Assembly: GCA_028289585.1 (NCBI GenBank)
Contig: JANQPI010000026.1
Coordinates: 1 to 64,000, forward strand
Direction: 5' to 3'
Source: Candidatus Zixiibacteriota bacterium
GTDB lineage: Bacteria > Zixibacteria > MSB-5A5 > GN15 > FEB-12
DNA: 64,000 nucleotides
Each line of letters starts with the position of its first letter. Positions within the stretch are counted from its first letter, which is position 1. The position numbers were made by a program, and so were the translations under genes. Below the pieces are notes generated by a model. That model was given only the letters and a program-made list of their open reading frames with translations, was not told where the DNA came from and made no database searches. This document shows positions 1 through 64,000 of this stretch, in pieces.

Positions 1-743
1 GTGAAGTTGGCCGAATCGAAGGAAGCGAACTGCGCGACGGTTGTGTCGGCAATCGTCCCGATCATCCAGAACTCGGACGGCTCGTCCGGCTGGAAGAGGG
101 AGTCGGTCGCAGTAACGAACCAGACCGTGAGAAGGTCGGTCGTCTCTTCGTGTTCAACCTCGATCTCGCCAGTGACGGTCAGACCATCGACCCAGACGAG
201 GGTGTCACCCATGGCGTCAACAATGCGGAGACCTTCCGCCTCAGCATGCTCTTCTTCAACGACGTGAATCTCAAGGAGCGGAGATGAGTAGTCGGTAGTA
301 TCGTCTTGGAAGAGACCGATCGTGAAGTCGGCGTGACCTTCCTCGACGCCAATCACACTAAAGCTGAAGTTGGTCGAATCGTAAGAAGCAAACTTTGCTG
401 TCGACGTATCGGAGATATTGCTGAGGATCATGAACTCAGATGGCTCATCCGGCTGGAAGAGGGAGTCGGTCGCCGTCTTAAACCAGACGGTCAGAGACTC
501 GGTTGTGTCTCCATGGGCAACCTCAATCTCACCGGTCACGGTCGCACCATCGACATAGACGAGCGTATCACCCGCCGCATCGACGATACGAAGACCATCG
601 GCCTGGGGACTCGCCGCTGAAGCGGCGGACTGACCGGCCGGTGTCGCGAGATTCGAGCCGCTAAATTGCTCCGATGCATCAACTGTGATGCCGACGAGCA
701 GAGCCGCGAACAGGATCCCGCGAAGAACCTTTGCGATTAGCAT
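1..743 (-). CDS. Secreted hypothetical protein with tandem ~120-aa repeats (C-terminally truncated by window edge)
   Basis: Manual minus-strand translation from ATG at 743 is open to base 1: MLIAKVLRGILFAALLVGITVDA (signal peptide) followed by two repeats, QADGLRIVDAAGDTLVYVDGATVTGEIEV... and EAEGLRIVDAMGDTLVWVDGLTVTGEIEV... Not in the ORF track because it runs off the window. Confidence 0.8.
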   Translation of the reverse strand, partial: MLIAKVLRGILFAALLVGITVDASEQFSGSNLATPAGQSAASAASPQADGLRIVDAAGDTLVYVDGATVTGEIEVAHGDTTESLTVWFKTATDSLFQPDEPSEFMILSNISDTSTAKFASYDSTNFSFSVIGVEEGHADFTIGLFQDDTTDYSSPLLEIHVVEEEHAEAEGLRIVDAMGDTLVWVDGLTVTGEIEVEHEETTDLLTVWFVTATDSLFQPDEPSEFWMIGTIADTTVAQFASFDSANF

Positions 744-848
744 TCTATGCCTCCCTTTTGCGTGGCGCCGTCATCTTGTGACCGACACGACCACACGTGT
801 GGGTATAAGTGAAGTAACGTAGTGGGCAGAGTTAAATGAGACGGTGAA

Positions 849-1247
849 TCAGGCGGAAAAAGGAGGGGCACGTAGCCCGGGAAGCTGACTACCGTCGATT
901 GACGTAGCCGCTGAGGTTGCGGTTCCGATAGGTGTCGGCGGTAGTTGACTAACCGCGAGGTCCGTCAGGGGCGATTCAGCTGATGCGCTGAATGCTGCGA
1001 TGACGATGCAGAGTGAACACGACTGGCTCTCTGATGTCGTTTCACCCGATGACGATTCGGGCGCTGAATGGCTGCACGCGCTTGAATGGCAGTGCCCGTG
1101 ATCGCTTTCACTAGTTTCTTGATTGTCGTAATGATAATGAGTCGGCGTGGCAAGAAGCATGGCGAGCAGTGCAATGCAGCCGAGACCGGTGAGAAGCGAC
1201 TTGCAGATCGTTACCGATCCGTGACGAGACAACAGCATCTTAGCCAT
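849..1247 (-). CDS. Small His/Cys-rich membrane or exported protein (DUF2946-like)
   Basis: MAKMLLSRHGSVTICKSLLTGLGCIALLAMLLATPTHYHYDNQETSESDHGHCHSSACSHS...CSLC; start at 1247 overlaps the 3' end of the Fur-family gene by 8 nt (ATGGCTAA). Confidence 0.6.
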   Translation of the reverse strand: MAKMLLSRHGSVTICKSLLTGLGCIALLAMLLATPTHYHYDNQETSESDHGHCHSSACSHSAPESSSGETTSESQSCSLCIVIAAFSASAESPLTDLAVSQLPPTPIGTATSAATSIDGSQLPGLRAPPFSA

Positions 1248-1623
1248 GGGTGGTCGCCTTGCCAGTCGGGTGGCATTGATCGCAGCAGCCGCTAAACAAA
1301 ATGTCATGCTGCGTCGACAGGAATCCATCCGGTAACAGGTCGTGGATACCGTCGACACACCCGTCGATGTTAAAGACGCGATTGCACACGGTGCAGTGGA
1401 AATGGTGGTGATGCGGTCGTGAGGTAGGCTCATACCGAGTCGGACCACCAGCGATGTCAACCGTCTGCAGATGACCATCGGCTACACCCTGTTGCAGCGT
1501 ACGATAAACCGTGGCAAGACCGGGCTTCGCCAGTTGAGCGTGGAGCTCGGCTGCCGAGAGCGGTCCCTTGGCATCTTCAAGGGCGGCCAGAATAGATTGG
1601 CGTTGTGCTGACACACGTCCCAC
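1240..1623 (-). CDS. Fur-family metalloregulator (Fur/Zur-like)
   Basis: 127 aa, RQSILAALEDAKGPLSAAELHAQL...GLATVYRTLQ winged helix; HHHHFHCTVCNRVF and CCDQCHPTGK metal-binding motifs. Confidence 0.9.
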   Translation of the reverse strand: MGRVSAQRQSILAALEDAKGPLSAAELHAQLAKPGLATVYRTLQQGVADGHLQTVDIAGGPTRYEPTSRPHHHHFHCTVCNRVFNIDGCVDGIHDLLPDGFLSTQHDILFSGCCDQCHPTGKATTHG

Positions 1624-1633
1624 AACACAAATG

Positions 1634-1649
1634 AGAATCGATTCTCACG
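1634..1649. promoter_or_regulatory. Candidate Fur-family operator (perfect palindrome TGAGAATCGATTCTCA)
   Basis: 16-nt perfect inverted repeat 11 bp upstream of the Fur-family start codon, resembling Fur-box half-sites. Confidence 0.65.
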
Positions 1650-1787
1650 AGTTGTCAAGCGAGTTACGTAGTTTTCCGTACTTTTGTGTCTAGCTGTCGT
1701 CTAACTGACGGCGATCGCTGCTTGACCGAAGTATGCGACCGGATCGGCGGACCCGGTCTTCCTGCATCAGTTCTGCGTCGTGATCAG

Positions 1788-3029
1788 TTACGTCGTGTCG
1801 AACCGTACCATGTGGCTGCCGGCGATCCAGCCGGTCGTCCAGGCCGACTGGAAGTTGAACCCACCCGTCACACCGTCGATATCAAGAATCTCGCCGCCGG
1901 CATACAGCCCCGGACAGACCCGGCTTTGCATCGTCCGGAAATCGATCTCGGTCAGTGCGATGCCGCCGGCAGTAACGAATTCCTCTTTAAAGATCCCTTT
2001 GCCGGAAATCGCAAACGATGCCTCGGTCAATTCCTGCGCCATTCTCTGCATGACCGACTTAGCACAGTTTGCCCAGATGTTGGTCTCACTAACTCCCGAC
2101 TTTGCAGCTATGCGCGCCCAGTATCGTTTCGGCAGAGCATGCGGTGAACTCGTACGAATCTGACGGCGGGCATACCGCTGCTTGTGATTTACCAACGCGT
2201 CGTACGCTGTTTCGATAGATTCACTGCCAAGGAAATTGACATGCAGAGTCGCATGATATCGGCAATCATGCAGGGGCCGTGCCGCAAACGCGGAGAGCTT
2301 AAGCACCGCCGGACCGCTCACCCCCCAATGCGTGATCAGTAACGGTCCCACCGCTCGGTAGTCCGGTTTCGATTCCGTCTCCAATCGTAACTCGACAGTG
2401 TCGAAACTGATTCCGGCCAGGTCGCGGAGGCGTTCGTCCTGGATCTTGAAGGTGAAGAGCGAGGGAACACACGGCACAATCGAGTGACCGAGCGATTCGG
2501 CCAGACGATAACCTTGTCGACTGCTGCCGGTTGCAAGCATAACGCGATCGGCAAATATCGAATCGCCACGTGCCAAACCGATTGCGAACGAGTGTGATTC
2601 AGACGCTCCGGCTCGTGAGATTGCTGTAACGCGCTTTTCCAACTGTAGATCGACTCCGCGCGCGCGAGCCACCGAAAGCAGACAGTCGATAATCGTTTCC
2701 GACGAGTCGGTTATCGGAAACATACGCCCGTCGGCTTCGGTCTTTAAGCGGATGCCCTGTCGCTCGAAGAAAGCGACGGTGTCGCTCGGCTGGAACGTGG
2801 CAAACGGTCCGCGCAGTTCCTTTTGTCCGCGGGGGTAATTGCCAATGAGCTCGGCTGGATCGAAACAGTGATGCGTGACGTTGCACCGGCCACCACCGGA
2901 GATGCGCACTTTGCTCAACGGCTCCCGAGTCGCTTCCAGGATAGTCACCGTGTGCTCCGGGCCAACCTCGGCAGCTCGGATTGCAGCAAAAAAACCAGCG
3001 GCTCCGGCCCCGATAACAACGATCCTCAT
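1788..3029 (-). CDS. NAD(P)/FAD-dependent oxidoreductase, HI0933/BaiN-like flavoprotein
   Basis: MRIVVIGAGAAGFFAAIRAAE dinucleotide fold; RISGGGRCNVTH; C-terminal GVTGGFNFQSAWTTGWIAG typical of HI0933-like proteins. Confidence 0.88.
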   Translation of the reverse strand: MRIVVIGAGAAGFFAAIRAAEVGPEHTVTILEATREPLSKVRISGGGRCNVTHHCFDPAELIGNYPRGQKELRGPFATFQPSDTVAFFERQGIRLKTEADGRMFPITDSSETIIDCLLSVARARGVDLQLEKRVTAISRAGASESHSFAIGLARGDSIFADRVMLATGSSRQGYRLAESLGHSIVPCVPSLFTFKIQDERLRDLAGISFDTVELRLETESKPDYRAVGPLLITHWGVSGPAVLKLSAFAARPLHDCRYHATLHVNFLGSESIETAYDALVNHKQRYARRQIRTSSPHALPKRYWARIAAKSGVSETNIWANCAKSVMQRMAQELTEASFAISGKGIFKEEFVTAGGIALTEIDFRTMQSRVCPGLYAGGEILDIDGVTGGFNFQSAWTTGWIAGSHMVRFDTT

Positions 3030-3208
3030 CGGTCTGTTCGCCAGAAAGCCAAGTGGGTCATATGCGCCAGTATGTGCGTAACTGGTTTAGCCACCAAGTG
3101 CAATTCCGTATTCCCGCTCGCTGACTTCGGAGGTTGCGTTGTCGCTAGCACAACGTAGTATTCCCTATTGCCAATCTAGCGCATCAAAAATGCGGAGAGA
3201 CTCGGGTA

Positions 3209-3667
3209 ATGAACACTGCTCACGCAATCGCTCACCACATCCGAACACTTCACGTCGGGCCCAACTTCACCGCGTCGGACATGAAATCGCAATTGTCCGA
3301 TGTCAACGTACAGAAGGCGACTGCCTCAATCGGTCAGCACAACACAATTGCCAAACTCACCTTCCATGTGAACTACTACGTTCGGGCCGTGCTGGGAGTA
3401 TTGAAGGGTGGTCCGCTCGATGCCCATGACAAGTTCAGCTTCGATGCTCCGCCAATCCAATCTGAAGAGGACTGGCAGCTACTCGTGAAGAAAGTTCTGG
3501 CCGATGCCGAAGAGCTCGCTGACATCGTTGAGACCCTACCCGAGGAACGATTTGCCGCCGACTTCGCCGATCCCAAGTACGGTTCGTTGCACCGCAATCT
3601 GATCGGCTTGATCGAACATACCTACTACCATCTCGGGCAGATTGCGATTCTCAAGCGCCTTATCTGA
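3209..3667 (+). CDS. DinB-like protein
   Basis: 153-residue-class helical protein; HNTIAKLTFHVNYYVRAV ... LIGLIEHTYYHLGQIAILKRLI with DinB-type His pattern. Confidence 0.75.
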   Translation: MNTAHAIAHHIRTLHVGPNFTASDMKSQLSDVNVQKATASIGQHNTIAKLTFHVNYYVRAVLGVLKGGPLDAHDKFSFDAPPIQSEEDWQLLVKKVLADAEELADIVETLPEERFAADFADPKYGSLHRNLIGLIEHTYYHLGQIAILKRLI

Positions 3668-3878
3668 TGGTTGAGTCAGTATAGACGCAGGCGTTTTTCG
3701 GCCACGCGGGGAATCGCTTGGTTCCGCCGAGGCTGCCAGATACATTCGCCACCGACCCCTGAGTTAACCCGAGAACAGGCCATGATCACACTCTCGGTTC
3801 GCCTTGCTTTGGGGTTGGCTCTGGTACTCTGGCTAACCAAACGTATTTGCCACTTCCGTACAGGAGTTGACAACGTCA

Positions 3879-4643
3879 ATGCCGTGGGATCCAAATCAGT
3901 ATTTGCGCTATGCTGATAAGCGGGAACGCCCCGCCTATGAGCTACTCGACCGCGTTCCCGTGACCTCACCGGAACGCATCTATGATCTGGGATGCGGATC
4001 AGGGAATACGTCTCTTCTGCTCAAGCGGCGATGGCCGGACGCAAAAGTGACAGGCATTGATAACAGTGCGGCGATGTTGGATAAGGCCCGTACGGAGTCA
4101 ATCGATGTGGACTGGCAAGAGGCCGACATCGACGAGATTGACCTGTCCGACTCACCTGATCTGATTTACTCCAATGCGGCTCTACACTGGGTTGATAGCC
4201 ACGAGACACTGCTGCCGCGACTGGTGATGTTCCTCAAACCGGGCGGTGTGCTTGCCGTTCAGATGCCGGTCAATTTCACTGCGCCGTCGCACACTCTTCT
4301 TTTCGATCTGGCCACGGAGGAACCATGGCGCGAGTGGCTGGAGAATCTTCGACCGAGCAATCCAGTCGGTACGCCCGAATGGTACTGGCGAATCCTCTCG
4401 TCCCATTGCCGCGATATCGACATCTGGACGACAACGTATCTTCAGGTGATGTCGGGAGACGATCCGGTTCTCGAGTGGGTCCGCGGCTCGGCTCTTGTCC
4501 CGTTTCTTGATCGTCTTCCCAATGAGCATCGCGAGGCGTTCCTGTCTGCCTACGGTGTGCGATTGCGGGAGGCGTACCCCCAACGATCAAGCGGAGAGAC
4601 GCTCTTTCCCTTTACGCGGTTGTTTCTCGTTGGTCAACGGTAA
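3879..4643 (+). CDS. tam: SAM-dependent methyltransferase, trans-aconitate 2-methyltransferase-like
   Basis: MPWDPNQYLRYADKRERPAYELLDRVP...IYDLGCGSGNTSLLLKRRWPDAKVTGIDNSAAML; ORF track starts at TTG 3867, ATG 3879 is more likely. Confidence 0.8.
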   Translation: MPWDPNQYLRYADKRERPAYELLDRVPVTSPERIYDLGCGSGNTSLLLKRRWPDAKVTGIDNSAAMLDKARTESIDVDWQEADIDEIDLSDSPDLIYSNAALHWVDSHETLLPRLVMFLKPGGVLAVQMPVNFTAPSHTLLFDLATEEPWREWLENLRPSNPVGTPEWYWRILSSHCRDIDIWTTTYLQVMSGDDPVLEWVRGSALVPFLDRLPNEHREAFLSAYGVRLREAYPQRSSGETLFPFTRLFLVGQR

Positions 4644-4744
4644 CGTCGGGCTACGGCGCTCGACCTGAATCGAGTTGTCTATTCTGCAGACGCCGAATTT
4701 CGAGTGATAGCGTCAGACCGAAACTGAAAATACAGGAGGTAGCA

Positions 4745-5140
4745 GTGTTTCCCGAATCATCGATGGCCCTGACCCATATGCTGGTCGTCAGTGATCTTTC
4801 CTCAGCGAAAACGTTTTACTCCGACGTTCTCGGTGCCGAAGTCTACCGCGAGTACGGTGGAACGTCGTGCGTCCTTTCGTTTCTCGGAACCTGGCTTCTC
4901 CTCGTCACCGGGGGGGAGCCAACCCAGGACAAACCCAACACGACCTTTGCGCCACCACATGACCCCGATCGAGTCAGTCATGCCATGACGATTCGGGTTC
5001 CCGATTGCGTCGCCGCCTACAAAACGTTGCATGAACGGGGGGCCATGTTTCTTACGCCTCCTGTTGACTGGGGAGCGGAGATCCGCTGCTTCTTCCGTGA
5101 TCCCGACGGTCACCTGTGGGAAATCAGCGAGGCGCGATAA
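4745..5140 (+). CDS. VOC-family (glyoxalase/bleomycin-resistance fold) protein
   Basis: LTHMLVVSDLSSAKTFYSDVLGAEVYRE ... FFRDPDGHLWEISE. Confidence 0.85.
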   Translation: MFPESSMALTHMLVVSDLSSAKTFYSDVLGAEVYREYGGTSCVLSFLGTWLLLVTGGEPTQDKPNTTFAPPHDPDRVSHAMTIRVPDCVAAYKTLHERGAMFLTPPVDWGAEIRCFFRDPDGHLWEISEAR

Positions 5141-5166
5141 TCCTGAGTTCATGGGTCACATTATAG

Positions 5167-5188
5167 TTCCTGATATCCGAGTCAGGAA
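5167..5188. promoter_or_regulatory. Candidate Rrf2-family operator copy 1 (TTCCTGA-TATCCGAG-TCAGGAA)
   Basis: Perfect 7-nt dyad arms, 8-nt spacer, just upstream of the Rrf2 gene; same arms and spacing as 5692-5713. Confidence 0.75.
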
Positions 5189-5200
5189 TTATCATAGGGC

Positions 5201-5641
5201 ATGGTTCTTTCCAAGACATGCTCCGACGCAATCCGTGCTACCTATGCCATCGCTCATCTGGTCGAAGAACGAGATGTCACCTATGTCCCGATTCGCGATG
5301 TTGCCGATGAGGTCGGGATGTCAGCCCACTTTCTGGGCAAGATTGTCCAGCCGCTCCTTGAAGCCGGAATTTGGACCTCCTATCGCGGCCCGAACGGTGG
5401 GTTGGGGTTGAGTCGGTCGCCCCGCGAGATATCGCTATTGGCGATTGTCGCGGCCACGGACGGGCTCGGTGTGTTCGAGTCCTGTCTCCTGGGCCTGCCC
5501 CAATGCGGTGGGCATAATCCCTGTCCGGTACATGATCGTTGGGGAGCGCTTCGGGAGGCCTTGCAGGAGGCGTTCGAGCGCTCTTCAGTGGCCGATGGGC
5601 TCAATGCCTACCGCCAACGCGGCCGCAGTAAGCCTTCCTGA
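5201..5641 (+). CDS. Rrf2-family transcriptional regulator with putative Fe-S ligand cysteines
   Basis: YAIAHLVEERDVTYVPIRDVADEVGMSAHFLGKIVQPLLEAGIWTSYRGPNGGLGLSR; cysteine cluster C-LLGLPQ-C-GGHNP-C. Confidence 0.9.
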   Translation: MVLSKTCSDAIRATYAIAHLVEERDVTYVPIRDVADEVGMSAHFLGKIVQPLLEAGIWTSYRGPNGGLGLSRSPREISLLAIVAATDGLGVFESCLLGLPQCGGHNPCPVHDRWGALREALQEAFERSSVADGLNAYRQRGRSKPS

Positions 5642-5648
5642 GCGAAAA

Positions 5649-5666
5649 AAGTGATTCTTTTCACTT
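5649..5666. promoter_or_regulatory. Candidate CRP/FNR-superfamily site (AAGTGA-TTCTTT-TCACTT)
   Basis: Perfect 6-6-6 dyad containing GTGA-N6-TCAC core; lies between rrf2 and the porin gene. Confidence 0.45.
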
Positions 5667-5691
5667 GCTCGTGGCGTCCGTATGGCCAATA

Positions 5692-5713
5692 TTCCTGACA
5701 ACAGAGTCAGGAA
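5692..5713. promoter_or_regulatory. Candidate Rrf2-family operator copy 2 (TTCCTGA-CAACAGAG-TCAGGAA)
   Basis: Identical 7-nt arms and 8-nt spacing to the site at 5167-5188; upstream of the porin/nrfHA genes. Confidence 0.75.
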
Positions 5714-5750
5714 ACTGGAAAGGGGCCGGGGTCGGCCGGGAGGAAATCCG

Positions 5751-7022
5751 ATGAAACGAGCAGGGTGGCTTGGCTGCCTCATCATCGCAGGCGTTGCAAC
5801 GGTCGGCGCGGAAACCTCAATCGACATCACAGGCAATGTCCGCGTCCGGACCGAGCTCGATAAGCGGAGTTTTCTCAGCAACGCGATCGTGCGGGACTAC
5901 ACGGACCTCAGAACTCGCCTCACGGTTTCGGCGAGTCGAGATGAGAACGCGAAAGCGGTTATCCAATTCCAGGATAGCCGGCGGCTTGGCGGTCAAAATG
6001 GTACCGGTGCGGACCTGTCCGGCACGCTCAACAACGGCTTGAATGTCGATGTTCACCAGGCCTATCTCTGGGTCAATCATCTCTGGTCGGGTGGCTTGGG
6101 TCTTCAGGCCGGCCGCTTTGAGGTTAATCTCGGTTCGCAACGCGTCTTTGGGGCTGTCGGATGGCAGAACGTCGGACGATCGTGGGAGGGACTGCATACC
6201 TGGTGGTCGGGCAAGTCAGTCGCCGTTCACGGGTACTGGCTGAAACGCCGGGAGCTTAACTCGCCGACTGAGAACAACGACTTCACGATAGTCGGCGGTA
6301 ACCTCGCCGCACCGGAGATCGGTCTTCAGGTATTTGTCTTTCTTGAGAACGATAACAATCGCTTTGTCGCCGGGGAGATAACACCCGTCGACGCTCTGAA
6401 CCGAGTTTCTGCCGGACTCTATGCCAAGCGAACGTTCGGAGCTGTCGACATCGAAGCTAATGGTGTCTACCAATTCGGCACGCAGCGAATCGTCGATCCT
6501 CAGGCAATCCCCCTCATGGCTGGTGAGCAGGATATCGCTGCCTTCCTCGCCACCTTTGAAATAGGTGTGACCGTAGCGCCCGAGGCCAAAGCACGTCTCG
6601 CCGCTGCTGTCGACTTTGCCTCTGGCGACGACGACCCGACTGACAACGAGTTTTCAGCCTATAACAATCTCTACTACACCGGACACAAGTTCCGCGGCTT
6701 CATGGATTACTTCCTCGCGTCAAATCCAGAGGGTCTCATCGACTTGATTCTTCGGGGTTCGGTGGCGCCCGCACCGAAATGGATGCTGAAAACTGATCTG
6801 CATCTTTTCCAAACGGTCGAAGACTACACCGTTTCAGGTTCAACCGAAACGAGTACCTCGGTCGGCACGGAAATCGATATCACGCTTGTCACAACGAGTA
6901 TTCCCGGATTCACCTGGCAGACCGGGTTCTCGGCGTTCCTTCCCAGTGAGGATTTCGCGGGTCCCGATGCTGATCCGGGGATCTGGGTTTACCTGATGGG
7001 AATCGTATCGTTCGGAGGATAA
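5751..7022 (+). CDS. Outer-membrane beta-barrel protein, alginate-export/porin-like
   Basis: Signal peptide MKRAGWLGCLIIAGVATVGAETS followed by alternating beta-strand pattern (QAGRFEVNLGSQRVFGAVGWQNVGRSWEG); SD GGAGGAAA before ATG 5751. ORF track start 5682 is upstream of the likely start. Confidence 0.75.
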   Translation: MKRAGWLGCLIIAGVATVGAETSIDITGNVRVRTELDKRSFLSNAIVRDYTDLRTRLTVSASRDENAKAVIQFQDSRRLGGQNGTGADLSGTLNNGLNVDVHQAYLWVNHLWSGGLGLQAGRFEVNLGSQRVFGAVGWQNVGRSWEGLHTWWSGKSVAVHGYWLKRRELNSPTENNDFTIVGGNLAAPEIGLQVFVFLENDNNRFVAGEITPVDALNRVSAGLYAKRTFGAVDIEANGVYQFGTQRIVDPQAIPLMAGEQDIAAFLATFEIGVTVAPEAKARLAAAVDFASGDDDPTDNEFSAYNNLYYTGHKFRGFMDYFLASNPEGLIDLILRGSVAPAPKWMLKTDLHLFQTVEDYTVSGSTETSTSVGTEIDITLVTTSIPGFTWQTGFSAFLPSEDFAGPDADPGIWVYLMGIVSFGG

Positions 7023-7157
7023 CTGATTATGCGAGCGTTTCCGTATCTCAGTACTGCTGTGGCTATCCAAACGATAGTGGTTCGCTATCGACGGCGGCTC
7101 AGCAGCAAGATGACTCCCCAGGTTGACACTGGCACGGCACACGTGGGTGTCCGGTAG

Positions 7158-7682
7158 GTGCATATGGCAACTATACCAGCGCTCAAACTCATTCCCACCG
7201 TGACCTTCACACTACTAGGGATCCTGATTGGTCTTGGTGCAGCAACGTTCAACTATGCTGAGGGGCTTTCCTATCTAAGCACAGACCCCGCTGCGTGTGC
7301 CAACTGCCACATCATGCAGTCCCAATATGATTCCTGGCAGAAGGCGAGCCACCATACATCGGCCACCTGTGCAGACTGTCACCTGCCACATGAGTTCCCC
7401 AGTAAGTACATAGCAAAGGCCGAGAATGGCTGGAATCATTCCAAGGCGTTTACACTCCAGGACTTTCAGGAGCCGATCGTCATTAACGACAAAAATGCCG
7501 ATGTTTTGCATGCGAACTGTATTCGGTGTCACCAGGACCTGATTCATGATCAATCGATTGTGTCAACAGAAGGAGCCCCTCGATGCGTGCGATGCCACGT
7601 TTCAGTAGGTCACGGCGAATCTGTGGGTTTAGGCGGGCCGATTTCAGAACAAGAGATTAGGGAGATCCTAGAAAATGACTAG
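7158..7682 (+). CDS. nrfH: Cytochrome c nitrite reductase small subunit (tetraheme quinol dehydrogenase)
   Basis: Single N-terminal TM helix and four CxxCH motifs (CANCH, CADCH, CIRCH, CVRCH); overlaps nrfA start. Confidence 0.92.
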
Positions 7683-9102
7683 CACACCACGCAGCATATT
7701 TTCACGTGGCTGGTTCTACATCATTCTCATCGTTGTAGTCGCAGCGGCCACGGTAGGCGTTACCTCACTACTGCTGAATGTCGCCGACAGAAAGGCCGAG
7801 GAGCGCACTCCTTTCGTACGACTGGTAGAGGTTGATGAAAACACAACCGATCCCGCAGTGTGGGGAAAGAACTGGCCGAAGCAGTATGATACGTACAAGC
7901 TGACGGCAGAGCATACCCAGACGACATACGGTGGGCACGGTGGAAGTGAAGCGTTGCCGGAGCAGAAGATTGAGCGCGATCCCTGGCTCAAACGCATGTT
8001 TCTGGGCTATTCCTTTGCGCTCGACTACCGGGACCGCCGGGGGCATGCCTACATGCTTGAAGACCAGGAGCAGACAAAACGGCAGAATGTTCCACTTGCG
8101 GGCTCATGCCTGCACTGTCATGCCTCGGTGATGCCATTGTATCGTGAACTCGGCGACGGGGATCCAGCGGTTGGTTTCGAAATGACTCATGCGATGTCGT
8201 ACTGGGAAGCCAATAAGATGCTTCATGATATGGGGCACGCTCACCCGGTCTCCTGTGTTGATTGTCACGATCCACAATCAATGGCGCTTCGCGTGACTCG
8301 TCCTGGACTTATTCAGGGGATCGAAATGCTCGCTGAGGGGAACAGCGAGGTTCCCTATCTTCCATCGGTGCAGCGTTGGAGAGATGGCGCTCGCGATAAG
8401 CCGTATGATATCAATGCGGATGCGTCACGCACAGAAATGCGCTCGCTCGTGTGTGCGCAATGTCATGTGGAGTACTACTGTGCCAGCGACTTCAAGCTGA
8501 CCTTCCCGTGGGGTAACGGGTTGACTGTTGAGCAAACCGAGCAGTACTGGAATCAAACAACTTTGACCAGTGGTGAACGGTTCTTCGACTACAAGCATAA
8601 GGAAACCGGAGCAGCAATTCTCAAGGCACAACATCCCGAATACGAGCTGTGGAGCGAAGGCGTTCATGCTCGAAACGGCGTAGCGTGTGCGGACTGCCAT
8701 ATGCCGTATATGCGCGATGGGGCTACCAAGGTCTCTGACCATTGGGTTCGGAGCCCTCTTTTGAACATCAACAACGCGTGCCAGACATGCCATAAGTCCT
8801 CGGAAGAGGAGATCAAGGCACGAGTTGCCAAGATCCAGGATACAAACTACGGACTACTTCAGAATGCCGGTGAAGCGATTGTCGACCTCATCGAAGCGGT
8901 GTTGGTGGCACGGGAAAACGGTGCGACTGAAGAAGAGCTTACCAAGGCGCTCGAGTATCAGAGGCAGGCACAATGGCGACTCGATTTCATTGCCGCTGAA
9001 AACTCAATGGGATTCCATGCCCCGCAGGAGGCCGCCAGAATCCTAGGCGAGGCAACCAACCTGGCACGGATGGGACAGATCTCAGCTATTCAGACGTATT
9101 AA
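7675..9102 (+). CDS. nrfA: Ammonia-forming cytochrome c nitrite reductase (pentaheme)
   Basis: Five heme motifs [35 protein letters not shown] and [18 protein letters not shown] active-site signatures. Confidence 0.95.
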
Positions 9103-9295
9103 CATGCTCGAAAGGAACTGACTCATCTACGCACATTCTGTGAGAGTTGCACGCAACGTTGGAGGCCGACGACAGTGACCAGCCGATTCCATTCGTCAAC
9201 AGACCGGATACTACTCAGCCCGGTTATGTCTGGCACACTTGATCTGCACAACGGATGGTTTGTGACCCTTCACGCCATGTCGGAGTGATTGTCCT

Positions 9296-10405
9296 ATGCT
9301 GACCGTAACAACGAATGCCAATGCTGCCGACACATCGTTGGTCATTCCAAAAGGGAAGAAGCGAACCCTTAAGGAACGCTTGCCGATCGGGCGATTCCGC
9401 CTCGGGGTGCAAATCGCTTTCTCTCTGTTGTGCGTATGGATCGGGATAGAGTTCATGCTGTTTGTCGCCGGTCTCGCGCCCGACGCCGCGGGACCGATGG
9501 TGAGGCGACCACCGGGGGTTGAGGGCTTTCTCCCGATTTCAGCGCTGATGTCGCTCCAGTACTATCTTCTGACCGGAACGATTCACCCCTTTCACCCGGC
9601 CGGACTCTTCATCCTGCTTGCTATCATCTTGGTCTCACTCGTCGCCGGTAAGGCATTCTGCTCGTGGATGTGTCCGGTCGGCCTGATATCGGAAACGGTC
9701 GGCGATCTCGGCCAGCGCCTCTTTGGGCGGCCACTACATCTGCCACGCTGGCTTGACTGGCCGTTGCGGTCGTTGAAATACCTTCTGCTTGGGTTTTTCG
9801 CGCACGCCATCTTTGTGGTTATGGGAGCAACGGCTCTGAAACAGTTTCTTGACACGCCCTATAATCTGATGGCTGATGTCAAGATGTATCACTTCTTCGC
9901 CGACGCGAGTCAGACGACGATCATCGTTCTTGCGGTTCTGATCGTGCTCTCGTTCGTCTTCAACCGCTTTTGGTGCCGATACCTCTGTCCGTACGGCGCT
10001 CTCCTGGGGATTGTCGGAATCCTGAGCCCCAACAAGATCACGCGCGATCCGATCTCCTGCATCGATTGTGGGCGATGCGCCACGGCTTGTCCGTCACGTA
10101 TCCCGGTCGACCGCCGCAAGACGGTTGTTTCTGATGAATGTACATCCTGCCTCACCTGTGTGGCATCGTGTCCGGTGCGCGGTGCTCTCGAATTGAAGAC
10201 CGTCGGACGAAAACAAGCGATCAGCCCCCGCCGGATCGCGATTGCTATCGTCGCCACGTTCATGATCGTAACGGGTACGGCGATGGTTACCGGGTACTGG
10301 GATAACAACGTCCCGGTTGATCACTACCGACAACTCTATCCGATGATCGAGTCGATGGGCCATCCGACATCCACCCAGGAACTCGACGAGCTCAACCGCC
10401 CCTAG
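9296..10405 (+). CDS. NapH/NosR-like membrane polyferredoxin (4Fe-4S binding)
   Basis: Multiple TM helices; CSWMCPVG and CRYLCPYGA motifs; CIDCGRCATACP and CTSCLTCVASCP ferredoxin motifs. Confidence 0.85.
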   Translation: MLTVTTNANAADTSLVIPKGKKRTLKERLPIGRFRLGVQIAFSLLCVWIGIEFMLFVAGLAPDAAGPMVRRPPGVEGFLPISALMSLQYYLLTGTIHPFHPAGLFILLAIILVSLVAGKAFCSWMCPVGLISETVGDLGQRLFGRPLHLPRWLDWPLRSLKYLLLGFFAHAIFVVMGATALKQFLDTPYNLMADVKMYHFFADASQTTIIVLAVLIVLSFVFNRFWCRYLCPYGALLGIVGILSPNKITRDPISCIDCGRCATACPSRIPVDRRKTVVSDECTSCLTCVASCPVRGALELKTVGRKQAISPRRIAIAIVATFMIVTGTAMVTGYWDNNVPVDHYRQLYPMIESMGHPTSTQELDELNRP

Positions 10406-11145
10406 CGGTACTCCGGATTTGCAAAGTCAAAGCGGCAGCCCGCTTCCCATTGGGAACGCTGGTTGCCATGCGCGGGCACGCCGCCAGCCTGGTTGAGCAT
10501 GCGGGCGAGGTGAAGCAGATTCCAGGTCATGAACGTCGTATTGCGATTGGTGAAGTCGTTCGCTGGCCCACCGGAGTCGGGGTCACGATAGGACGGCCCT
10601 GGCCCTGCCTCTCCCAACCATGCGGCGTCTGCCTGCGGAGGGATTGTGTAGCCAAGATGCTGGAGCGAGTACAGGATGTTCATCGCACAATGCTTGGCGC
10701 CGTCCTCATTGCCGGTCATCAGGCAACCGGCTACCTTGCCGTAGTACGCGTATTGTCCGTCGGTGTTTAGCTGACTGGAGTTACCGTAGAGTCGTTCAAT
10801 AACTTTGGTGCAGACAGATGTCTTCTCACCCAACCAGATGGCGGAGCCGAGTATCAGAATATCCGCTGCCTGGACCTTTTCATATAATGTCGGCCAGTCA
10901 TCGCGCTCCCACCCGTGTTCGGTCATGTCGCCCCAGACGCCGTAGGCAATGGTCTGGTCAACCGGACGAATGACCTCGGTAGCAACACCGTTCCGTTCCA
11001 TGATCAGTCGCGAGATTGCGATCAGCCCTTCGGTATGCGACAATTCGGGTGATCTCTTAAGCGTGCAGTTGAGGAAGAGGGCCTTGAGATGGGAGAAGTC
11101 CCAATCGTGACTGGTACACAATTCGTTCTGGTAATCGTTGAGCAT
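10402..11145 (-). CDS. Flavodoxin-family / NADPH-dependent FMN reductase-like protein
   Basis: LKALFLNCTLKRSPELSHTEGL...ADILILGSAIWLGEKTSVCTKVIERLYG...GKVAGCLMTGNEDGAKHC; likely start ATG 11145. Confidence 0.8.
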   Translation of the reverse strand: MLNDYQNELCTSHDWDFSHLKALFLNCTLKRSPELSHTEGLIAISRLIMERNGVATEVIRPVDQTIAYGVWGDMTEHGWERDDWPTLYEKVQAADILILGSAIWLGEKTSVCTKVIERLYGNSSQLNTDGQYAYYGKVAGCLMTGNEDGAKHCAMNILYSLQHLGYTIPPQADAAWLGEAGPGPSYRDPDSGGPANDFTNRNTTFMTWNLLHLARMLNQAGGVPAHGNQRSQWEAGCRFDFANPEYR

Positions 11146-11290
11146 GATGTCCCTTTCTCTCGTGAATCCTCGACTGTCGCTAGGTACACTTGATACTTGA
11201 ACCATTACACTGAAATCGTGATCCGACGTCAGAACGCGCCACCTCAATCAAGGCAGCGCGTCCGCGTAGATTTCTGTGGTCTGTGGGCTG

Positions 11291-11902
11291 CTAGAAACGG
11301 TAACCCGCGGTAACTGTCAGGGCTGGGACAACCGCACTCGCCTCACCTGGTGCCGCGAAAGAGATGATGATCGGTGTTTCGGCGCGGAGATCAAGACCGC
11401 TGGAGAACGTGTAGCCGATGCCGAAATTGAAGATTGTTCCCCCTCCGGAGCCATCATCTTCCTGAAAACTGCCGCCCCCAGGTAATGGTGTACCCAGTGA
11501 CGGATCAGTGGTACTCCGCTCCTCCCATGTCATATTGACCGAGCCGAGACCGAAACCAGTAATGAAATACGGCCGATCCTGACCGGGAACATAGTTCAGG
11601 AGGTAGTTTGCCATAAGCGCGAAAACGAACAGGTCGGTGTTCTCTTCGTAGCGATTGAAACCGTTATCCGTCTCTTCATTATAGGAGCCACCGAACAGCA
11701 TGATGCCAATCTCAAGCGCATTACTGGGAACCGGGATCCGGTAGTTCACACCGAGACCGTAGGCCAGTCCCAGGGAGACATCGGTTCCGATGCCGGCTCG
11801 AACGCCAATTGCCGGGACTGTCGCCGGCGTTTCAGCTGTCGCTCCGGTTGTTAAAAGGGCAAGGCCCAGGGCGATGGGTGCGATTCGCGATAACTTCAGC
11901 AT
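11291..11902 (-). CDS. Outer-membrane beta-barrel protein (OmpA/OmpW-like size)
   Basis: Signal peptide MLKLSRIAPIALGLALLTTGATAETPA; C-terminal ...ALTVTAGYRF with terminal Phe typical of barrels. Confidence 0.7.
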   Translation of the reverse strand: MLKLSRIAPIALGLALLTTGATAETPATVPAIGVRAGIGTDVSLGLAYGLGVNYRIPVPSNALEIGIMLFGGSYNEETDNGFNRYEENTDLFVFALMANYLLNYVPGQDRPYFITGFGLGSVNMTWEERSTTDPSLGTPLPGGGSFQEDDGSGGGTIFNFGIGYTFSSGLDLRAETPIIISFAAPGEASAVVPALTVTAGYRF

Positions 11903-12011
11903 GGAAGACTCCTCACCATTTTCGAGTGTTGCGTTGCTCTTGGTGGGGATGTTTGGGGGAGGGGGAGCTTCTTACACCGAGCCCGGAGAAAAGTCGAGCG
12001 AGAGACTCTGA

Positions 12012-12680
12012 TTATTCAACGACCACAAACGGATACCGGATAGATACCGACGAGTCGCGGAGAGAGGTCACGCGCAGCGTATAGCTCCCAGGTTGCAATG
12101 ATCCCTGAGAGACGACGATGGTGGCTTGTCGGCGTTCGTTGAGTTGATCAAGGCTGGCGATCGTCCGAACGACGCTAGCGTCGTCGTTGAGAATATCGAT
12201 TCGGAAGGTCGCATCCTCGGCGTTACCCGGAACCCGGAAGGTAACAGATGTCGTTTGGCCGGATTCGAGTGCTGTCCCCACCGAGCGGGTTCCGGAGAGT
12301 GTGATCGCCGCTACCGACGTTACGGCTTCGCCTGACGGACCTCGCAGGCCAAGATAGGCGGGGTAGAGCATGAGGGCGAACAAGAGATACGCCACTGCCG
12401 GGCGGGCCAAGATTGGCACCTGGGATGGCCACAACGCCGCTCCGAGCCGCTGCCAGAAGGAGGCTTGAGGAACGACTGATCGCACGTGTTCCTCGACTTC
12501 GGCCCGGACGTCGGGATCTCCTCGCAGAAGCGAGGCGGCGTCGGAGAACTCGGCCACGGCGGTGAAACAGCTTTCGCAGCTGATCAGATGAACCTCGAAG
12601 GCCGTCTTCTCTTTTTCTGACAGCTGGCCAAGTTCATACGCATGGAGAAGTTTCCCCATTTCCGGATCTGTACACGCCAT
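12012..12680 (-). CDS. Anti-sigma factor, zinc-finger (zf-HC2) type with TM and extracytoplasmic beta domain
   Basis: HLISCESCFTAVAEFSDAASLL zinc-finger; TM AVAYLLFALMLYPAYLGL; C-terminal beta-rich GSYTLRVTSLRDSSVSIRYPFVVVE. Start overlaps sigma stop (TGATG-type). Confidence 0.85.
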   Translation of the reverse strand: MACTDPEMGKLLHAYELGQLSEKEKTAFEVHLISCESCFTAVAEFSDAASLLRGDPDVRAEVEEHVRSVVPQASFWQRLGAALWPSQVPILARPAVAYLLFALMLYPAYLGLRGPSGEAVTSVAAITLSGTRSVGTALESGQTTSVTFRVPGNAEDATFRIDILNDDASVVRTIASLDQLNERRQATIVVSQGSLQPGSYTLRVTSLRDSSVSIRYPFVVVE

Positions 12681-13219
12681 CAGTTCAGTCCCTTTTTATC
12701 AAGGCAGGCTCGCAGGTGTGCGCGACCCCGACTCAACCCGGCATAGTAGTTGGTCCGGGTAAGGTCAAGGCGTTCGCATATGTCCTCGGGTGGGTAGCCC
12801 TGATGCACCAAGTTGAGGATTCGTGCGTACAGCACGGTCTTTGTCCGTAGTCCCCGCAGGCAATCGAGCAGTGACCGGAGCAGCAGTGGGTTGCTTGGCG
12901 CTGTCTGATCTCGTTCCGGATCAATCTCCAGTGGGACGCCACGCCGTTTCTGCCGTTGCAGGTAGTTGCCAATTGTCATTCTGAGGACTCCGTAGGACCA
13001 GGCGTCGAAACTGACATGGAATTGCTCGTCACGATATTTGCGTAAGATTGTCATGACCGCTTCCTGAGCCAGATCGTCGGCATCCTCCTCTCCCACGGTA
13101 CGTTTGGCAAGCCAGCGAAGTCTTACCGTGAGTCGATCAAAGAGCTCTTTCTCCGCGGTTTCATCGCCGCCGCGTGCCGCGTCGGCCAGGTGAGCGAGCG
13201 TTTCCGATTGGCGGTTCAT
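12680..13219 (-). CDS. ECF-type RNA polymerase sigma factor
   Basis: EEDADDLAQEAVMTILRKY (region 2), WSYGVLRMTIGNYLQRQKR, region 4 GYPPEDICERLDLTRTNYYAGLSRGRAHLRACL. Confidence 0.88.
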   Translation of the reverse strand: MNRQSETLAHLADAARGGDETAEKELFDRLTVRLRWLAKRTVGEEDADDLAQEAVMTILRKYRDEQFHVSFDAWSYGVLRMTIGNYLQRQKRRGVPLEIDPERDQTAPSNPLLLRSLLDCLRGLRTKTVLYARILNLVHQGYPPEDICERLDLTRTNYYAGLSRGRAHLRACLDKKGLN

Positions 13220-13250
13220 AGATCGAGGCTAATCCGTTTCCGCGAGTCCG

Positions 13251-16200
13251 TCAGCGGTCCGCGCCCGACGAAATCGGCATCCAGGCTCCCCACCAGAAGG
13301 GGTGACGGTCTCCGGGAGTAGGCGCGTTGGCCAGCCACGTCAATTGTTGTTCCCGAAGTTGTTGAGAAAACGACCTATGGTCATGTCGCTCCCCGTAGAG
13401 CGGGGCGAGGAGCTGTGTGGTCGATTGGTCACTCACCGGCCAGAGAGCCGTCAGCACCAGGTCGACTCCGGACAGCAGGAATGAGCGTCGGAGTCCATAA
13501 ACACCCTCGCCGTCGAGAATATCGCCACGCCCCGTCTCGCAGGACGACAGCACCGCAATTTCGAGCGTACCCAGGTCGAGGTTCGTTACCTCTAATGCCG
13601 TTAAAACACCGTCATCACTGGCGGACGAATCGACCGCGGTTGCCCCGGCCAGGTAGAGCCCCGATCGCAGGAGCGGATTGAAGACCGCATCGGTTCCGGC
13701 AGAGTCAACAGTATAGTAGCCGTGCGTCGCCAAGTGCGCGATCCGTCGTCCGGCAATCATTGCGCGTACGCACGATTCACTCGCGTTGCTGTCGACAAGG
13801 ATATCGACCGGCTCGTCGGTTGCCGCTCGCCAGGCTGTTTCCAGGTCGGCCAGTTCCCGGCGGGTTCCCGGCAGCGGTGCGAGTTGCGATCGCTGGCCGA
13901 CTCGCAAGGTCGGACCATAGGTACTTGGCTCTCGCTCGGTTGTCATTGTTGCCACATGGCAAACGGTGCTTGGTTGGCGGTCGAAGGTGGGATCACCGAG
14001 TGCCAGCAGGCCGGCTCCCGCGGACGTTCCAGTGCGTTCCCGAACAAGGTCTCGGGCGCCGCCGACGTACGAGACTCGGTGAGACTCGATAACGAATTGT
14101 CCAGACTGATTGATCAACGTGCCGATCGACACGAGATTAATTGCACCATCAGCGCCAACAATGATGTCCTCGACATCATTCGCATTAGCGGGCAAACATG
14201 GCGCTACAATGAGGTTGTAGAGTGTCTTTCCAATGTCGTTGAACGTCTCCAGATCGGTAGGGCCGGCTGCTCCTGCGGCGGCAACCTCGTCGAGATGAGT
14301 GCGATACTGGGCAATGGTGGTATCGATTGGTCCAGCCTCCCCGAGGGAAACGAATCGACCTTCACCGTTCGATTGCAAAACCGCCGCGACATACATCGGG
14401 CGCAGTGTATCGTTTGCCCAATCAGCATAATCGAAACGTAGATAGTCGATCAAGAGTGCTGACTTCGGAAGTGCCGCCGTGATCGCGTCGATCGTGGGCA
14501 ACTGGCGCTCGACACTCGACGCCGACGCGTCAATGGCATTAGCAAGCTGCCGTTCGAGCTCGTTGGCCCGGGCAATCGCTTGTTCTAGTTCGGAAGCGTA
14601 TTCCGCCCCCAGAAGTTCGGGACCGGCGGCATAGATCCGCGCGATGAGGCGACGTTGGGTGCGAAGGTCCGCAACGATCGACTCGGTCGCCTCCGGTGGC
14701 AACGCATCAAGGAGTTGGCGTCGTGCAACCAGTTCGTCGTAAACGATGCCTTTGGTTCGCACGAGTGCGGTGATTGCGAGTTTGTTGTCGTGGCTGGTGT
14801 CAACGTTGTCGACGGCTACCGAAAGCAGTTGCTCGGCAGCTTCGCGCTGCAATTCCGAATAGTTGATAGCATCCGATTCGGACAGCGTGGCGCTGTTGAG
14901 GGTGAAAGCTAGCTGCCGAATGCGAAAAGCATCAGCAAAGTGCGCCGATGCTGCCGAATCTTGCCGTAACATCCGGTATGTCCCGCCGTACGCGCGGGCA
15001 ATCTCGGCCAGCCACGGACTAGTGGCGCCGAAGCGTTCGCGGCGAATCGCAAACGCACGATTCAGGCAGGCGAGCGACGAGTCAAGTTGATCGACCTGAG
15101 CGAGAGCTTGACCGAGGTTCATCCACGACTCCGATGTCAGGACATGTTCGGCTCCGAGCTTGGTCTGACGAATCTCAAGCGCCCGTTGGTGCCAATCGAC
15201 AGATTCGGCATACCGCCGGTCCGACATCGCCAGTCCACCGAGATTGTTGTAGATGTCAGCGATCTCCGGATGATCGGGACCCAGCTGAGCCTGTTTCATC
15301 AGAAGTGCTTGTTCGTAGTAGCCTGCGGCTTCGTCAAGCCGCCCGGTCTGCCGGCAGATGATGGCCAGGTTAGTCAGTGCAAGCGCCACGTGACCACTTT
15401 CGGGTCCCCCGATGCTTGCAAACAATTCCCGAGACGTTTCCAGATTGGCCTCGGCGGCACGGTATTGACGCTGATCGATCTGTACCAGAGCGAGATTGTT
15501 CAGCGTACCGGCAACGTGGGGATGATTCGGTGACAGAGTTTCCCGGAAGATGCGAAGCGCTTCGTGAAATTGCCGGCTAGCCTCGACATAATTGCCCAAC
15601 GCCCAGTGCGTTGTCGCGAGATTGCCTACAACCGAACCAACCGAGCGATGCGTCGTTCCGTACAGTTGCGTTCGAACGCGGTAGGCGGCCTTGAACTGTC
15701 GAATCGCATCCTCGAACCGACCCTGATCCTGGCGGACCAGGCCGAGGACATTGAGCGCCTCGCCAAACGTCGATGTCGCTGTCTCGTCATGCCGTCGCAT
15801 GACATCCATACTGGCTGCGAGACTGGCCGCGGCTGACGTGTACTCAGCAACCGCTCGGTGAACGCGCCCGTGGGTTAAGTAGACAAGACGCAGTTGGCGA
15901 TTGGGTAGCGAGGTATCTGTCGGTGCGTAGTGAGAAATCGCTGCGGAGAGAATAGAATCGGCCGTTGCATAGTTTCGTTGACGTCGTAATGAGAGTGCGT
16001 AGCCGTTATAGGCTTCCAGTACGGCGTCGATTCGCGGTGACTCGAGTGATTGCTCGATAGCAATCGCTTGCTGGTACGCGTCATCGGCAACCGCATACGC
16101 GCGTTTTAACCGATTGATTCGACCAGTGTGATACCAAGCGTCGGCGAGAAGTGACCGATCGACCCCCGTTAATGATTTCTCTGTCGCAATGACTTGGGCC

Positions 16201-16469
16201 AGGATCGCGAGAGCCGAATCCCCCAGTCGAATCTGGCTGAGTCCTCGGGCCAGCACAACCCGAATGACTGTCTGACCGACAAGATCCGTTGGCTCGACAG
16301 CAGCGAGTTCGCGCTCGGCCAGAGCCACGAGCTCGGCATAGGATCGAGTGTCAGCAAGACTGTCGACCGTTAGCTCAAATGCGGTGCGATCAAACGACCA
16401 CGCGGTCGGCGTACCGATGCCAATCAGGACAAAGAAACAGAACAGCAGGGAGGTGGATTGTCGTCGCAC
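13251..16469 (-). CDS. Exported TPR-CHAT (caspase-fold) protein
   Basis: 1072 aa; signal peptide MRRQSTSLLFCFFVLIGIGTPTAWS; many TPR repeats (e.g. HPHVAGTLNNLALVQIDQRQYRAAEANLE); C-terminal CHAT motifs AHLATHGYY (His codon 13723-13725) and LSSCETGRGDILDGEGVYGL (Cys codon 13539-13541). Confidence 0.92.
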   Translation of the reverse strand: MRRQSTSLLFCFFVLIGIGTPTAWSFDRTAFELTVDSLADTRSYAELVALAERELAAVEPTDLVGQTVIRVVLARGLSQIRLGDSALAILAQVIATEKSLTGVDRSLLADAWYHTGRINRLKRAYAVADDAYQQAIAIEQSLESPRIDAVLEAYNGYALSLRRQRNYATADSILSAAISHYAPTDTSLPNRQLRLVYLTHGRVHRAVAEYTSAAASLAASMDVMRRHDETATSTFGEALNVLGLVRQDQGRFEDAIRQFKAAYRVRTQLYGTTHRSVGSVVGNLATTHWALGNYVEASRQFHEALRIFRETLSPNHPHVAGTLNNLALVQIDQRQYRAAEANLETSRELFASIGGPESGHVALALTNLAIICRQTGRLDEAAGYYEQALLMKQAQLGPDHPEIADIYNNLGGLAMSDRRYAESVDWHQRALEIRQTKLGAEHVLTSESWMNLGQALAQVDQLDSSLACLNRAFAIRRERFGATSPWLAEIARAYGGTYRMLRQDSAASAHFADAFRIRQLAFTLNSATLSESDAINYSELQREAAEQLLSVAVDNVDTSHDNKLAITALVRTKGIVYDELVARRQLLDALPPEATESIVADLRTQRRLIARIYAAGPELLGAEYASELEQAIARANELERQLANAIDASASSVERQLPTIDAITAALPKSALLIDYLRFDYADWANDTLRPMYVAAVLQSNGEGRFVSLGEAGPIDTTIAQYRTHLDEVAAAGAAGPTDLETFNDIGKTLYNLIVAPCLPANANDVEDIIVGADGAINLVSIGTLINQSGQFVIESHRVSYVGGARDLVRERTGTSAGAGLLALGDPTFDRQPSTVCHVATMTTEREPSTYGPTLRVGQRSQLAPLPGTRRELADLETAWRAATDEPVDILVDSNASESCVRAMIAGRRIAHLATHGYYTVDSAGTDAVFNPLLRSGLYLAGATAVDSSASDDGVLTALEVTNLDLGTLEIAVLSSCETGRGDILDGEGVYGLRRSFLLSGVDLVLTALWPVSDQSTTQLLAPLYGERHDHRSFSQQLREQQLTWLANAPTPGDRHPFWWGAWMPISSGADR

Positions 16470-16926
16470 GCGTGATTGACTCCTTGGGATAGCCTCGGTC
16501 CAAAATCATAACCGATCAAGGTGTCGTTTCAAGCATTTCTTCGTCGGGGTAGGCTGTCGGCTCTCGCGATATCGTGCTGTAAGACTCCGGCTGATCGCTA
16601 AACGTCTCGAATGAAAACGCTCTATCTGCCTGGGCTCTACGGCTGTAGAGGAGTTACCCTATGCCTTGAGATCTGTCATTCCGAGCCACCCGTTCGAGTC
16701 GATCTACGTGGTTGGTTTTGTCCAAGTTTGGGTGGTTTGGGAAGATCGATTGGTGGGCCATGGGAAGATTTCGGCTAAAAATGTGTCGGCAGTCAACATT
16801 GCCCCCTTGTTATTGCACGTAAGAAGCGTACTCTATAGCGGACGGTTGGCGCGAGGGTCACCGTGGGATACCAACGGGTCGCGTCGCCTGCGAGTAACAC
16901 CTTCGATTGCTGCGAGATATTACCTC

Positions 16927-18096
16927 ATGACTGCCTCTACTCCGGTAGACGTCATTATCATCGGGGCCGGTGCCGCCGGTCTGGCTGCTGCAGAGCGATT
17001 GCGCTCAGTCGGCGTCGCGTGCCGATTGTTGGAGCGTCAACCACGCGTTGGTGGCCGGGCATGGAACGGTAACGCCGATCGGCCGGGCAGCTTCCCCGGA
17101 CAACTCGGTCCAGTTCGCTTCCTCTCACACTATCAGCGAGTCCGAACCTACGTTGAGCGCTACGCACTCGCGACCGATCCGATGTATCCACGACAGAAAC
17201 CGATCGCGGCGCGCAAAAACGGTCGGCGACTTGCCACCTACTGGCCCGGCCCGGATGAAATGTGGGGCCACCCCGGTCGCCCCGAACCGACTGTCAAGCA
17301 GCTTGCCCGCAAGCTGCTGGGACGACCGGAGGGAACAACGTTTACCATTCGCGGTGGCACCGAGCGGCTCACCGATGCCCTTGCCGCTCCGTTGACCAAT
17401 TGTATCACCACGGGTGTTGCTGTGTCGGCAATTGACAGTCACGCGGACCATGTGTCTATTTCGTACTCCGATGAGCATCACGAAGGGATTGTGAGGGCAA
17501 GATTTGCCATTTGTGCGATCCCCTTATCGGAACTCGACAAGATCGCCTGGTATCCGCAGTTGCCGAAGTCGTGCGCGGACGTTGCCCAACGAATTCCGTT
17601 TGCCTCGGCCGTTCGTATTTTTCTCCGCTGTCGCACACCCGTCTGGGCGATTGCAGGCGAGAGTGGTTTCGCCGTCTCTGAGGAGGTCGGAGAGATTTGG
17701 CCACAGTCGACGGGCGACTCCGAGGCTCACCATTGGCTGATCTGCTACGCCCAGGGGAGCATTGCTCAGCGACTCGAACCACTCTCCAATAGTGATCGCG
17801 TGGCAATCGCTACTAACGAGATCGAACAGCTATGGCCGGGAGCGTCACGGCAGATCGACAGCGGTTGGTCGTTCTCGTGGAAATCACAGAACTGGATTGC
17901 AGGGGGGTGGCCGCTCGTCCGCGACGGGTTTATTGGCGAGACCGACGTCTTTCTCAATCCGCACGGTAGTGTTTACTTTGCTGGCGATTATGTCACGTCG
18001 CCGGATCTCTTGAATACGGTTGAAGGAGCGATCCAGTCTGGCCACCGAGCTGCCGATGCGGTTCACAGTGCGCTGTCACCGGCGCGACGAAACTAG
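16927..18096 (+). CDS. FAD-dependent amine oxidase-like protein
   Basis: VDVIIIGAGAAGLAAAERLRSVGVACRLLERQPRVGGRAW; C-terminal VYFAGDYVTSPDLLNTVEGAIQSGHRAAD; likely start ATG 16927 rather than 16666. Confidence 0.82.
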   Translation: MTASTPVDVIIIGAGAAGLAAAERLRSVGVACRLLERQPRVGGRAWNGNADRPGSFPGQLGPVRFLSHYQRVRTYVERYALATDPMYPRQKPIAARKNGRRLATYWPGPDEMWGHPGRPEPTVKQLARKLLGRPEGTTFTIRGGTERLTDALAAPLTNCITTGVAVSAIDSHADHVSISYSDEHHEGIVRARFAICAIPLSELDKIAWYPQLPKSCADVAQRIPFASAVRIFLRCRTPVWAIAGESGFAVSEEVGEIWPQSTGDSEAHHWLICYAQGSIAQRLEPLSNSDRVAIATNEIEQLWPGASRQIDSGWSFSWKSQNWIAGGWPLVRDGFIGETDVFLNPHGSVYFAGDYVTSPDLLNTVEGAIQSGHRAADAVHSALSPARRN

Positions 18097-19107
18097 TCAA
18101 CAGATTCGCGGCAGAAGTTCCCCCGCTGGCAGATCGATAACCCGTTCCGTTCCGATCGCTGAGCGACCGATCACCAGACCGGCGTTAGAGTCAGTAACCG
18201 TGGCGATGCGCTGAGCCTGACGGCCCAGTTCTGTCTGCCGCCAACACTCAACGATTGCATCGGCCGTTTCCGATGCGACCGCCAGAACGACTTTGCCTTC
18301 GTTTGCGACGTGAATGAGATCGATGCCGAGGATTTCGGCGACTGACTGGGCAGCCGGAGAGGTAGGCAACGCGTCGACCTCAACGGTGATGCCAACATTC
18401 GACGCTCGAGCCCATTCGGTCAGGGTTGCGGCCAGACCACCGCGTGTGGGATCGCGCATGCATCGAATCTCGGAGCCGCCAGTCTCCATTGCTATCGATG
18501 TCAACGACACGATCGGCGCACAGTCGCTCTTGAGTGGCGCACCGAGCGGTAGCTTGTCGCGAGCTGCCATCACTGCCATGCCGTGATCCCCGATCGAACC
18601 ACTCACGATAATCGTATCGCCCACTTTCAGGCCGGTTGGCCCGGGAGGAATGATTGCACCAGCCCGTCCGATTCCGCTGGTCGTGATGAAGCAGAGATCC
18701 CCCTTGCCCCGTGGGACTACTTTGGTATCGCCGGTTGCGATCGTGACATTGGCCCCGCGAGCCGCTACAGCTACGTCGTCCAGAATCTTACGCAACACCT
18801 CAAACGGCAACCCTTCCTCAAGGATCAGTGCCAGTGAGAGTACATCGGGAATCGCCCCGGCGACGGCGAGATCATTGACCGTGCCATTGATCGCGAGCGA
18901 ACCGATTGATCCGCCAGGGAAGAAGAGTGGATCGACAACAAACGAATCGGTGGTGAACATAGCGTTTCCCGCCGATTCAATATGCGCGCTATCGTTGAGT
19001 CCGGAGCTGGTCGTGTCACCGAGCGTCGGCAGGATGATGTCATCGATCAGTCGATGACTGAGTTCACCACCGGCACCATGTGCCAGTACGATGTAGTCGC
19101 TACTCAT
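18097..19107 (-). CDS. hypE: Hydrogenase maturation protein HypE
   Basis: LAHGAGGELSHRLI ... RDPTRGGLAATL ... C-terminal LLPRIC carrying the thiocarbamate/cyano Cys. Confidence 0.95.
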   Translation of the reverse strand: MSSDYIVLAHGAGGELSHRLIDDIILPTLGDTTSSGLNDSAHIESAGNAMFTTDSFVVDPLFFPGGSIGSLAINGTVNDLAVAGAIPDVLSLALILEEGLPFEVLRKILDDVAVAARGANVTIATGDTKVVPRGKGDLCFITTSGIGRAGAIIPPGPTGLKVGDTIIVSGSIGDHGMAVMAARDKLPLGAPLKSDCAPIVSLTSIAMETGGSEIRCMRDPTRGGLAATLTEWARASNVGITVEVDALPTSPAAQSVAEILGIDLIHVANEGKVVLAVASETADAIVECWRQTELGRQAQRIATVTDSNAGLVIGRSAIGTERVIDLPAGELLPRIC

Positions 19108-20210
19108 GCCGGTGTCGATGGTGTGCGCTTTTGGTACTGATAGTACGCGGCGCAAGCACCCTCGGAGGAAACCATCGGTGCCCCAAGAGGTCGGTCCGGA
19201 CGACAGGCGGTGCCGAATGCCGGGCACTCGACCGGCTTGATTACCCCCTGCAAAACTTCGCCGGAACGGCAAACCGAGTCCTCTACAACCGATACGTCGC
19301 AGGCGGTTAGCAACTGTCGGGCATCGAATCGTTCGTAGGCCAAACGTAACCCGAGTCCCGAATCCGGAATCGGACCGATTCCGCGCCAGGAGCGGTCACA
19401 CGGTTCAAAAATGGTTTCGACGACACGCCACGCGTTGGCATTGCCCGTTTCGGTAACAGCCCGTCCATACGCATTGTAAATTCCGATGTCACCGCGTTCG
19501 AGCATCGCGATGGCGACTTCGACGCCTTGAAGAATGTCGACGGGTTCGAAACCCGTAACAACCATTGGCATCGATAACTCTTGGGCTAGGGCGGCGTAGT
19601 CCTGCCATCCGGTGACCGCACAGACGTGGCCTGCGAGCAGAAACGCGTCAAGTCGACTCAATCCTGATGCCACCAGAAAGCGCAAGGCCGGCGGGACCAG
19701 GACGTGTGCGGAGAGCAGCCACAGGTTACGCAAATCGCGACGCGCTGCTTCCTGCACCAGCAGGGCGGTGAGCGGGGCGGTGGTCTCGAAGCCGACACCA
19801 AAGAAGACGAAGTCGCAGTCGGGATCGGCATCCGCGAGCGCCAGAACATCGATTGGCGAATAGACCGTGCGGATCGCCCCACCGGTTGCGCGGATATCCA
19901 AGAGGCTCTCGCGTGCTCCGGGCACCCGCAGCATATCGCCAAAGCTGACGAGAACGGTATTGGGACGTCGGGCGAGCTGCTGTGCCTGCTCAATGATGTC
20001 GATCGGTGTTACGCAGACCGGGCAGCCAGGTCCGTGGATTAGATGCACTCGGTCGGGCAGTAGCTGGTCGAGTCCGTGACGAACAATCGCGTGCGTTTGC
20101 CCCCCACATACTTCCATGAGATGCCAGGGCTTGGTCGTCAGTCGTGTAATTTGGTCGGCAAGCTGTCGGACTCGTTTGGGATCCCGCCAGGGCGTGAGGT
20201 CAACGGTCAT
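19104..20210 (-). CDS. hypD: Hydrogenase maturation protein HypD
   Basis: WHLMEVCGGQTHAIVRHGL, LIHGPGCPVCVTP, SAHVLVPPAL; 4-nt overlap with hypE. Confidence 0.95.
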   Translation of the reverse strand: MTVDLTPWRDPKRVRQLADQITRLTTKPWHLMEVCGGQTHAIVRHGLDQLLPDRVHLIHGPGCPVCVTPIDIIEQAQQLARRPNTVLVSFGDMLRVPGARESLLDIRATGGAIRTVYSPIDVLALADADPDCDFVFFGVGFETTAPLTALLVQEAARRDLRNLWLLSAHVLVPPALRFLVASGLSRLDAFLLAGHVCAVTGWQDYAALAQELSMPMVVTGFEPVDILQGVEVAIAMLERGDIGIYNAYGRAVTETGNANAWRVVETIFEPCDRSWRGIGPIPDSGLGLRLAYERFDARQLLTACDVSVVEDSVCRSGEVLQGVIKPVECPAFGTACRPDRPLGAPMVSSEGACAAYYQYQKRTPSTPA

Positions 20211-20457
20211 CGCTCGCCATCTCCTCTCGAAGATACGATTCGATATCGTCGAACAAAGCCAAGGTCCGCTTGGCCTCATCGGGGTCAAGCTGGGAGATCG
20301 CCACCCCTGCATGGACGAGTACGTAATCTTTGATCCCCGCATCTGGCACAAGAGCCAGACAGACCTGGATTGGCATCGCACCAATTTCCACTGTTCCGGT
20401 ACGGAGTGCCTGGGAGTCATCGATTGCTGTTATCTGTCCCGGCAACGCTAAACACAT
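20200..20457 (-). CDS. hypC: Hydrogenase maturation chaperone HypC
   Basis: MCLALPGQITAI N-terminus, DYVLVHAGVAIS. Confidence 0.95.
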   Translation of the reverse strand: MCLALPGQITAIDDSQALRTGTVEIGAMPIQVCLALVPDAGIKDYVLVHAGVAISQLDPDEAKRTLALFDDIESYLREEMASDDR

Positions 20458-22736
20458 AATGCTGACCTCGCGATTGTGGCAACCAGTTGACCGTAAGCCA
20501 GGCCACCATCGTTGGGCGGTACGGCGCGATGCTGCAGCACCGCAAACGACTGTTTGCTCAGTTGGCCAACAAGCCGAGCGACAAGCAGCCGGTTCATCAT
20601 CACGCCACCACTCAGTGCAATCGTGGAGAGGCCGGTCGCGGAGCGAGCCGCTGTTGCCGCGCTCACCACCAGCGTGGCGAACCGGTCATGCCACCACCGG
20701 GCCAGTTGGGATCGATCTTCGCCTCGACGATAACGACTCACCAGCTCAGCAACCAAGGGCCGCCAGTCAATCTCTCCTGTCACAGCCGCTGACGAAGATT
20801 CCTCAGCGGTGGGAGTACCTGCCATAGCCAACTGCTCGAGCTCGATCGCCGCCTGAGCATCGTAGGTGGTTCGTGTTCGTCCCGTGAGTAAGACACCAAT
20901 GGCATCCCACAGGCGACCGGTGCTCGACGTACGGATCGGATAGCGTATCTGCGGTATCATATCATGGAGTTGGCGGGCGGCGTTACGCACAGCAGCAGGG
21001 AAAAGCTCGGCGTTGTAACAATCGGCCTCGTGCAATACCGAGACGAGCATTCGCCACGGTTCCACGATCGCCGTTTCCCCTCCCGGGAGCATGAACGGCC
21101 GAAGCCAACCAACGCGCGTCGAATCGGCACTATCGCCGCACAGCAGTTCTCCGCCCCAGATGGTACCATCGGTTCCCCATCCTGTCCCGTCAAGCATGAG
21201 GCCCAATGCCCGGTCACGGTATCCGTGTTCTGCGAGAACTCCTGCAAAGTGGGCATGATGGTGCTGAACGCGCTCAATTGGTAGCCCGGACTGCTCGGCC
21301 CAGCGGGTCGATGCATAGTCGGGATGCAGATCACACGCGACGGCGGCGGGAGTCACATTTAGGAGCTTGCCAAAGTCACCAATCGTCTCGTCGAACCATC
21401 TTCGAGCTGCCGGATGGTCAAGGTCACCCAGGTGTGTCGAAAGGTATGCCTGGTCATTGATGGCAAACGCGATTGTCGACTTCTGCTGCCCACCAACCGC
21501 CAATCTGGGAACGTCGGTAGCTGTCGGCAGCGACACACGTTGCGGCACCGAACCGCGGGCACGACGGACCACAACCGTCGGAGCGCCGACATGCGCTGCC
21601 AGAACGATACCATCATCGCAGCGACGGCGAATTTGTCGATTATGAAGCAGCAAGCAGTCGGCAATAGCACCGAGTGCTTCGCGTGCCTCGTCGTTCGTAG
21701 CGCAGATTGGGGCACCGGCCGGATTGCCTGAGGTCATTACGAGTGCTCGACCACAATCGTGCAGCAACAAATGATGCAACGGCGTGTAGGCAATCATGAT
21801 TCCCACCGTATCATGACCTGGTGCCACCGATCGTGCCAGACAGTTGTCTGCGCGGGTCGGGACAACCACAATGGGCCGCGATGAGTCGAGCAACGCCGAC
21901 GCTGCGGCGTCGTTGATGTCGGCTAAGTGGCGAGCCGCTTCAAGGGACGGAACCATGATTGCCAACGGTTTGTCAGGGCGCCGTTTGCGCTGCCGAAGCC
22001 GCATCACAGCATCGTTGTTGGTAGCATCGCAGGCGAGATGAAATCCGCCCAGCCCTTTTACTGCCAGTATCTTTCCCGCCAGTACCAGTTGAGCGGCGTG
22101 ATTGACCACATCAATCGTGTCGGTGGTCGGTTCCTCGTCACCCTCCAGCCAAGCGGCTGGACCACACGCCGGGCAGGCCGTCGGTTGGGCATGGTAGCGG
22201 CGATCGCTTGGGGACTTGTATTCGTTGCGGCACTGTGAGCAGAGCTCAAACGAAGACATAACAGTCGATGTACGGTCGTACGGCATGTGATCAATGATCG
22301 AATAGCGCGGACCGCAGTTCGTGCAGTTCAAAAACGGGTAACGGTAGCGGCGATCGCTCGGATCGAATAACTCGGCCAGGCACGCGTCGCAGATCGGCAG
22401 ATCAACCGATGGTCGAATCGTCACCACGGATGCACGGTTCGATGCTTCGATCGTGAACGACTCGGCTCTGGTTGCTAATGTGCTTTCGACCTCGAAGGAG
22501 TCGATGCGGCTAAGCGGTGGTGCTTCGCGAGGTAGACGGTCGATGAACGACGCCGTTGCCGTGGGCTCTCCTTCGATACGGATTTCAACGCCAGTACATC
22601 CGTTGCGCACCGAACCGGTGACATGACAATCAGTGGCTAACCGCCACACGAATGGTCGGAAGCCCACTCCCTGCACGATACCACGCACGGTGAGTAGGTA
22701 CGCTGTAGGTGTCGCTGTCGTCGTTGCTTCGGTCAC
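20448..22736 (-). CDS. hypF: Carbamoyltransferase HypF
   Basis: Acylphosphatase-like GIVQGVGFRPFVWRLA; zinc fingers CDACLAELFD..CTNCGPRYS, CSQCRNEY..CPACGP; YrdC-like and Kae1-like domains (VQHHHAHFAGVLAEHG). Confidence 0.95.
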   Translation of the reverse strand: MTEATTTATPTAYLLTVRGIVQGVGFRPFVWRLATDCHVTGSVRNGCTGVEIRIEGEPTATASFIDRLPREAPPLSRIDSFEVESTLATRAESFTIEASNRASVVTIRPSVDLPICDACLAELFDPSDRRYRYPFLNCTNCGPRYSIIDHMPYDRTSTVMSSFELCSQCRNEYKSPSDRRYHAQPTACPACGPAAWLEGDEEPTTDTIDVVNHAAQLVLAGKILAVKGLGGFHLACDATNNDAVMRLRQRKRRPDKPLAIMVPSLEAARHLADINDAAASALLDSSRPIVVVPTRADNCLARSVAPGHDTVGIMIAYTPLHHLLLHDCGRALVMTSGNPAGAPICATNDEAREALGAIADCLLLHNRQIRRRCDDGIVLAAHVGAPTVVVRRARGSVPQRVSLPTATDVPRLAVGGQQKSTIAFAINDQAYLSTHLGDLDHPAARRWFDETIGDFGKLLNVTPAAVACDLHPDYASTRWAEQSGLPIERVQHHHAHFAGVLAEHGYRDRALGLMLDGTGWGTDGTIWGGELLCGDSADSTRVGWLRPFMLPGGETAIVEPWRMLVSVLHEADCYNAELFPAAVRNAARQLHDMIPQIRYPIRTSSTGRLWDAIGVLLTGRTRTTYDAQAAIELEQLAMAGTPTAEESSSAAVTGEIDWRPLVAELVSRYRRGEDRSQLARWWHDRFATLVVSAATAARSATGLSTIALSGGVMMNRLLVARLVGQLSKQSFAVLQHRAVPPNDGGLAYGQLVATIARSALCV

Positions 22737-23413
22737 GGTGCTATCGAGCGTTCCCGTGTCATCGCCTTCAGGGCGTGCAGGTGGTCGACGACACCATCAA
22801 TGCCTGCCCCGGTTCGCCCGGATGTTTGCACGATGTCGATTTTCGGATTAACAGTGTGGGCATTGGCAATCAGTGTGTCGATGTCGACATCGCAATAGGG
22901 CACGAGATCAGTTTTCGTGACCACCATGAGACGGGAGCGGGTAAAGATGCCCGGATACTTGAGCGGTTTATCCTCGCCCTCGGTCACACTCACCAGGACG
23001 ATCTTTTGATGTTCACCCAGATCCCAATTCGACGGGCACACGAGGTTGCCGACGTTTTCAATGATCAGGAAATCTGGATTCGGTGTTGGCGCGTTGACAA
23101 GTGCTTCCTCCACGAAGCGGGCATCGAGGTGACATCGGCCATGTGTCACGATCGGCAGCGCGCAACTCCCTGCTGCAGCGCGAATTCGTTCGGCGTCGTT
23201 TTCCGTCTGACAATCTGCTGCAAGAACCAAGACGGAATGTGACTGCTGCAGTTTCGGCACCAGGCGCTCAAGCAGACGCGTTTTGCCTGACCCCGGGGAC
23301 GAGATCAGGTTGACAACAGTCGTGCCAGCTTCATCCCAACGATGACGTAAACGAGCCGCAATATCGTTGTTTTCTGACATTACCACTTTGCGAATCGCGA
23401 CAGTTGTACTCAT
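22733..23413 (-). CDS. hypB: Hydrogenase nickel incorporation GTPase HypB
   Basis: NLISSPGSGKTRLLERL P-loop, DFLIIENVGNLVCP, VVTKTDLVPY. Confidence 0.95.
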   Translation of the reverse strand: MSTTVAIRKVVMSENNDIAARLRHRWDEAGTTVVNLISSPGSGKTRLLERLVPKLQQSHSVLVLAADCQTENDAERIRAAAGSCALPIVTHGRCHLDARFVEEALVNAPTPNPDFLIIENVGNLVCPSNWDLGEHQKIVLVSVTEGEDKPLKYPGIFTRSRLMVVTKTDLVPYCDVDIDTLIANAHTVNPKIDIVQTSGRTGAGIDGVVDHLHALKAMTRERSIAP

Positions 23414-23417
23414 GGGA

Positions 23418-23765
23418 TTAGTCTCCAACGGTCATAGCGGTGATCGTTACTTCCGACGAGGCATCGACGCGCAGTCCACGCTTTCCACATCTCGGGCAAT
23501 CGAACCGCAATTCAGTAAGCTCTCCGTGCCAGACGCACGACGGACAGTGGGCCGTCGCCGGCTGATGCATGATTGCGAGATTGCACTGCTCGAAACCGGT
23601 GTAGAGCGATCGTGCGCCGCCAAACGCGAAGTCGAGTGCGGTTGGCTCGATGTCGCTCAGTAGCCCCACCGATACCGTCACCGACTCGACGACGGACCAA
23701 CCATGGAGCTTTGCTTCCCGGTCGGCGACCGTGAGGAGTTGCCGGGCTATCGAGAGCTCGTGCAT
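23418..23765 (-). CDS. hypA: Hydrogenase nickel metallochaperone HypA
   Basis: MHELSIARQLL; zinc site CPSC...CPRCG. Confidence 0.95.
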   Translation of the reverse strand: MHELSIARQLLTVADREAKLHGWSVVESVTVSVGLLSDIEPTALDFAFGGARSLYTGFEQCNLAIMHQPATAHCPSCVWHGELTELRFDCPRCGKRGLRVDASSEVTITAMTVGD

Positions 23766-23893
23766 GCCGATTCCTCGTTTAGGAGAGTCATTTAGTCTTC
23801 CTTAAGATACGCCAACATCCTCTTGGCCGGCAAGAGAATACCGCTATTTCTTTGTCTGCTTTTATTGTTTTAAGGGGGGAAACCAGACCGATT

Positions 23894-23911
23894 TTGTGAA
23901 AAAAATCTCAA
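23894..23911. promoter_or_regulatory. Candidate CRP/FNR-superfamily site (TTGTGA-AAAAAA-TCTCAA)
   Basis: 6-6-6 dyad with one mismatch in the hypA/hydrogenase divergent intergenic region, close to TTGTGA-N6-TCACAA. Confidence 0.35.
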
Positions 23912-23917
23912 TACCCC

Positions 23918-25135
23918 TTGATCAAGCCGTCCCTGACTGCGATACTGAAAACAGCACTAAAAAGGTTGGGGGTTACCGTGGCGGATACGCATTCCGGATA
24001 CGCTCCACGCCGGATGGAGCGCGCCGAGCTTGGCCACTTGATTGATGTCCTTCAACGCGAAGGGCGCGAAGTGGTGGGGCCCATCTTCCGCAATCAGGCG
24101 ATCGATATCGGCCCGATTACTACTGAGGCCGACCTTCCGATCGGTTGTGTCGATGAGCAGGAGCGGGCGACCTACCGACTGACCCGCAACGGTTCAGCTC
24201 GGGTCTTTGGCTTCTCTGAACCGGCGGCCTCGTTCAAGCCGTACATCTTTCCGCAGCGACAACGCATTGCGGCGTTTCGTCGAGAAGGACGTGGATTTGT
24301 TGACGAGCATCACGAGGAGCCAATTCCTCGGCTCGCACTGTTCGGTGTTCGCGCGTGTGACCTCGCTGCGATTGCAATCCTGGACCGCATTTTGCTCGAA
24401 GGGCCGTATGTCGATGAATCGTATCGCCGCCGTCGCGAATCCTGTTTCATCGTGGCGGTCAACTGCGCGCAGCCGGGAGGGACCTGCTTCTGTGCATCGA
24501 CGCAGACCGGTCCCAATTGCACCTTCGGCTACGATCTGGTTCTGACCGAGCTCCATGCCAAAGGGAATCATCGATTCCTGATTGAAGCCGGTAGTCCCGA
24601 CGGATTGGAAATCCTGGAGCACCTGGAACTGTCTGAACCGACCGATGATGATATCGATTTCGCGCGGCGCCAGCGAGAGCATGCGGCCGATTCGATGGGT
24701 CGGGAGATGAACGTTCATGGTCTCACGGAACTCCTGAATGACAATACGCAACACTCACGCTGGGACGATGTTGCGAGTCGCTGTTTCAACTGCACCAACT
24801 GTACGCTTGTCTGTCCGACCTGTTTCTGTGCTACGATCGAAGATACAACTTCGTTCGATGGCAAGCAGGCGGAGCGGTGGAAGCGGTGGGACTCCTGCTT
24901 CACCCTCGACCATTCCTATGTCCACGGCGGCGCGGTACGGGTTTCCAGCCGAGCTCGGTATCGTCAGTGGCTTACGCACAAGTTCGGCACCTGGAAAGAG
25001 CAATTCGGGATGCTTGGTTGCGTCGGCTGCGGTCGCTGCATCACCTGGTGTCCCGCCGGAATTGACGTGGTCGAGGAGATTGAGGCGATCCGCGGGAGTG
25101 ATGAGAAGGTAAGAGAGGAGGTCGATCATGGTTAG
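23918..25135 (+). CDS. Group 3b NiFe hydrogenase (sulfhydrogenase) beta subunit, 4Fe-4S protein
   Basis: [16 protein letters not shown] and [27 protein letters not shown]. Start uncertain (TTG 23918 or GTG 23978). Confidence 0.88.
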
Positions 25136-25595
25136 TGATCTGGGCCCGTATTTGGCAGAGCACCCGATTCTCGAAGGGATGCGGCCCGAGCATATCCAGC
25201 TGATGGTTGGTTGTGCCGAAAACGTTCGTTTTCACCCCGAGGAGTATCTGTTCCGCGAAGGGGAAAAATCTGATCGGTTCTATTTCCTGCGTCACGGCAA
25301 GGTGAGTCTGGAGTTGTACCACCCCAAAGGGGGCGGTGCGATGGTGGTGCAGACGCTCGGTGAGGGAGACGTTATCGGCTGGAGTTGGTTGTTTCCTCCG
25401 CACTACCGGAATCTCGACGGCCGCGCTACCGAATTGGTCCGTGCGATTGCGCTCGACGGTGCCTGCCTTCGCGGAAAGTGTGAGGCGGATCACGAACTCG
25501 GCTATGAGATCATGAAGCGATTCGCGCACCTCATGGAAAAAGAACTTCAGGCAATGCAGCTGCGGCTCCTGGACATGTATGCACCAACTCACTGA
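25128..25595 (+). CDS. Cyclic-nucleotide-binding-domain-only protein
   Basis: FHPEEYLFREGEKSDRFYFLRHGKVSLEL...GEGDVIGWSWLFPP; ends after the dimerisation-type helix with no HTH; overlaps genes on both sides. Confidence 0.85.
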   Translation: MVSDLGPYLAEHPILEGMRPEHIQLMVGCAENVRFHPEEYLFREGEKSDRFYFLRHGKVSLELYHPKGGGAMVVQTLGEGDVIGWSWLFPPHYRNLDGRATELVRAIALDGACLRGKCEADHELGYEIMKRFAHLMEKELQAMQLRLLDMYAPTH

Positions 25596-26445
25596 GCCTG
25601 CCGTTGACGTGGCGCCGTCACCGGATGTCATGCTGCCACACCGGTTTCGGATCGACAAGTATCGGAAAGATACCGCTGATACGTTCACGGTTGATTTGGT
25701 GCCGGTCAATCCGGATCAGCCGTTCATGTATCAGCCGGGCCAGTTTAACATGATCTACATCTTCGGGGTCGGCGAGGCACCGATCTCGATCTCCGGCGAT
25801 CCGGCCACGGCACCCAAGCTGGTGCACACAACCCGTGTCGTCGGCACGGTCACCACGGCAATGAGGGGATTGGGCGTCGGTCACGAGCTCGGAATCCGGG
25901 GACCATTTGGGCGGCCCTGGCCAACCGATCATGCGCGTGGACACGACGTTGTTCTGGTTGCCGGTGGTATCGGTCTCGCGCCATTGCGACCTGTCCTCTA
26001 CCATGTGCTGGCGAATCGCTCCGACTACGGCAAACTTGTGCTGCTCTACGGCACGCGCACACCGGCCGACATTCTCTATCAACGCGAACTCCAACAGTGG
26101 CGGTCGCGACTCGATATGGAAGTCTTTGTGACGGTCGATCGCGCGACGCCCGGGTGGCGGGGCAATGTCGATGTTGTCACGACCCTCATTCCCAAGGCGC
26201 CGTTCGACCCCTTGAACACGGTGGCGATGATCTGCGGTCCGGAGATCATGATGCGGTTTGCCGCTATCGGTTTGCTCAAGCGCGGTGTCCCGGCCAATCA
26301 CCTTTATGTCTCACTCGAACGGAACATGAAGTGCGCGGTCGGTTTCTGTGGCCATTGCCAGCTGTCACGTGAATTTGTCTGTCGCGATGGTCCGGTCTTC
26401 CCGTACGATCGTGTTCGTGACCTCATGATGACTCGGGAGCTGTAG
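25579..26445 (+). CDS. Group 3b NiFe hydrogenase gamma subunit, FAD/NAD(P)-binding oxidoreductase
   Basis: Ferredoxin reductase fold: QPGQFNMIYIFGVGEAPISISGD, VVLVAGGIGLAPLRPV, C-terminal MKCAVGFCGHCQ 2Fe-2S motif. Confidence 0.9.
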   Translation: MHQLTEPAVDVAPSPDVMLPHRFRIDKYRKDTADTFTVDLVPVNPDQPFMYQPGQFNMIYIFGVGEAPISISGDPATAPKLVHTTRVVGTVTTAMRGLGVGHELGIRGPFGRPWPTDHARGHDVVLVAGGIGLAPLRPVLYHVLANRSDYGKLVLLYGTRTPADILYQRELQQWRSRLDMEVFVTVDRATPGWRGNVDVVTTLIPKAPFDPLNTVAMICGPEIMMRFAAIGLLKRGVPANHLYVSLERNMKCAVGFCGHCQLSREFVCRDGPVFPYDRVRDLMMTREL

Positions 26446-26448
26446 GAA

Positions 26449-27225
26449 ATGAAAGCGAAGCCGAAACTCGCTGTCTGGAAATTTGCTTCGTGTGATGGCT
26501 GTCAGTTGTCGTTGCTGGACTGCGAGGACGAGCTGCTGGCGGTCGCCGACGCCGTTCACATTGCCAACTTCCCGGAAGCATCACGCGCGGTTGTCAAAGG
26601 ACCGTACGACCTGTCGCTGGTTGAAGGTTCCATTACCACTGCTCATGATGCCGAGCGTATCCATAAGATCCGCCGGCAGAGCAAGACCGTGATAACGATT
26701 GGCGCCTGTGCTACGTCGGGTGGAATTCAAGCCTTAAAGAACTTCGCCGATCACACGGACTTGATTCGGACGGTTTACGCGCATCCGGAATACATCTCAA
26801 CCCTGCCGAATTCGACTCCGATTTCGGATCACATCTTTGTGGACTATGAGCTTCGCGGCTGTCCCATCAATAAGGAGCAGCTGCTTGAGGTGGTGAATGC
26901 CTTTCTCAATGGTCGCAAGCCGGCGATGCCCGAACATTCGGTCTGCCTCGACTGCAAACTCCAGGGCAATCTGTGTGTGATGGTTGCACATGGGACACCC
27001 TGTCTCGGCCCAGTGACTCATGCCGGCTGTGGTGCCCTCTGCCCATCATACAATCGCGGCTGCTACGGATGCTTCGGACCGAAAGAAAACGCTAACCCTC
27101 GGGCGTTGACGGTTCATCTGCAAGAGATGGGCGTGCAACGTGACGAATTGCTGCGCCTCTATCGCAGTTTCAATGCCTATCACAGCGAATTTCGAAAAGA
27201 GAGTGAACGCATTGAGCAAGAGTAA
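26449..27225 (+). CDS. Group 3b NiFe hydrogenase small (delta) subunit
   Basis: [40 protein letters not shown]-type and [25 protein letters not shown] cluster ligands. Confidence 0.93.
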
Positions 27226-28504
27226 GACCTACAAAGTAAACTACCTTGCCCGCGTTGAGGGTGAAGGCGGGCTTCAGGTACGCGTCAAAGACGGTACCGT
27301 GAGCGATGTTAAACTCAATATCTTCGAGCCACCTCGGTTCTTCGAAGGCTTCCTTGTTGGCCGTAACTTCATGGAAGTCCCAGACATCACAGCTCGAATC
27401 TGTGGCATCTGTCCGATCGCGTATCAGATGAGTTCGTGCCATGCCCTCGAGGAGGCGTGCGGGGTAACGGTCGACGGTCCGCTGCGGGAGCTACGTCGAC
27501 TCATCTACTGTGGAGAATGGATTGAAAGCCACGCCCTGCACATGTTTCTTCTCCACGCCCCGGACTTTCTCGGCTATCAGGATGCGATGGAGATGGCGGC
27601 CGACTATCCGGTCGAGGTCGAGGCGGCACTGAAGATCAAGAAGGCCGGTAACGACTTGATGTCATTTATCGGCGGCCGCGAAATTCATCCGATTAACGTC
27701 CGCGTTGGTGGTTTCTACAAAGTACCAACGCGTGCCGAACTTCGGGCCCGACGCCCGGAGCTCGAGGCTGCGCTGGAACTCATAGGGCCGGCCGTTGACT
27801 TTCTCAAAAAACTCCCGATTCCGGAGTTCGCTGTCGACTACGAGTATGTCAGCCTGCAACATCCTGATGAGTATCCGCTCAATGAGGGACGGGTCGTCAC
27901 GACCAGCGGTCTCGATATCCCGATTAGTGAATTTCCCACCCATTTCATCGAAGAACATGTCAAGCATTCGACCTCGTTGCATGGTCGGACGCGTGACGGG
28001 CGCTGGTATCATGTTGGTCCGCTCGCCCGCTTCGCTCATAACTTCGACCGACTCAGCGAGCCGGCCAAGGATGCTGCCAAAGCGTTCGGTCTGACACCCA
28101 CGATAACGAATCCGTTTTCGTCGATTCTGGTTCGAGCGGTCGAGCTGGTCTATGCCTTCCACGAGGCGTTGCGCATTATTGACAATTACGAGGAACCGGA
28201 ATGGCCGCACGTTGATGTTGTCCCGCGGACCGGTTCGGGAACGGGCTGCACAGAAGCGCCTCGTGGTCTTTGCTGGCACACGTATTCGATCGACGATGAC
28301 GGGCTTATCACCAAGGCTCGTATTGTCCCGCCAACGTCACAGAATCAGAAAACGATTGAGGAAGACCTCCGGCTCTTCGTACAGGATCATCTCGATTTAC
28401 CTGAAGACGATCTTGTCTGGCGGTGTGAGCAGGTCGTTCGGAACTATGATCCGTGTATCTCCTGTTCGTGTCACTTCCTCAAACTAGACATGATCTACGA
28501 ATGA
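27203..28504 (+). CDS. NiFe hydrogenase large (alpha) catalytic subunit
   Basis: [19 protein letters not shown] (L1) and [18 protein letters not shown] (L2 plus C-terminal extension). Start uncertain: GTG 27203 or TTG 27212; ORF track 27140. Confidence 0.93.
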
Positions 28505-29013
28505 CCGCGCCGACACTCGTGATCGGTATCGGCAACCCGTATCGCGGTGACGATGCAATCGGGTTATTGGTCATTGAGCGACTACGTGCAGACTATCGGG
28601 ATTCGGATCAGGTTCGGTTCCTGGCTGTCACCGCCGATGGTGCTGAGATACTCCATCAGTTACGCAACAGCCAACGGGTGGTTATTGTCGACGCGGTCGT
28701 CTCAGGTGCACGACCCGGGACGATTCACTGTCGTGACCTCGTGACCGAGCCATTGCCGCGTGATTGGAGTTGTTTTTCCTCACACGCGTTTGGGCTTCGC
28801 CAGGCGATCGAACTGGCCCGAACGACTGACACGCTATCGGAAAGATGTCAGTTTGTCGGGATTGAAGTGACGAATGTCGGTGTGGGGGCGGAGCTGTCCG
28901 ACGATATCGTCATCGCAATGGCATCGTTAGAACAAGCTGTGCAAGATGCGATTGCGACCGTCAGTGCTGACCGCGAACATATGCCGACCACGGTTCGATC
29001 GGAAGAGCTGTAG
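28501..29013 (+). CDS. Hydrogenase maturation endopeptidase (HycI/HoxW-type)
   Basis: [45 protein letters not shown] overlap with large subunit. Confidence 0.92.
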
Positions 29014-32000
29014 GATCACGACGCGCCAGCGCCTCGGCCAGCCGCTCCGCCATCTGCAGATTGGTAATCAACGGAACGTTGTAATCAATCGCCGCTCGCC
29101 GAATCATATACCCGTTGGTGAGTTCAACACGGCGATTGTCTTTGGGAATATTGACCACCAGATCGATTTTTCCGTCCCGGATATAGTCGATCGCCGAGAG
29201 TAGCTCGTTGTCGAGCGGCCAGGCAACCGTTTCGATATCGAGCCCTTCTTTGCGCAGGAACTTCGCGGTCCCCGTTGTCCCGTAGAGTTTGATGCCAATC
29301 GAGGCCAGCAGTTGCGCACCGGAGAGGAAAGCCGCCTTGCTGGCGACCGGACCTGTTGACAGCAGGATCGACGCGATCGGAAAACGGAAACCGACCGCCA
29401 TCAGTGCTTTCAGAAACGCCTCATCAAAATCGTACCCGAGGCAGGCTACCTCGCCGGTCGACGCCATTTCCACGCCAAGCGTTGGATCGGCCCCATCGAG
29501 GCGACTAAACGAGAACTCCGGCGCCTTGACACCAACATAATCGAGTTCCAGGTACCGATGCGGCTCTACCGGGTCGATCGGTCGACCCATCATGACCCGA
29601 GTCGCCAAGTCGATGAAGTTCGTCTTGAGAACTTTCGAGACGAATGGCAGCGACCGTGCTGCGCGCAGATTGCATTCGATAACCATCACACGATTGTCGC
29701 GGGCGAGGAACTGAATGTTAAAGGGGCCATTGATATGCAGCGCCGCGGCAATCTCTCCGGCAACGCGACGGACTTGGCGCATCGTTTCGAGATAGGTTCG
29801 TTGCGGCGGCAACACCAGCGTAGCATCGCCCGAATGGACGCCGGCGTTTTCTACGTGCTCGGATACGGCGAGACAGACGAGCTCGCCGTCGCGAGCAACC
29901 GCGTCGATATCGATCTCTTTTGCGCCCTGAATGAACTTGCTGACCACGACTGGATGCTCGGGTGAGACGTCGGTCGCCTTGGCTAAAAACGTCTCGAGCT
30001 CAGCATCGTTCGCGGCTACAGCCATCGCAGCTCCTGATAAAACATACGATGGCCGGACGATAACCGGGTAGCCAACCGATCGCGCGAATGAGTAGATGGC
30101 GTCGAGATTGGTCAACTCCTGCCATGGTGGTTGAGGCAGGTCGAGTGATTCCAGAAGTTGTGAGAAGCGATGGCGGTTTTCGGCGCGATCGATCGATTCC
30201 GATGCGGTGCCCAGTACGCGGTACCCCGAATCGGCACAGCGGGTAGCCAGCGAGTTCGGCACCTGTCCGCCTACTGACAGAATAAGCCCCAGCGGATTTT
30301 CGAGACGATAGATTTCCGACACGGTTTCGAATGACAGTTCCTCGAAATAGAGTCGGTGGCACTCGTCGTAATCGGTCGATACCGTCTCCGGATTATGGTT
30401 CACCATGATTGTTCGGTAACCGAGCGACCGCAGTGTGCGGACACAGTTAACACAGCACCAGTCGAACTCGACCGAACTACCGATGCGATAGGCGCCGGGA
30501 CCGAGGATCATAACCGCTCCTGCCTCGGTGATGTCGATATCGTCAAACGCTCCGTTGTACGTGAGGTAGAGATAGTTCGTGCGCGCCGGAAACTCGGCCG
30601 CGAGCGTGTCGATCTGTTTGACGATCGGACGAATACCGAGATTACGTCGACGTCTGGTCACAGACGATTCATCGCACCCGATCAGAGCTGCAATCTGTTC
30701 GTCGGCGAAACCGCGCTGCTTGGCCGCACGCAGGTCATCTGCGGAGAGAGAATCAAGATCAGATGTGGCGATGTCCTGGGATTGCCGCACAATCGCGTCG
30801 AGCTTGAACAGGAACCACCGGTCAATATGCGAGATCGCGTGCACCTGTTCGACTGACCAACCGGCAGCAAAGGCATCGGCAAGGGCGAAGATGCGCTCAT
30901 CGGTTGGTTCGGCAATCGCCCGGGTGAGGTCATCCCATTGTCGGGAGCGATTTCCGGTGAGGCCACGGGCTCCGGTCGCCAGCATCCGCAACGCCTTTTG
31001 CAGTGCCTCCTCAAACGTTCGTCCAATTGCCATAACCTCACCGACCGACTTCATTGCGGAACCGATCTGCTGAGTTACGCCGGGAAACTTCTTGAGGTCC
31101 CAGCGCGGGGCTTTAACGACAACATAATCCAGGGCCGGTTCAAAACAGGCTTGGGTGACACCCGTGACGGCATTGACAATATCCGGCAATGCTTTCCCCA
31201 GGGCGAGCTTGGCAGCGACAAACGCGAGCGGGTAGCCGGTAGCCTTTGAGGCTAGCGCCGACGAACGCGACAGGCGCGCATTGACCTCGATGACCCGGTA
31301 GTCATCGCTGCTTGGGGAAAGGGCGTACTGAATGTTGCACTCACCGACAATCCCCAGATGTCGTACGACTCGCAGGGCAACATCACGAAGCTTCTGATAC
31401 TCATGATTGGTCAACGTCTGACTCGGCGCGACAACGATACTTTCGCCGGTATGGATACCCATCGGGTCGAGGTTTTCCATATTGCAGACCGCGACGCAGT
31501 TATCGTGGCGATCCCGAACGACCTCGTACTCGATTTCCTTCCATCCTTCAAGATACTCCTCGACGAGCACCTGGCTGGTATGTGCAAACGCTCGCTGCGC
31601 AAGGTCGCGCAGTTCGGTACGGTTGCGACAGATGCCTGAGCCAAGACCGCCCAGGGCGTACGCAACCCGAGCCATGCACGGGTAGCCGAGTTGTTCGCCG
31701 GCAGCAACCGCGGCATCGACCGAATCGACCGCGACCGAGCGTGCGGTGTGAACGTCGATCTCTGTTAAACGGGCAATGAATCGGTCTCGATCCTCGGTAT
31801 CGATCACCGATTCGATGGGCGAGCCGAGGATCCGTACGCTCAATCGCTCAAACACTCCCTGATGAAACAACGTAACACCACAGTTCAGAGCGGTCTGGCC
31901 ACCGAAGCTCAAGACGATCGCATCCGGTCGCTCGCGTTCAATCACCCGTGTTACGAAAGCGGGTGTGACCGGAACGAAGTAAACTTCGTCCGCGAGCCCT

Positions 32001-32173
32001 TCCGATGTCTGTATTGTGGCAACGTTCGGATTGATCAGGATTGTCCGGATGCCTTCCTCGCGAAATGCTTTGATCGCCTGGCTACCCGAATAGTCGAACT
32101 CGCCGGCCTCACCGATCTTGAGAGCAGCCGAGCCGAGGATCAACACGGATCGAGGTTGGGTGGTCGTCGACAT
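28961..32173 (-). CDS. carB: Carbamoyl-phosphate synthase large subunit
   Basis: 1070 aa, two ATP-grasp halves; SVLILGSAALKIGEAGEFDYSGSQAIKA ... EHVENAGVHSGDATLVLPPQ. Confidence 0.96.
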   Translation of the reverse strand: MSTTTQPRSVLILGSAALKIGEAGEFDYSGSQAIKAFREEGIRTILINPNVATIQTSEGLADEVYFVPVTPAFVTRVIERERPDAIVLSFGGQTALNCGVTLFHQGVFERLSVRILGSPIESVIDTEDRDRFIARLTEIDVHTARSVAVDSVDAAVAAGEQLGYPCMARVAYALGGLGSGICRNRTELRDLAQRAFAHTSQVLVEEYLEGWKEIEYEVVRDRHDNCVAVCNMENLDPMGIHTGESIVVAPSQTLTNHEYQKLRDVALRVVRHLGIVGECNIQYALSPSSDDYRVIEVNARLSRSSALASKATGYPLAFVAAKLALGKALPDIVNAVTGVTQACFEPALDYVVVKAPRWDLKKFPGVTQQIGSAMKSVGEVMAIGRTFEEALQKALRMLATGARGLTGNRSRQWDDLTRAIAEPTDERIFALADAFAAGWSVEQVHAISHIDRWFLFKLDAIVRQSQDIATSDLDSLSADDLRAAKQRGFADEQIAALIGCDESSVTRRRRNLGIRPIVKQIDTLAAEFPARTNYLYLTYNGAFDDIDITEAGAVMILGPGAYRIGSSVEFDWCCVNCVRTLRSLGYRTIMVNHNPETVSTDYDECHRLYFEELSFETVSEIYRLENPLGLILSVGGQVPNSLATRCADSGYRVLGTASESIDRAENRHRFSQLLESLDLPQPPWQELTNLDAIYSFARSVGYPVIVRPSYVLSGAAMAVAANDAELETFLAKATDVSPEHPVVVSKFIQGAKEIDIDAVARDGELVCLAVSEHVENAGVHSGDATLVLPPQRTYLETMRQVRRVAGEIAAALHINGPFNIQFLARDNRVMVIECNLRAARSLPFVSKVLKTNFIDLATRVMMGRPIDPVEPHRYLELDYVGVKAPEFSFSRLDGADPTLGVEMASTGEVACLGYDFDEAFLKALMAVGFRFPIASILLSTGPVASKAAFLSGAQLLASIGIKLYGTTGTAKFLRKEGLDIETVAWPLDNELLSAIDYIRDGKIDLVVNIPKDNRRVELTNGYMIRRAAIDYNVPLITNLQMAERLAEALARRDPTALPIEPWSAYVRGQH

Positions 32174-33288
32174 CAGGTCTCGCGTCCCTCCCGAAGCTGC
32201 GTCTCGAATCGATCAAAAAGCCAATTTGTGTCATTCGGTCCGGGGGTCGCTTCCGGGTGAAACTGCACGGCGGAGAGTGGTCGGGAGTGATGCCGGATAC
32301 CCGCGACCGTCTGGTCATTGGCATTCTCGAACCATACCTGCCAGTCATCCGGAAGGGAATCACGTCGAACGGCGTACCCGTGATTCTGTGACGTCAGATA
32401 ACATCGCGTACCGATTGTGCCTGATTCATCGCCGAGCAGATCTCGGCACGGTTGATTGTGGGAACGATGACCGAATTTGAGTTTGTAGGTCGATGCGCCA
32501 ATGGCCAGCGACAGCACCTGAATGCCCATGCAGATACCAAAGATCGGTACCGATAGCGCGAGAGCGTGTTTGATATGGTTGACCGTTGTAGTCAGCGTCT
32601 GCGGGTCACCCGGACCATTGGAGATAACGATGCCGTCAAAGGTATCGTTCAGGAAGTAGTGATCGTGTGGGACGCGTCGAACGTTGATTCCACGACGAAG
32701 GAGCGATCGAATGATGTTGGCTTTTACACCACAGTCGATCAGGACAACCGTCGGACCGGTTTCATCCACTCGGTAGTCCTGTGGCTCGGTGCAACAGACT
32801 TCGACCGCGAGATTACGCGCGTTGGGATCGACAAAAGTTGGCTCGCCCGGTCCCGCAATGAGTTTCCCCAGCATACTACCTTTGTCTCGAAGCAGTTTGG
32901 TTAGCGCGCGCGTGTCGACTCCCGCAAGACCGGGAATACCTTGGCCGTGAAGCCATTCATCCAGCGTTCTCGTCGAACTATGGTGACTCGGCTGCTTGCA
33001 GAGATCGGTGATGACGAGTCCCGCTGCCTGAATGCGTTCCGACTCGAAGTACCGCGGCAACCCCAGGTCATCCAGTTCGTCGCCGGGAACACCGTAGTTA
33101 CCGACGAGTGGATACGTACAGACGAGGATCTGCCCGCGGTACGACGGATCGGTTAATGCTTCCGGATACCCGACCATGCCGGTCGTGAAGACAACTTCAC
33201 CGGCGATTGCTTCCGAGGCACCGAACGGTTGTCCGCGGAGTTCAGAGCCGTCTTCCAGTACGAGGCGAGCTGCATCAAATCCACTCAT
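32173..33288 (-). CDS. carA: Carbamoyl-phosphate synthase small subunit (glutamine amidotransferase)
   Basis: LVLEDGSELRGQPFGASEAIAGEVVFTTGMVGYPEALTDPSYRGQIL; GATase PIFGICMGIQVLSLAIGAST. Confidence 0.95.
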   Translation of the reverse strand: MSGFDAARLVLEDGSELRGQPFGASEAIAGEVVFTTGMVGYPEALTDPSYRGQILVCTYPLVGNYGVPGDELDDLGLPRYFESERIQAAGLVITDLCKQPSHHSSTRTLDEWLHGQGIPGLAGVDTRALTKLLRDKGSMLGKLIAGPGEPTFVDPNARNLAVEVCCTEPQDYRVDETGPTVVLIDCGVKANIIRSLLRRGINVRRVPHDHYFLNDTFDGIVISNGPGDPQTLTTTVNHIKHALALSVPIFGICMGIQVLSLAIGASTYKLKFGHRSHNQPCRDLLGDESGTIGTRCYLTSQNHGYAVRRDSLPDDWQVWFENANDQTVAGIRHHSRPLSAVQFHPEATPGPNDTNWLFDRFETQLREGRET

Positions 33289-33416
33289 CGTGCATCTTCC
33301 GGATTCGTCATAGCCGCAGTCGTTAGGGGGCGCGGAAACCAAACGACGGTGGTCAGCAGCCGATACCAAGATGTGATGAGCGAGGTGACTTGGATACGCA
33401 AGTGCCCGGCAACTCC

Positions 33417-34265
33417 TTACAACGGAAACGAAAGTTGAATGATCGGTGCGGTTATCTCGGATTCCCGCACGATCGCGTTACTGTCATCAAAGGTGGCAAA
33501 CAACTCACCGACACCCCAGCCGGCGACCGCCCCGACAGCGACGTCAAGGAACCAGTGCTTGTTCGCATGGATTCGCGACAGACCGACATAACCCGCCCAG
33601 CCGTAGAGAACAACCGGAGCAACCCAGCCCCACGTGTCGAATTCGCTGCCTGAAAGTCGTGTTCGCATCACCGCTCGTGTCCTGATGTTGACCCAAGTGG
33701 CGGCGTAGAAGGCGCTCGACGTATGGCCCGAGTAGAACGATTCGCGCCAGTCGCCACGCTCCGGATCACCGGTGACACGAGCGGAGTCGGGGTAGAGATA
33801 GGCGAGTGGGCGTTGTCGACGGATCAGCTTTTTGGCCAGATCAGTCGCACCTTTCTGAGCCAACGCGCCGGTCCAGTAGAGAAACTGAGTCTGGCCAATA
33901 TCACGGCCGCGTTCTCCACGTGGCTCCATCGCATCGAGACTCGCCAGAGCTGCCGCATGAGCGATGATATTGATGAACGCGGCACTCGACGGATCCATGA
34001 AGTTGCGATACCCCGGTTTGGGGTCCGCTCCCAGCCAATCAGTCAACGACTGTTCGAAACCAAGTGGTTGCCGCCAATTTGGTCCCCGATCCTCCGTGGC
34101 GACATGTACCCACTGGCTAATACCAAACAGCGCAACGGTGCCGCCGGCGATGCCAGCGATTTCTCCGGCGTCAAGGTAATCTCGTTCCTGAGCGGGTGAC
34201 GAGTGGGCTGCGATCAAGAATGCCGAGACGACAATGATGCCAAGAAGTGATCGCAGATCAGTCAT
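33417..34265 (-). CDS. PAP2-family phosphatase with signal peptide/TM segments
   Basis: KKLIRRQRP, FYSGHTSSAF, SRIHANKHWFLD phosphatase motifs. Confidence 0.88.
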   Translation of the reverse strand: MTDLRSLLGIIVVSAFLIAAHSSPAQERDYLDAGEIAGIAGGTVALFGISQWVHVATEDRGPNWRQPLGFEQSLTDWLGADPKPGYRNFMDPSSAAFINIIAHAAALASLDAMEPRGERGRDIGQTQFLYWTGALAQKGATDLAKKLIRRQRPLAYLYPDSARVTGDPERGDWRESFYSGHTSSAFYAATWVNIRTRAVMRTRLSGSEFDTWGWVAPVVLYGWAGYVGLSRIHANKHWFLDVAVGAVAGWGVGELFATFDDSNAIVRESEITAPIIQLSFPL

Positions 34266-35967
34266 GGCGCTGCACGCCTACAAGCTGCCATTTATTGTCG
34301 TCATCGTGATACCACAACCAGAGATCAACGTGGTGGGTCGCCCAATTACTCTCCGATCGTTCCGTTGTCAGTCGCAGGCGGAAGAGCGGTGATGCATCGG
34401 GATTGGTGCGTTTTGCGTCCCACGCTGTTTGCATGGCCGATACCGTTTCTGAGGGGACCGTGATCTGCTGTTCACGTGTCCGGGGGAGCACTGTGATTAT
34501 GTTTCCGTCGAAACGGACTTCACCGCGAGTCTCGCCGCTTGTAACCAAACCCCAGTCCTGGAGCAAGTCATCCCACGATACAACCAACGAGCCGTTGCCG
34601 TCGTCGCTTATCGCAAAGCGGTCAAGCGTACTTGTGGCTCCCAAGTAGGCGCGACCGATCTTGTCGCGTCGCTCGCGGAGAATACGAAGCATCTCGGTGC
34701 GTACTTCCGGCCGCGTGAAATAGGCGGCATCTACCAATGCCTCCAGATCGTCATCCCGAAATGCCATGACGAGTTTGGCTCCCCAGAAGGCGTCCCGATG
34801 GGTCATGTTTTCAAACGGCGGAATCGGGTATCCGGGTTTCCAGCGTTTCGGATTGAACTGCTCACTCTCAAAGTAGCCAATCTCTGGGTATGTGATCGGG
34901 CCAATCTTCTCCCAGGGCCAGACATACAGTCCCAGGGACAGGCTCGTGAGAAAGATGTCTTTCAGGTCGAAGTAGTTATGGTAGCCGCGACGTCGTCCAT
35001 ACGGTCGATCAGATACGGTTCCCATAACCGTACCAAAATCGAGTAGATAGTGTCGCACATACCCGGTGTCATCGTTGCCTACGAATGAGTTGATCGTGTT
35101 GGCGTCTTTGATGTCCCAGTGATTGAGCCAAGCGCAGAGAATTTTAAGCGCTCGAATCTCCCGTCGGTTCTCCGCCGGACACCAGTCATTCGGATCATCG
35201 GACCGTGTCCCGGTGAACGACCACGGTCCCATGACGTTGGGAATCAGCTTCGATGCCAGCACGCGATAGTAGCCATCGGAGCTCGCTTGAACACGAGCCA
35301 GGATGCCGTCAAGCGTCTCCGTCGTGAACAGTACGCGTTCCCCGTCAACTTTGTACGTCAGCCCCTCTTTAATCTCAAGCGAGTCGCGGTGGAAGTACGA
35401 GATATGCTCCTCCGCCACGAAGTACCCGGCGGCATGAAAGACGCGTCCGGCAATGGCGGCGGCACCGGTCGCAAGCTCGGGAAAACCAATACGATCAAAC
35501 TTTAGAATGTACGTATCACCCTTCGGGTCGGTGATCCAGAAGCCGGGGGTGACACCGCCCACTTTTGGGCGCGAGACAACCCACGTACCGGTCGTATCAG
35601 GCGGAGCCGTGCCGGCACCGGACATCATCTTCTTGCGGGAGAGGGGAGTAAAGTAATGGCGATTGGTGAACCACGATGAGTTCGGGACCTCGTCGTAGCT
35701 GTTGATGTTCCACGATTCCTGCCGATTGCCGAAAATGATGCGCGTCGAACGATCGACATCGAGCAACTGCTGGATCTGATTAAACGTCCCGCGGCGCACA
35801 GCATCCCACGCGATACTCTCCGACGACTCCTCAGGCTTCGGAATGGGGCGGGCATCATTGTCACGCCAGTGTGGGTCTTCGGGGGTCAGCTTCGGGGCCG
35901 ACGATCCGCATCCGATGAAGAGAGCCATCACGGTGGTGATGCTGAGCGTTACCCAGAGCCGGTTCAT
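34258..35967 (-). CDS. Predicted lipoprotein with protein-kinase-like motifs
   Basis: Lipobox LFIGC (Cys20); YILKFD (K156 codon 35500-35502); PELATGAAAIAGRVF; AWLNHWDIKDAN (HxDxKxxN, 35098-35121); YLLDFG (35032-35040). Confidence 0.6.
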   Translation of the reverse strand: MNRLWVTLSITTVMALFIGCGSSAPKLTPEDPHWRDNDARPIPKPEESSESIAWDAVRRGTFNQIQQLLDVDRSTRIIFGNRQESWNINSYDEVPNSSWFTNRHYFTPLSRKKMMSGAGTAPPDTTGTWVVSRPKVGGVTPGFWITDPKGDTYILKFDRIGFPELATGAAAIAGRVFHAAGYFVAEEHISYFHRDSLEIKEGLTYKVDGERVLFTTETLDGILARVQASSDGYYRVLASKLIPNVMGPWSFTGTRSDDPNDWCPAENRREIRALKILCAWLNHWDIKDANTINSFVGNDDTGYVRHYLLDFGTVMGTVSDRPYGRRRGYHNYFDLKDIFLTSLSLGLYVWPWEKIGPITYPEIGYFESEQFNPKRWKPGYPIPPFENMTHRDAFWGAKLVMAFRDDDLEALVDAAYFTRPEVRTEMLRILRERRDKIGRAYLGATSTLDRFAISDDGNGSLVVSWDDLLQDWGLVTSGETRGEVRFDGNIITVLPRTREQQITVPSETVSAMQTAWDAKRTNPDASPLFRLRLTTERSESNWATHHVDLWLWYHDDDNKWQLVGVQRHD

Positions 35968-37289
35968 AGGCCCGCACCAAGTTGAAATGCGAAGCGTGTC
36001 GTCTCTTGGGATGTTGATATGCGCATCGTCGCGATGACACCATCAGCACCCCACAACCGAATACCGCCCCCCCAGGAGAATCGCCAGTTGCGCCAACTGA
36101 AGTCATTGGTGAACGAACTGAACACTCGACCCTGCTCATAGAAGAGAAAGCCATCAAGGATATCCCAGATCGGATAGCTGTATTCGATCAGCCCACGGAG
36201 GGATTCCTTATCGATAAAGCGTTCCGGTTCATAGCCGTACAATCCGGCATTGCCGCCCAACGACGATTCCAGGTAAAATGGTGGTTCCTCATTCTCTGTT
36301 GGGTCGACCACATCGATCGAGTTTGCCTCGACAAGGAGCGTGAAAACCCGCTCGCGGAAGAACTGTATCCGCTGGTATAGCTCTACGTGGGTCCGGAAGT
36401 ACTGTAGGTTATCCGACCGTGCGACACCCTGATGGTATAGCGTCTGGGCTCGGATCTGACCACCGGTCGTAGGCCGGAACGGCTGGTTCTCCCAGTTGAG
36501 TTGCAACCCAAGTCCACCGAAGAGGTAGCGAGTCGAGGCAATGTCCTCGGTGGCCAGACCGAACGTATCGATGATTGCATCCAGGTCAGAAACGAAGTCA
36601 TCGTCTTCGCCATCGCCGAGATTGTGCGCGGCGTAGCCGGCGTTGCCTAAAACTGTTAACGATTGGCTGAGGACAAACCGGGCATCGGCTTCCAGCGTTG
36701 TCGTTTCCAGCGTAAAGTTAACCTCATCCCGCTGCTGGGAACCATTACCAATTCCGAAGAACGGCTCACGAGTGTTCTTTGTGTACCGTCCGGAGATGAC
36801 CAACTGAAACGGCTGCCGGTTACGTCTGCCAAATGAGGCTTCAGCCAGAACCGATGCATAGTTGTACTGGGAATACGAACCGGCCAGGCGCCATTCGTCA
36901 CCTGACGTAGCGATATCTCTCAGCCGGAACCCCAAACCGCCGGCGAACCCCTCTCGACCTGAATACGAGATGATTGGAACGACGGGGAGAGTGGGATCAA
37001 GAATACCCTCAATGATCTGTTTGCCAAACTGTTGTTCGTAGCCAAGCCAGACGAGACCATAGGTCGCCTGTTCCAGCACCCAGAAGGGTGCGTAGAGGAT
37101 GGTTGATGGAACTCGGGCAAGTTTGGTAGAGAGGGGAAGCTCCGGGGGGCGAGGATCCCGCGTCCGGGTTGTATCGATGTCATAGGCCTCAGCACCTATG
37201 ACACCAACAGTCACTATGCTAAGACACGCTACTGCAACGTATCGCGAAAGGCTCCGGAAGGTGAGTCGGTTCGATCGATGAATCCCCAT
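35964..37289 (-). CDS. Outer-membrane beta-barrel, BamA/TamA (D15) family-like, without obvious POTRA domains
   Basis: N-terminal signal-like segment, FFGIGNGSQQRDEVNF, C-terminal FLFYEQGRVFSSFTNDFSWRNWRFSWGGGIRLWG...FAFQLGAGL. Confidence 0.75.
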   Translation of the reverse strand: MGIHRSNRLTFRSLSRYVAVACLSIVTVGVIGAEAYDIDTTRTRDPRPPELPLSTKLARVPSTILYAPFWVLEQATYGLVWLGYEQQFGKQIIEGILDPTLPVVPIISYSGREGFAGGLGFRLRDIATSGDEWRLAGSYSQYNYASVLAEASFGRRNRQPFQLVISGRYTKNTREPFFGIGNGSQQRDEVNFTLETTTLEADARFVLSQSLTVLGNAGYAAHNLGDGEDDDFVSDLDAIIDTFGLATEDIASTRYLFGGLGLQLNWENQPFRPTTGGQIRAQTLYHQGVARSDNLQYFRTHVELYQRIQFFRERVFTLLVEANSIDVVDPTENEEPPFYLESSLGGNAGLYGYEPERFIDKESLRGLIEYSYPIWDILDGFLFYEQGRVFSSFTNDFSWRNWRFSWGGGIRLWGADGVIATMRISTSQETTRFAFQLGAGL

Positions 37290-38062
37290 GAGGCGAGCTT
37301 TTCGCGCGCTTTCTCCTTGATATGTGTATCCTCAACCAGGCCGTGGACCGGCCGAGGGAAGTCAACGACACTTTGCAGAAGGGCGCAAGCTCGCTCTTTC
37401 TCATCTTGATCCCAGAGAAATTCAGCGAGGAAGCGGCGATTATAGAGATTATCGGGGAACTGTGCGAAGGCGCGCTCATAGTATGCGCGCGCCTTCTTCT
37501 TCGACGGCCAGCCCATCAACAACGGTATCTTGGGTGTCCGGGCGTGCACGCCACCCAGGACTCGCCAGCCTCCCCCATCCGCGAACGTTGAATCGAGGTA
37601 GGCCGCTCGTTCGGAGTGGCGACGGATTTTTTTGGGAACGCCACGCCCGAGAATGTCACTCTTACGATGGAATTCAGTCCACATCGCCCAGTTTATTGCC
37701 AGCCAGAGATGCACGCCCGCCTCATCAGGATAGCGTTTAGCCAGCATATCACCGACCGCCACGCCGCGATCATATGCCGATTGTCGGGCATCATCGGTCG
37801 CCGACGCATAGTAACCGCGGAATACGATTGCCCGGAGATACTTCCACGCAATTTCCGGCTGCCGGTCACTCGGACAGAGCACGAGCGCTCGGGCGTAGAC
37901 GGTAATCGCTTCATCGATAATCATGGAGTCCGCGAGAAGCTGCTCACGATCGAAATCGATATGGCGCTGCTCGAAGAGAACGTCAGCCTCCGCCAGACAG
38001 GTGCAAGGCTCCGCTAGTGGCGCTGCGAGCGTAAAGCCAATCAGGAGCAGACTAAGTGTCAT
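37229..38062 (-). CDS. Exported TPR-like protein (TatT-component-like)
   Basis: Signal peptide MTLSLLLIGFTLAAPLAEPC; helical repeats; GGWRVLGGVHARTPKIPLLMGWPSKKKARAYYERAFAQFPDNLYNRRFLAEFL. Start at ATG 38062 more likely than 38236. Confidence 0.65.
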   Translation of the reverse strand: MTLSLLLIGFTLAAPLAEPCTCLAEADVLFEQRHIDFDREQLLADSMIIDEAITVYARALVLCPSDRQPEIAWKYLRAIVFRGYYASATDDARQSAYDRGVAVGDMLAKRYPDEAGVHLWLAINWAMWTEFHRKSDILGRGVPKKIRRHSERAAYLDSTFADGGGWRVLGGVHARTPKIPLLMGWPSKKKARAYYERAFAQFPDNLYNRRFLAEFLWDQDEKERACALLQSVVDFPRPVHGLVEDTHIKEKAREKLASWGFIDRTDSPSGAFRDTLQ

Positions 38063-38413
38063 CGGACGAACCTTCCGGTAGACAGTGCTGGCATGATGCG
38101 AGGAGACGCGAAATTGGGGCCGAAAAAGTATCCCAACGAATAGTGGTAGATTTGATGTAAGTGCGTAAAGATACGGTTTCCCTGGCACTGGCAGCGACAG
38201 CCTAAGTACCTCAAAAATAACCAGATATCCGCTCAACAGTAGTTAGCTTTCGGTAAATGCTTGATGAATAGCAGGTTAAGAGGACTTTCCTGGGCGGTTC
38301 TGCGTGGGTGTCCGTCATATGGGGTGAGTTCCTATCCAGCTCGAATTTGGACTGGCAAATTTCGTCCCGAATGCTATACTCCCCCTAGGTAATCCTGGGA
38401 GAATTGTAACACT

Positions 38414-39040
38414 ATGCGCATTCGATTGCACCGACCTGTAGCACTCTTCTGCTTGTTCCTCTTTGTCTGTCTCGCTGTTCCTCCCGTTTCCGCAGCTGGA
38501 AAGGGTGATTCGAAGCAGGTGGCCAAGCCGGTCGTCGTTGAACCCAACAAGGCCGTGGTTACTAAGGCTGCCCAGCCGGTCACCGCGAAGCAGGCTCAGA
38601 ACCTTCAGGCAGATTCCGCACTCACACCGACTGCCCCGGTTGCAACGGCGGCCCGAACTGGTGAAATGATCTCCTGGTCGGTTATCGCCTCGGGTGGTGG
38701 TACATCGGTCTCGACCAACTTCATCCTCTCATCCACGATCGGTCAAACTGCGGCAGGCTTCTCCTCGAGCACCTCGTTCCAGCTGAACGCGGGCTTCCAG
38801 CAGAATTTTACGGCGGGCGGCGGCTGCTGTGTTGGAACAACGGGTGATGTCAACTGTGATGGCTCGGTTGGACTGCCCGATCTGTCGACGCTGATTGACC
38901 ATCTGTTCATCACGTTTACACCGCTTTGTTGTGAGGGCGAGGGAGATGTAAACGCCGATGGTTCGGTTGGCTTGCCCGATCTGTCGAACTTGATCGACAA
39001 CCTGTTTATTACGTTTACGCCGCTTCCGAACTGTTTCTAG
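38414..39040 (+). CDS. Secreted protein with C-terminal dockerin-like repeats
   Basis: Signal peptide MRIRLHRPVALFCLFLFVCLAVPPVSA; C-terminal duplicated CCVGTTGDVNCDGSVGLPDLSTLIDHLFITFTPLCCEGEGDVNADGSVGLPDLSNLIDNLFITFTPLPNC. Confidence 0.75.
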   Translation: MRIRLHRPVALFCLFLFVCLAVPPVSAAGKGDSKQVAKPVVVEPNKAVVTKAAQPVTAKQAQNLQADSALTPTAPVATAARTGEMISWSVIASGGGTSVSTNFILSSTIGQTAAGFSSSTSFQLNAGFQQNFTAGGGCCVGTTGDVNCDGSVGLPDLSTLIDHLFITFTPLCCEGEGDVNADGSVGLPDLSNLIDNLFITFTPLPNCF

Positions 39041-39161
39041 CTGACCTGGTTTGATCGGTGGATGGATGACCGTTATCCGATCCCCGTACAGCTTTGGTGA
39101 CAATTTCGGCATTACACTTGCCCGCTAACGGGTTGTGGATGCGATAGAACCTACAGTTGTT

Positions 39162-40487
39162 ATGCGTAGCACCTCGACCAACCACTGGTGGCAGCGCATC
39201 GTCGCGCCATGTCTAACGACGCTTGTCATTGCCGCGATCGCGGTGGTGTCACCAGTGCAGGCGGCGCCCCAACCTGGTCTCACGTATCAGGGACGGATCC
39301 TCGATTCTCTGGGGGTGCCGATTACCGATGGACCGTATCTGGTTCGCTTCTCTCTCTACTCAACGTCTGTTGGTAGCACTGATTTATGGAGTTCTGGTTT
39401 CTTGGAACTGACGGTCGTTGACGGATTACTCGTGCACCAGTTGGGAGACTCTGTCTCCCTCGATCCTGCCATATGGTCGACAACAGACAGCCTTTGGTTG
39501 GGCGTTAAAATCGGGACCGATCCCGAACTGACGCCACGCCAGAAGCTGACGTCACCGCCGTATAGTGCCCTGGCCGGTCGGGCCGACAGTGCGGGCTTTG
39601 CGCTTCGTGCCGATTCCGCACGTTGGGTCGACAGCTCGGCCTTTGCCGCGCGGGCCGATTCCGCTTCGACCGCCGATCTGCTCGATGGCAAGGAATCGGC
39701 CTTCTACCTGCAGTGGTCAAATCTGATTGGGATTCCGGCTGACTTCGCCGACGGCGTCGATAATGACAGTCGTAATGCTGATTCACTCGACGGACAATCA
39801 CCGGACTTCTACCGGGACTGGCAGAACTTGATCGGAGTCCCCTCCGACTTTGCCGACGGCGTCGACGATACCGGAGCCGGCGATATCACGTCGGTTCTCG
39901 TTGGTCCCGGACTCGCCGGGGGAGCGCTTGCTGGCGACGCCACGATCTCTGTTGCGGAACTTGGCATTACTAACACCGAACTGGCCGACAACGCCGTGGC
40001 GAATCGTAATCTGCAAGGAAACTCAGTAACCGCCGTCAAGATGTTCGACGAACCAGGCGTTGCGCAGTCACTTTCCGGAGTGAACTATAGCTCGCCTCCG
40101 GGACCGGTGAACATCCCCGATGGAGCGGGTCCCGTTGCGCTTGATTCGCTCACCTTGAACCTGCCCGGCAACGGCTTCGTGGAATTGACGTTTTCAGTCA
40201 CTCTTCGCGTTACGGCTTCATCGAATGTCTACGTGATTCTCTTTCCGTCGCCTGACGGCAGTAATGCGTTCGGCAGTGGGGGAGCAAACAGCCTGACAGT
40301 TACGGATTCACGCCCCTCGACATACTTCCAGACGTTCCACTATTCGCTCCTCGTTGCAGCCGGTATCGGTGCCCAAACGTACTATGTGGTTGGTAACAAC
40401 ATCGGGTCCGATCTGGTCCAGGTTCAGAACATGGCCTTTATCGCCCGTTTCTATCCGACCGCCTACGGAACCGTGACTAACCCCTGA
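39162..40487 (+). CDS. Secreted hypothetical protein with internal repeats (fibre/collagen-like architecture)
   Basis: Signal segment; ADSAGFALRADSARWVDSSAFAARADSASTADLLDG; tandem 35-aa unit LDGKESAFYLQWSNLIGIPADFADGVDN / LDGQSPDFYRDWQNLIGVPSDFADGVDD. Confidence 0.65.
   Translation: MRSTSTNHWWQRIVAPCLTTLVIAAIAVVSPVQAAPQPGLTYQGRILDSLGVPITDGPYLVRFSLYSTSVGSTDLWSSGFLELTVVDGLLVHQLGDSVSLDPAIWSTTDSLWLGVKIGTDPELTPRQKLTSPPYSALAGRADSAGFALRADSARWVDSSAFAARADSASTADLLDGKESAFYLQWSNLIGIPADFADGVDNDSRNADSLDGQSPDFYRDWQNLIGVPSDFADGVDDTGAGDITSVLVGPGLAGGALAGDATISVAELGITNTELADNAVANRNLQGNSVTAVKMFDEPGVAQSLSGVNYSSPPGPVNIPDGAGPVALDSLTLNLPGNGFVELTFSVTLRVTASSNVYVILFPSPDGSNAFGSGGANSLTVTDSRPSTYFQTFHYSLLVAAGIGAQTYYVVGNNIGSDLVQVQNMAFIARFYPTAYGTVTNP
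39681..39890 (+). repeat. Two tandem copies of a 105-bp (35-codon) repeat within the CDS
   Basis: CTCGATGGC at 39681 and CTCGACGGA at 39786 begin units encoding LDGKESAFYLQWSNLIGIPADFADGVDN and LDGQSPDFYRDWQNLIGVPSDFADGVDD. Confidence 0.75.
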
Positions 40488-40498
40488 ACAGCCTTGAT

Positions 40499-41008
40499 CT
40501 AGACCGGTTGGCGGACGACGGAGATGTCGTCGATCCAGACAGTCCCCGAGCCTGTAATGATCAGATTTAACGTCACGCGATCCGGTCGTTCGCCCGAGCG
40601 AAGGTAAAACGGTGTCGTCTCCCTGGTCCATTCGGTCGTGCCGGTGATCGGTGTGGCAACGTCACGGCTGAAGAATTCGCCTTTCCCGTCAAAATAGCAC
40701 CACATCTCAAGAAACGCTGAACCTTCGAGTTCATCTGATCGAATGAACGCCTGATAGGAGAGCCGACAATCTTCGGCGTCAATTTCGTCGAGACAGGCGA
40801 CCTGTACGATGACTGGAACGGCGGTTTGGACGATCAAGGAACCGGCGCCGTCTGAGGATTCCGTTGAATCAAATCCTGCCAGGTGGGACGAGATGATTTC
40901 ACTTGGAGAATCGAGTGGCAGATGGACCAATGTCGTCGGCGTCGACGGGGCTCCCGACGAACACGCGATCATCAGTGACAGACTACCTGTGATGGCTACC
41001 CAACGCAT
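40499..41008 (-). CDS. Predicted lipoprotein, beta-sandwich carbohydrate-binding-like
   Basis: MRWVAITGSLSLMIACSSGAPS (lipobox LMIAC); WTRETTPFYLRSGERPDRVTLNLIITGSGTVWIDDISV. ORF track start 41308 too long. Confidence 0.65.
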   Translation of the reverse strand: MRWVAITGSLSLMIACSSGAPSTPTTLVHLPLDSPSEIISSHLAGFDSTESSDGAGSLIVQTAVPVIVQVACLDEIDAEDCRLSYQAFIRSDELEGSAFLEMWCYFDGKGEFFSRDVATPITGTTEWTRETTPFYLRSGERPDRVTLNLIITGSGTVWIDDISVVRQPV

Positions 41009-41159
41009 AACGTGACCTCCGAACGAATGATGCACGCTGCATGGGACCGATGTCGGCCAATCCGCGGTGAGCCTTATTCCCCACCGGTCCAGAAACACAG
41101 TCAGGCATCGCGCCGAGGCAAATCTGCGCAGTTTTGCTACACAAGAGCCGCCGCCTTGC

Positions 41160-42236
41160 CTAAGGTCGGCTTGGAACTCCATGATCACCGTGGATCGCCC
41201 CCTGTATCGGTGGCGTGAAGAACATCCACGGGAACGGTCGTGCCGGTTCCGAAACTGCGTTGAGTTTCGCTTCCATTTCGATCGGCAAGGAGAACGACAA
41301 CGCGCCAAGGTTGTCTTCCAACTGGCTTAACTTTCTTGCACCAATAATCGTCGACGTGATCCCCGGACGATTGGTTACCCAATTGAGGGCAACCTGGGCC
41401 GGGGAGTGGCCGAGCTCTTTGGCGACCGCAAGGACGACGTCGGTGATATCAAAGTTGCGATCGATCAGTTTGTGGAACACGGGATTGGGAGATTCCTCGG
41501 TTACTTTGAGTCGACTGTCCTCCGGTTTCTCGGTGCGCGAGTACTTGCCGGTGAGCAGGCCCGATGCCAGTGGTGACCACGGCGTAATGCCCATGCCAAG
41601 TTCGAGGGCGGCGGGAACGTGTTCGAGCTCGATATTCCGCTCGACCAGCGAATACTCGAGCTGAAGGGCGGCAACTTTGGCCCAGCCGTGCCATTCGGCC
41701 AGCGTTTGAGCTCGGGACAGGTACCAGGCCGGTGTATCTGACAGACCAATGTAGCGAATCTTACCCGCTGTGACGAGCCGATCGAGCGTCTGCATGACTT
41801 CCTCGACGGGTGTTACCAGATCCCAGCAGTGGAGCCAGTAGAGGTCGATGTAGTCGGTCTGCAGCCGCCGCAGTGACCCCTCGACCGCATCCATGATATG
41901 TTTGCGGCCATTGCCGCCGCTGTTTGGGTCGGCCGGGTTGTGGCTAAACGTGAATTTGGTCGCGACAACGACCTCATGACGTTTCCCGCGTTCGGCGAGG
42001 TACCGCCCGATCATCTCTTCCGATGTCCCACCAGTGTAGCGATCGGCGGTGTCGAAGAAGTTGCCGCCGGCATCGAGATAGTGATCCATGATGTCGCGAT
42101 TTGTCTGCTCATCGGCCCCCCAGCCCCACTCGGTGCCAAAGGTCATCGTTCCCAGGCAGAGCGGGGAGACACGAAGGCCGGAACGGCCGAGCAAGCGGTA
42201 ACTGGTCAGGCCGGGATAGGTGCTGTGATCGGGCAT
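41160..42236 (-). CDS. Aldo/keto reductase
   Basis: LGRSGLRVSPLCLGTMTFGTEWGWGADEQTNRDIMDHYLDAGGNFFDTADRYTGGTSEEMIG. Confidence 0.93.
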   Translation of the reverse strand: MPDHSTYPGLTSYRLLGRSGLRVSPLCLGTMTFGTEWGWGADEQTNRDIMDHYLDAGGNFFDTADRYTGGTSEEMIGRYLAERGKRHEVVVATKFTFSHNPADPNSGGNGRKHIMDAVEGSLRRLQTDYIDLYWLHCWDLVTPVEEVMQTLDRLVTAGKIRYIGLSDTPAWYLSRAQTLAEWHGWAKVAALQLEYSLVERNIELEHVPAALELGMGITPWSPLASGLLTGKYSRTEKPEDSRLKVTEESPNPVFHKLIDRNFDITDVVLAVAKELGHSPAQVALNWVTNRPGITSTIIGARKLSQLEDNLGALSFSLPIEMEAKLNAVSEPARPFPWMFFTPPIQGAIHGDHGVPSRP

Positions 42237-42381
42237 GGGCTTCTCCGAGAGTTTGGTTCACTTAACCACAAGCAAGCTCGTCCGAGTCGCGCGCACTGTC
42301 AAGCCGGTGCAGGGGGAAGATACTGGTTGTAGCGCGAAAAACGCTTGAATCGCTGAATCATTTCGGTCATCTCCGTATCTA

Positions 42382-42987
42382 ATGACTGAGACGACACTCA
42401 TTGCCCGAGCCCAGGCCGGGGACTTTGATGCATTTCTCGAACTGGTGCGCGAGCATCAGCAATCGATCTACGCCCTGGCTAAGCGGCTTACGGGGAGTGC
42501 TGAGGATGCTGAGGACGTGTTACAGGAAACACTACTGAAAGCGATCGACAAGATCGATACCTTCCGAGCGGAGTCGACGTTCGGGACGTGGCTTCACGCC
42601 ATCGCTCTGAACGAGGCGAGACGCATCTATAGTTCGCAACAACGGACCGATCCCAAACCGATCGAAGAGTATCTTCCACCGCGCTTAAGCAGTGGTGCCC
42701 CACCTAACAGTGGTGTCGCCCTGTTTGATTGGGGGGATCCAGCGGCATATGTCGAACGGGTGGAGTTGGCGGACATAATCGATGCGGCGCTCATCGAACT
42801 CGCTCCTCCATATCGGGAGGCGTTTGTGCTTCGTTATCTTGAGGAACTACCAGTAAAGGAAGTCGCCGCATTGATTGGAGAGTCCGAGGCTGCGACGAAA
42901 TCGCGCATACTCCGTGCCCGGTTGGCGATGCGCGATCATATTGCCACCAAACTGGAAGTCAGCTATGGCAAACGACAAGTGTCCTGA
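42382..42987 (+). CDS. ECF-type RNA polymerase sigma factor
   Basis: GSAEDAEDVLQETLLKAIDKIDTFRAESTFGTWLHAIALNEARR; region 4 LPVKEVAALIGESEAATKSRILRARLAMRD. Confidence 0.93.
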   Translation: MTETTLIARAQAGDFDAFLELVREHQQSIYALAKRLTGSAEDAEDVLQETLLKAIDKIDTFRAESTFGTWLHAIALNEARRIYSSQQRTDPKPIEEYLPPRLSSGAPPNSGVALFDWGDPAAYVERVELADIIDAALIELAPPYREAFVLRYLEELPVKEVAALIGESEAATKSRILRARLAMRDHIATKLEVSYGKRQVS

Positions 42988-43225
42988 ATATCTCGAGCAG
43001 CTCAATGAGTACCTCGACGGCGAACTCGATACCGGCCTGTGTGCCGAAATCGACGCCTTTGTCGGCGAATGTACCAATTGCCGTGTCATGGTCGACTCGC
43101 TGCGGCAAACCGTCCGTCTTTGTCGCGATGGAACCGAGATTTCGCTCCCTGCCAGCGTGACCAATCGTCTCACCGAGCTGCTGCGGCGTCGCTGGGAGGC
43201 AAAGTTCGGGTCCCCCCCCCAATAA
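42965..43225 (+). CDS. Zinc-finger anti-sigma factor (short, no TM)
   Basis: MANDKCPEYLEQLNEYLDGELDTGLCAEIDAFVGECTNCRVMVDSLR; overlaps sigma 3' end. Confidence 0.82.
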   Translation: MANDKCPEYLEQLNEYLDGELDTGLCAEIDAFVGECTNCRVMVDSLRQTVRLCRDGTEISLPASVTNRLTELLRRRWEAKFGSPPQ

Positions 43226-43246
43226 GCCGCTCCAACTGCCTGATAC

Positions 43247-43277
43247 GCGCCGTTCGTTACCGAAAGGCGCTTTTTTT
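43247..43277 (+). terminator. Rho-independent terminator candidate
   Basis: GCGCC-N14-GGCGC followed by TTTTTTT. Confidence 0.65.
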
Positions 43278-43344
43278 GCATCGTTTTCGGTCGCTCCTGA
43301 TCTAACCCGAAACGAGCAACCGGCCATTGTGCCTGTAGAGGAAT

Positions 43345-45678
43345 ATGAAAACAGCACTCGTCAACTTCGCCATCAATCGACCGCGGTGGGTCATCGGTAT
43401 CGCGGTCGTCATCACGCTCTTCTTTGCCGCGCAGTTCCCGCGCATACAAATCGATACCGACCCGCAAAACATGCTGCGGACCGACGAACCCGTTCGACTC
43501 TGGCACCAAGAGACGAAGGAGATCTTCGAGCTCGCTGATTTCCTGGCGGTCGGTGTCGTTGCCGAGGAGGGAGCGTTTACGCCCCCACACCTCAACGCCG
43601 TCTATCGCATCACGGCAGAGATTGCAACTCTCGACGGCGTCATTGTTGAGGATATCCTCGCGCCCTCGACCGTCGACGATATTCGTCAAGGGGATGCTGG
43701 CGAGTTGATTATCGAGCCGTTGATGGGCGACACGATTGCAACGCAGGCTGAAGCCGACTATCTGCTTTCTCGAATCGTGTCCAATCCGATTCTCCGGGGC
43801 AAGCTGGCGTCGGACGACGGTGCTGCCATCGCGCTCTTCATTCCGATCGAATCGAAGGACATCAGTTTCCGATTGGCGGGCGAAATTCAGGAGATCACCG
43901 ATCGCCTGGGTGGTGATGCTGAGTATCATATTGCCGGATTGCCCGTCGCCGAAGACTCGTTTGGTGCCGAGATGTTTACACAGATGGCGCTCTCCGCGCC
44001 TCTTGCGTTCGTCATCATCTTTCTCCTGATGGTACTCTTTTTCCGCAAGGCGGTTGTTGTTCTGGCGCCGATGATCGTGGCGATGATGGCGGTGATCTGG
44101 GCGATGGGACTGTTGATCCTGACCGGCAACACGGTCCACATTATGTCGTCAATGATTCCCGTGTTTCTTATCCCGATCGCGGTGTTGAACTCGATTCATA
44201 TTCTCTCAGAGTTCCACGACCGGTTTGCTCAACATGACGACAAGTCGACAACGATGCGGCATGCAATCACGGAGCTCTTTTTCCCGCTACTGTTCACATC
44301 GCTGACAACAATCGCCGGGTTTGTCTCGCTGGCGACAACACCAATTCCACCGGTCCAGGTATTTGGCATCTTCGTCGCTGTTGGCGTTCTCTCCGCCTGG
44401 CTGTTGTCACTGACGGTTAACCCTGCGGTTGCGATGCTGATCCGACCCGAGTCATTGCGCTCATTTGGACGATCCGACGATTCCCATGGTCCGCTGGCAA
44501 GGGTCTTACACGGCTTCCGCGATACGGCCTGGCGGCACTATCGGTTGCTTATCGGAGCAGCGGTTGTAGTCGTCGCGATTGCTGGGTACGGATTGACGCT
44601 CCTGGTGATCAATGATAATCCGGTTAAATGGTTCAAGGCTGATCACCCGATTCGCATCGCCGACCAGACGATGAATGCTCACTTGGCCGGGACGTACATG
44701 AACTTCCTGGTTTTTGAAGGTGACGATATCGATCGGATGAAAGACCCCGACGTGTTGCGCTACATGGAGGCGATGCAACGGGAGTTAGAAAACGAGCCGA
44801 TTGTCGGAGGAACAACCGGGCTCACTGACATCGTGACCAAGATTCGCTTCGAACTCTTTGGTGCCGACTCTGCCGAAATGCGCCTGCCTGATAATCTGAA
44901 TGAGGTGGGGCAGATGCTCTTTCTGTTCGAAATGTCCGGTGGTTCCGCCGACGACCTCTACAAGTTTGCCACATCAGACTACGACATGGCGAATCTCTGG
45001 GTACAAATGACTGCTGGTGACAATCAGGCGGTCTCCGATGTTGTCGCTCGGGGGAACGCGTTCCTGGCCAACAATCCGCCGCCACCGGGGGTAACCGCTC
45101 GTTGGGCGGGGCTGCCGTACATCAATATCGAATGGCAGGAACAGATGGTCGCGGGGATGCGATCGGCGTTTCTCGGGTCGTTCCTGGTTGTTCTGATCAT
45201 GATGATCATTCTCTTTCGGTCGATCATTTGGGGGCTTATTTCCATGCTGCCATTGACCATTACCGTCATGTCGATCTATGCGTTTATCGGATATATTGGC
45301 AAACCGTACGACATGCCGGTAGCAGTACTGTCAGCACTAACGCTTGGACTGTCGATTGACTTTGCGATTCACTTCATTGGCCGACTCCGCATTATCCACC
45401 GTCGAACGGGATCGTTCCGTGAGTCGTACAACGAAATCTTCGAGTCGGCCGGACGAGCGATTCTGCGCAATGTGTTGGTCATCGCAATCGGTTTTGTGCC
45501 CATGCTCTTTTCGAGCCTGGTTCCCTATATCACCGTCGGTGTGTTCTTCCTCTCAATAATGCTGGTATCCGGCTTGGTCACCATGCTCTTGTTGCCCGCT
45601 TTGGTCCGGGCGATGCACAAACGGTTGTTGCCCGACCGCGCGACAGTCGATCGACCGCAGCCGGCGAACGTGTCCTGA
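43345..45678 (+). CDS. RND-superfamily (MMPL-like) exporter
   Basis: 777 aa, two 5-TM sterol-sensing-like blocks (PVFLIPIAVLNSIHILSEFHDRF; LSALTLGLSIDFAIHFIGRLR). Confidence 0.9.
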   Translation: MKTALVNFAINRPRWVIGIAVVITLFFAAQFPRIQIDTDPQNMLRTDEPVRLWHQETKEIFELADFLAVGVVAEEGAFTPPHLNAVYRITAEIATLDGVIVEDILAPSTVDDIRQGDAGELIIEPLMGDTIATQAEADYLLSRIVSNPILRGKLASDDGAAIALFIPIESKDISFRLAGEIQEITDRLGGDAEYHIAGLPVAEDSFGAEMFTQMALSAPLAFVIIFLLMVLFFRKAVVVLAPMIVAMMAVIWAMGLLILTGNTVHIMSSMIPVFLIPIAVLNSIHILSEFHDRFAQHDDKSTTMRHAITELFFPLLFTSLTTIAGFVSLATTPIPPVQVFGIFVAVGVLSAWLLSLTVNPAVAMLIRPESLRSFGRSDDSHGPLARVLHGFRDTAWRHYRLLIGAAVVVVAIAGYGLTLLVINDNPVKWFKADHPIRIADQTMNAHLAGTYMNFLVFEGDDIDRMKDPDVLRYMEAMQRELENEPIVGGTTGLTDIVTKIRFELFGADSAEMRLPDNLNEVGQMLFLFEMSGGSADDLYKFATSDYDMANLWVQMTAGDNQAVSDVVARGNAFLANNPPPPGVTARWAGLPYINIEWQEQMVAGMRSAFLGSFLVVLIMMIILFRSIIWGLISMLPLTITVMSIYAFIGYIGKPYDMPVAVLSALTLGLSIDFAIHFIGRLRIIHRRTGSFRESYNEIFESAGRAILRNVLVIAIGFVPMLFSSLVPYITVGVFFLSIMLVSGLVTMLLLPALVRAMHKRLLPDRATVDRPQPANVS

Positions 45679-45695
45679 AACGAAGGAGTCTTCTT

Positions 45696-46493
45696 ATGAC
45701 GATACGTATGTTGCTTCTCCCTGTCTTGTTCCTCGTGGTCTTCGCGTCCGTACGAGCTGAACTCGATGCCGATGAGCTTATGAAACAGTCTCATCTCGCT
45801 CTCTACTATGCCGGCGATGACGGCCGCACCGATGTGACAATGACGATCGTCAACAAGCGCGGCAAGGAACGTCTGCGCGAATTCACGATGCTACGCCTCG
45901 ACAACGAAGAGGGTGGCGATCAGAAGTATTACACCTACTTTCGGAAACCGTCGGATGTCAGTCGCCTGACTTTTATGGTTCACAAGTCGGCTGAAGCGAA
46001 TGACAAGCGGTGGATCTATGTCCCGTCTGTTGATCTGGTTCGGCCGATTTCAGCCGACGACAAAGCCTCGAGCTTCGTCAACTCGCACTTCACGTATGAA
46101 GATGTCTCCGGGCGCCACTGGTCGGAGGATAATCACGCGATCGTCGGTGATTCGACCGTCGATGGCGTCCCCGTGGTTGTCGTGGAGTCAACGCCGGTTG
46201 AGGATTTATCCAGCTTCACGACCCGTCGCACCTACATTGACACCAGTACGTACCTGCCCCTGCGGGAACACTATTACGACGGCGACGGAACTCTCATTCG
46301 CGTCTTTACGGCTGAGACGATTGAGACGGTTAGCGACATTCCAACGATCACGGTTCGCAAGATCGAGGACGTCCAGAAAGGTGGCCACACGATCGTGGCG
46401 TTTACGGGTATCGAATACAATCTCGGCATTGGTGATGACATCTTTACGGAGCGGTATCTCAAAGCCCCGCCGCGGGAGTACATCGGTCGATGA
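45696..46493 (+). CDS. Outer membrane lipoprotein-sorting protein (LolA-like fold)
   Basis: Signal peptide; FTMLRLDNEEGGDQKYYTYFRKPSDVSRLTFMVHKS...RWIYVPSVDLVRPISADDKASSFVNSHFTYEDVSGR. Confidence 0.85.
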   Translation: MTIRMLLLPVLFLVVFASVRAELDADELMKQSHLALYYAGDDGRTDVTMTIVNKRGKERLREFTMLRLDNEEGGDQKYYTYFRKPSDVSRLTFMVHKSAEANDKRWIYVPSVDLVRPISADDKASSFVNSHFTYEDVSGRHWSEDNHAIVGDSTVDGVPVVVVESTPVEDLSSFTTRRTYIDTSTYLPLREHYYDGDGTLIRVFTAETIETVSDIPTITVRKIEDVQKGGHTIVAFTGIEYNLGIGDDIFTERYLKAPPREYIGR

Positions 46494-47734
46494 AACAGGG
46501 TGCTCGAGTTCTGCTTTTGGTGATTGTCATGGCCGGATCGATCTCCGCAGATCCGTACATAGACGGTTTCCTTCAAGCGCTCTACGGTGCGAACGTCTCC
46601 AAGGCAAACCCAACCGATAACGACCAGACCGTATCGGAAACTCGGTTCCAGCTTCGTTTCGAGGAGATCGGGAGCCGCGCCGAGATGTTCACTCGCATCG
46701 ATTTCGTGGGTGACAATGCCGACTCCACCGAATTCGATATCGAGATACGCGAGGCGTTTCTTCGCGCGCGACTTGGTTCGTTTGATTTCAAAATCGGTCG
46801 TCAGATTCTCACGTGGGGAACCGGAGACCTGATCTTCATCAACGATCTGTTCGCCAAGGACTACCGGTCGTTCTTCGTCGGTCGCGACGATCAGTATCTC
46901 AAAGCCCCGCAGACTGCAATCCGCGCGGAATGGTATGCCGGTCCGGCCGATCTGACCGTCGTTTGGACACCGTCATTTGAACCGAATCGTCTTCCCAACG
47001 GTCGTACGCTAAGCTACTTCGATCCGTTGTCCGGCACTTTTGTCGGGGATCGCCCTCTGCCGACCAAGGAACCCGGAAACAGCTTCCAGGAGTCCGAACT
47101 CGCGGTTCGTCTTGCCCGGAGAGTGGGACCGTTTGCGGTCGCAGGCTATTTCTACACCGGTTTCTATAAGAACCCGGTTGGACTTGATCCAACCGACCCG
47201 ACCTCACCCTATGTCTACCCTCGATTGCGTGTCTATGGCGCCTCGCTTCGCGGCACCGCGCTCGGTGGAATTGTGTGGGTGGAGGGCGGTTACTATGAGT
47301 CGCGTGATGATCGTACTGGTGACAATCCGTTCATCCAGAATTCGACCGCAGCTGCGCTGGTCGGTTATGAACGGCAGCTGTTTGAGAATCTGACTGTTAA
47401 CCTGCAATGGCAGGGCGAGCAGATTCTTGACTATGAGACCTACTCGCTCCAGCAACAACAAGGGGGCCAGTTCGCGCGAGATGAACTCGCTCATCTGGTT
47501 ACGAGCCGCGTAACCCGGTTGCTCTACGATGAGTTGATCATGCTCTCCGGGTTCGTCTTCTGGTCACCGTCGGATGAGGATATCTATGCGCGGGCGTCGA
47601 TCGCCTATGACTACTCGGACGAGTTGACGGTCGCTGTTGGCGCGAACCTCTTCCATGGTGAACAGCCGGTCACACAGTTCGCACGTTTCGCCCTAAATGA
47701 CAATTTTTGGCTCAAACTGACGTACGGATTTTAA
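46490..47734 (+). CDS. Outer-membrane DUF1302-like beta-barrel protein
   Basis: Signal peptide; DFKIGRQILTWGTGDLIFINDLFAKDYRSFFVGRDDQYLKAPQTAIRAEWY; terminal FWLKLTYGF. Confidence 0.78.
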   Translation: MKQGARVLLLVIVMAGSISADPYIDGFLQALYGANVSKANPTDNDQTVSETRFQLRFEEIGSRAEMFTRIDFVGDNADSTEFDIEIREAFLRARLGSFDFKIGRQILTWGTGDLIFINDLFAKDYRSFFVGRDDQYLKAPQTAIRAEWYAGPADLTVVWTPSFEPNRLPNGRTLSYFDPLSGTFVGDRPLPTKEPGNSFQESELAVRLARRVGPFAVAGYFYTGFYKNPVGLDPTDPTSPYVYPRLRVYGASLRGTALGGIVWVEGGYYESRDDRTGDNPFIQNSTAAALVGYERQLFENLTVNLQWQGEQILDYETYSLQQQQGGQFARDELAHLVTSRVTRLLYDELIMLSGFVFWSPSDEDIYARASIAYDYSDELTVAVGANLFHGEQPVTQFARFALNDNFWLKLTYGF

Positions 47735-47748
47735 AAGGAGGTTCACTG

Positions 47749-47952
47749 GTGACACTCGAAAACGGAGTGCGCGTGCTGGCTGGAACAATGGTGCTGATCT
47801 CGGTAGCCCTTGCCTACTTCCTCTCTCCCTACTGGTTGCTTCTGACCGCTTTCGTTGGCGTAAATCTGGTGCAATCGGCGTTTACCGGCATTTGTCCGGC
47901 CAATGCTATTCTCTCCCGACTGTTCGGACTCAAGCCCACTGGGTCTGCCTAG
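47749..47952 (+). CDS. DUF2892-family small membrane protein
   Basis: GTG start after AAAGGAGG; ENGVRVLAGTMVLISVALAYFLSPYWLLLTAFVGVNLVQSAFTGICPANAILSRLFG. Confidence 0.82.
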   Translation: MTLENGVRVLAGTMVLISVALAYFLSPYWLLLTAFVGVNLVQSAFTGICPANAILSRLFGLKPTGSA

Positions 47953-48011
47953 ACAATACGACGCGGGCAAAGTGCTTGAATTAGCCGCCCTCGACATGCT
48001 AATTCACTGCT

Positions 48012-49169
48012 GTGAGGCGGAACAACCAGCATCTCCTGCGACTACTGTTGACTGGCTTACTGATTGCCGGTCCGGCCTATCTGACCCTCGCGCCTTCGGC
48101 TGAGGCGCAACGTCACGCAGCGCCGCTGCGGATTTTTGGCTACTTCCAGAGCCAGTTCTATCATCAGGAATGGCTCGGTGGCGGCGGCGATCAGAACAGC
48201 TTCCAGCTCCAGCAGCTGAATCTGATGCTCCAGAAAGACCTGGCACGCCGATGGACAGCATTCGTCAATTTCGAAGTCGTCAATAACTTCTCCTCATTCC
48301 GTGACTGGGGATCGTTCAATCTTGAGGAGGCATGGATTCGATGGCGCTTTGATAACCGCCTTTCGCTGCGACTCGGCTTGCAGATCCCAACGTTCAACAA
48401 TCTGAATACGATCAAGAACCGTACCCCGGTCATCCCGTACATCATCCGGCCCCTTCCCTATGAACGCAGTTTCGAGGAGTTTATCCGAATCGACGAGTAC
48501 ATACCCCAGCAGGCGTATGTTCAGGCGTTTGGCTGGCTGCCGATCGGGAGTGCGAAGATCGACTACGCGGCATACCTCGGTAATTCGGCGAACATCAACG
48601 AGGATTCCGACCTCGGGCAGACCGGGATTGATACGACGGATCTCCTTCTCTTTGGTGGACGGATAGGCATGCGCTGGGGAGATTTCAAGGCCGGAGCGTC
48701 GATTACCTACGATGAGTACGTTCTCGGCAACAGTGTTGCGATAATCGAGATGGAGCCAGAGCAGCCATCGACCAACAAGGTACCACGCCTCCGCCTGGGT
48801 GGTGACCTGTCGTTCCGCCTTGGTCCGATTTTCTCCGAAAACGAAATCATCAACGTGCGGTACGATGAATCGGGACCAGTTAGCGATCTCGACATTTTGT
48901 TCTACTATTTGACTCTCGGGGTAGCAACTGACGAAGGCGTGCAGGTGTACGCATCCTACTGGCGAACTGACGAGAGCCTCGTCACCGATATTGAGGACCT
49001 TGACCTGACGCTCGATATCTACGGCCTCGGGATCGTCGTCCCCGTCTCTGGCGCTTTCTTCTACAAAGCTCAGTATGCGCGGGTTGAACAGGAGTTTAAA
49101 CCGGATGTCAACGGCGTCACCTCGCAGGCGATCAACTATTTCTCTATGGCCATTTCGGTGAGTTTCTGA
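48012..49169 (+). CDS. Outer-membrane porin-like beta-barrel protein
   Basis: Signal peptide; LQKDLARRWTAFVNFEVVNNFSSFRDWGSFNLEEAWIRWRFDNRLSLRLGLQIPTFNNLN; terminal FSMAISVSF. Confidence 0.75.
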   Translation: MRRNNQHLLRLLLTGLLIAGPAYLTLAPSAEAQRHAAPLRIFGYFQSQFYHQEWLGGGGDQNSFQLQQLNLMLQKDLARRWTAFVNFEVVNNFSSFRDWGSFNLEEAWIRWRFDNRLSLRLGLQIPTFNNLNTIKNRTPVIPYIIRPLPYERSFEEFIRIDEYIPQQAYVQAFGWLPIGSAKIDYAAYLGNSANINEDSDLGQTGIDTTDLLLFGGRIGMRWGDFKAGASITYDEYVLGNSVAIIEMEPEQPSTNKVPRLRLGGDLSFRLGPIFSENEIINVRYDESGPVSDLDILFYYLTLGVATDEGVQVYASYWRTDESLVTDIEDLDLTLDIYGLGIVVPVSGAFFYKAQYARVEQEFKPDVNGVTSQAINYFSMAISVSF

Positions 49170-49612
49170 TGCCCACTCCGTGGCGCATAATTCTTGGATT
49201 GCTGGCTGTACTGGCCTGTTCACCCGCGTCTGCCGCTGAGTCCGATGTCTGCATCATCGCCCACCTTGACGTGCCGATCGACGAACTATCCCGCGGTAGC
49301 ATTCTCGACTTTTACACTGGAGATATCCGGCAGTGGTCCGACGGCTCCCCGGTCGTCCTGTTCGACCAGGAAGACAACGATACAGTCCGCGATCGCTTCT
49401 TTTCGTTCCTCGGCAAGTCGTCGTCGCGGATGCGGACCCTCTGGATGAAGCGCATGCTCGCGGGTGAGGGAGAGCCACCCGCGACATATGGCGGGGACTC
49501 CGCGATGGTCGCCGCGGTTGCCTCGACCCCCAGCGCCATCGGCTTCGCGCAGCGCAGTGCGGTCACAGACGACGTCAAGGTCTTGTTAGTCATTCCCGAA
49601 CGAGAACCGTAA
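49169..49612 (+). CDS. Short PstS-like periplasmic substrate-binding-domain protein
   Basis: Signal peptide; SRGSILDFYTGDIRQWSDGSPVVLFDQEDNDTVRDRFFSFLGKSSSRMRTLWMKRMLAG...AVASTPSAIGFAQRS. Confidence 0.75.
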   Translation: MPTPWRIILGLLAVLACSPASAAESDVCIIAHLDVPIDELSRGSILDFYTGDIRQWSDGSPVVLFDQEDNDTVRDRFFSFLGKSSSRMRTLWMKRMLAGEGEPPATYGGDSAMVAAVASTPSAIGFAQRSAVTDDVKVLLVIPEREP

Positions 49613-49620
49613 GGTCATCC

Positions 49621-51294
49621 GTGGCACGACGGTTCTCCGATATTGGTCTCGGAACCAAGCAGGCGGTCGGATTCGGTTTTATCCTTCTCATCACGATCGC
49701 GCTTGGGTTCTTCCTGATTACACAGGTGAACGCGCTTCGCAAGAGCGTGATTGACGTCACCGATCTCTACCTCCCCCGAATCATCGCTCTTAACACGATC
49801 AGTCAGGACGCCGTTACGCTCCATCTCCTGCAGCTGGAGTACCTCCGTGCCGAGGATGACGGTCAGCGTCGTTCCATTACACTGGGTATGTCGGTCTTGG
49901 TCGACGGCATCTCCGCAGCTCTCGATCAATACGACTCATTGCGCACAACTGCCGAACAGCGAGCGATATTCATCGAATCTGATCGCGAATACTTCGGTCG
50001 ATTTGAAGAGCGGTGGGACGATTATCTCTCGGCCTCGTTTGCGTTCTTTGGCCTCGTACAGGCGGACTCGACCGATGCCGCCCAGCAAGTGATGGGAAGC
50101 GAGATGACACCTGCGATTCAGGGAGTCACCGAAGCTATTGAGACGTTGGTGCAGAATACGATTCGAGAGTCCGACGTCGCGGCCGATGAGGCAACAGCGA
50201 CCTGGGAGAAGACCCGTACAGTAACGCGAATCGCCGTCTTCGCGGCTGTCGTTCTGGCGACGTTGATGGCGATCTTGCTCGTGCGGTTAACGCTTGTACC
50301 GGTGCGCCGGCTCCGTGCTGCCGCCCAGCAGATCGAAACCGGTGATCTCTCCGCCAGTGTGGCGGTGAATCAGCGTGATGAAATTGGCCAATTGGCGATC
50401 TCGTTTAACCGCATGTCTGACTCGCTCCGGCGAGCACGCGACAAAGAGGCCGAACAGGCGAAGGCGCTCCGGGCACAATACGATGAACTCCAGGCGACGC
50501 TTTCCGAGCTTCGCTCGACCCAGGAGCAATTGCTACTCAAGGAGAAGATGGCGTCGCTGGGTGATATGGTGGCGGGACTGGCCCACGAGATAAACAACCC
50601 GATCGGGTCGATTATTGCCGCCAATGATACTGCAACGCGTGCCACCTCGCGTGTCCGCGAATTGCTCGATGACAACAGTCTAGCTGACGAAACCCGCTCA
50701 AAACTGACGCGCGTACTTTCGGTTCTTGCCGATACGCAGGGCATCACTACCACCGCCGGAGAGCGCATCGCCAAATTGATTCAGTCATTGAAAAATTTCT
50801 CACGGCTCGATGAAGCGGAGTATCAGGTCGTCGACATTCATGCGGGAATTGAGAGCACGCTCACGTTGCTGGCTAATCGTATCGATAGCCAGATCCTGAT
50901 TGAGCGAGAATTCGGTGACCTACCGCGTATCGGTGCCTATCCCAGCCTGCTTAATCAAGTTTTCCTCAATGTCCTCAAGAACGCGGTGACCGCCATTACT
51001 CCGCCTGGCAGTATTCGTATTCGAACGACCTCGGTCGCTGAGGCGGTTGAGATTGAGATCAGCGACACGGGGATCGGGATTCCGCCGGAACGTCTGGAGC
51101 GGATCTTTGATGTTGGGTTCACACGGTCCGCCTCGCGGATCAAGATGGGCTCTGGATTGTCGACCGCCTACGCGATCATGGAGCGTCATGGCGGTGAGAT
51201 TCGACTGCAGAGTCACCCCGGGGCAGGGACGACGGTCTATCTCCGTCTGCCGGTTGAACTTCGGCCAACTCACAGCGACCGGCCGGCGAAATAA
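49621..51294 (+). CDS. Membrane sensor histidine kinase (4HB sensor, HAMP, HisKA, HATPase)
   Basis: TM plus HAMP RRLRAAAQQIETGDLSASVAVNQRDEIGQLAISFNRM; H-box MVAGLAHEINNPIGSI; ISDTGIGIPPERLERIFDVGFT. Confidence 0.92.
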   Translation: MARRFSDIGLGTKQAVGFGFILLITIALGFFLITQVNALRKSVIDVTDLYLPRIIALNTISQDAVTLHLLQLEYLRAEDDGQRRSITLGMSVLVDGISAALDQYDSLRTTAEQRAIFIESDREYFGRFEERWDDYLSASFAFFGLVQADSTDAAQQVMGSEMTPAIQGVTEAIETLVQNTIRESDVAADEATATWEKTRTVTRIAVFAAVVLATLMAILLVRLTLVPVRRLRAAAQQIETGDLSASVAVNQRDEIGQLAISFNRMSDSLRRARDKEAEQAKALRAQYDELQATLSELRSTQEQLLLKEKMASLGDMVAGLAHEINNPIGSIIAANDTATRATSRVRELLDDNSLADETRSKLTRVLSVLADTQGITTTAGERIAKLIQSLKNFSRLDEAEYQVVDIHAGIESTLTLLANRIDSQILIEREFGDLPRIGAYPSLLNQVFLNVLKNAVTAITPPGSIRIRTTSVAEAVEIEISDTGIGIPPERLERIFDVGFTRSASRIKMGSGLSTAYAIMERHGGEIRLQSHPGAGTTVYLRLPVELRPTHSDRPAK

Positions 51295-51386
51295 ACAACC
51301 TAAAGCGTTGCCAAATCGGCAGCATCGGCTATTTTCTACTCAATCGCTCGCAATTGTCATCGCCCAACCGGAATAGGAATTATCGT

Positions 51387-53597
51387 ATGCAACGTCTGGC
51401 AATGCGCCTTGTCCTGTCTGTCTTTGCGTTTGTTGTGGTCGCCACGACGGTGTCGTCGGAGGTTATTCCGAACGAGCTGCAACGCTGGGAGCGACTCTTT
51501 GACCCCGCGGTTGAGGGTGACCGAGCAGTGCACTTCAATCAGCGTGGATCGACGCCCCAGGCCGCAGCGATACCAAATGATGCGGATGTCGTTGCGGAGT
51601 GGATCGGGGCAGTACCGTGGCCGGTCGGTGTTGGCTGGGGCGGCGAAACCTACTTTGGATCGATTTCTCGGGGCTCTCTATTCTTCGGCTCAACGATTGC
51701 CAACGGCGATCTCTACCCGGTCGATCTCGTCATCTCAACAACCGATACATCGCTTTGCCAGACATTTCGCCGTGATCTAGGCTACGTCGCCTCCGGTGTC
51801 GGTACGTTCCCCGGTGCGGCTTACGACATGTCCGACCCAAACAACCCGCGCCGCCTCAACATCTGCTTTGTCGAAGATGCTGGCGAAGGGGCTGTAAATC
51901 TCACCTGGGACCCGAGCAACACTAACTCAGGTAAACGAGAATACGTTTTCATCATGGACACCGACTATGATGGTACCGGAGCGACATACGCGAGCGCGAA
52001 TATCTTCCAGGATGCCAACACGCTTCCGGTCGTCTACGCTTGGTGGCCGCGAGTTGCGACGGGCCGTGTGTTGCTTCAGTCCAACGGTACGCTGGAAATC
52101 AATCCATACTTCGTCCGTAATCTCCGCGGTCTGCCCGATCAGTCGTCGTTGACGCTTGGCTGGGCTACCGCATTTCCCGGGATCGCGCAGTTTCAGGTCT
52201 CTCTCGGGATAACCAACCCGCCACCGCCGACCGCAATCATTTCCGGAAGCGACCGTACGTATGAGGCGACCGGACTGGTCAATGGCGCCACCTATTACTA
52301 CAAGATCGAGGGGTTGGATGGCGAAGGTAACCCGATTGCTGAATCGGAGATTGCGTCCGCTGTTGTTCAGCAGGTGAGCCAGGGAATGAGTATCAATTCC
52401 GTCTGGCACGGTCGTGGTACCTACGGCGATTGCTGGGGATATATCGACCCCGCCGACAGCACCGAGTATGCGCTCATCTGTGCTCGCAATGAGGGTGTCA
52501 GTATTATCGACATCAACGTTGATCCGCCGGTTGAGGTTGGCTTTATGCCGGCGCCGTTCTTTGGCGCCGACGCCAAAGATGTCAAAACGAAAGATACCTA
52601 TGCGTTCGTTGTGAACGAGTACTCGGTTGTCCAGGTCTTCGATATCACGGATGTCACCGCGCCGGTTCAGATCGGTTCGTTTGAACCGGATGGGGGATCA
52701 AATCTCGGTTCGCACAACTGTCTGATCGATGGCGATTACCTGTATGTCATCGGTAATCACGGTGTCGGTGGGTTGGAGATTGTCGACATCTCAGACCCCG
52801 CCAATCCGGTGGAAATCGCTGACTTCCAGCCATTCTACTATCACGATATTGATGTTCGCAACGACACGATCGCCGCTGCCGGTATCTACGGCGATGGCGT
52901 GGATATCCTTGACGTAACCGATAAACTCAATCCACAGTTGGTCGCTCGCTTCAACTACCCCGGCTCGGGGGCACATAACTGTGAATTCACGCCCGATGGA
53001 CAGCACGTTTTTATCGGCGATGAAATCGGAACCGGTCAGTGGACACGAACATTCGATATCTCCGACATGACCTCGATCAATATGGTATCGGAAATCATCG
53101 TCGACAGTGCAGCATCAGTTCACAACTGCTACATCGTCGATACGTTTCTCTACGTTGCTCACTATACCGAAGGCATTCGGGTCTGGTCGATTGCCGATCC
53201 GGCGAACCCCTACGAGGTTGCCTATTACGATTCCTATCCGAATCCCGGTTTCGGTTACAGCGGCTGCTGGACAGTTTATCCGTTCCTGCCGTCGGGTCGC
53301 ATTATCGCATCAGACATGCAGACCGGACTCTATGTCCTCAATGCCGATTTCCTGAGTGCGCCGCCGAGTTGTTGTATCGGTACAGTTGGTAATGTCGACT
53401 GCGACGGCGCTGAAGGCGTCGGACTTCCGGATCTCTCAACGCTGATCGATAACCTCTTTATCACCTTCACACCGCTTTGTTGTGAGGCGGAGGGAAATGT
53501 GGACGGTTCCGAGGACGGTGCCGTGTCACTTCCCGACCTGTCGGTCCTGATCGATCATCTGTTCATCTCGTTCACACCTTTGGCTGCCTGCGAGTAA
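51387..53597 (+). CDS. Secreted LVIVD-repeat (choice-of-anchor-type) protein with C-terminal dockerin-like repeats
   Basis: Repeats DGDYLYVIGNHGVGGLEIVDISDPANPVEIADF; C-terminal CCIGTVGNVDCDGAEGVGLPDLSTLIDNLFITFTPLCCEAEGNVDGSEDGAVSLPDLSVLIDHLFISFTPLAAC. Confidence 0.82.
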   Translation: MQRLAMRLVLSVFAFVVVATTVSSEVIPNELQRWERLFDPAVEGDRAVHFNQRGSTPQAAAIPNDADVVAEWIGAVPWPVGVGWGGETYFGSISRGSLFFGSTIANGDLYPVDLVISTTDTSLCQTFRRDLGYVASGVGTFPGAAYDMSDPNNPRRLNICFVEDAGEGAVNLTWDPSNTNSGKREYVFIMDTDYDGTGATYASANIFQDANTLPVVYAWWPRVATGRVLLQSNGTLEINPYFVRNLRGLPDQSSLTLGWATAFPGIAQFQVSLGITNPPPPTAIISGSDRTYEATGLVNGATYYYKIEGLDGEGNPIAESEIASAVVQQVSQGMSINSVWHGRGTYGDCWGYIDPADSTEYALICARNEGVSIIDINVDPPVEVGFMPAPFFGADAKDVKTKDTYAFVVNEYSVVQVFDITDVTAPVQIGSFEPDGGSNLGSHNCLIDGDYLYVIGNHGVGGLEIVDISDPANPVEIADFQPFYYHDIDVRNDTIAAAGIYGDGVDILDVTDKLNPQLVARFNYPGSGAHNCEFTPDGQHVFIGDEIGTGQWTRTFDISDMTSINMVSEIIVDSAASVHNCYIVDTFLYVAHYTEGIRVWSIADPANPYEVAYYDSYPNPGFGYSGCWTVYPFLPSGRIIASDMQTGLYVLNADFLSAPPSCCIGTVGNVDCDGAEGVGLPDLSTLIDNLFITFTPLCCEAEGNVDGSEDGAVSLPDLSVLIDHLFISFTPLAACE

Positions 53598-53627
53598 AAG
53601 TTCTCAGATAGCCAACAAGACAATGAG

Positions 53628-53659
53628 AAACGCCCGATCGATCGCGACCGGGCGTTTTT
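53628..53659. terminator. Bidirectional rho-independent terminator candidate
   Basis: AAACGCCCG-N12-CGGGCGTTTTT between two convergent genes. Confidence 0.8.
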
Positions 53660-53693
53660 CATTGTCAGAGTTGTGGGAGTAGCTATGGTTTAC

Positions 53694-54962
53694 TTAGTGC
53701 TGCCGTGTAATCGGCATCGTCATACACCGAGCCCCACCGCGACCGCGCGATAACTCTGCACCGGATAGCGTCACCAGCAGGTGACTTGCGGTGCTCGGGT
53801 CACGTTTTACCACTTCCTCGGGTCGAATGATCTCGTAGCCGGCTTTGGCAAACGCATCGATTGTGTGGATGTTGCGTTCGTAGATGAACGTGATCTGAGG
53901 GCTCAACGCAAACATGTTGGCCCCATCGGTCCATTGCTCGCGCGTTTGGTAATGCGGGATGTCCCCGCCACACGGAATACGATTCCGAAATGAGTAGCCG
54001 AGGGTTTCCAGCGTCGTGAAGAGCCCGCGATCTCCTGATGTGTAGGTCGCTTGCACCGATCCTCCAACACTTTCAAACACGGTGCAGGGGATTGGATGAC
54101 TGTCATCGGCCTCGGAGAAGAAAGGCGGATAGTAGACGCAATCGTGCGGGCCAATGATCGTGAAGACCGTATCCAGATGCATCGTCGCGCGATCAGACGG
54201 CATCTCCACCTGAATGACACGCTTGACGGTACCGTCGGCGATCAGCCTGCGCGCAAGCAGCATCGCGGCGGTCGGAGAGCTTCGTTCGCCGGTACCGATC
54301 AACAGTGTTTCATCGTCGATAAGATTGATGTCGCCGCCCTCTAACGAAATGCTCCCCGTCAGGCCGTGACTGGTGGCATCATCGAGAACGTCGACAATGG
54401 CGTAGTCCGTGAAGAGGGGATGATTGCAGAAGATGTAGCGAGCCAACAGAGCTTCGCGCCGCCTGATTGCTTTCGCTGGATGGGCCAGGATGAACGACTG
54501 ACCTACGATCATGCCGATGTCGCGCGTAAACAGCAGATTCGGCGCTGGAGGAAAAAGCACGGTATAGCCGCGGTGATCTGGATCCTCGGGCTTGTACGCT
54601 CCGGCAATCAGCAGCTGAACGAGAACGTCAAGGGGGAGGTCGTTGGAGAGCAAAGAGTCGTGGGTTCGCACACCAACCCGCTCCAGCGCCGACACCGCTC
54701 CGACAACATCCGAGCGAACTTCGCGATCGGTCAGAATATCTTTCAGAAGCTCGGCAAACTCGATAACGCCATCGTCGCCTACCATCCAACGAAGACAGTT
54801 CGTGAACTCCCGATGATCGTGGGCGGCACGGTCCGTAAAGAGAACATCCTCAATGAGGAACTTCTCGGGCATGTCGTCCTCTACGGTCACGAGATTCCAC
54901 TCGTAACCCGGTTCATGGATGATCACCTGAGACAACGGTGCGTATTCATTCTGGACGGGCAT
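53694..54962 (-). CDS. Arginine deiminase-family amidinohydrolase
   Basis: FTRDIGMIV, SLEGGDINLIDDETLLIGTGERSS, MHLDTVFTII, C-terminal ELSRGRGGARCMTMPI with catalytic Cys. Confidence 0.88.
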   Translation of the reverse strand: MPVQNEYAPLSQVIIHEPGYEWNLVTVEDDMPEKFLIEDVLFTDRAAHDHREFTNCLRWMVGDDGVIEFAELLKDILTDREVRSDVVGAVSALERVGVRTHDSLLSNDLPLDVLVQLLIAGAYKPEDPDHRGYTVLFPPAPNLLFTRDIGMIVGQSFILAHPAKAIRRREALLARYIFCNHPLFTDYAIVDVLDDATSHGLTGSISLEGGDINLIDDETLLIGTGERSSPTAAMLLARRLIADGTVKRVIQVEMPSDRATMHLDTVFTIIGPHDCVYYPPFFSEADDSHPIPCTVFESVGGSVQATYTSGDRGLFTTLETLGYSFRNRIPCGGDIPHYQTREQWTDGANMFALSPQITFIYERNIHTIDAFAKAGYEIIRPEEVVKRDPSTASHLLVTLSGAELSRGRGGARCMTMPITRQH

Positions 54963-55033
54963 GGGTCACTCACTTTGGCTTTAGCTACGGGGGAGAGAAA
55001 TACCCGCTCGGTTGCCCAACGTCAAGCGCCGGT

Positions 55034-56056
55034 CTAGGATCCGATGCGGGCGAGCAACGCCTCTCCGGCTGCCAGACCAGACAGATACGCCCCCTCGATA
55101 CGCGCGGCGCCAAACGCATCGCCGGCAAAGACGAGGGGGGCTGGTCGATCGGCGGCAAGGTACGGTCCCGGATGCTGAATAAGCGCCTGGCTGTAGCGCC
55201 AGCGGTGGAGATACGTTTCCGTCACCACGGCATTTCCGATCCAGCGCTCGGCGGCTTCCAGCAACTCCTCCGTGATCCTGGTGGGGTCATCATCAAAACG
55301 GGCGGTGCTGAAGCCTGGGCCAGCATGGATCGTCACTACCGGCTGTTTGCTGACCCCTTTCTGCTGGTTATCCGCCAGCCAGGCAATCGGCTCGCCATCT
55401 CCGTGCAGGCCTCCGGGCGACGGAACCCGACTTGGCCGGTCGAGCGCTACCAACAGCGCGAAACACGGTGCATAAGAAATACGGGCCAGAGCTTCAGCAA
55501 CAGGCGGTTCGAGTCCCACTTTACCGGCTTCCAGCAGCGCGAGCGCTTGCGGAACCGGTGGGGTCAGGATCAGGCGGTCAGCACCGACGAGCTCACCTGA
55601 CTCCACCGTGATCTCCCAACGATGATTGTGGGCGGTGATGGCTGTGACGCGTGTCTCCTGATGGACCGCCAGGTTAGTGGCGAGCTGTGCCGGGATTCCG
55701 TTCATGCTGTCAGCTCCCCGATAGCGCGGATAGCCGTTGCCGACCCGGTCGTGGCCGTCGGCTGTGGGAAAACCGCGTGCCCAAACAGCACACGAACCAC
55801 CCGCAAGCCAATCGGTGACAAGCCGTGTAAACTGCTGATTCCGTGCCGTGAAGTACTGGGCGCCATGGTCGGCCAGCGCATCGCCCAACTTTCGACTCGC
55901 CATGCGACCACCGGGTCGCCGTCCTTTGTCGACTACGAGTGGTTGCAGACCATTTTCGGCCAACACCCGGGCTGCGGCGAGTCCGGCAATACCAGACCCA
56001 ACAATAACAACCGGGTGAACGCGATCGAGCAGTGGACTCATCATTGATGACCACAT
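55034..56056 (-). CDS. FAD-dependent oxidoreductase, renalase-like
   Basis: VVIVGSGIAGLAAARVLAENGLQPLVVDKGRRPGGRMASRKLGDALADHGAQYFTAR; start likely 56041-56044. Confidence 0.85.
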   Translation of the reverse strand: MWSSMMSPLLDRVHPVVIVGSGIAGLAAARVLAENGLQPLVVDKGRRPGGRMASRKLGDALADHGAQYFTARNQQFTRLVTDWLAGGSCAVWARGFPTADGHDRVGNGYPRYRGADSMNGIPAQLATNLAVHQETRVTAITAHNHRWEITVESGELVGADRLILTPPVPQALALLEAGKVGLEPPVAEALARISYAPCFALLVALDRPSRVPSPGGLHGDGEPIAWLADNQQKGVSKQPVVTIHAGPGFSTARFDDDPTRITEELLEAAERWIGNAVVTETYLHRWRYSQALIQHPGPYLAADRPAPLVFAGDAFGAARIEGAYLSGLAAGEALLARIGS

Positions 56057-56245
56057 CGTAAGGGCGGAACTGGCATCATGGTGCTGTCAAGGAACGGGTC
56101 GATTACCGGTCGAATCAAGAGAAAGCCACGGGTATGTGTAATGCTACTCGCCACCGAACGACAACCCCCAGGGATAGCGTTGGCCGACTCGCACTCATGG
56201 CCATATATTGAATCTCAGTGGGGCTGTGCTGTGGGAGGCACAGAA

Positions 56246-57517
56246 ATGCGCTATGCTATAGTTGGTAACGGTGTTGCCGGTATCAACGCCGCCAACACAT
56301 TGCGACACCGCGACGAATCTGCTTCGATCTCGCTCGTCAGTTCCGAGCGTGATCACTTCTTTAGTCGTACCGCTTTGATGTACGTTGCCTGCGGACAACT
56401 GTCCGAGGCATGTGTCGAACCGTACGAACGCGACTACTATGAAAAAATGGGTTTCACTCGTGTACGCGAGCGTGCCTCCGGAATCGATGCCGCGAATCAC
56501 CAGTTGATCTTTGATTCCGGCAATCGCCTTGAGTACGATCGGCTGCTGCTTGCCTGTGGCTCGGTTGCCGTCGCACCACCATGGCCCGGGAGTGACATTG
56601 GTGGTGTCGGTCACTTTGTGACGTGGGACGATCTGACGTGGTTGCGCCGTGAGATGACACAAGCTAAGCGCGCTGTGGTCGTCGGGGGCGGATTGATTGG
56701 GATCGAGGTCTGCGAGGTTCTCATCCAGGCCGGTATCGAAACGCACTTTCTGATCCGAGAAAAGAAATTCTGGCCGATCGCTCTGTCGGCCGCCGAAAGC
56801 GATGTTGTCGTTCCGCACATGAAGCACCACGGCTGCCACGTTCACCTCGGAACCGAGATGGCCGAAGCAGTCGCAACTAACGGCCGCCTCTCGTCCGTTC
56901 GGCTGAGCGACGGTAGCCAACTCGACTGCGACTTGCTTGTCGTGGCTATTGGCGTGCGACCCCAGACTGATTGGCTTCGTGAAACTGGCATTGCTCTCGA
57001 CGATCGCGGTGGAATCATTGTTGATGACCAGCTTAAGACGAATCTACGTGATGTTTACGCTGCCGGCGATTGTTCTTCGGTGGTCTGGTTCAATGGCGTC
57101 CAGCGTCCGGAACAGCTCTGGTACACCAGTCGCGACCAGGGCGTAGTTGCCGGACATAACATGGTTGGTGATGCCCGTGAGTATCGGCGCGGGACCTTCT
57201 ATAACTCGGCTAAGTTCTTTGACATCGAATACACCACTGCCGGACTCGTCAACTTTCATGTCGAGGGTGAAGTGGACTGGTGGCAGCACGAGCCGGGAAC
57301 ATACTACACAACGCGCATTACGTATCTCCCCGCTGAGAACAATCGGGTGATCGGATTCAACGGTCTCGGACGGCGCTGGGATCATTCGATCCTCGTTCAA
57401 TGGATTGAGGAGCGACGAACGCTTGAGTGGATGCTGCGCCATCTTGGTGAAGCGAATTTTGACGAGGAATTCATGCCCCGGTTTGCCGCTACGGTCCCGG
57501 TTGAGGGAGGTCGCTAA
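56246..57517 (+). CDS. NAD(P)/FAD-dependent oxidoreductase (rubredoxin/nitrite reductase-like)
   Basis: MRYAIVGNGVAGINAANTLRHRDESASISLVSSE; second fold AVVVGGGLIGIEVCEVLIQAG; DVYAAGDCSSV. Start ATG 56246 favoured over 56078. Confidence 0.88.
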   Translation: MRYAIVGNGVAGINAANTLRHRDESASISLVSSERDHFFSRTALMYVACGQLSEACVEPYERDYYEKMGFTRVRERASGIDAANHQLIFDSGNRLEYDRLLLACGSVAVAPPWPGSDIGGVGHFVTWDDLTWLRREMTQAKRAVVVGGGLIGIEVCEVLIQAGIETHFLIREKKFWPIALSAAESDVVVPHMKHHGCHVHLGTEMAEAVATNGRLSSVRLSDGSQLDCDLLVVAIGVRPQTDWLRETGIALDDRGGIIVDDQLKTNLRDVYAAGDCSSVVWFNGVQRPEQLWYTSRDQGVVAGHNMVGDAREYRRGTFYNSAKFFDIEYTTAGLVNFHVEGEVDWWQHEPGTYYTTRITYLPAENNRVIGFNGLGRRWDHSILVQWIEERRTLEWMLRHLGEANFDEEFMPRFAATVPVEGGR

Positions 57518-58620
57518 TGCAGTCCGGACTCATGAATACGTTTCAGAGCGGCATTAAGACACGCAACTGGGCCGCCTGGGCAATCGCTATTGCCCTCTTC
57601 GCCTTCTACATTCTCATCTACTTTGATTACGCTCTTGGTATTCTCGGCCCGGTCGCCGAGCGACTCGGCATGGGCATTTGGACGTTGTACGGACTGATGT
57701 ACACGATCGCGATGATTATCGGTGGCATCTACTTCCTGCATAAGCATGGCAACAGCCGTTACCATCAGGTTCGAACGATCGTGGTGGTGCTCGTCCAGAT
57801 CATCTTCGCGTTCTCGATTCCACTCGTTATGGAGATCTTCGACTCTAAGGGCTTTATCCTGTCGCTCTTCTGGCCATTGAAAATCGAATACTTCTATCCA
57901 CAGAATATTTTCACCTACCCACTGACCCTCGTGCTCTATGCGTTCCTCAGTTTTGTTATCGGCGTTCCGCTGCTTACGTATTTCTACGGTAAACGCTGGT
58001 ACTGTTCCTGGGTGTGTGGGTGTGGTGGACTCGCCGAAACAGCAGGAGATCCGTTCCGTCATCTGTCAGATCGGAAAGCCAAAGCGTGGAAATTTGAACA
58101 GTGGTCGATCCATCTCGTCATGTTCGCGGCTTTCGCGACTACCGCAATGGTGATTATCAACTGGTCGTTGCATCACACGTCACCAGACGGTCAATGGATC
58201 ACGCAGTATCCGCTGTTTGACTCGATTGCAACGACAGTTCAAAAAGGCTACCAAACGGTCGTCGTTGCGATGCTCTCCGGCGTGATTGGTGTCGGTCTTT
58301 ATCCCTTAATGGGAACGCGGGTCTGGTGTCGGTTCTTCTGTCCGTTGGCGGCGATTCTGGGGATCATCCAAAAGCTCGGACGGTTCCGCATTACCGTGAA
58401 ACCGGACATGTGTATTTCGTGTGGAAACTGTTCGACGTATTGCGAGATGGGAATCGACGTTCGCCAGTACGCGCAGAACAATCAGAGCTTCAAACGAGCC
58501 GCCTGTGTCGGCTGCGGCATGTGCGCTCACGTCTGTCCGCGCGGAGTGTTACGGTTAGAGAACAAAGCTGACCTGCGCGAGTCAGCCGACAAAGAGCGTC
58601 GGCCGATCGTAGATATGTAA
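57517..58620 (+). CDS. Membrane 4Fe-4S polyferredoxin (NapH-like)
   Basis: CSWVCGCGGLAE, CRFFCPLAAILG, CISCGNCSTYCEMGIDV, CVGCGMCAHVCPRGVLRL; TM helices. Confidence 0.85.
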   Translation: MQSGLMNTFQSGIKTRNWAAWAIAIALFAFYILIYFDYALGILGPVAERLGMGIWTLYGLMYTIAMIIGGIYFLHKHGNSRYHQVRTIVVVLVQIIFAFSIPLVMEIFDSKGFILSLFWPLKIEYFYPQNIFTYPLTLVLYAFLSFVIGVPLLTYFYGKRWYCSWVCGCGGLAETAGDPFRHLSDRKAKAWKFEQWSIHLVMFAAFATTAMVIINWSLHHTSPDGQWITQYPLFDSIATTVQKGYQTVVVAMLSGVIGVGLYPLMGTRVWCRFFCPLAAILGIIQKLGRFRITVKPDMCISCGNCSTYCEMGIDVRQYAQNNQSFKRAACVGCGMCAHVCPRGVLRLENKADLRESADKERRPIVDM

Positions 58621-58623
58621 CGA

Positions 58624-59649
58624 TTATCGCTCTGACGAAGTCGTCTGCTTTTCGGTCACTAACTCACCACCGCAGCTCGATCCGGCCCCGGCCGTGCAGC
58701 CAAAGCAATGGTTCGCGGTTCGAATCGCACGCTTCATAAAGCGTTCATAATCCCAGCTGTCGATGTGAGCGACCGGCTCGACCGTCAGGTCGAGCATCTG
58801 GTTGAAATCGCAGTCATAGATACGACCATCCCACCCGACCGAAATCTGATGCCGGCACATCAGGCCTTCGAGTGTACCAGGGTTGTAAGCGTTGACGAGC
58901 AGCGTCATGTACTCTTCAAACTTCTCCTTGCGGACGAGCGACGCCAGGAAGCGATTGATGGGCAGATTGTTGATGCAGTAGAGGTTGTTGAAGACGATTC
59001 CATAGCGTCGATCGAGCTGATCCTTAAACTCTCGCTCCAACTGCGTCTGTGGTGCCGAAAGAAAGAGGCCGCTTGGGTTGTACACCAGGTGCAGGGGGAG
59101 TTTTGGATTGATTCCATACCCCTTGGCGTTGAATTTCTGAAGCGCAGTAATCGACGCATCAAACACTCCGTCACCGCGCTGCTGGTCGGTTCGCGACGCC
59201 GCAAAGTACGGCAATGATGCGACAATCTCGACTTCATGGTCGGTCAGGAAATCGTAGAGGTAGTTAAATGCTTTGACCTCGTTGATCGTAAGATTGTTGC
59301 GGTCGATAACGTGCTTGCCGAGTCGTTTCGATTCGGTGACAAGATAACGGAACTGCGGACAGATTTCTGGCGCTCCGCCGGTGATGTCGACCGTCTCCAC
59401 TTCTGGGAGTGAGGCGACGATCTCCATGCACCGCTCGGCCGTCTCGCGGGTCATCGATTCCGTGCGCGTTGGTCCGGCATCGACATGGCAATGCACGCAC
59501 GTCTGGTTGCATTGTTTGCCGACGTTGATCTGAAATGTTTTGAGAGACAGCGCTCGTAGCGAGGGCGAACCGCCGTTGACGTCAGCAATCGTGGCGGCGA
59601 AACCGGTTGGGTATGATCCAAGAACACGGAGTTGTTTCTGTATTTTCAT
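58624..59649 (-). CDS. arsS: Arsenosugar biosynthesis radical SAM protein ArsS-like
   Basis: CNQTCVHCHVDAGPTRTESM radical SAM motif, VETVDITGGAPE, GRIYDCDFNQML, C-terminal NHCFGCTAGAGSSCGGE. Confidence 0.88.
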   Translation of the reverse strand: MKIQKQLRVLGSYPTGFAATIADVNGGSPSLRALSLKTFQINVGKQCNQTCVHCHVDAGPTRTESMTRETAERCMEIVASLPEVETVDITGGAPEICPQFRYLVTESKRLGKHVIDRNNLTINEVKAFNYLYDFLTDHEVEIVASLPYFAASRTDQQRGDGVFDASITALQKFNAKGYGINPKLPLHLVYNPSGLFLSAPQTQLEREFKDQLDRRYGIVFNNLYCINNLPINRFLASLVRKEKFEEYMTLLVNAYNPGTLEGLMCRHQISVGWDGRIYDCDFNQMLDLTVEPVAHIDSWDYERFMKRAIRTANHCFGCTAGAGSSCGGELVTEKQTTSSER

Positions 59650-59652
59650 ACG

Positions 59653-59985
59653 CTAGAGCGTCTTTGCGTCGATATGATTCTGCATCTGAACCGAATGAAC
59701 GAGCGTAATCCCCGCACTCATCGCCGCCGCAACATGGACCGCTTCTGACATCATTTCCTCGTCGGCACCCTTTTCCAGCGACGCTGTGGTGTAGGCATCG
59801 ATGCAGTATGGACATTTCAATGCGGTTGCGACAGCGAGGGCGATGAGCGCCTTTTCCCGTTCGGACAATGCACCGGCGGCCATTGCCGATCCGTAGTACT
59901 CGAAGTATTTATCTGCGAGTTCTTTGTTTACTCGCCCGATATCGCCAAATTTCGCGAGGTCTTCCGATTTGAAATAGTCACCCAC
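59653..59985 (-). CDS. Arsenosugar-locus peroxidase-like (carboxymuconolactone decarboxylase/AhpD fold) protein
   Basis: ALSEREKALIALAVATALKCPYCIDAYTTASLEKGADEEMMSEAVHVAAAMSAG; CxxC AhpD-type motif. Confidence 0.88.
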   Translation of the reverse strand: MGDYFKSEDLAKFGDIGRVNKELADKYFEYYGSAMAAGALSEREKALIALAVATALKCPYCIDAYTTASLEKGADEEMMSEAVHVAAAMSAGITLVHSVQMQNHIDAKTL

Positions 59986-60643
59986 GGTGGTGTGCTCCTG
60001 AGATGTGTGAAGAGATAAGATCGGCCAACGGATGCAATGCGGGTCGATCGTGAAGTTCGACTAAATCATTATACGTATCGATGTCCCGGCGGATCGGCAG
60101 CAGACCAACCGACGCACCGATTGCGTCAAGTCGCTCGCGGGTCAGTATGTACACGCGGTCACTCGACCACGGCATGTCGACCAGCAGGTCAGGAAGCAAT
60201 CGCTGCATCCCGATCAAGTAGTAGCCGCCATCGTGCGACGGTCCCAGCACGCAATCGTGCGTATCTAAGAGCGCAATCGCCGCATTCAAATCTTCAGCGG
60301 TCAACTCGGGGCAGTCCGCACCAATCAACAGCGCTGGACCGTCGTTGAGCAGTGAACTGAGTGCCGCGCTCATACGCATCCCCAGATCACCCTCAATCTG
60401 TGCGTCGTACGCGTCAATACCGGGATAGTCACGGGCGAACGATCGCAAATCGTTTGCATCGGCGACGAACGCAACGACCCGGGTACTTGTCGCCTTGGCG
60501 TTCTTCAATACGGTAACAGTGTACGTCAACAAAGCTTCGTAAACCGTCAGCGCATCGTCGTCGCCAATCGTTGCTGCCAGGCGCGTTTTCACCTGACCAC
60601 GATGCGGGTAGCGAGCTATGAGACCAATCGAGATGCTAGACAT
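59978..60643 (-). CDS. DUF2064/TIGR04282-like glycosyltransferase
   Basis: IGLIARYPHRGQVKTRLAATIGDDDAL...GPALLIGADCPELTAEDL...VLGPSHDGGYYLIGM. Confidence 0.85.
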   Translation of the reverse strand: MSSISIGLIARYPHRGQVKTRLAATIGDDDALTVYEALLTYTVTVLKNAKATSTRVVAFVADANDLRSFARDYPGIDAYDAQIEGDLGMRMSAALSSLLNDGPALLIGADCPELTAEDLNAAIALLDTHDCVLGPSHDGGYYLIGMQRLLPDLLVDMPWSSDRVYILTRERLDAIGASVGLLPIRRDIDTYNDLVELHDRPALHPLADLISSHISGAHHRG

Positions 60644-62084
60644 AGCGCTCTTTCAGGGATCGGAGCGAGAAGTATGCATACCCGACAACAAATGTGGTCA
60701 GGAACGGTAATGTCGGCCAGAGATTCAGCGAGATTGCTACAGCAAAGGCACAACACGTGTAGAGCAACATGGCGAACTCGATCATCGCTGTGTGATCGAA
60801 GGGAACACGATAATCGGACGGCAGAGCGACCGGCTGGTTGTCCATTGTTCCCGACTTCGGCGTACGGATAAACGCTCCTGGTTTGGCGAAGAGCGCCGCG
60901 AGTACGGCCAGCGTGTTGTTGACCGCGAGAGCGATACCGATCGATGTCAGCATCGGCATGATGACCGAGTTCTTCCAGGTTCGGATTTCCTGCTGCCGTT
61001 TATAGGCGATCGAATAGAAAATCGACATTGAACCGGTACCAGCGAGAAAAATCGGCAGATCGATCGCCAGCAGTTTCCAGAGGCCACCCTCAAGGCGGAT
61101 ATAGAGTGCAGGGATGATAAGAATCGCGAGAAGCATCAACGCGACTGACATCGATTTCTGGGTCAGATGAAAGAATGCTGCCGCTTTAACCTTGAGTGGG
61201 AGCGGTCGTCGCAGCAGCGTCGGTAGGATTTTGAGGCCGGTCTCAAATGCTCCCCGTGCCCAGCGGTACTGCTGAGATTTGTAGGCACGGATGGTCGACG
61301 GTAACTCCGTTGGTACGTCGATCTCTTCGGCCATGACAAACTTCCAACCAGCCATTTGTGCGCGATACGAAAGATCAAGGTCTTCGGTCAGTGTGTCAGC
61401 TGACCAACCACCGGCGTCAGTAATCGTTTGAGTTCGCCAGATACCACCGGTCCCATTGAAGTTGAGGAAAATCTCCCCACGGGAACGAGCCGCCTGCTCA
61501 ACGAAGAAATGGGAGTCGAGCTGCAATGCCTGGGCACGGCACAGCAGCGATTCGTTCCGATTAAAGAATGACCATCTTGCCTGAACGAGTCCTACGTTGT
61601 CGTCGTCGAAGTACGGCATCATTCGGCGCAGGAAGTCGGAGCGCGGAAGATTATCGGCGTCGAAAACCGCAACGAAGTCACTGCGAGCGCGGGCAAGGCC
61701 ATAGGCAAGGGCGCCTGCCTTATAGCCGGAACGGTCCGGTCGACGGATGTGGCGTACATTGATGCCGCGTGCCTGCCATGCGGCCACTGTCTCAGCAATG
61801 ATATGGGCAGTGTCGTCGTCCGAGTCGTCCAACACCTGGACCTCAAGGCGGTCTGCCGGCCAGTCGAATGAGCAGGCGGCATCGATCAGTCGTTGTGCCA
61901 CTCGCCGTTCGTTGTACATCGGCAACTGTACCGTTACCGTCGGCTCGTCGCCTCGTGCTGTCGTACGGTTTAGCGGCTGATACTTGCGGGAAAAATAGAG
62001 ATAGATGAGCGAATAAAGATTCGCGCCATAAATGGCGAGGTAGAAAAGAAGAAAGAAATAGAGCCCCAGAAACAGTTCACGCAT
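60636..62084 (-). CDS. Processive family-2 glycosyltransferase (membrane, QxxRW)
   Basis: TVTVQLPMYNERRVAQRLIDAA, DADNLPRSDF, TEDLDLSYRAQMAG, QQYRWARGAFE; multiple TM helices. Likely start ATG 62084. Confidence 0.9.
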   Translation of the reverse strand: MRELFLGLYFFLLFYLAIYGANLYSLIYLYFSRKYQPLNRTTARGDEPTVTVQLPMYNERRVAQRLIDAACSFDWPADRLEVQVLDDSDDDTAHIIAETVAAWQARGINVRHIRRPDRSGYKAGALAYGLARARSDFVAVFDADNLPRSDFLRRMMPYFDDDNVGLVQARWSFFNRNESLLCRAQALQLDSHFFVEQAARSRGEIFLNFNGTGGIWRTQTITDAGGWSADTLTEDLDLSYRAQMAGWKFVMAEEIDVPTELPSTIRAYKSQQYRWARGAFETGLKILPTLLRRPLPLKVKAAAFFHLTQKSMSVALMLLAILIIPALYIRLEGGLWKLLAIDLPIFLAGTGSMSIFYSIAYKRQQEIRTWKNSVIMPMLTSIGIALAVNNTLAVLAALFAKPGAFIRTPKSGTMDNQPVALPSDYRVPFDHTAMIEFAMLLYTCCAFAVAISLNLWPTLPFLTTFVVGYAYFSLRSLKERYV

Positions 62085-63423
62085 ACCGCGGAATTCCCCA
62101 AGTGTGTGGCCAGCGTCGCATGAAAAGAAGAAGACCGAAGAACGGCAAGTAGACGAGAAGACGGATGTACCACAATTCCGTCCACTCACCGGTCGCGTAA
62201 AGTACGACAAGAACATCGTAGGTTATCGGGAAGATGGCTGCCAGCCAGACGAACGGCGGCAAAGGGCGAGCGACCACGAGCGGAAGCGCCCAGATCAGGT
62301 ACCACGGAAAGATCGTCGGTGACAACACGACAAACCCGGCAAACGTCCACAGGAGACGTTCGTACACATCGCCGCGTCGCACCGCATGCCAGGCCACCCA
62401 TCCAATCAGCAGGACTGCTGACAGCCAGCGAGCGACCTCCTGGCCGAACAGATAGATGAACACGTACGCCAGGGAACCATTGGCATGCCACTGTGCCAAG
62501 TAGGTCCCCAATGAGCCGAAGACGTCGAAGCCACCCAGTATCACAAGAGGAGCGTAGAGGGCAACCACAGTTGTTGCGGCGCCAACAATGAACGCCACTA
62601 ACTCGCGCCGTCGCAACTCCCAGAGCAGCAAGGGGGCGAAGATCAACGCGAGGAACTTCACGAGTACCGCGACACCGAAGAGCATACCGGCGAGAAACGG
62701 TCGACGCTGCGGTCCCGAAAAAAGAACGAGCCACGTCCCAATCAGAAAGGGTAGACCGATTACGTCAAGGTGAGTGGAAATCGTGAACTCAATAATCAGA
62801 AGCGGGCAGAGAGCGAAAGCAACCCAGGCGGTTGGCTCAATCCCCGAGCGACGCATCCATATCCAGAGAATAGCGAGCGTCGCAATCTCAAAGACGGACA
62901 GCACCAGTTTCATCGCCATCAGGTCTAGCCCAAAGAGGCTGTAAGTTCCCCAGAAGACAAGTTGTGCCGCGGGCGGATAGATAGTTGGCAGGTGCGGGTG
63001 GTTGATGAACGGCCAGACCACATTGTCACGAAGCGATTGGAGTTCCGAGGCAAGAGGGGGGAGAGCGAACGGATTGATGCCGTTTGCCAGCATCTTACCG
63101 TCCCAGAGATAACGATAGACATCATCAGACAGTGGAAACGAATCCCCGGCCAGAGCCAACAGCCCCCAGCGGAGCGTAACCGCTATTGCGGCAAACCCGA
63201 GAATATGGCCAGCATCGATCCGTTCGATCCGACTAGTCTGCCACCACATCGCCAGCCACAGGGCACCTGCCGAAGTCGCGGCAATAACGAAGCCGAGCGG
63301 CTTAAACGGCTCGAACCCCCAGCCGACCATCACCAGGAGCAGGGATGCCAGCATTCCCGCCAACACGAGCGACCGAGTCGCCGGTCCGATCACGGTGTAA
63401 CGGCCTCGCGACCGATGATCCAC
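62077..63423 (-). CDS. Polytopic membrane glycosyltransferase (GT87/DUF2029-like)
   Basis: SFPLSDDVYRYLWDGKMLANGINPFALPP...HPHLPTIYPPAAQLVFW; ~10 TM helices. Confidence 0.8.
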   Translation of the reverse strand: MDHRSRGRYTVIGPATRSLVLAGMLASLLLVMVGWGFEPFKPLGFVIAATSAGALWLAMWWQTSRIERIDAGHILGFAAIAVTLRWGLLALAGDSFPLSDDVYRYLWDGKMLANGINPFALPPLASELQSLRDNVVWPFINHPHLPTIYPPAAQLVFWGTYSLFGLDLMAMKLVLSVFEIATLAILWIWMRRSGIEPTAWVAFALCPLLIIEFTISTHLDVIGLPFLIGTWLVLFSGPQRRPFLAGMLFGVAVLVKFLALIFAPLLLWELRRRELVAFIVGAATTVVALYAPLVILGGFDVFGSLGTYLAQWHANGSLAYVFIYLFGQEVARWLSAVLLIGWVAWHAVRRGDVYERLLWTFAGFVVLSPTIFPWYLIWALPLVVARPLPPFVWLAAIFPITYDVLVVLYATGEWTELWYIRLLVYLPFFGLLLFMRRWPHTWGIPRYA

Positions 63424-64000
63424 AGAAACTTGATGCCCGCCCGAACCGATCCACTCACCGTCCCGCTTATCTTAGAGACGCCAATGCGCGGTCGATAGTT
63501 GACCGCTACCTCCGTTGCGCGAATGCCTCGCTTCGCCGCTTTCGCCTGCATCTCGGTCGTCCATCCAAAGTTTCGATCGCGCATCTCCAGATCACGGTAC
63601 GTGTTCATACGAATCGCGCGAAAGGGTCCAATATCGGTGAAGCGTACCCCCCAGATGAATCTGATGAGATTGCTCGTCAGCCAGTTCCCGAATGCCGCGA
63701 CTGGTGGTAGTGCTTTGTGGTCACGGTACGTTAGCATGCGCGAGCCGATCACGAGGTCATATCTGCCTTCTAGGATGGGTGCCAGCACGTTAGTCGCTTC
63801 AGCCGGGTAATCGGAATAGTCACCATCGATAAACAGCAGGATGTCGGTGCGGGGATCTGCGTGGGCGATTGCTGTCAAACAGGCGATTCCGTATCCACGT
63901 TCCGACTCTGTGACCACACGCGCTCCGGCTGCCTCGGCCACTAATCGCGTGGAGTCGGTCGAGCCGTTGTCGCAGACAATGACTTCACTGACCGATTCTG
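63390..64000 (-). CDS. Family-2 glycosyltransferase (DPM1-like), N-terminally truncated by window edge
   Basis: Open frame continues to 64000: ESVSEVIVCDNGSTDSTRLVAEAAGARVVTESERGYGIACLTAIAHADPRTDILLFIDGDYSDYPAEA. Confidence 0.9.
   Translation of the reverse strand, partial: ESVSEVIVCDNGSTDSTRLVAEAAGARVVTESERGYGIACLTAIAHADPRTDILLFIDGDYSDYPAEATNVLAPILEGRYDLVIGSRMLTYRDHKALPPVAAFGNWLTSNLIRFIWGVRFTDIGPFRAIRMNTYRDLEMRDRNFGWTTEMQAKAAKRGIRATEVAVNYRPRIGVSKISGTVSGSVRAGIKFLWIIGREAVTP

Follow-up and report, generated by a model that had tools for sequence, protein, structure and literature searches.

What might a caspase-fold protease, predicted to act outside the cytoplasm, be doing beside the genes for an ECF sigma factor and a membrane-anchored anti-sigma factor? 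The question is raised by a locus in contig JANQPI010000026.1 of a Candidatus Zixiibacteriota genome, of which positions 1 to 64,000 were analysed (this whole 64,000-nt stretch is referred to as the window). An initial annotation of this DNA had reported four genes running in one direction, and all four are present on the minus strand, in the transcription order TPR-CHAT protein, ECF sigma factor, zf-HC2 anti-sigma factor and small outer-membrane barrel, with the anti-sigma gene overlapping the sigma gene. The features of the locus are as follows.

16578 to 16602, minus strand: ECF-type promoter-like site TTTAG-N13-TCTTACA, 109 bp before the CHAT GTG (motif match and PWM)
16505 to 16532, minus strand: sigma-70-like promoter TTGAAA-16-TATGAT, 10/12, nearer the CHAT start codon (consensus match only)
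16480 to 16485, minus strand: Shine-Dalgarno AAGGAG for the CHAT GTG start at 16469
13251 to 16469, minus strand: TPR-CHAT protein, 1072 aa (residues 1-25 signal-peptide-like, about 28-650 TPR superhelix, 746-1065 CHAT domain)
13275 to 14234, minus strand: CHAT (caspase-like) domain
13722 to 13724, minus strand: catalytic His916 (ATHG), kept in 50/50
13539 to 13541, minus strand: catalytic Cys977 (SSCETG), kept in 50/50
12680 to 13219, minus strand: ECF sigma factor, 179 aa
12012 to 12680, minus strand: zf-HC2 anti-sigma factor, 222 aa (cytoplasmic zinc finger, one transmembrane helix, beta-sandwich ectodomain)
12567 to 12653, minus strand: zf-HC2 zinc finger of the anti-sigma (residues 10-38; H31, C35, C38)
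12345 to 12413, minus strand: predicted transmembrane helix of the anti-sigma (residues 90-112; AlphaFold2 model and hydropathy)
12285 to 12287, minus strand: Arg132 of the anti-sigma, candidate P1 cleavage site (invariant in 47 homologues; model)
11291 to 11902, minus strand: small outer-membrane beta-barrel protein (OMP_b-brl), last gene (profile match)

The 3.15-Mb genome has a single CHAT gene, the first of the four, which encodes a protein that matches the Pfam CHAT model (PF12770) with 178 bits against a cut-off of 24, and TPR_12 with 197 bits. Its AlphaFold2 model (pTM 0.84) has a fold resembling that of separase, the top match, followed by DdvA, and also that of the TPR-CHAT protein of Craspase. 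The His (ATHG) and Cys (SSCETG) motifs had been described as intact, and H916 and C977 indeed align with residues kept in all 50 full-length CHATs of relatives. By domain score and catalytic dyad, the protein is a member of the CHAT peptidase family and a predicted protease. By a hydropathy measure, its N-terminus (MRRQSTSLLFCFFVLIGIGTPTAWS) resembles a signal peptide and, because a good Shine-Dalgarno precedes the GTG, this hydrophobic stretch sits at the real N-terminus of the protein. A comparable core occurs in 49 of the 50 relatives, the exception being a sequence cut off at the end of its stretch; the call comes from this hydropathy test, not from SignalP, and the same measure applied at two internal positions passes 1 and 7 of the 50. 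The earlier suggestion that the CHAT protein is exported agrees with this prediction, which places the protein in the same compartment as the anti-sigma ectodomain.

The adjoining sigma factor exceeds the NCBIfam sigma70-ECF cut-off (TIGR02937, 45.2 versus 42.9); Sigma70_r2 is also above its cut-off, whereas Sigma70_r4_2 is detected below its own. The anti-sigma scores 32.5 bits against a cut-off of 22.2 for zf-HC2 (PF13490) and carries an HxxxCxxC finger and one transmembrane helix, which the AlphaFold2 model places at residues 90-112, ahead of a beta-sandwich ectodomain. Its best PDB match by sequence is 3hug_B (E=1e-6), which we take to be RslA, and a fold search returned generic beta-sandwich matches only. 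The barrel protein scores 34.3 bits for OMP_b-brl and had no homologue in the relatives' neighbourhoods examined. Elsewhere in the genome there is an M50 (RseP-like) site-2 protease (match 3.2e-70), a member of a nearly universal family.

These components suggest a model in which the four genes would form an envelope-sensing ECF system that regulates its own expression. Through its cytoplasmic zinc finger, the anti-sigma would keep the sigma factor tethered to the inner membrane, and the TPR superhelix of the exported CHAT protein would bind an extracytoplasmic signal. The signal-bound protease would then cleave the ectodomain of the anti-sigma a short way outside the membrane, the likeliest point being behind the invariant Arg132 (TR|S), and the RseP-type protease would clip the remaining stump, freeing the sigma factor to transcribe its own operon, CHAT included, in a positive feedback. 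The same logic of a periplasmic site-1 cut, a membrane site-2 cut and sigma release operates in the RseA/DegS/RseP system, in which the first cut is made by DegS, a PDZ serine protease, whereas the site-1 enzyme proposed here would be a cysteine protease of caspase fold, equipped with a TPR sensor. Our main reading, to which we assign a probability of about one half, is that the CHAT protein serves as the extracytoplasmic site-1 protease of this ECF system by cutting the anti-sigma; the cleavage, its site, the signal and the order of events are what we infer. The hypothesis put forward in the initial annotation, that an envelope signal activates CHAT cleavage of the anti-sigma, is thus partly supported.

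A lack of conserved linkage outside this genome had been named beforehand as capable of refuting the idea; the test, run on 133 genomes of the Candidatus Zixiibacteriota phylum, left it unrefuted. Among 49 non-redundant anti-sigmas that match the family into the ectodomain, four lie at a contig end and were left out; a CHAT gene adjoins 37 of the 45 that could be resolved. These 37 loci comprise 35 intact trios, one CHAT cut by a contig end and one CHAT in fragments. In the trios, CHAT lies downstream on the same strand in 26 cases, is convergent in 7 and lies upstream of the sigma gene in 2 (the window and L087), such that CHAT is the first operon gene in the window and follows the anti-sigma in most relatives. 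Identity of the relatives' anti-sigmas and CHAT domains is mostly 21-37%. At the level of whole genomes, CHAT occurs in 31 of the 33 that carry the anti-sigma versus 18 of the 100 that do not (Fisher p=2e-15, a guide only, as the genomes are related). The eight family anti-sigmas with no adjacent CHAT are in genomes that carry CHAT genes elsewhere.

The partnership also extends to other sigma and anti-sigma types. Within the Zixiibacteriota, several CHAT genes that have no anti-sigma of the window type beside them neighbour a sigma/anti-sigma pair of another type. In 7/7 strong matches to a second class of anti-sigma, A5, which has two zinc fingers, the gene adjoins CHAT, six times within about 50 bp and once at about 0.9 kb. 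A sigma factor, a transmembrane protein and CHAT occur together in Krumholzibacteriia (L103), Ignavibacteriae (L104) and Acidobacteriota (L108, L111), with one or two loci per phylum. Divergent sigma factors escaped our first sigma profile, which made the first count of CHAT-sigma linkage too low, and later scans partly correct this. Most cyanobacterial and Bacteroidota TPR-CHATs examined have no sigma/anti-sigma pair nearby, and the partnership is thus no general property of TPR-CHAT proteins. That the trio is merely a cluster of genes whose members do not interact functionally in any direct way seems very improbable to us: linkage within the phylum is partly inherited, and our Mantel correlations take no account of the species tree, but the association survives low sequence identity and three arrangements of the genes, and it reappears with other classes of sigma and anti-sigma.

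The regulatory sequences bear on the proposed feedback. Upstream of the relatives' sigma genes we found an ECF-type motif, TTTrG-N13-TCTTACA. The looser pattern TTTG-N14-16-TTAC, which was picked after inspection, occurs upstream of the sigma gene in 12 of 52 loci versus 1.2 in shuffled sequences, and in cross-validation 27-46% of held-out sigma upstream regions exceed a threshold that 2% of controls pass. No ECF-type site precedes the sigma gene of the window; the site is instead located upstream of CHAT (16602 to 16578), where it outscores 99.3-100% of control upstream regions using a PWM trained on the sigma upstream regions of other loci, with CHAT upstream regions excluded from training. 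It is one of only two exact motif matches in the whole genome. The second exact match (11952 to 11976, plus strand) and a further match (13103 to 13126, plus strand), both in the window, were rejected because of their wrong orientation, and antisense matches inside the sigma genes of other genomes were set aside as coding-derived, since the complement of the motif encodes a conserved VRF..LAK segment. We likewise rejected a broad sigma regulon: each genome contains just 0-3 copies of the strict motif, a frequency close to that of controls, and the claim is therefore limited to the operon. Given the ECF-type site upstream of CHAT, this gene is probably transcribed by the sigma factor, and CHAT thus probably belongs to a self-activated sigma operon. 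Membership of CHAT in the sigma operon fits an output role as well as an input role.

A rival account takes up the output role, in which CHAT would be a periplasmic protease made when the sigma factor is active, cutting mainly other envelope proteins or foreign proteins, while the anti-sigma is triggered in some other way. The placement of CHAT in an apparently sigma-controlled operon, usually downstream of the anti-sigma, accords with this account, as do the extra tandem CHATs found in some genomes (L066, L070). However, the link of CHAT with several distinct types of anti-sigma suggests that the two make contact, and in DdvA the CHAT domain is part of the anti-sigma itself, an input position. 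On this evidence we regard a mainly output role as rather unlikely. Taken together, conserved linkage, predicted export and autoregulation of the CHAT/sigma/anti-sigma module are supported, and the case for an extracytoplasmic CHAT/ECF module that is conserved and apparently autoregulated stands on firmer ground than when first stated.

If CHAT cuts the anti-sigma, where might it do so? An alignment of 47 anti-sigmas (27% mean column identity) contains only three fully invariant columns, corresponding to two zinc ligands and Arg132, making the latter the sole invariant residue of the ectodomain; L128, F148, G198 and F218 of the ectodomain are also conserved at more than 90%. In the AlphaFold2 model, Arg132 lies in a predicted coil (residues 129-136) right behind the first ectodomain strand, just outside the membrane. 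When the profiles of the two anti-sigma classes are compared (97.7% probability), Arg132 falls opposite the invariant Arg of A5, and more distant partners, read by eye, have an Arg followed by Ser, Ala, Gly or Asn at a similar place, a dipeptide type that is common. Two divergent partners lack the Arg motif: L063 has a Lys, and L101 has almost no ectodomain. Arg132 is retained in 8/8 anti-sigmas with no adjacent CHAT, but these are useless as a control because their genomes hold other CHAT genes. Arg-specific cleavage is frequent among clan CD peptidases. Arg132 could be the P1 residue of a cleavage site, or it could have a structural role.

The closest characterised counterpart is DdvA/DdvS of Myxococcus xanthus (PDB 8rot, 8rw5), in which an ECF sigma factor is likewise paired with a transmembrane anti-sigma; the chain of this anti-sigma also goes by the name CHAT domain-containing protein. 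DdvA is the best PDB sequence match of the window CHAT family (E=1.5e-6) and the second by fold; our comparison of catalytic residues in its CHAT domain covered the Cys only. In DdvA, CHAT and anti-sigma are fused in one chain, whereas in the window they are encoded by two genes and the separate CHAT protein is predicted to be exported. DdvS drives an antiphage island (PMC12288465), and as of 2015 it was not known which signal inactivates DdvA (PMC4374960). This fusion invites the proposal that the window CHAT, as one half of a split DdvA, regulates the anti-sigma as a periplasmic sensory partner, by binding and not by cutting. Because the His/Cys pair, which binding alone would not need, is kept in 50/50 CHATs, we judge that proposal distinctly improbable. 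Our search for known defence systems ended with rejection, as no PADLOC model matched the window beyond generic TPR.

The resemblance to Craspase that had been pointed out for this locus is genuine. In type III-E CRISPR systems, Cas7-11-Csx29 cleaves Csx30 and thereby relieves the inhibition of an ECF-like sigma factor, CASP-sigma (PMC10028731), such that a TPR-CHAT protease, a sigma inhibitor and an ECF-like sigma factor occur together there as well, and the folds of the two CHAT proteins are similar. Craspase, however, is cytoplasmic and RNA-guided (PMC10028731), in contrast to the predicted export of the window CHAT, and its inhibitor Csx30 does not belong to the zf-HC2 membrane anti-sigmas. 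A search for Cas1 found none in the genome that contains the window; on this ground we rejected a CRISPR link for this CHAT, in line with the remark that there is no CRISPR here. Among the CHAT and anti-sigma matches there was no NCBIfam model named for the Csx29 or Csx30 type, a negative limited to the models that the library contains. CHAT-domain proteins also occur in the genomic context of ECF54 sigma factors, for which proteolytic control has been proposed (PMC8999054); that group is described as having no anti-sigma, whereas the window has one. Our literature search, which lacked key ECF papers, returned no description of a trio of exported CHAT, sigma factor and membrane anti-sigma, and we claim no priority. 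Separase likewise joins a helical superhelix to a caspase-fold protease, but this eukaryotic enzyme cleaves cohesin and, unlike the system in the window, has no anti-sigma.

If the proposed role of CHAT as the site-1 protease is correct, a caspase-fold enzyme acting outside the cytoplasm would bring a new protease clan into regulated proteolysis; to our knowledge, the site-1 proteases of known ECF systems are serine or metalloproteases. The protease/inhibitor/sigma cascade of Craspase would also gain a plausible non-CRISPR relative. More tentatively, and with the odds against it, exported separase/caspase-fold TPR proteases may be widespread ligand-gated site-1 proteases that cut membrane anti-sigmas after a conserved juxtamembrane Arg, with Craspase and the fused DdvA as specialised relatives. 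The idea is directly testable, with the anti-sigma ectodomain as the named substrate, Arg132 as the site and the TTTrG-N13-TCTTACA promoter as the readout. At one further locus, L033, a CHAT that has no signal peptide adjoins a protein bearing zinc ligands but having no transmembrane helix (16648 to 17885 beside 13928 to 16654), and the compartments of the two partners thus match.

Besides the sigma, anti-sigma and CHAT trio, these genomes encode a large second class of anti-sigma factor, about 760-800 aa in length and without CHAT, in which zf-HC2 and a TM segment are joined to a long extracytoplasmic part bearing TPR. At the places inspected, the genes lie immediately 3′ of a sigma gene; many more places in the genomes searched hold members of this class, of which two examples are:
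L043:732-3014, TPR-bearing anti-sigma
L098:8024-10330, TPR-bearing anti-sigma

Another gene immediately 3′ of an ECF sigma gene (L097:5107-8331) encodes a 1074-aa protein that, judged by eye, appears to combine a zf-HC2 anti-sigma domain, a Ser/Thr kinase, a TM helix and TPR repeats.

An apparently cytoplasmic version of the trio (L033:13928-17885) comprises a sigma factor, a protein with zinc ligands and no TM segment, and a CHAT protein lacking a signal peptide; its contig also carries an ordinary exported system. CHAT-adjoining sigma factors of other phyla give weak hits to NF041236, which models the sigma factor of type III-E CRISPR systems, at E-values between 4e-5 and 1.5e-3 and under the model cut-off:
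L103:441-1172, Krumholzibacteriia sigma
L108:1595-2197, Acidobacteriota sigma
L111:1275-1886, Acidobacteriota sigma

Antisense copies of the ECF promoter motif also lie within the sigma gene of the window (13103-13126, +) and within those of relatives G039, G052, G074, G075, G088 and G095. They arise because the motif, read in complement, codes for the conserved VRF..LAK segment. These matches are probably coincidental; an antisense promoter is possible. In relative G076, three exact motif matches on a single strand span less than 540 bp (C1:1297008-1297543), distant from that genome's trio near 2.00 Mb.

Follow-up and report, generated by a model that had tools for sequence, protein, structure and literature searches.

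A lipoprotein family of predicted kinase fold is associated with NTT ATP/ADP translocases in Zixibacteria

Genomes of the phylum Zixibacteria with an intact gene for a lipoprotein of predicted protein-kinase-like fold nearly always carry NTT ATP/ADP translocase genes (PF03219) as well (31/33, against 3 of about 100 genomes without it). This association is the larger finding of the analysis and goes beyond the first-pass annotation of the locus, in which a coupled operon for a TPR protein, a D15-like barrel, a kinase-like lipoprotein and a PAP2 phosphatase was taken to suggest an envelope phosphorylation or phospholipid-head-group system. That annotation was made on the window, the whole stretch of 64,000 nucleotides analyzed here, from a Candidatus Zixiibacteriota bacterium. 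The co-occurrence suggests where an extracytoplasmic enzyme could obtain its ATP. The best reading, to which we give an even chance of being right, is that the lipoprotein is an envelope phosphotransferase using ATP from an NTT, with the PAP2 protein or a calcineurin-like phosphatase as its counterpart.

The operon and its conserved core

All four reading frames are open, with overlaps of 61, 4 and 8 nt as claimed earlier; the one of 61 nt, between the TPR and barrel genes, hinges on the start codon picked for the latter. The features of the locus are as follows.

34258..35967, minus strand: kinase-fold lipoprotein, 569 aa, the central gene (fold model, PDB matches, conservation in 37 family members)
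35964..37289, minus strand: Omp85-like outer-membrane barrel, 441 aa, constant partner of the kinase gene (profiles; position upstream of the kinase gene in most loci)
33417..34265, minus strand: exported PAP2 phosphatase, 282 aa, motifs intact (PF01569 and motifs; near the kinase gene in most loci)
37229..38062, minus strand: TPR protein, 277 aa, overlapping the barrel gene, outside the conserved unit (TPR_14, 3.1e-7; weak TAtT/BstC)
35908..35910, minus strand: lipobox cysteine C20 (Cys in 34/34 sequences having the region)
34630..35640, minus strand: kinase-like domain, about residues 110-446 (secondary structure and PDB fold matches)
35500..35502, minus strand: K156, predicted ATP-binding lysine of strand 3 (conserved in 33/34; model strand 126-131 in core numbering)
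35098..35115, minus strand: D285-x-K287-x-x-N290, predicted catalytic loop (conserved in 35/37, 34/37 and 37/37, respectively)
35032..35040, minus strand: D310-F-G, predicted metal-binding motif (D 35/37, F 37/37, G 34/37)
34261..34629, minus strand: C-terminal FN3-like domain, residues 447-569 (FN3-type structures among the fold matches of the full-length model)

Profile searches agreed with the identities proposed for the three partners. The TPR protein matches TPR models, and TAtT/BstC weakly. The D15-like barrel is Omp85-like, in such a way that the copy in the window gives a weak match (NF047779 of NCBIfam, 1.5e-7, well below its cut-off) and a relative matches PF01103 at 5.5e-17. The PAP2 protein matches PF01569 of Pfam at 4.2e-16, and its KX6RP, SGH and SRX5HX3D motifs are intact. 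The PAP2 proteins of the window and its relatives often end in a Phe-tipped alternating pattern (for example ISFSF), resembling the strand that closes an outer-membrane barrel, and have few hydrophobic helices.

The window was then compared with 36 other loci carrying the kinase gene. A gene for an Omp85-like barrel lies directly upstream of the kinase gene in most of them, usually within 12 nt or overlapping, and a PAP2 gene is found within a few genes of the kinase in most loci. The four-gene unit proposed at first thus holds in part: the barrel-kinase pair is a conserved core and PAP2 is usually present, but the TPR gene lacks homologues in the neighborhood of the other family members and, being seen in this window only among the 37 loci compared, was rejected as a core part.

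An additional exported protein of around 430 aa, without a Pfam family, follows the kinase gene in many relatives (e.g., L027:6930-8201 and L025:6352-7650), where it sits between the kinase and PAP2 genes and shows an invariant SGHYFYSN near its C-terminus. It was not found in the genome of the window, and in three families (f15-f17) it is replaced by a calcineurin-like phosphatase with a lipoprotein-like N-terminus. Its N-terminal part shows a similarity of borderline significance to RelA/SpoT synthetases (YwaC, 0.0025; PF04607, 0.008, for a single member; hhalign E-value 0.0015 with a probability of 17%), and the glutamate of the EIQIRT motif is apparently absent, so a RelA/SpoT-like nature is only a lead.

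Regarding the surroundings, promoter and terminator scans of the locus gave sites at chance level only, and Rfam gave no match. A plasmid location of the system was rejected, and so was an anti-phage defence system after a search with defence models. Genes that by eye look like carA and carB follow the operon on the same strand (window 28961-33369), the first of them starting, at its longest reading, no more than about 50 nt from the PAP2 gene. A cNMP-binding gene at 25128-25595 is similar to those found beside NTT-HEAT genes in other genomes; it was rejected as a part of the system because its neighbors (22733-29013) look, by eye, like a [NiFe] hydrogenase cluster.

Predicted kinase fold of the lipoprotein

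The lipoprotein has no Pfam, NCBIfam or significant PDB sequence match, either singly or as a profile, and sequence similarity to any solved kinase was rejected after sequence and profile searches. It is therefore an orphan by sequence, but not by structure. An AlphaFold2 model of its core (residues 27-446), built on an alignment of 34 sequences, reached a pLDDT of 87.1 and a pTM of 0.88, and nearly all of its top 50 PDB fold matches were kinases, including PI4KII-alpha, Fam20C/A, HipT, RIO2, an aminoglycoside phosphotransferase and PI3K. The best of these were PI4KII-alpha (1e-4) and Fam20 with Mn/ADP (4e-4, prob 1.00). As the TM-scores are modest (0.25-0.40 against known kinases, and about 0.2-0.4 among the fold matches), the protein would represent a divergent branch of the kinase fold, nearest to the Fam20/PI4KII/HipA side. 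Fam20 was also among the best matches of the full-length model, together with FN3-type structures, which we assign, on the basis of the model, to the C-terminal 123 residues.

The motifs read earlier from the translation, LFIGC (C20), YILKFD (K156), PELATG (E164), HWDIKDAN (D285, K287, N290) and DFG (D310), are present with the spacing described. They fall in kinase order along the predicted fold: K156 is part of the third strand of the N-lobe and E164 opens the helix that follows, D285-N290 lie between a helix and a pair of strands, and D310 comes directly behind this pair. A non-kinase fold or a lack of conservation in homologues had been named as the outcomes that would speak against the kinase interpretation, and neither appeared: the structure is predicted to be kinase-like, and the motif residues are near-invariant among the 37 family members (window included, sequences without the region being left out of each count), as given in the list above and, for E164, in 32/34. 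This near-invariance argues that the motifs are not there by chance. In overall fold and in its conserved, correctly ordered Lys, Glu, catalytic Asp/Asn and DFG Asp, the protein agrees with the protein-kinase-like superfamily, so that the kinase interpretation is supported at the level of the predicted fold. The N-terminal signal, with its lipobox cysteine at the aligned position in every sequence having the region, identifies a lipoprotein, which probably sits at the outer membrane or the surface, as judged from the barrel partner only.

The family was detected in 37 of 133 genomes of the phylum, remnants and degenerate copies included, and in one pattern scan its named relatives were nearly all Candidatus Zixiibacteriota assemblies. 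Three homologues of a single family (L084-L086) have lost K287, with a threonine in its place, and carry DFD or GFD instead of DFG; they look degenerate and, from these replacements, may be pseudokinases.

As to the substrate, it is possible, though we hold this only tentatively, that an active envelope kinase acts on a lipid or a glycan and not on protein, in a phosphorylation cycle with PAP2. PAP2 enzymes commonly act on lipid phosphates, and both the best fold match, a lipid kinase, and the frequent presence of a PAP2 neighbor are in line with this, but the Fam20 protein kinases match about equally well, and at some loci the phosphatase in the operon is the calcineurin-like one, which is not lipid-specific.

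Association with NTT translocases

Across the phylum, 31 genomes have both an intact kinase gene and NTT genes, 2 have the kinase only, 3 have NTT only and about 97 have neither (Fisher p 1.6e-24, a value that ignores shared ancestry), the last count being approximate since the searches drew 133 and 130 genomes. No such link with NTT was found for CotH (p 0.33) or HipA (p 0.59). NTT genes were not detected in G051 and G092, the two genomes with the kinase only, nor in the three genomes with degenerate kinases (L084-L086). Among the three NTT-only genomes, one has the partner and PAP2 genes beside NTT, and in another a barrel gene runs off the end of the contig. At one further locus (L087, G086:C45:50000-65000), only a remnant of the kinase gene is left, its C-terminal part with one stop, with a PAP2 gene near and NTT not detected, which looks like a joint decay of the system.

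Many kinase loci carry NTT genes, which come in two forms. The long one, NTT-HEAT, is accompanied by two-component genes and a cNMP-binding gene; the short one measures about 440-470 aa. In seven genomes the short NTT lies around 5-60 nt from the operon, in such a way that it is found upstream of the barrel gene in L026, L031 and L070, and after the phosphatase gene in L079-L081, with identical spacing in L082. Its profile matches the solved ADP,ATP carrier 1 (9j3n) at 2.5e-31, in agreement with an NTT carrier homolog, and the KR and K..K..D elements are retained, whereas the AELWGS segment lacks its glutamate. The genome of the window, with its NTT genes on other contigs, thus shows the co-occurrence as its relatives do, while physical linkage was observed in the relatives.

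It is unlikely that kinase and NTT are functionally uncoupled and coincide only through common descent or as members of a large set of accessory genes. All the genomes come from one phylum and the counts are not phylogeny-corrected; but within genera g30, g20 and g4 the kinase and NTT are jointly present or absent, which argues that the association is not only one of deep ancestry, and the position of the short NTT in the kinase operon, on either side in different families, and the negative CotH control also speak against it.

We consider it similarly improbable that the NTTs import nucleotides and that the kinase and phosphatases process nucleotides or sugar phosphates before uptake. The linked phosphatase genes are consistent with such scavenging, and the characterized NTTs of intracellular bacteria import nucleotides, ATP among them (PMC5381601), but the use of ATP outside by a kinase conflicts with scavenging it, and the lipid anchor and FN3-like domain suggest a macromolecular or envelope substrate. 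The transport mode of NTTs is not predictable from sequence (PMC6995639).

The recurrent block of NTT-HEAT, cNMP-binding and two-component genes beside the kinase, together with the degenerate motifs of one clade, would also suit a pseudokinase that binds ATP as a sensor and signals the presence of extracytoplasmic ATP or ADP to the linked two-component proteins. This is distinctly unlikely: conservation extends, beyond the ATP-binding Lys and DFG, to the catalytic Asp and Asn, for which a sensor would have no use, and phosphatase genes are found in the kinase's own unit. The long NTT-HEAT form may have other roles, since such proteins are described in PMC5381601 as widespread in bacteria, free-living ones included, with no known role.

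Proposed role and comparison with known systems

In the favored reading, the lipoprotein, with its protein-kinase-like fold, would be anchored to the outer membrane next to its Omp85-like partner and would transfer phosphate from ATP to an envelope substrate; NTT translocases would carry ATP out of the cytoplasm and ADP back in, and PAP2, or the calcineurin-like phosphatase in other families, would take the phosphate off again. The earlier idea of envelope phosphorylation thus keeps its kinase-like fold, catalytic residues, barrel pairing and PAP2, but loses the TPR gene, and it had overlooked the NTT translocases and the extra exported partner. As a broader and more speculative proposal, these genes could form a dedicated system for ATP-driven chemistry outside the cytoplasm, in which NTT exports ATP to the periplasm, where it would serve the lipoprotein kinase and, in many genomes, a second exported enzyme with the RelA/SpoT-like region. 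A eukaryotic analogue would be the ATP/ADP exchangers of the ER (SLC35B1/AXER), cited in PMC6995639.

If true, a dedicated ATP-export system would give a function to the NTT genes of some free-living bacteria. Bacteria are known to have enzymes for which nucleotides are needed outside the cytoplasm, namely CotH kinases and exported alarmone synthetases; how these are supplied is a question that PMC12691689 raises for the synthetases. A gene set that joins extracytoplasmic nucleotide use with the role of NTT-HEAT makes both questions directly testable.

The weak RelA/SpoT-like region of the 430-aa partner of relatives is shared with these exported alarmone synthetases (PMC12691689), although the similarity is borderline, the EIQIRT glutamate seems to be missing and the partner is absent from the window's genome. 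The long NTT form found here (about 930 aa, with a cNMP-binding gene after it) has the architecture described for NTT-HEAT in PMC5381601, where, in the part available, the function of the fusions is given as unknown and a tie to a kinase-fold lipoprotein was not found.

Among kinases, HipT (HipA family, PF07804) appears in the fold matches. HipA is cytoplasmic, and membership of the lipoprotein in this family was rejected, as HipA_C reached at best 0.011 in 2/34 members, below any cut-off, with no match in the window's genome (G000) and no relation in hhalign. CotH spore-coat kinases (PF08757) are likewise bacterial kinases that work outside the cytoplasm (PMC7821199), but they lack the co-occurrence with NTT; membership was rejected, PF08757 having no match to the lipoprotein family and hhalign showing no relation. 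PI4KII-alpha, of the PI4KII-alpha/PI3K-type lipid kinases, is the best single fold match; it is a cytosolic eukaryotic enzyme, in contrast to the lipoprotein, and sequence similarity between the two was not detected. Membership by sequence in Fam20 (PF06702) was rejected as well, since the profile matched nothing above its cut-off in 130 genomes of the phylum and gave no match in that of the window. The Fam20 kinases of the secretory pathway are nonetheless alike in kinase fold by structure match and in their action outside the cytoplasm, predicted for the lipoprotein, which differs from them in being bacterial and in combining an FN3-like tail with HxDxKxxN and DFG motifs.
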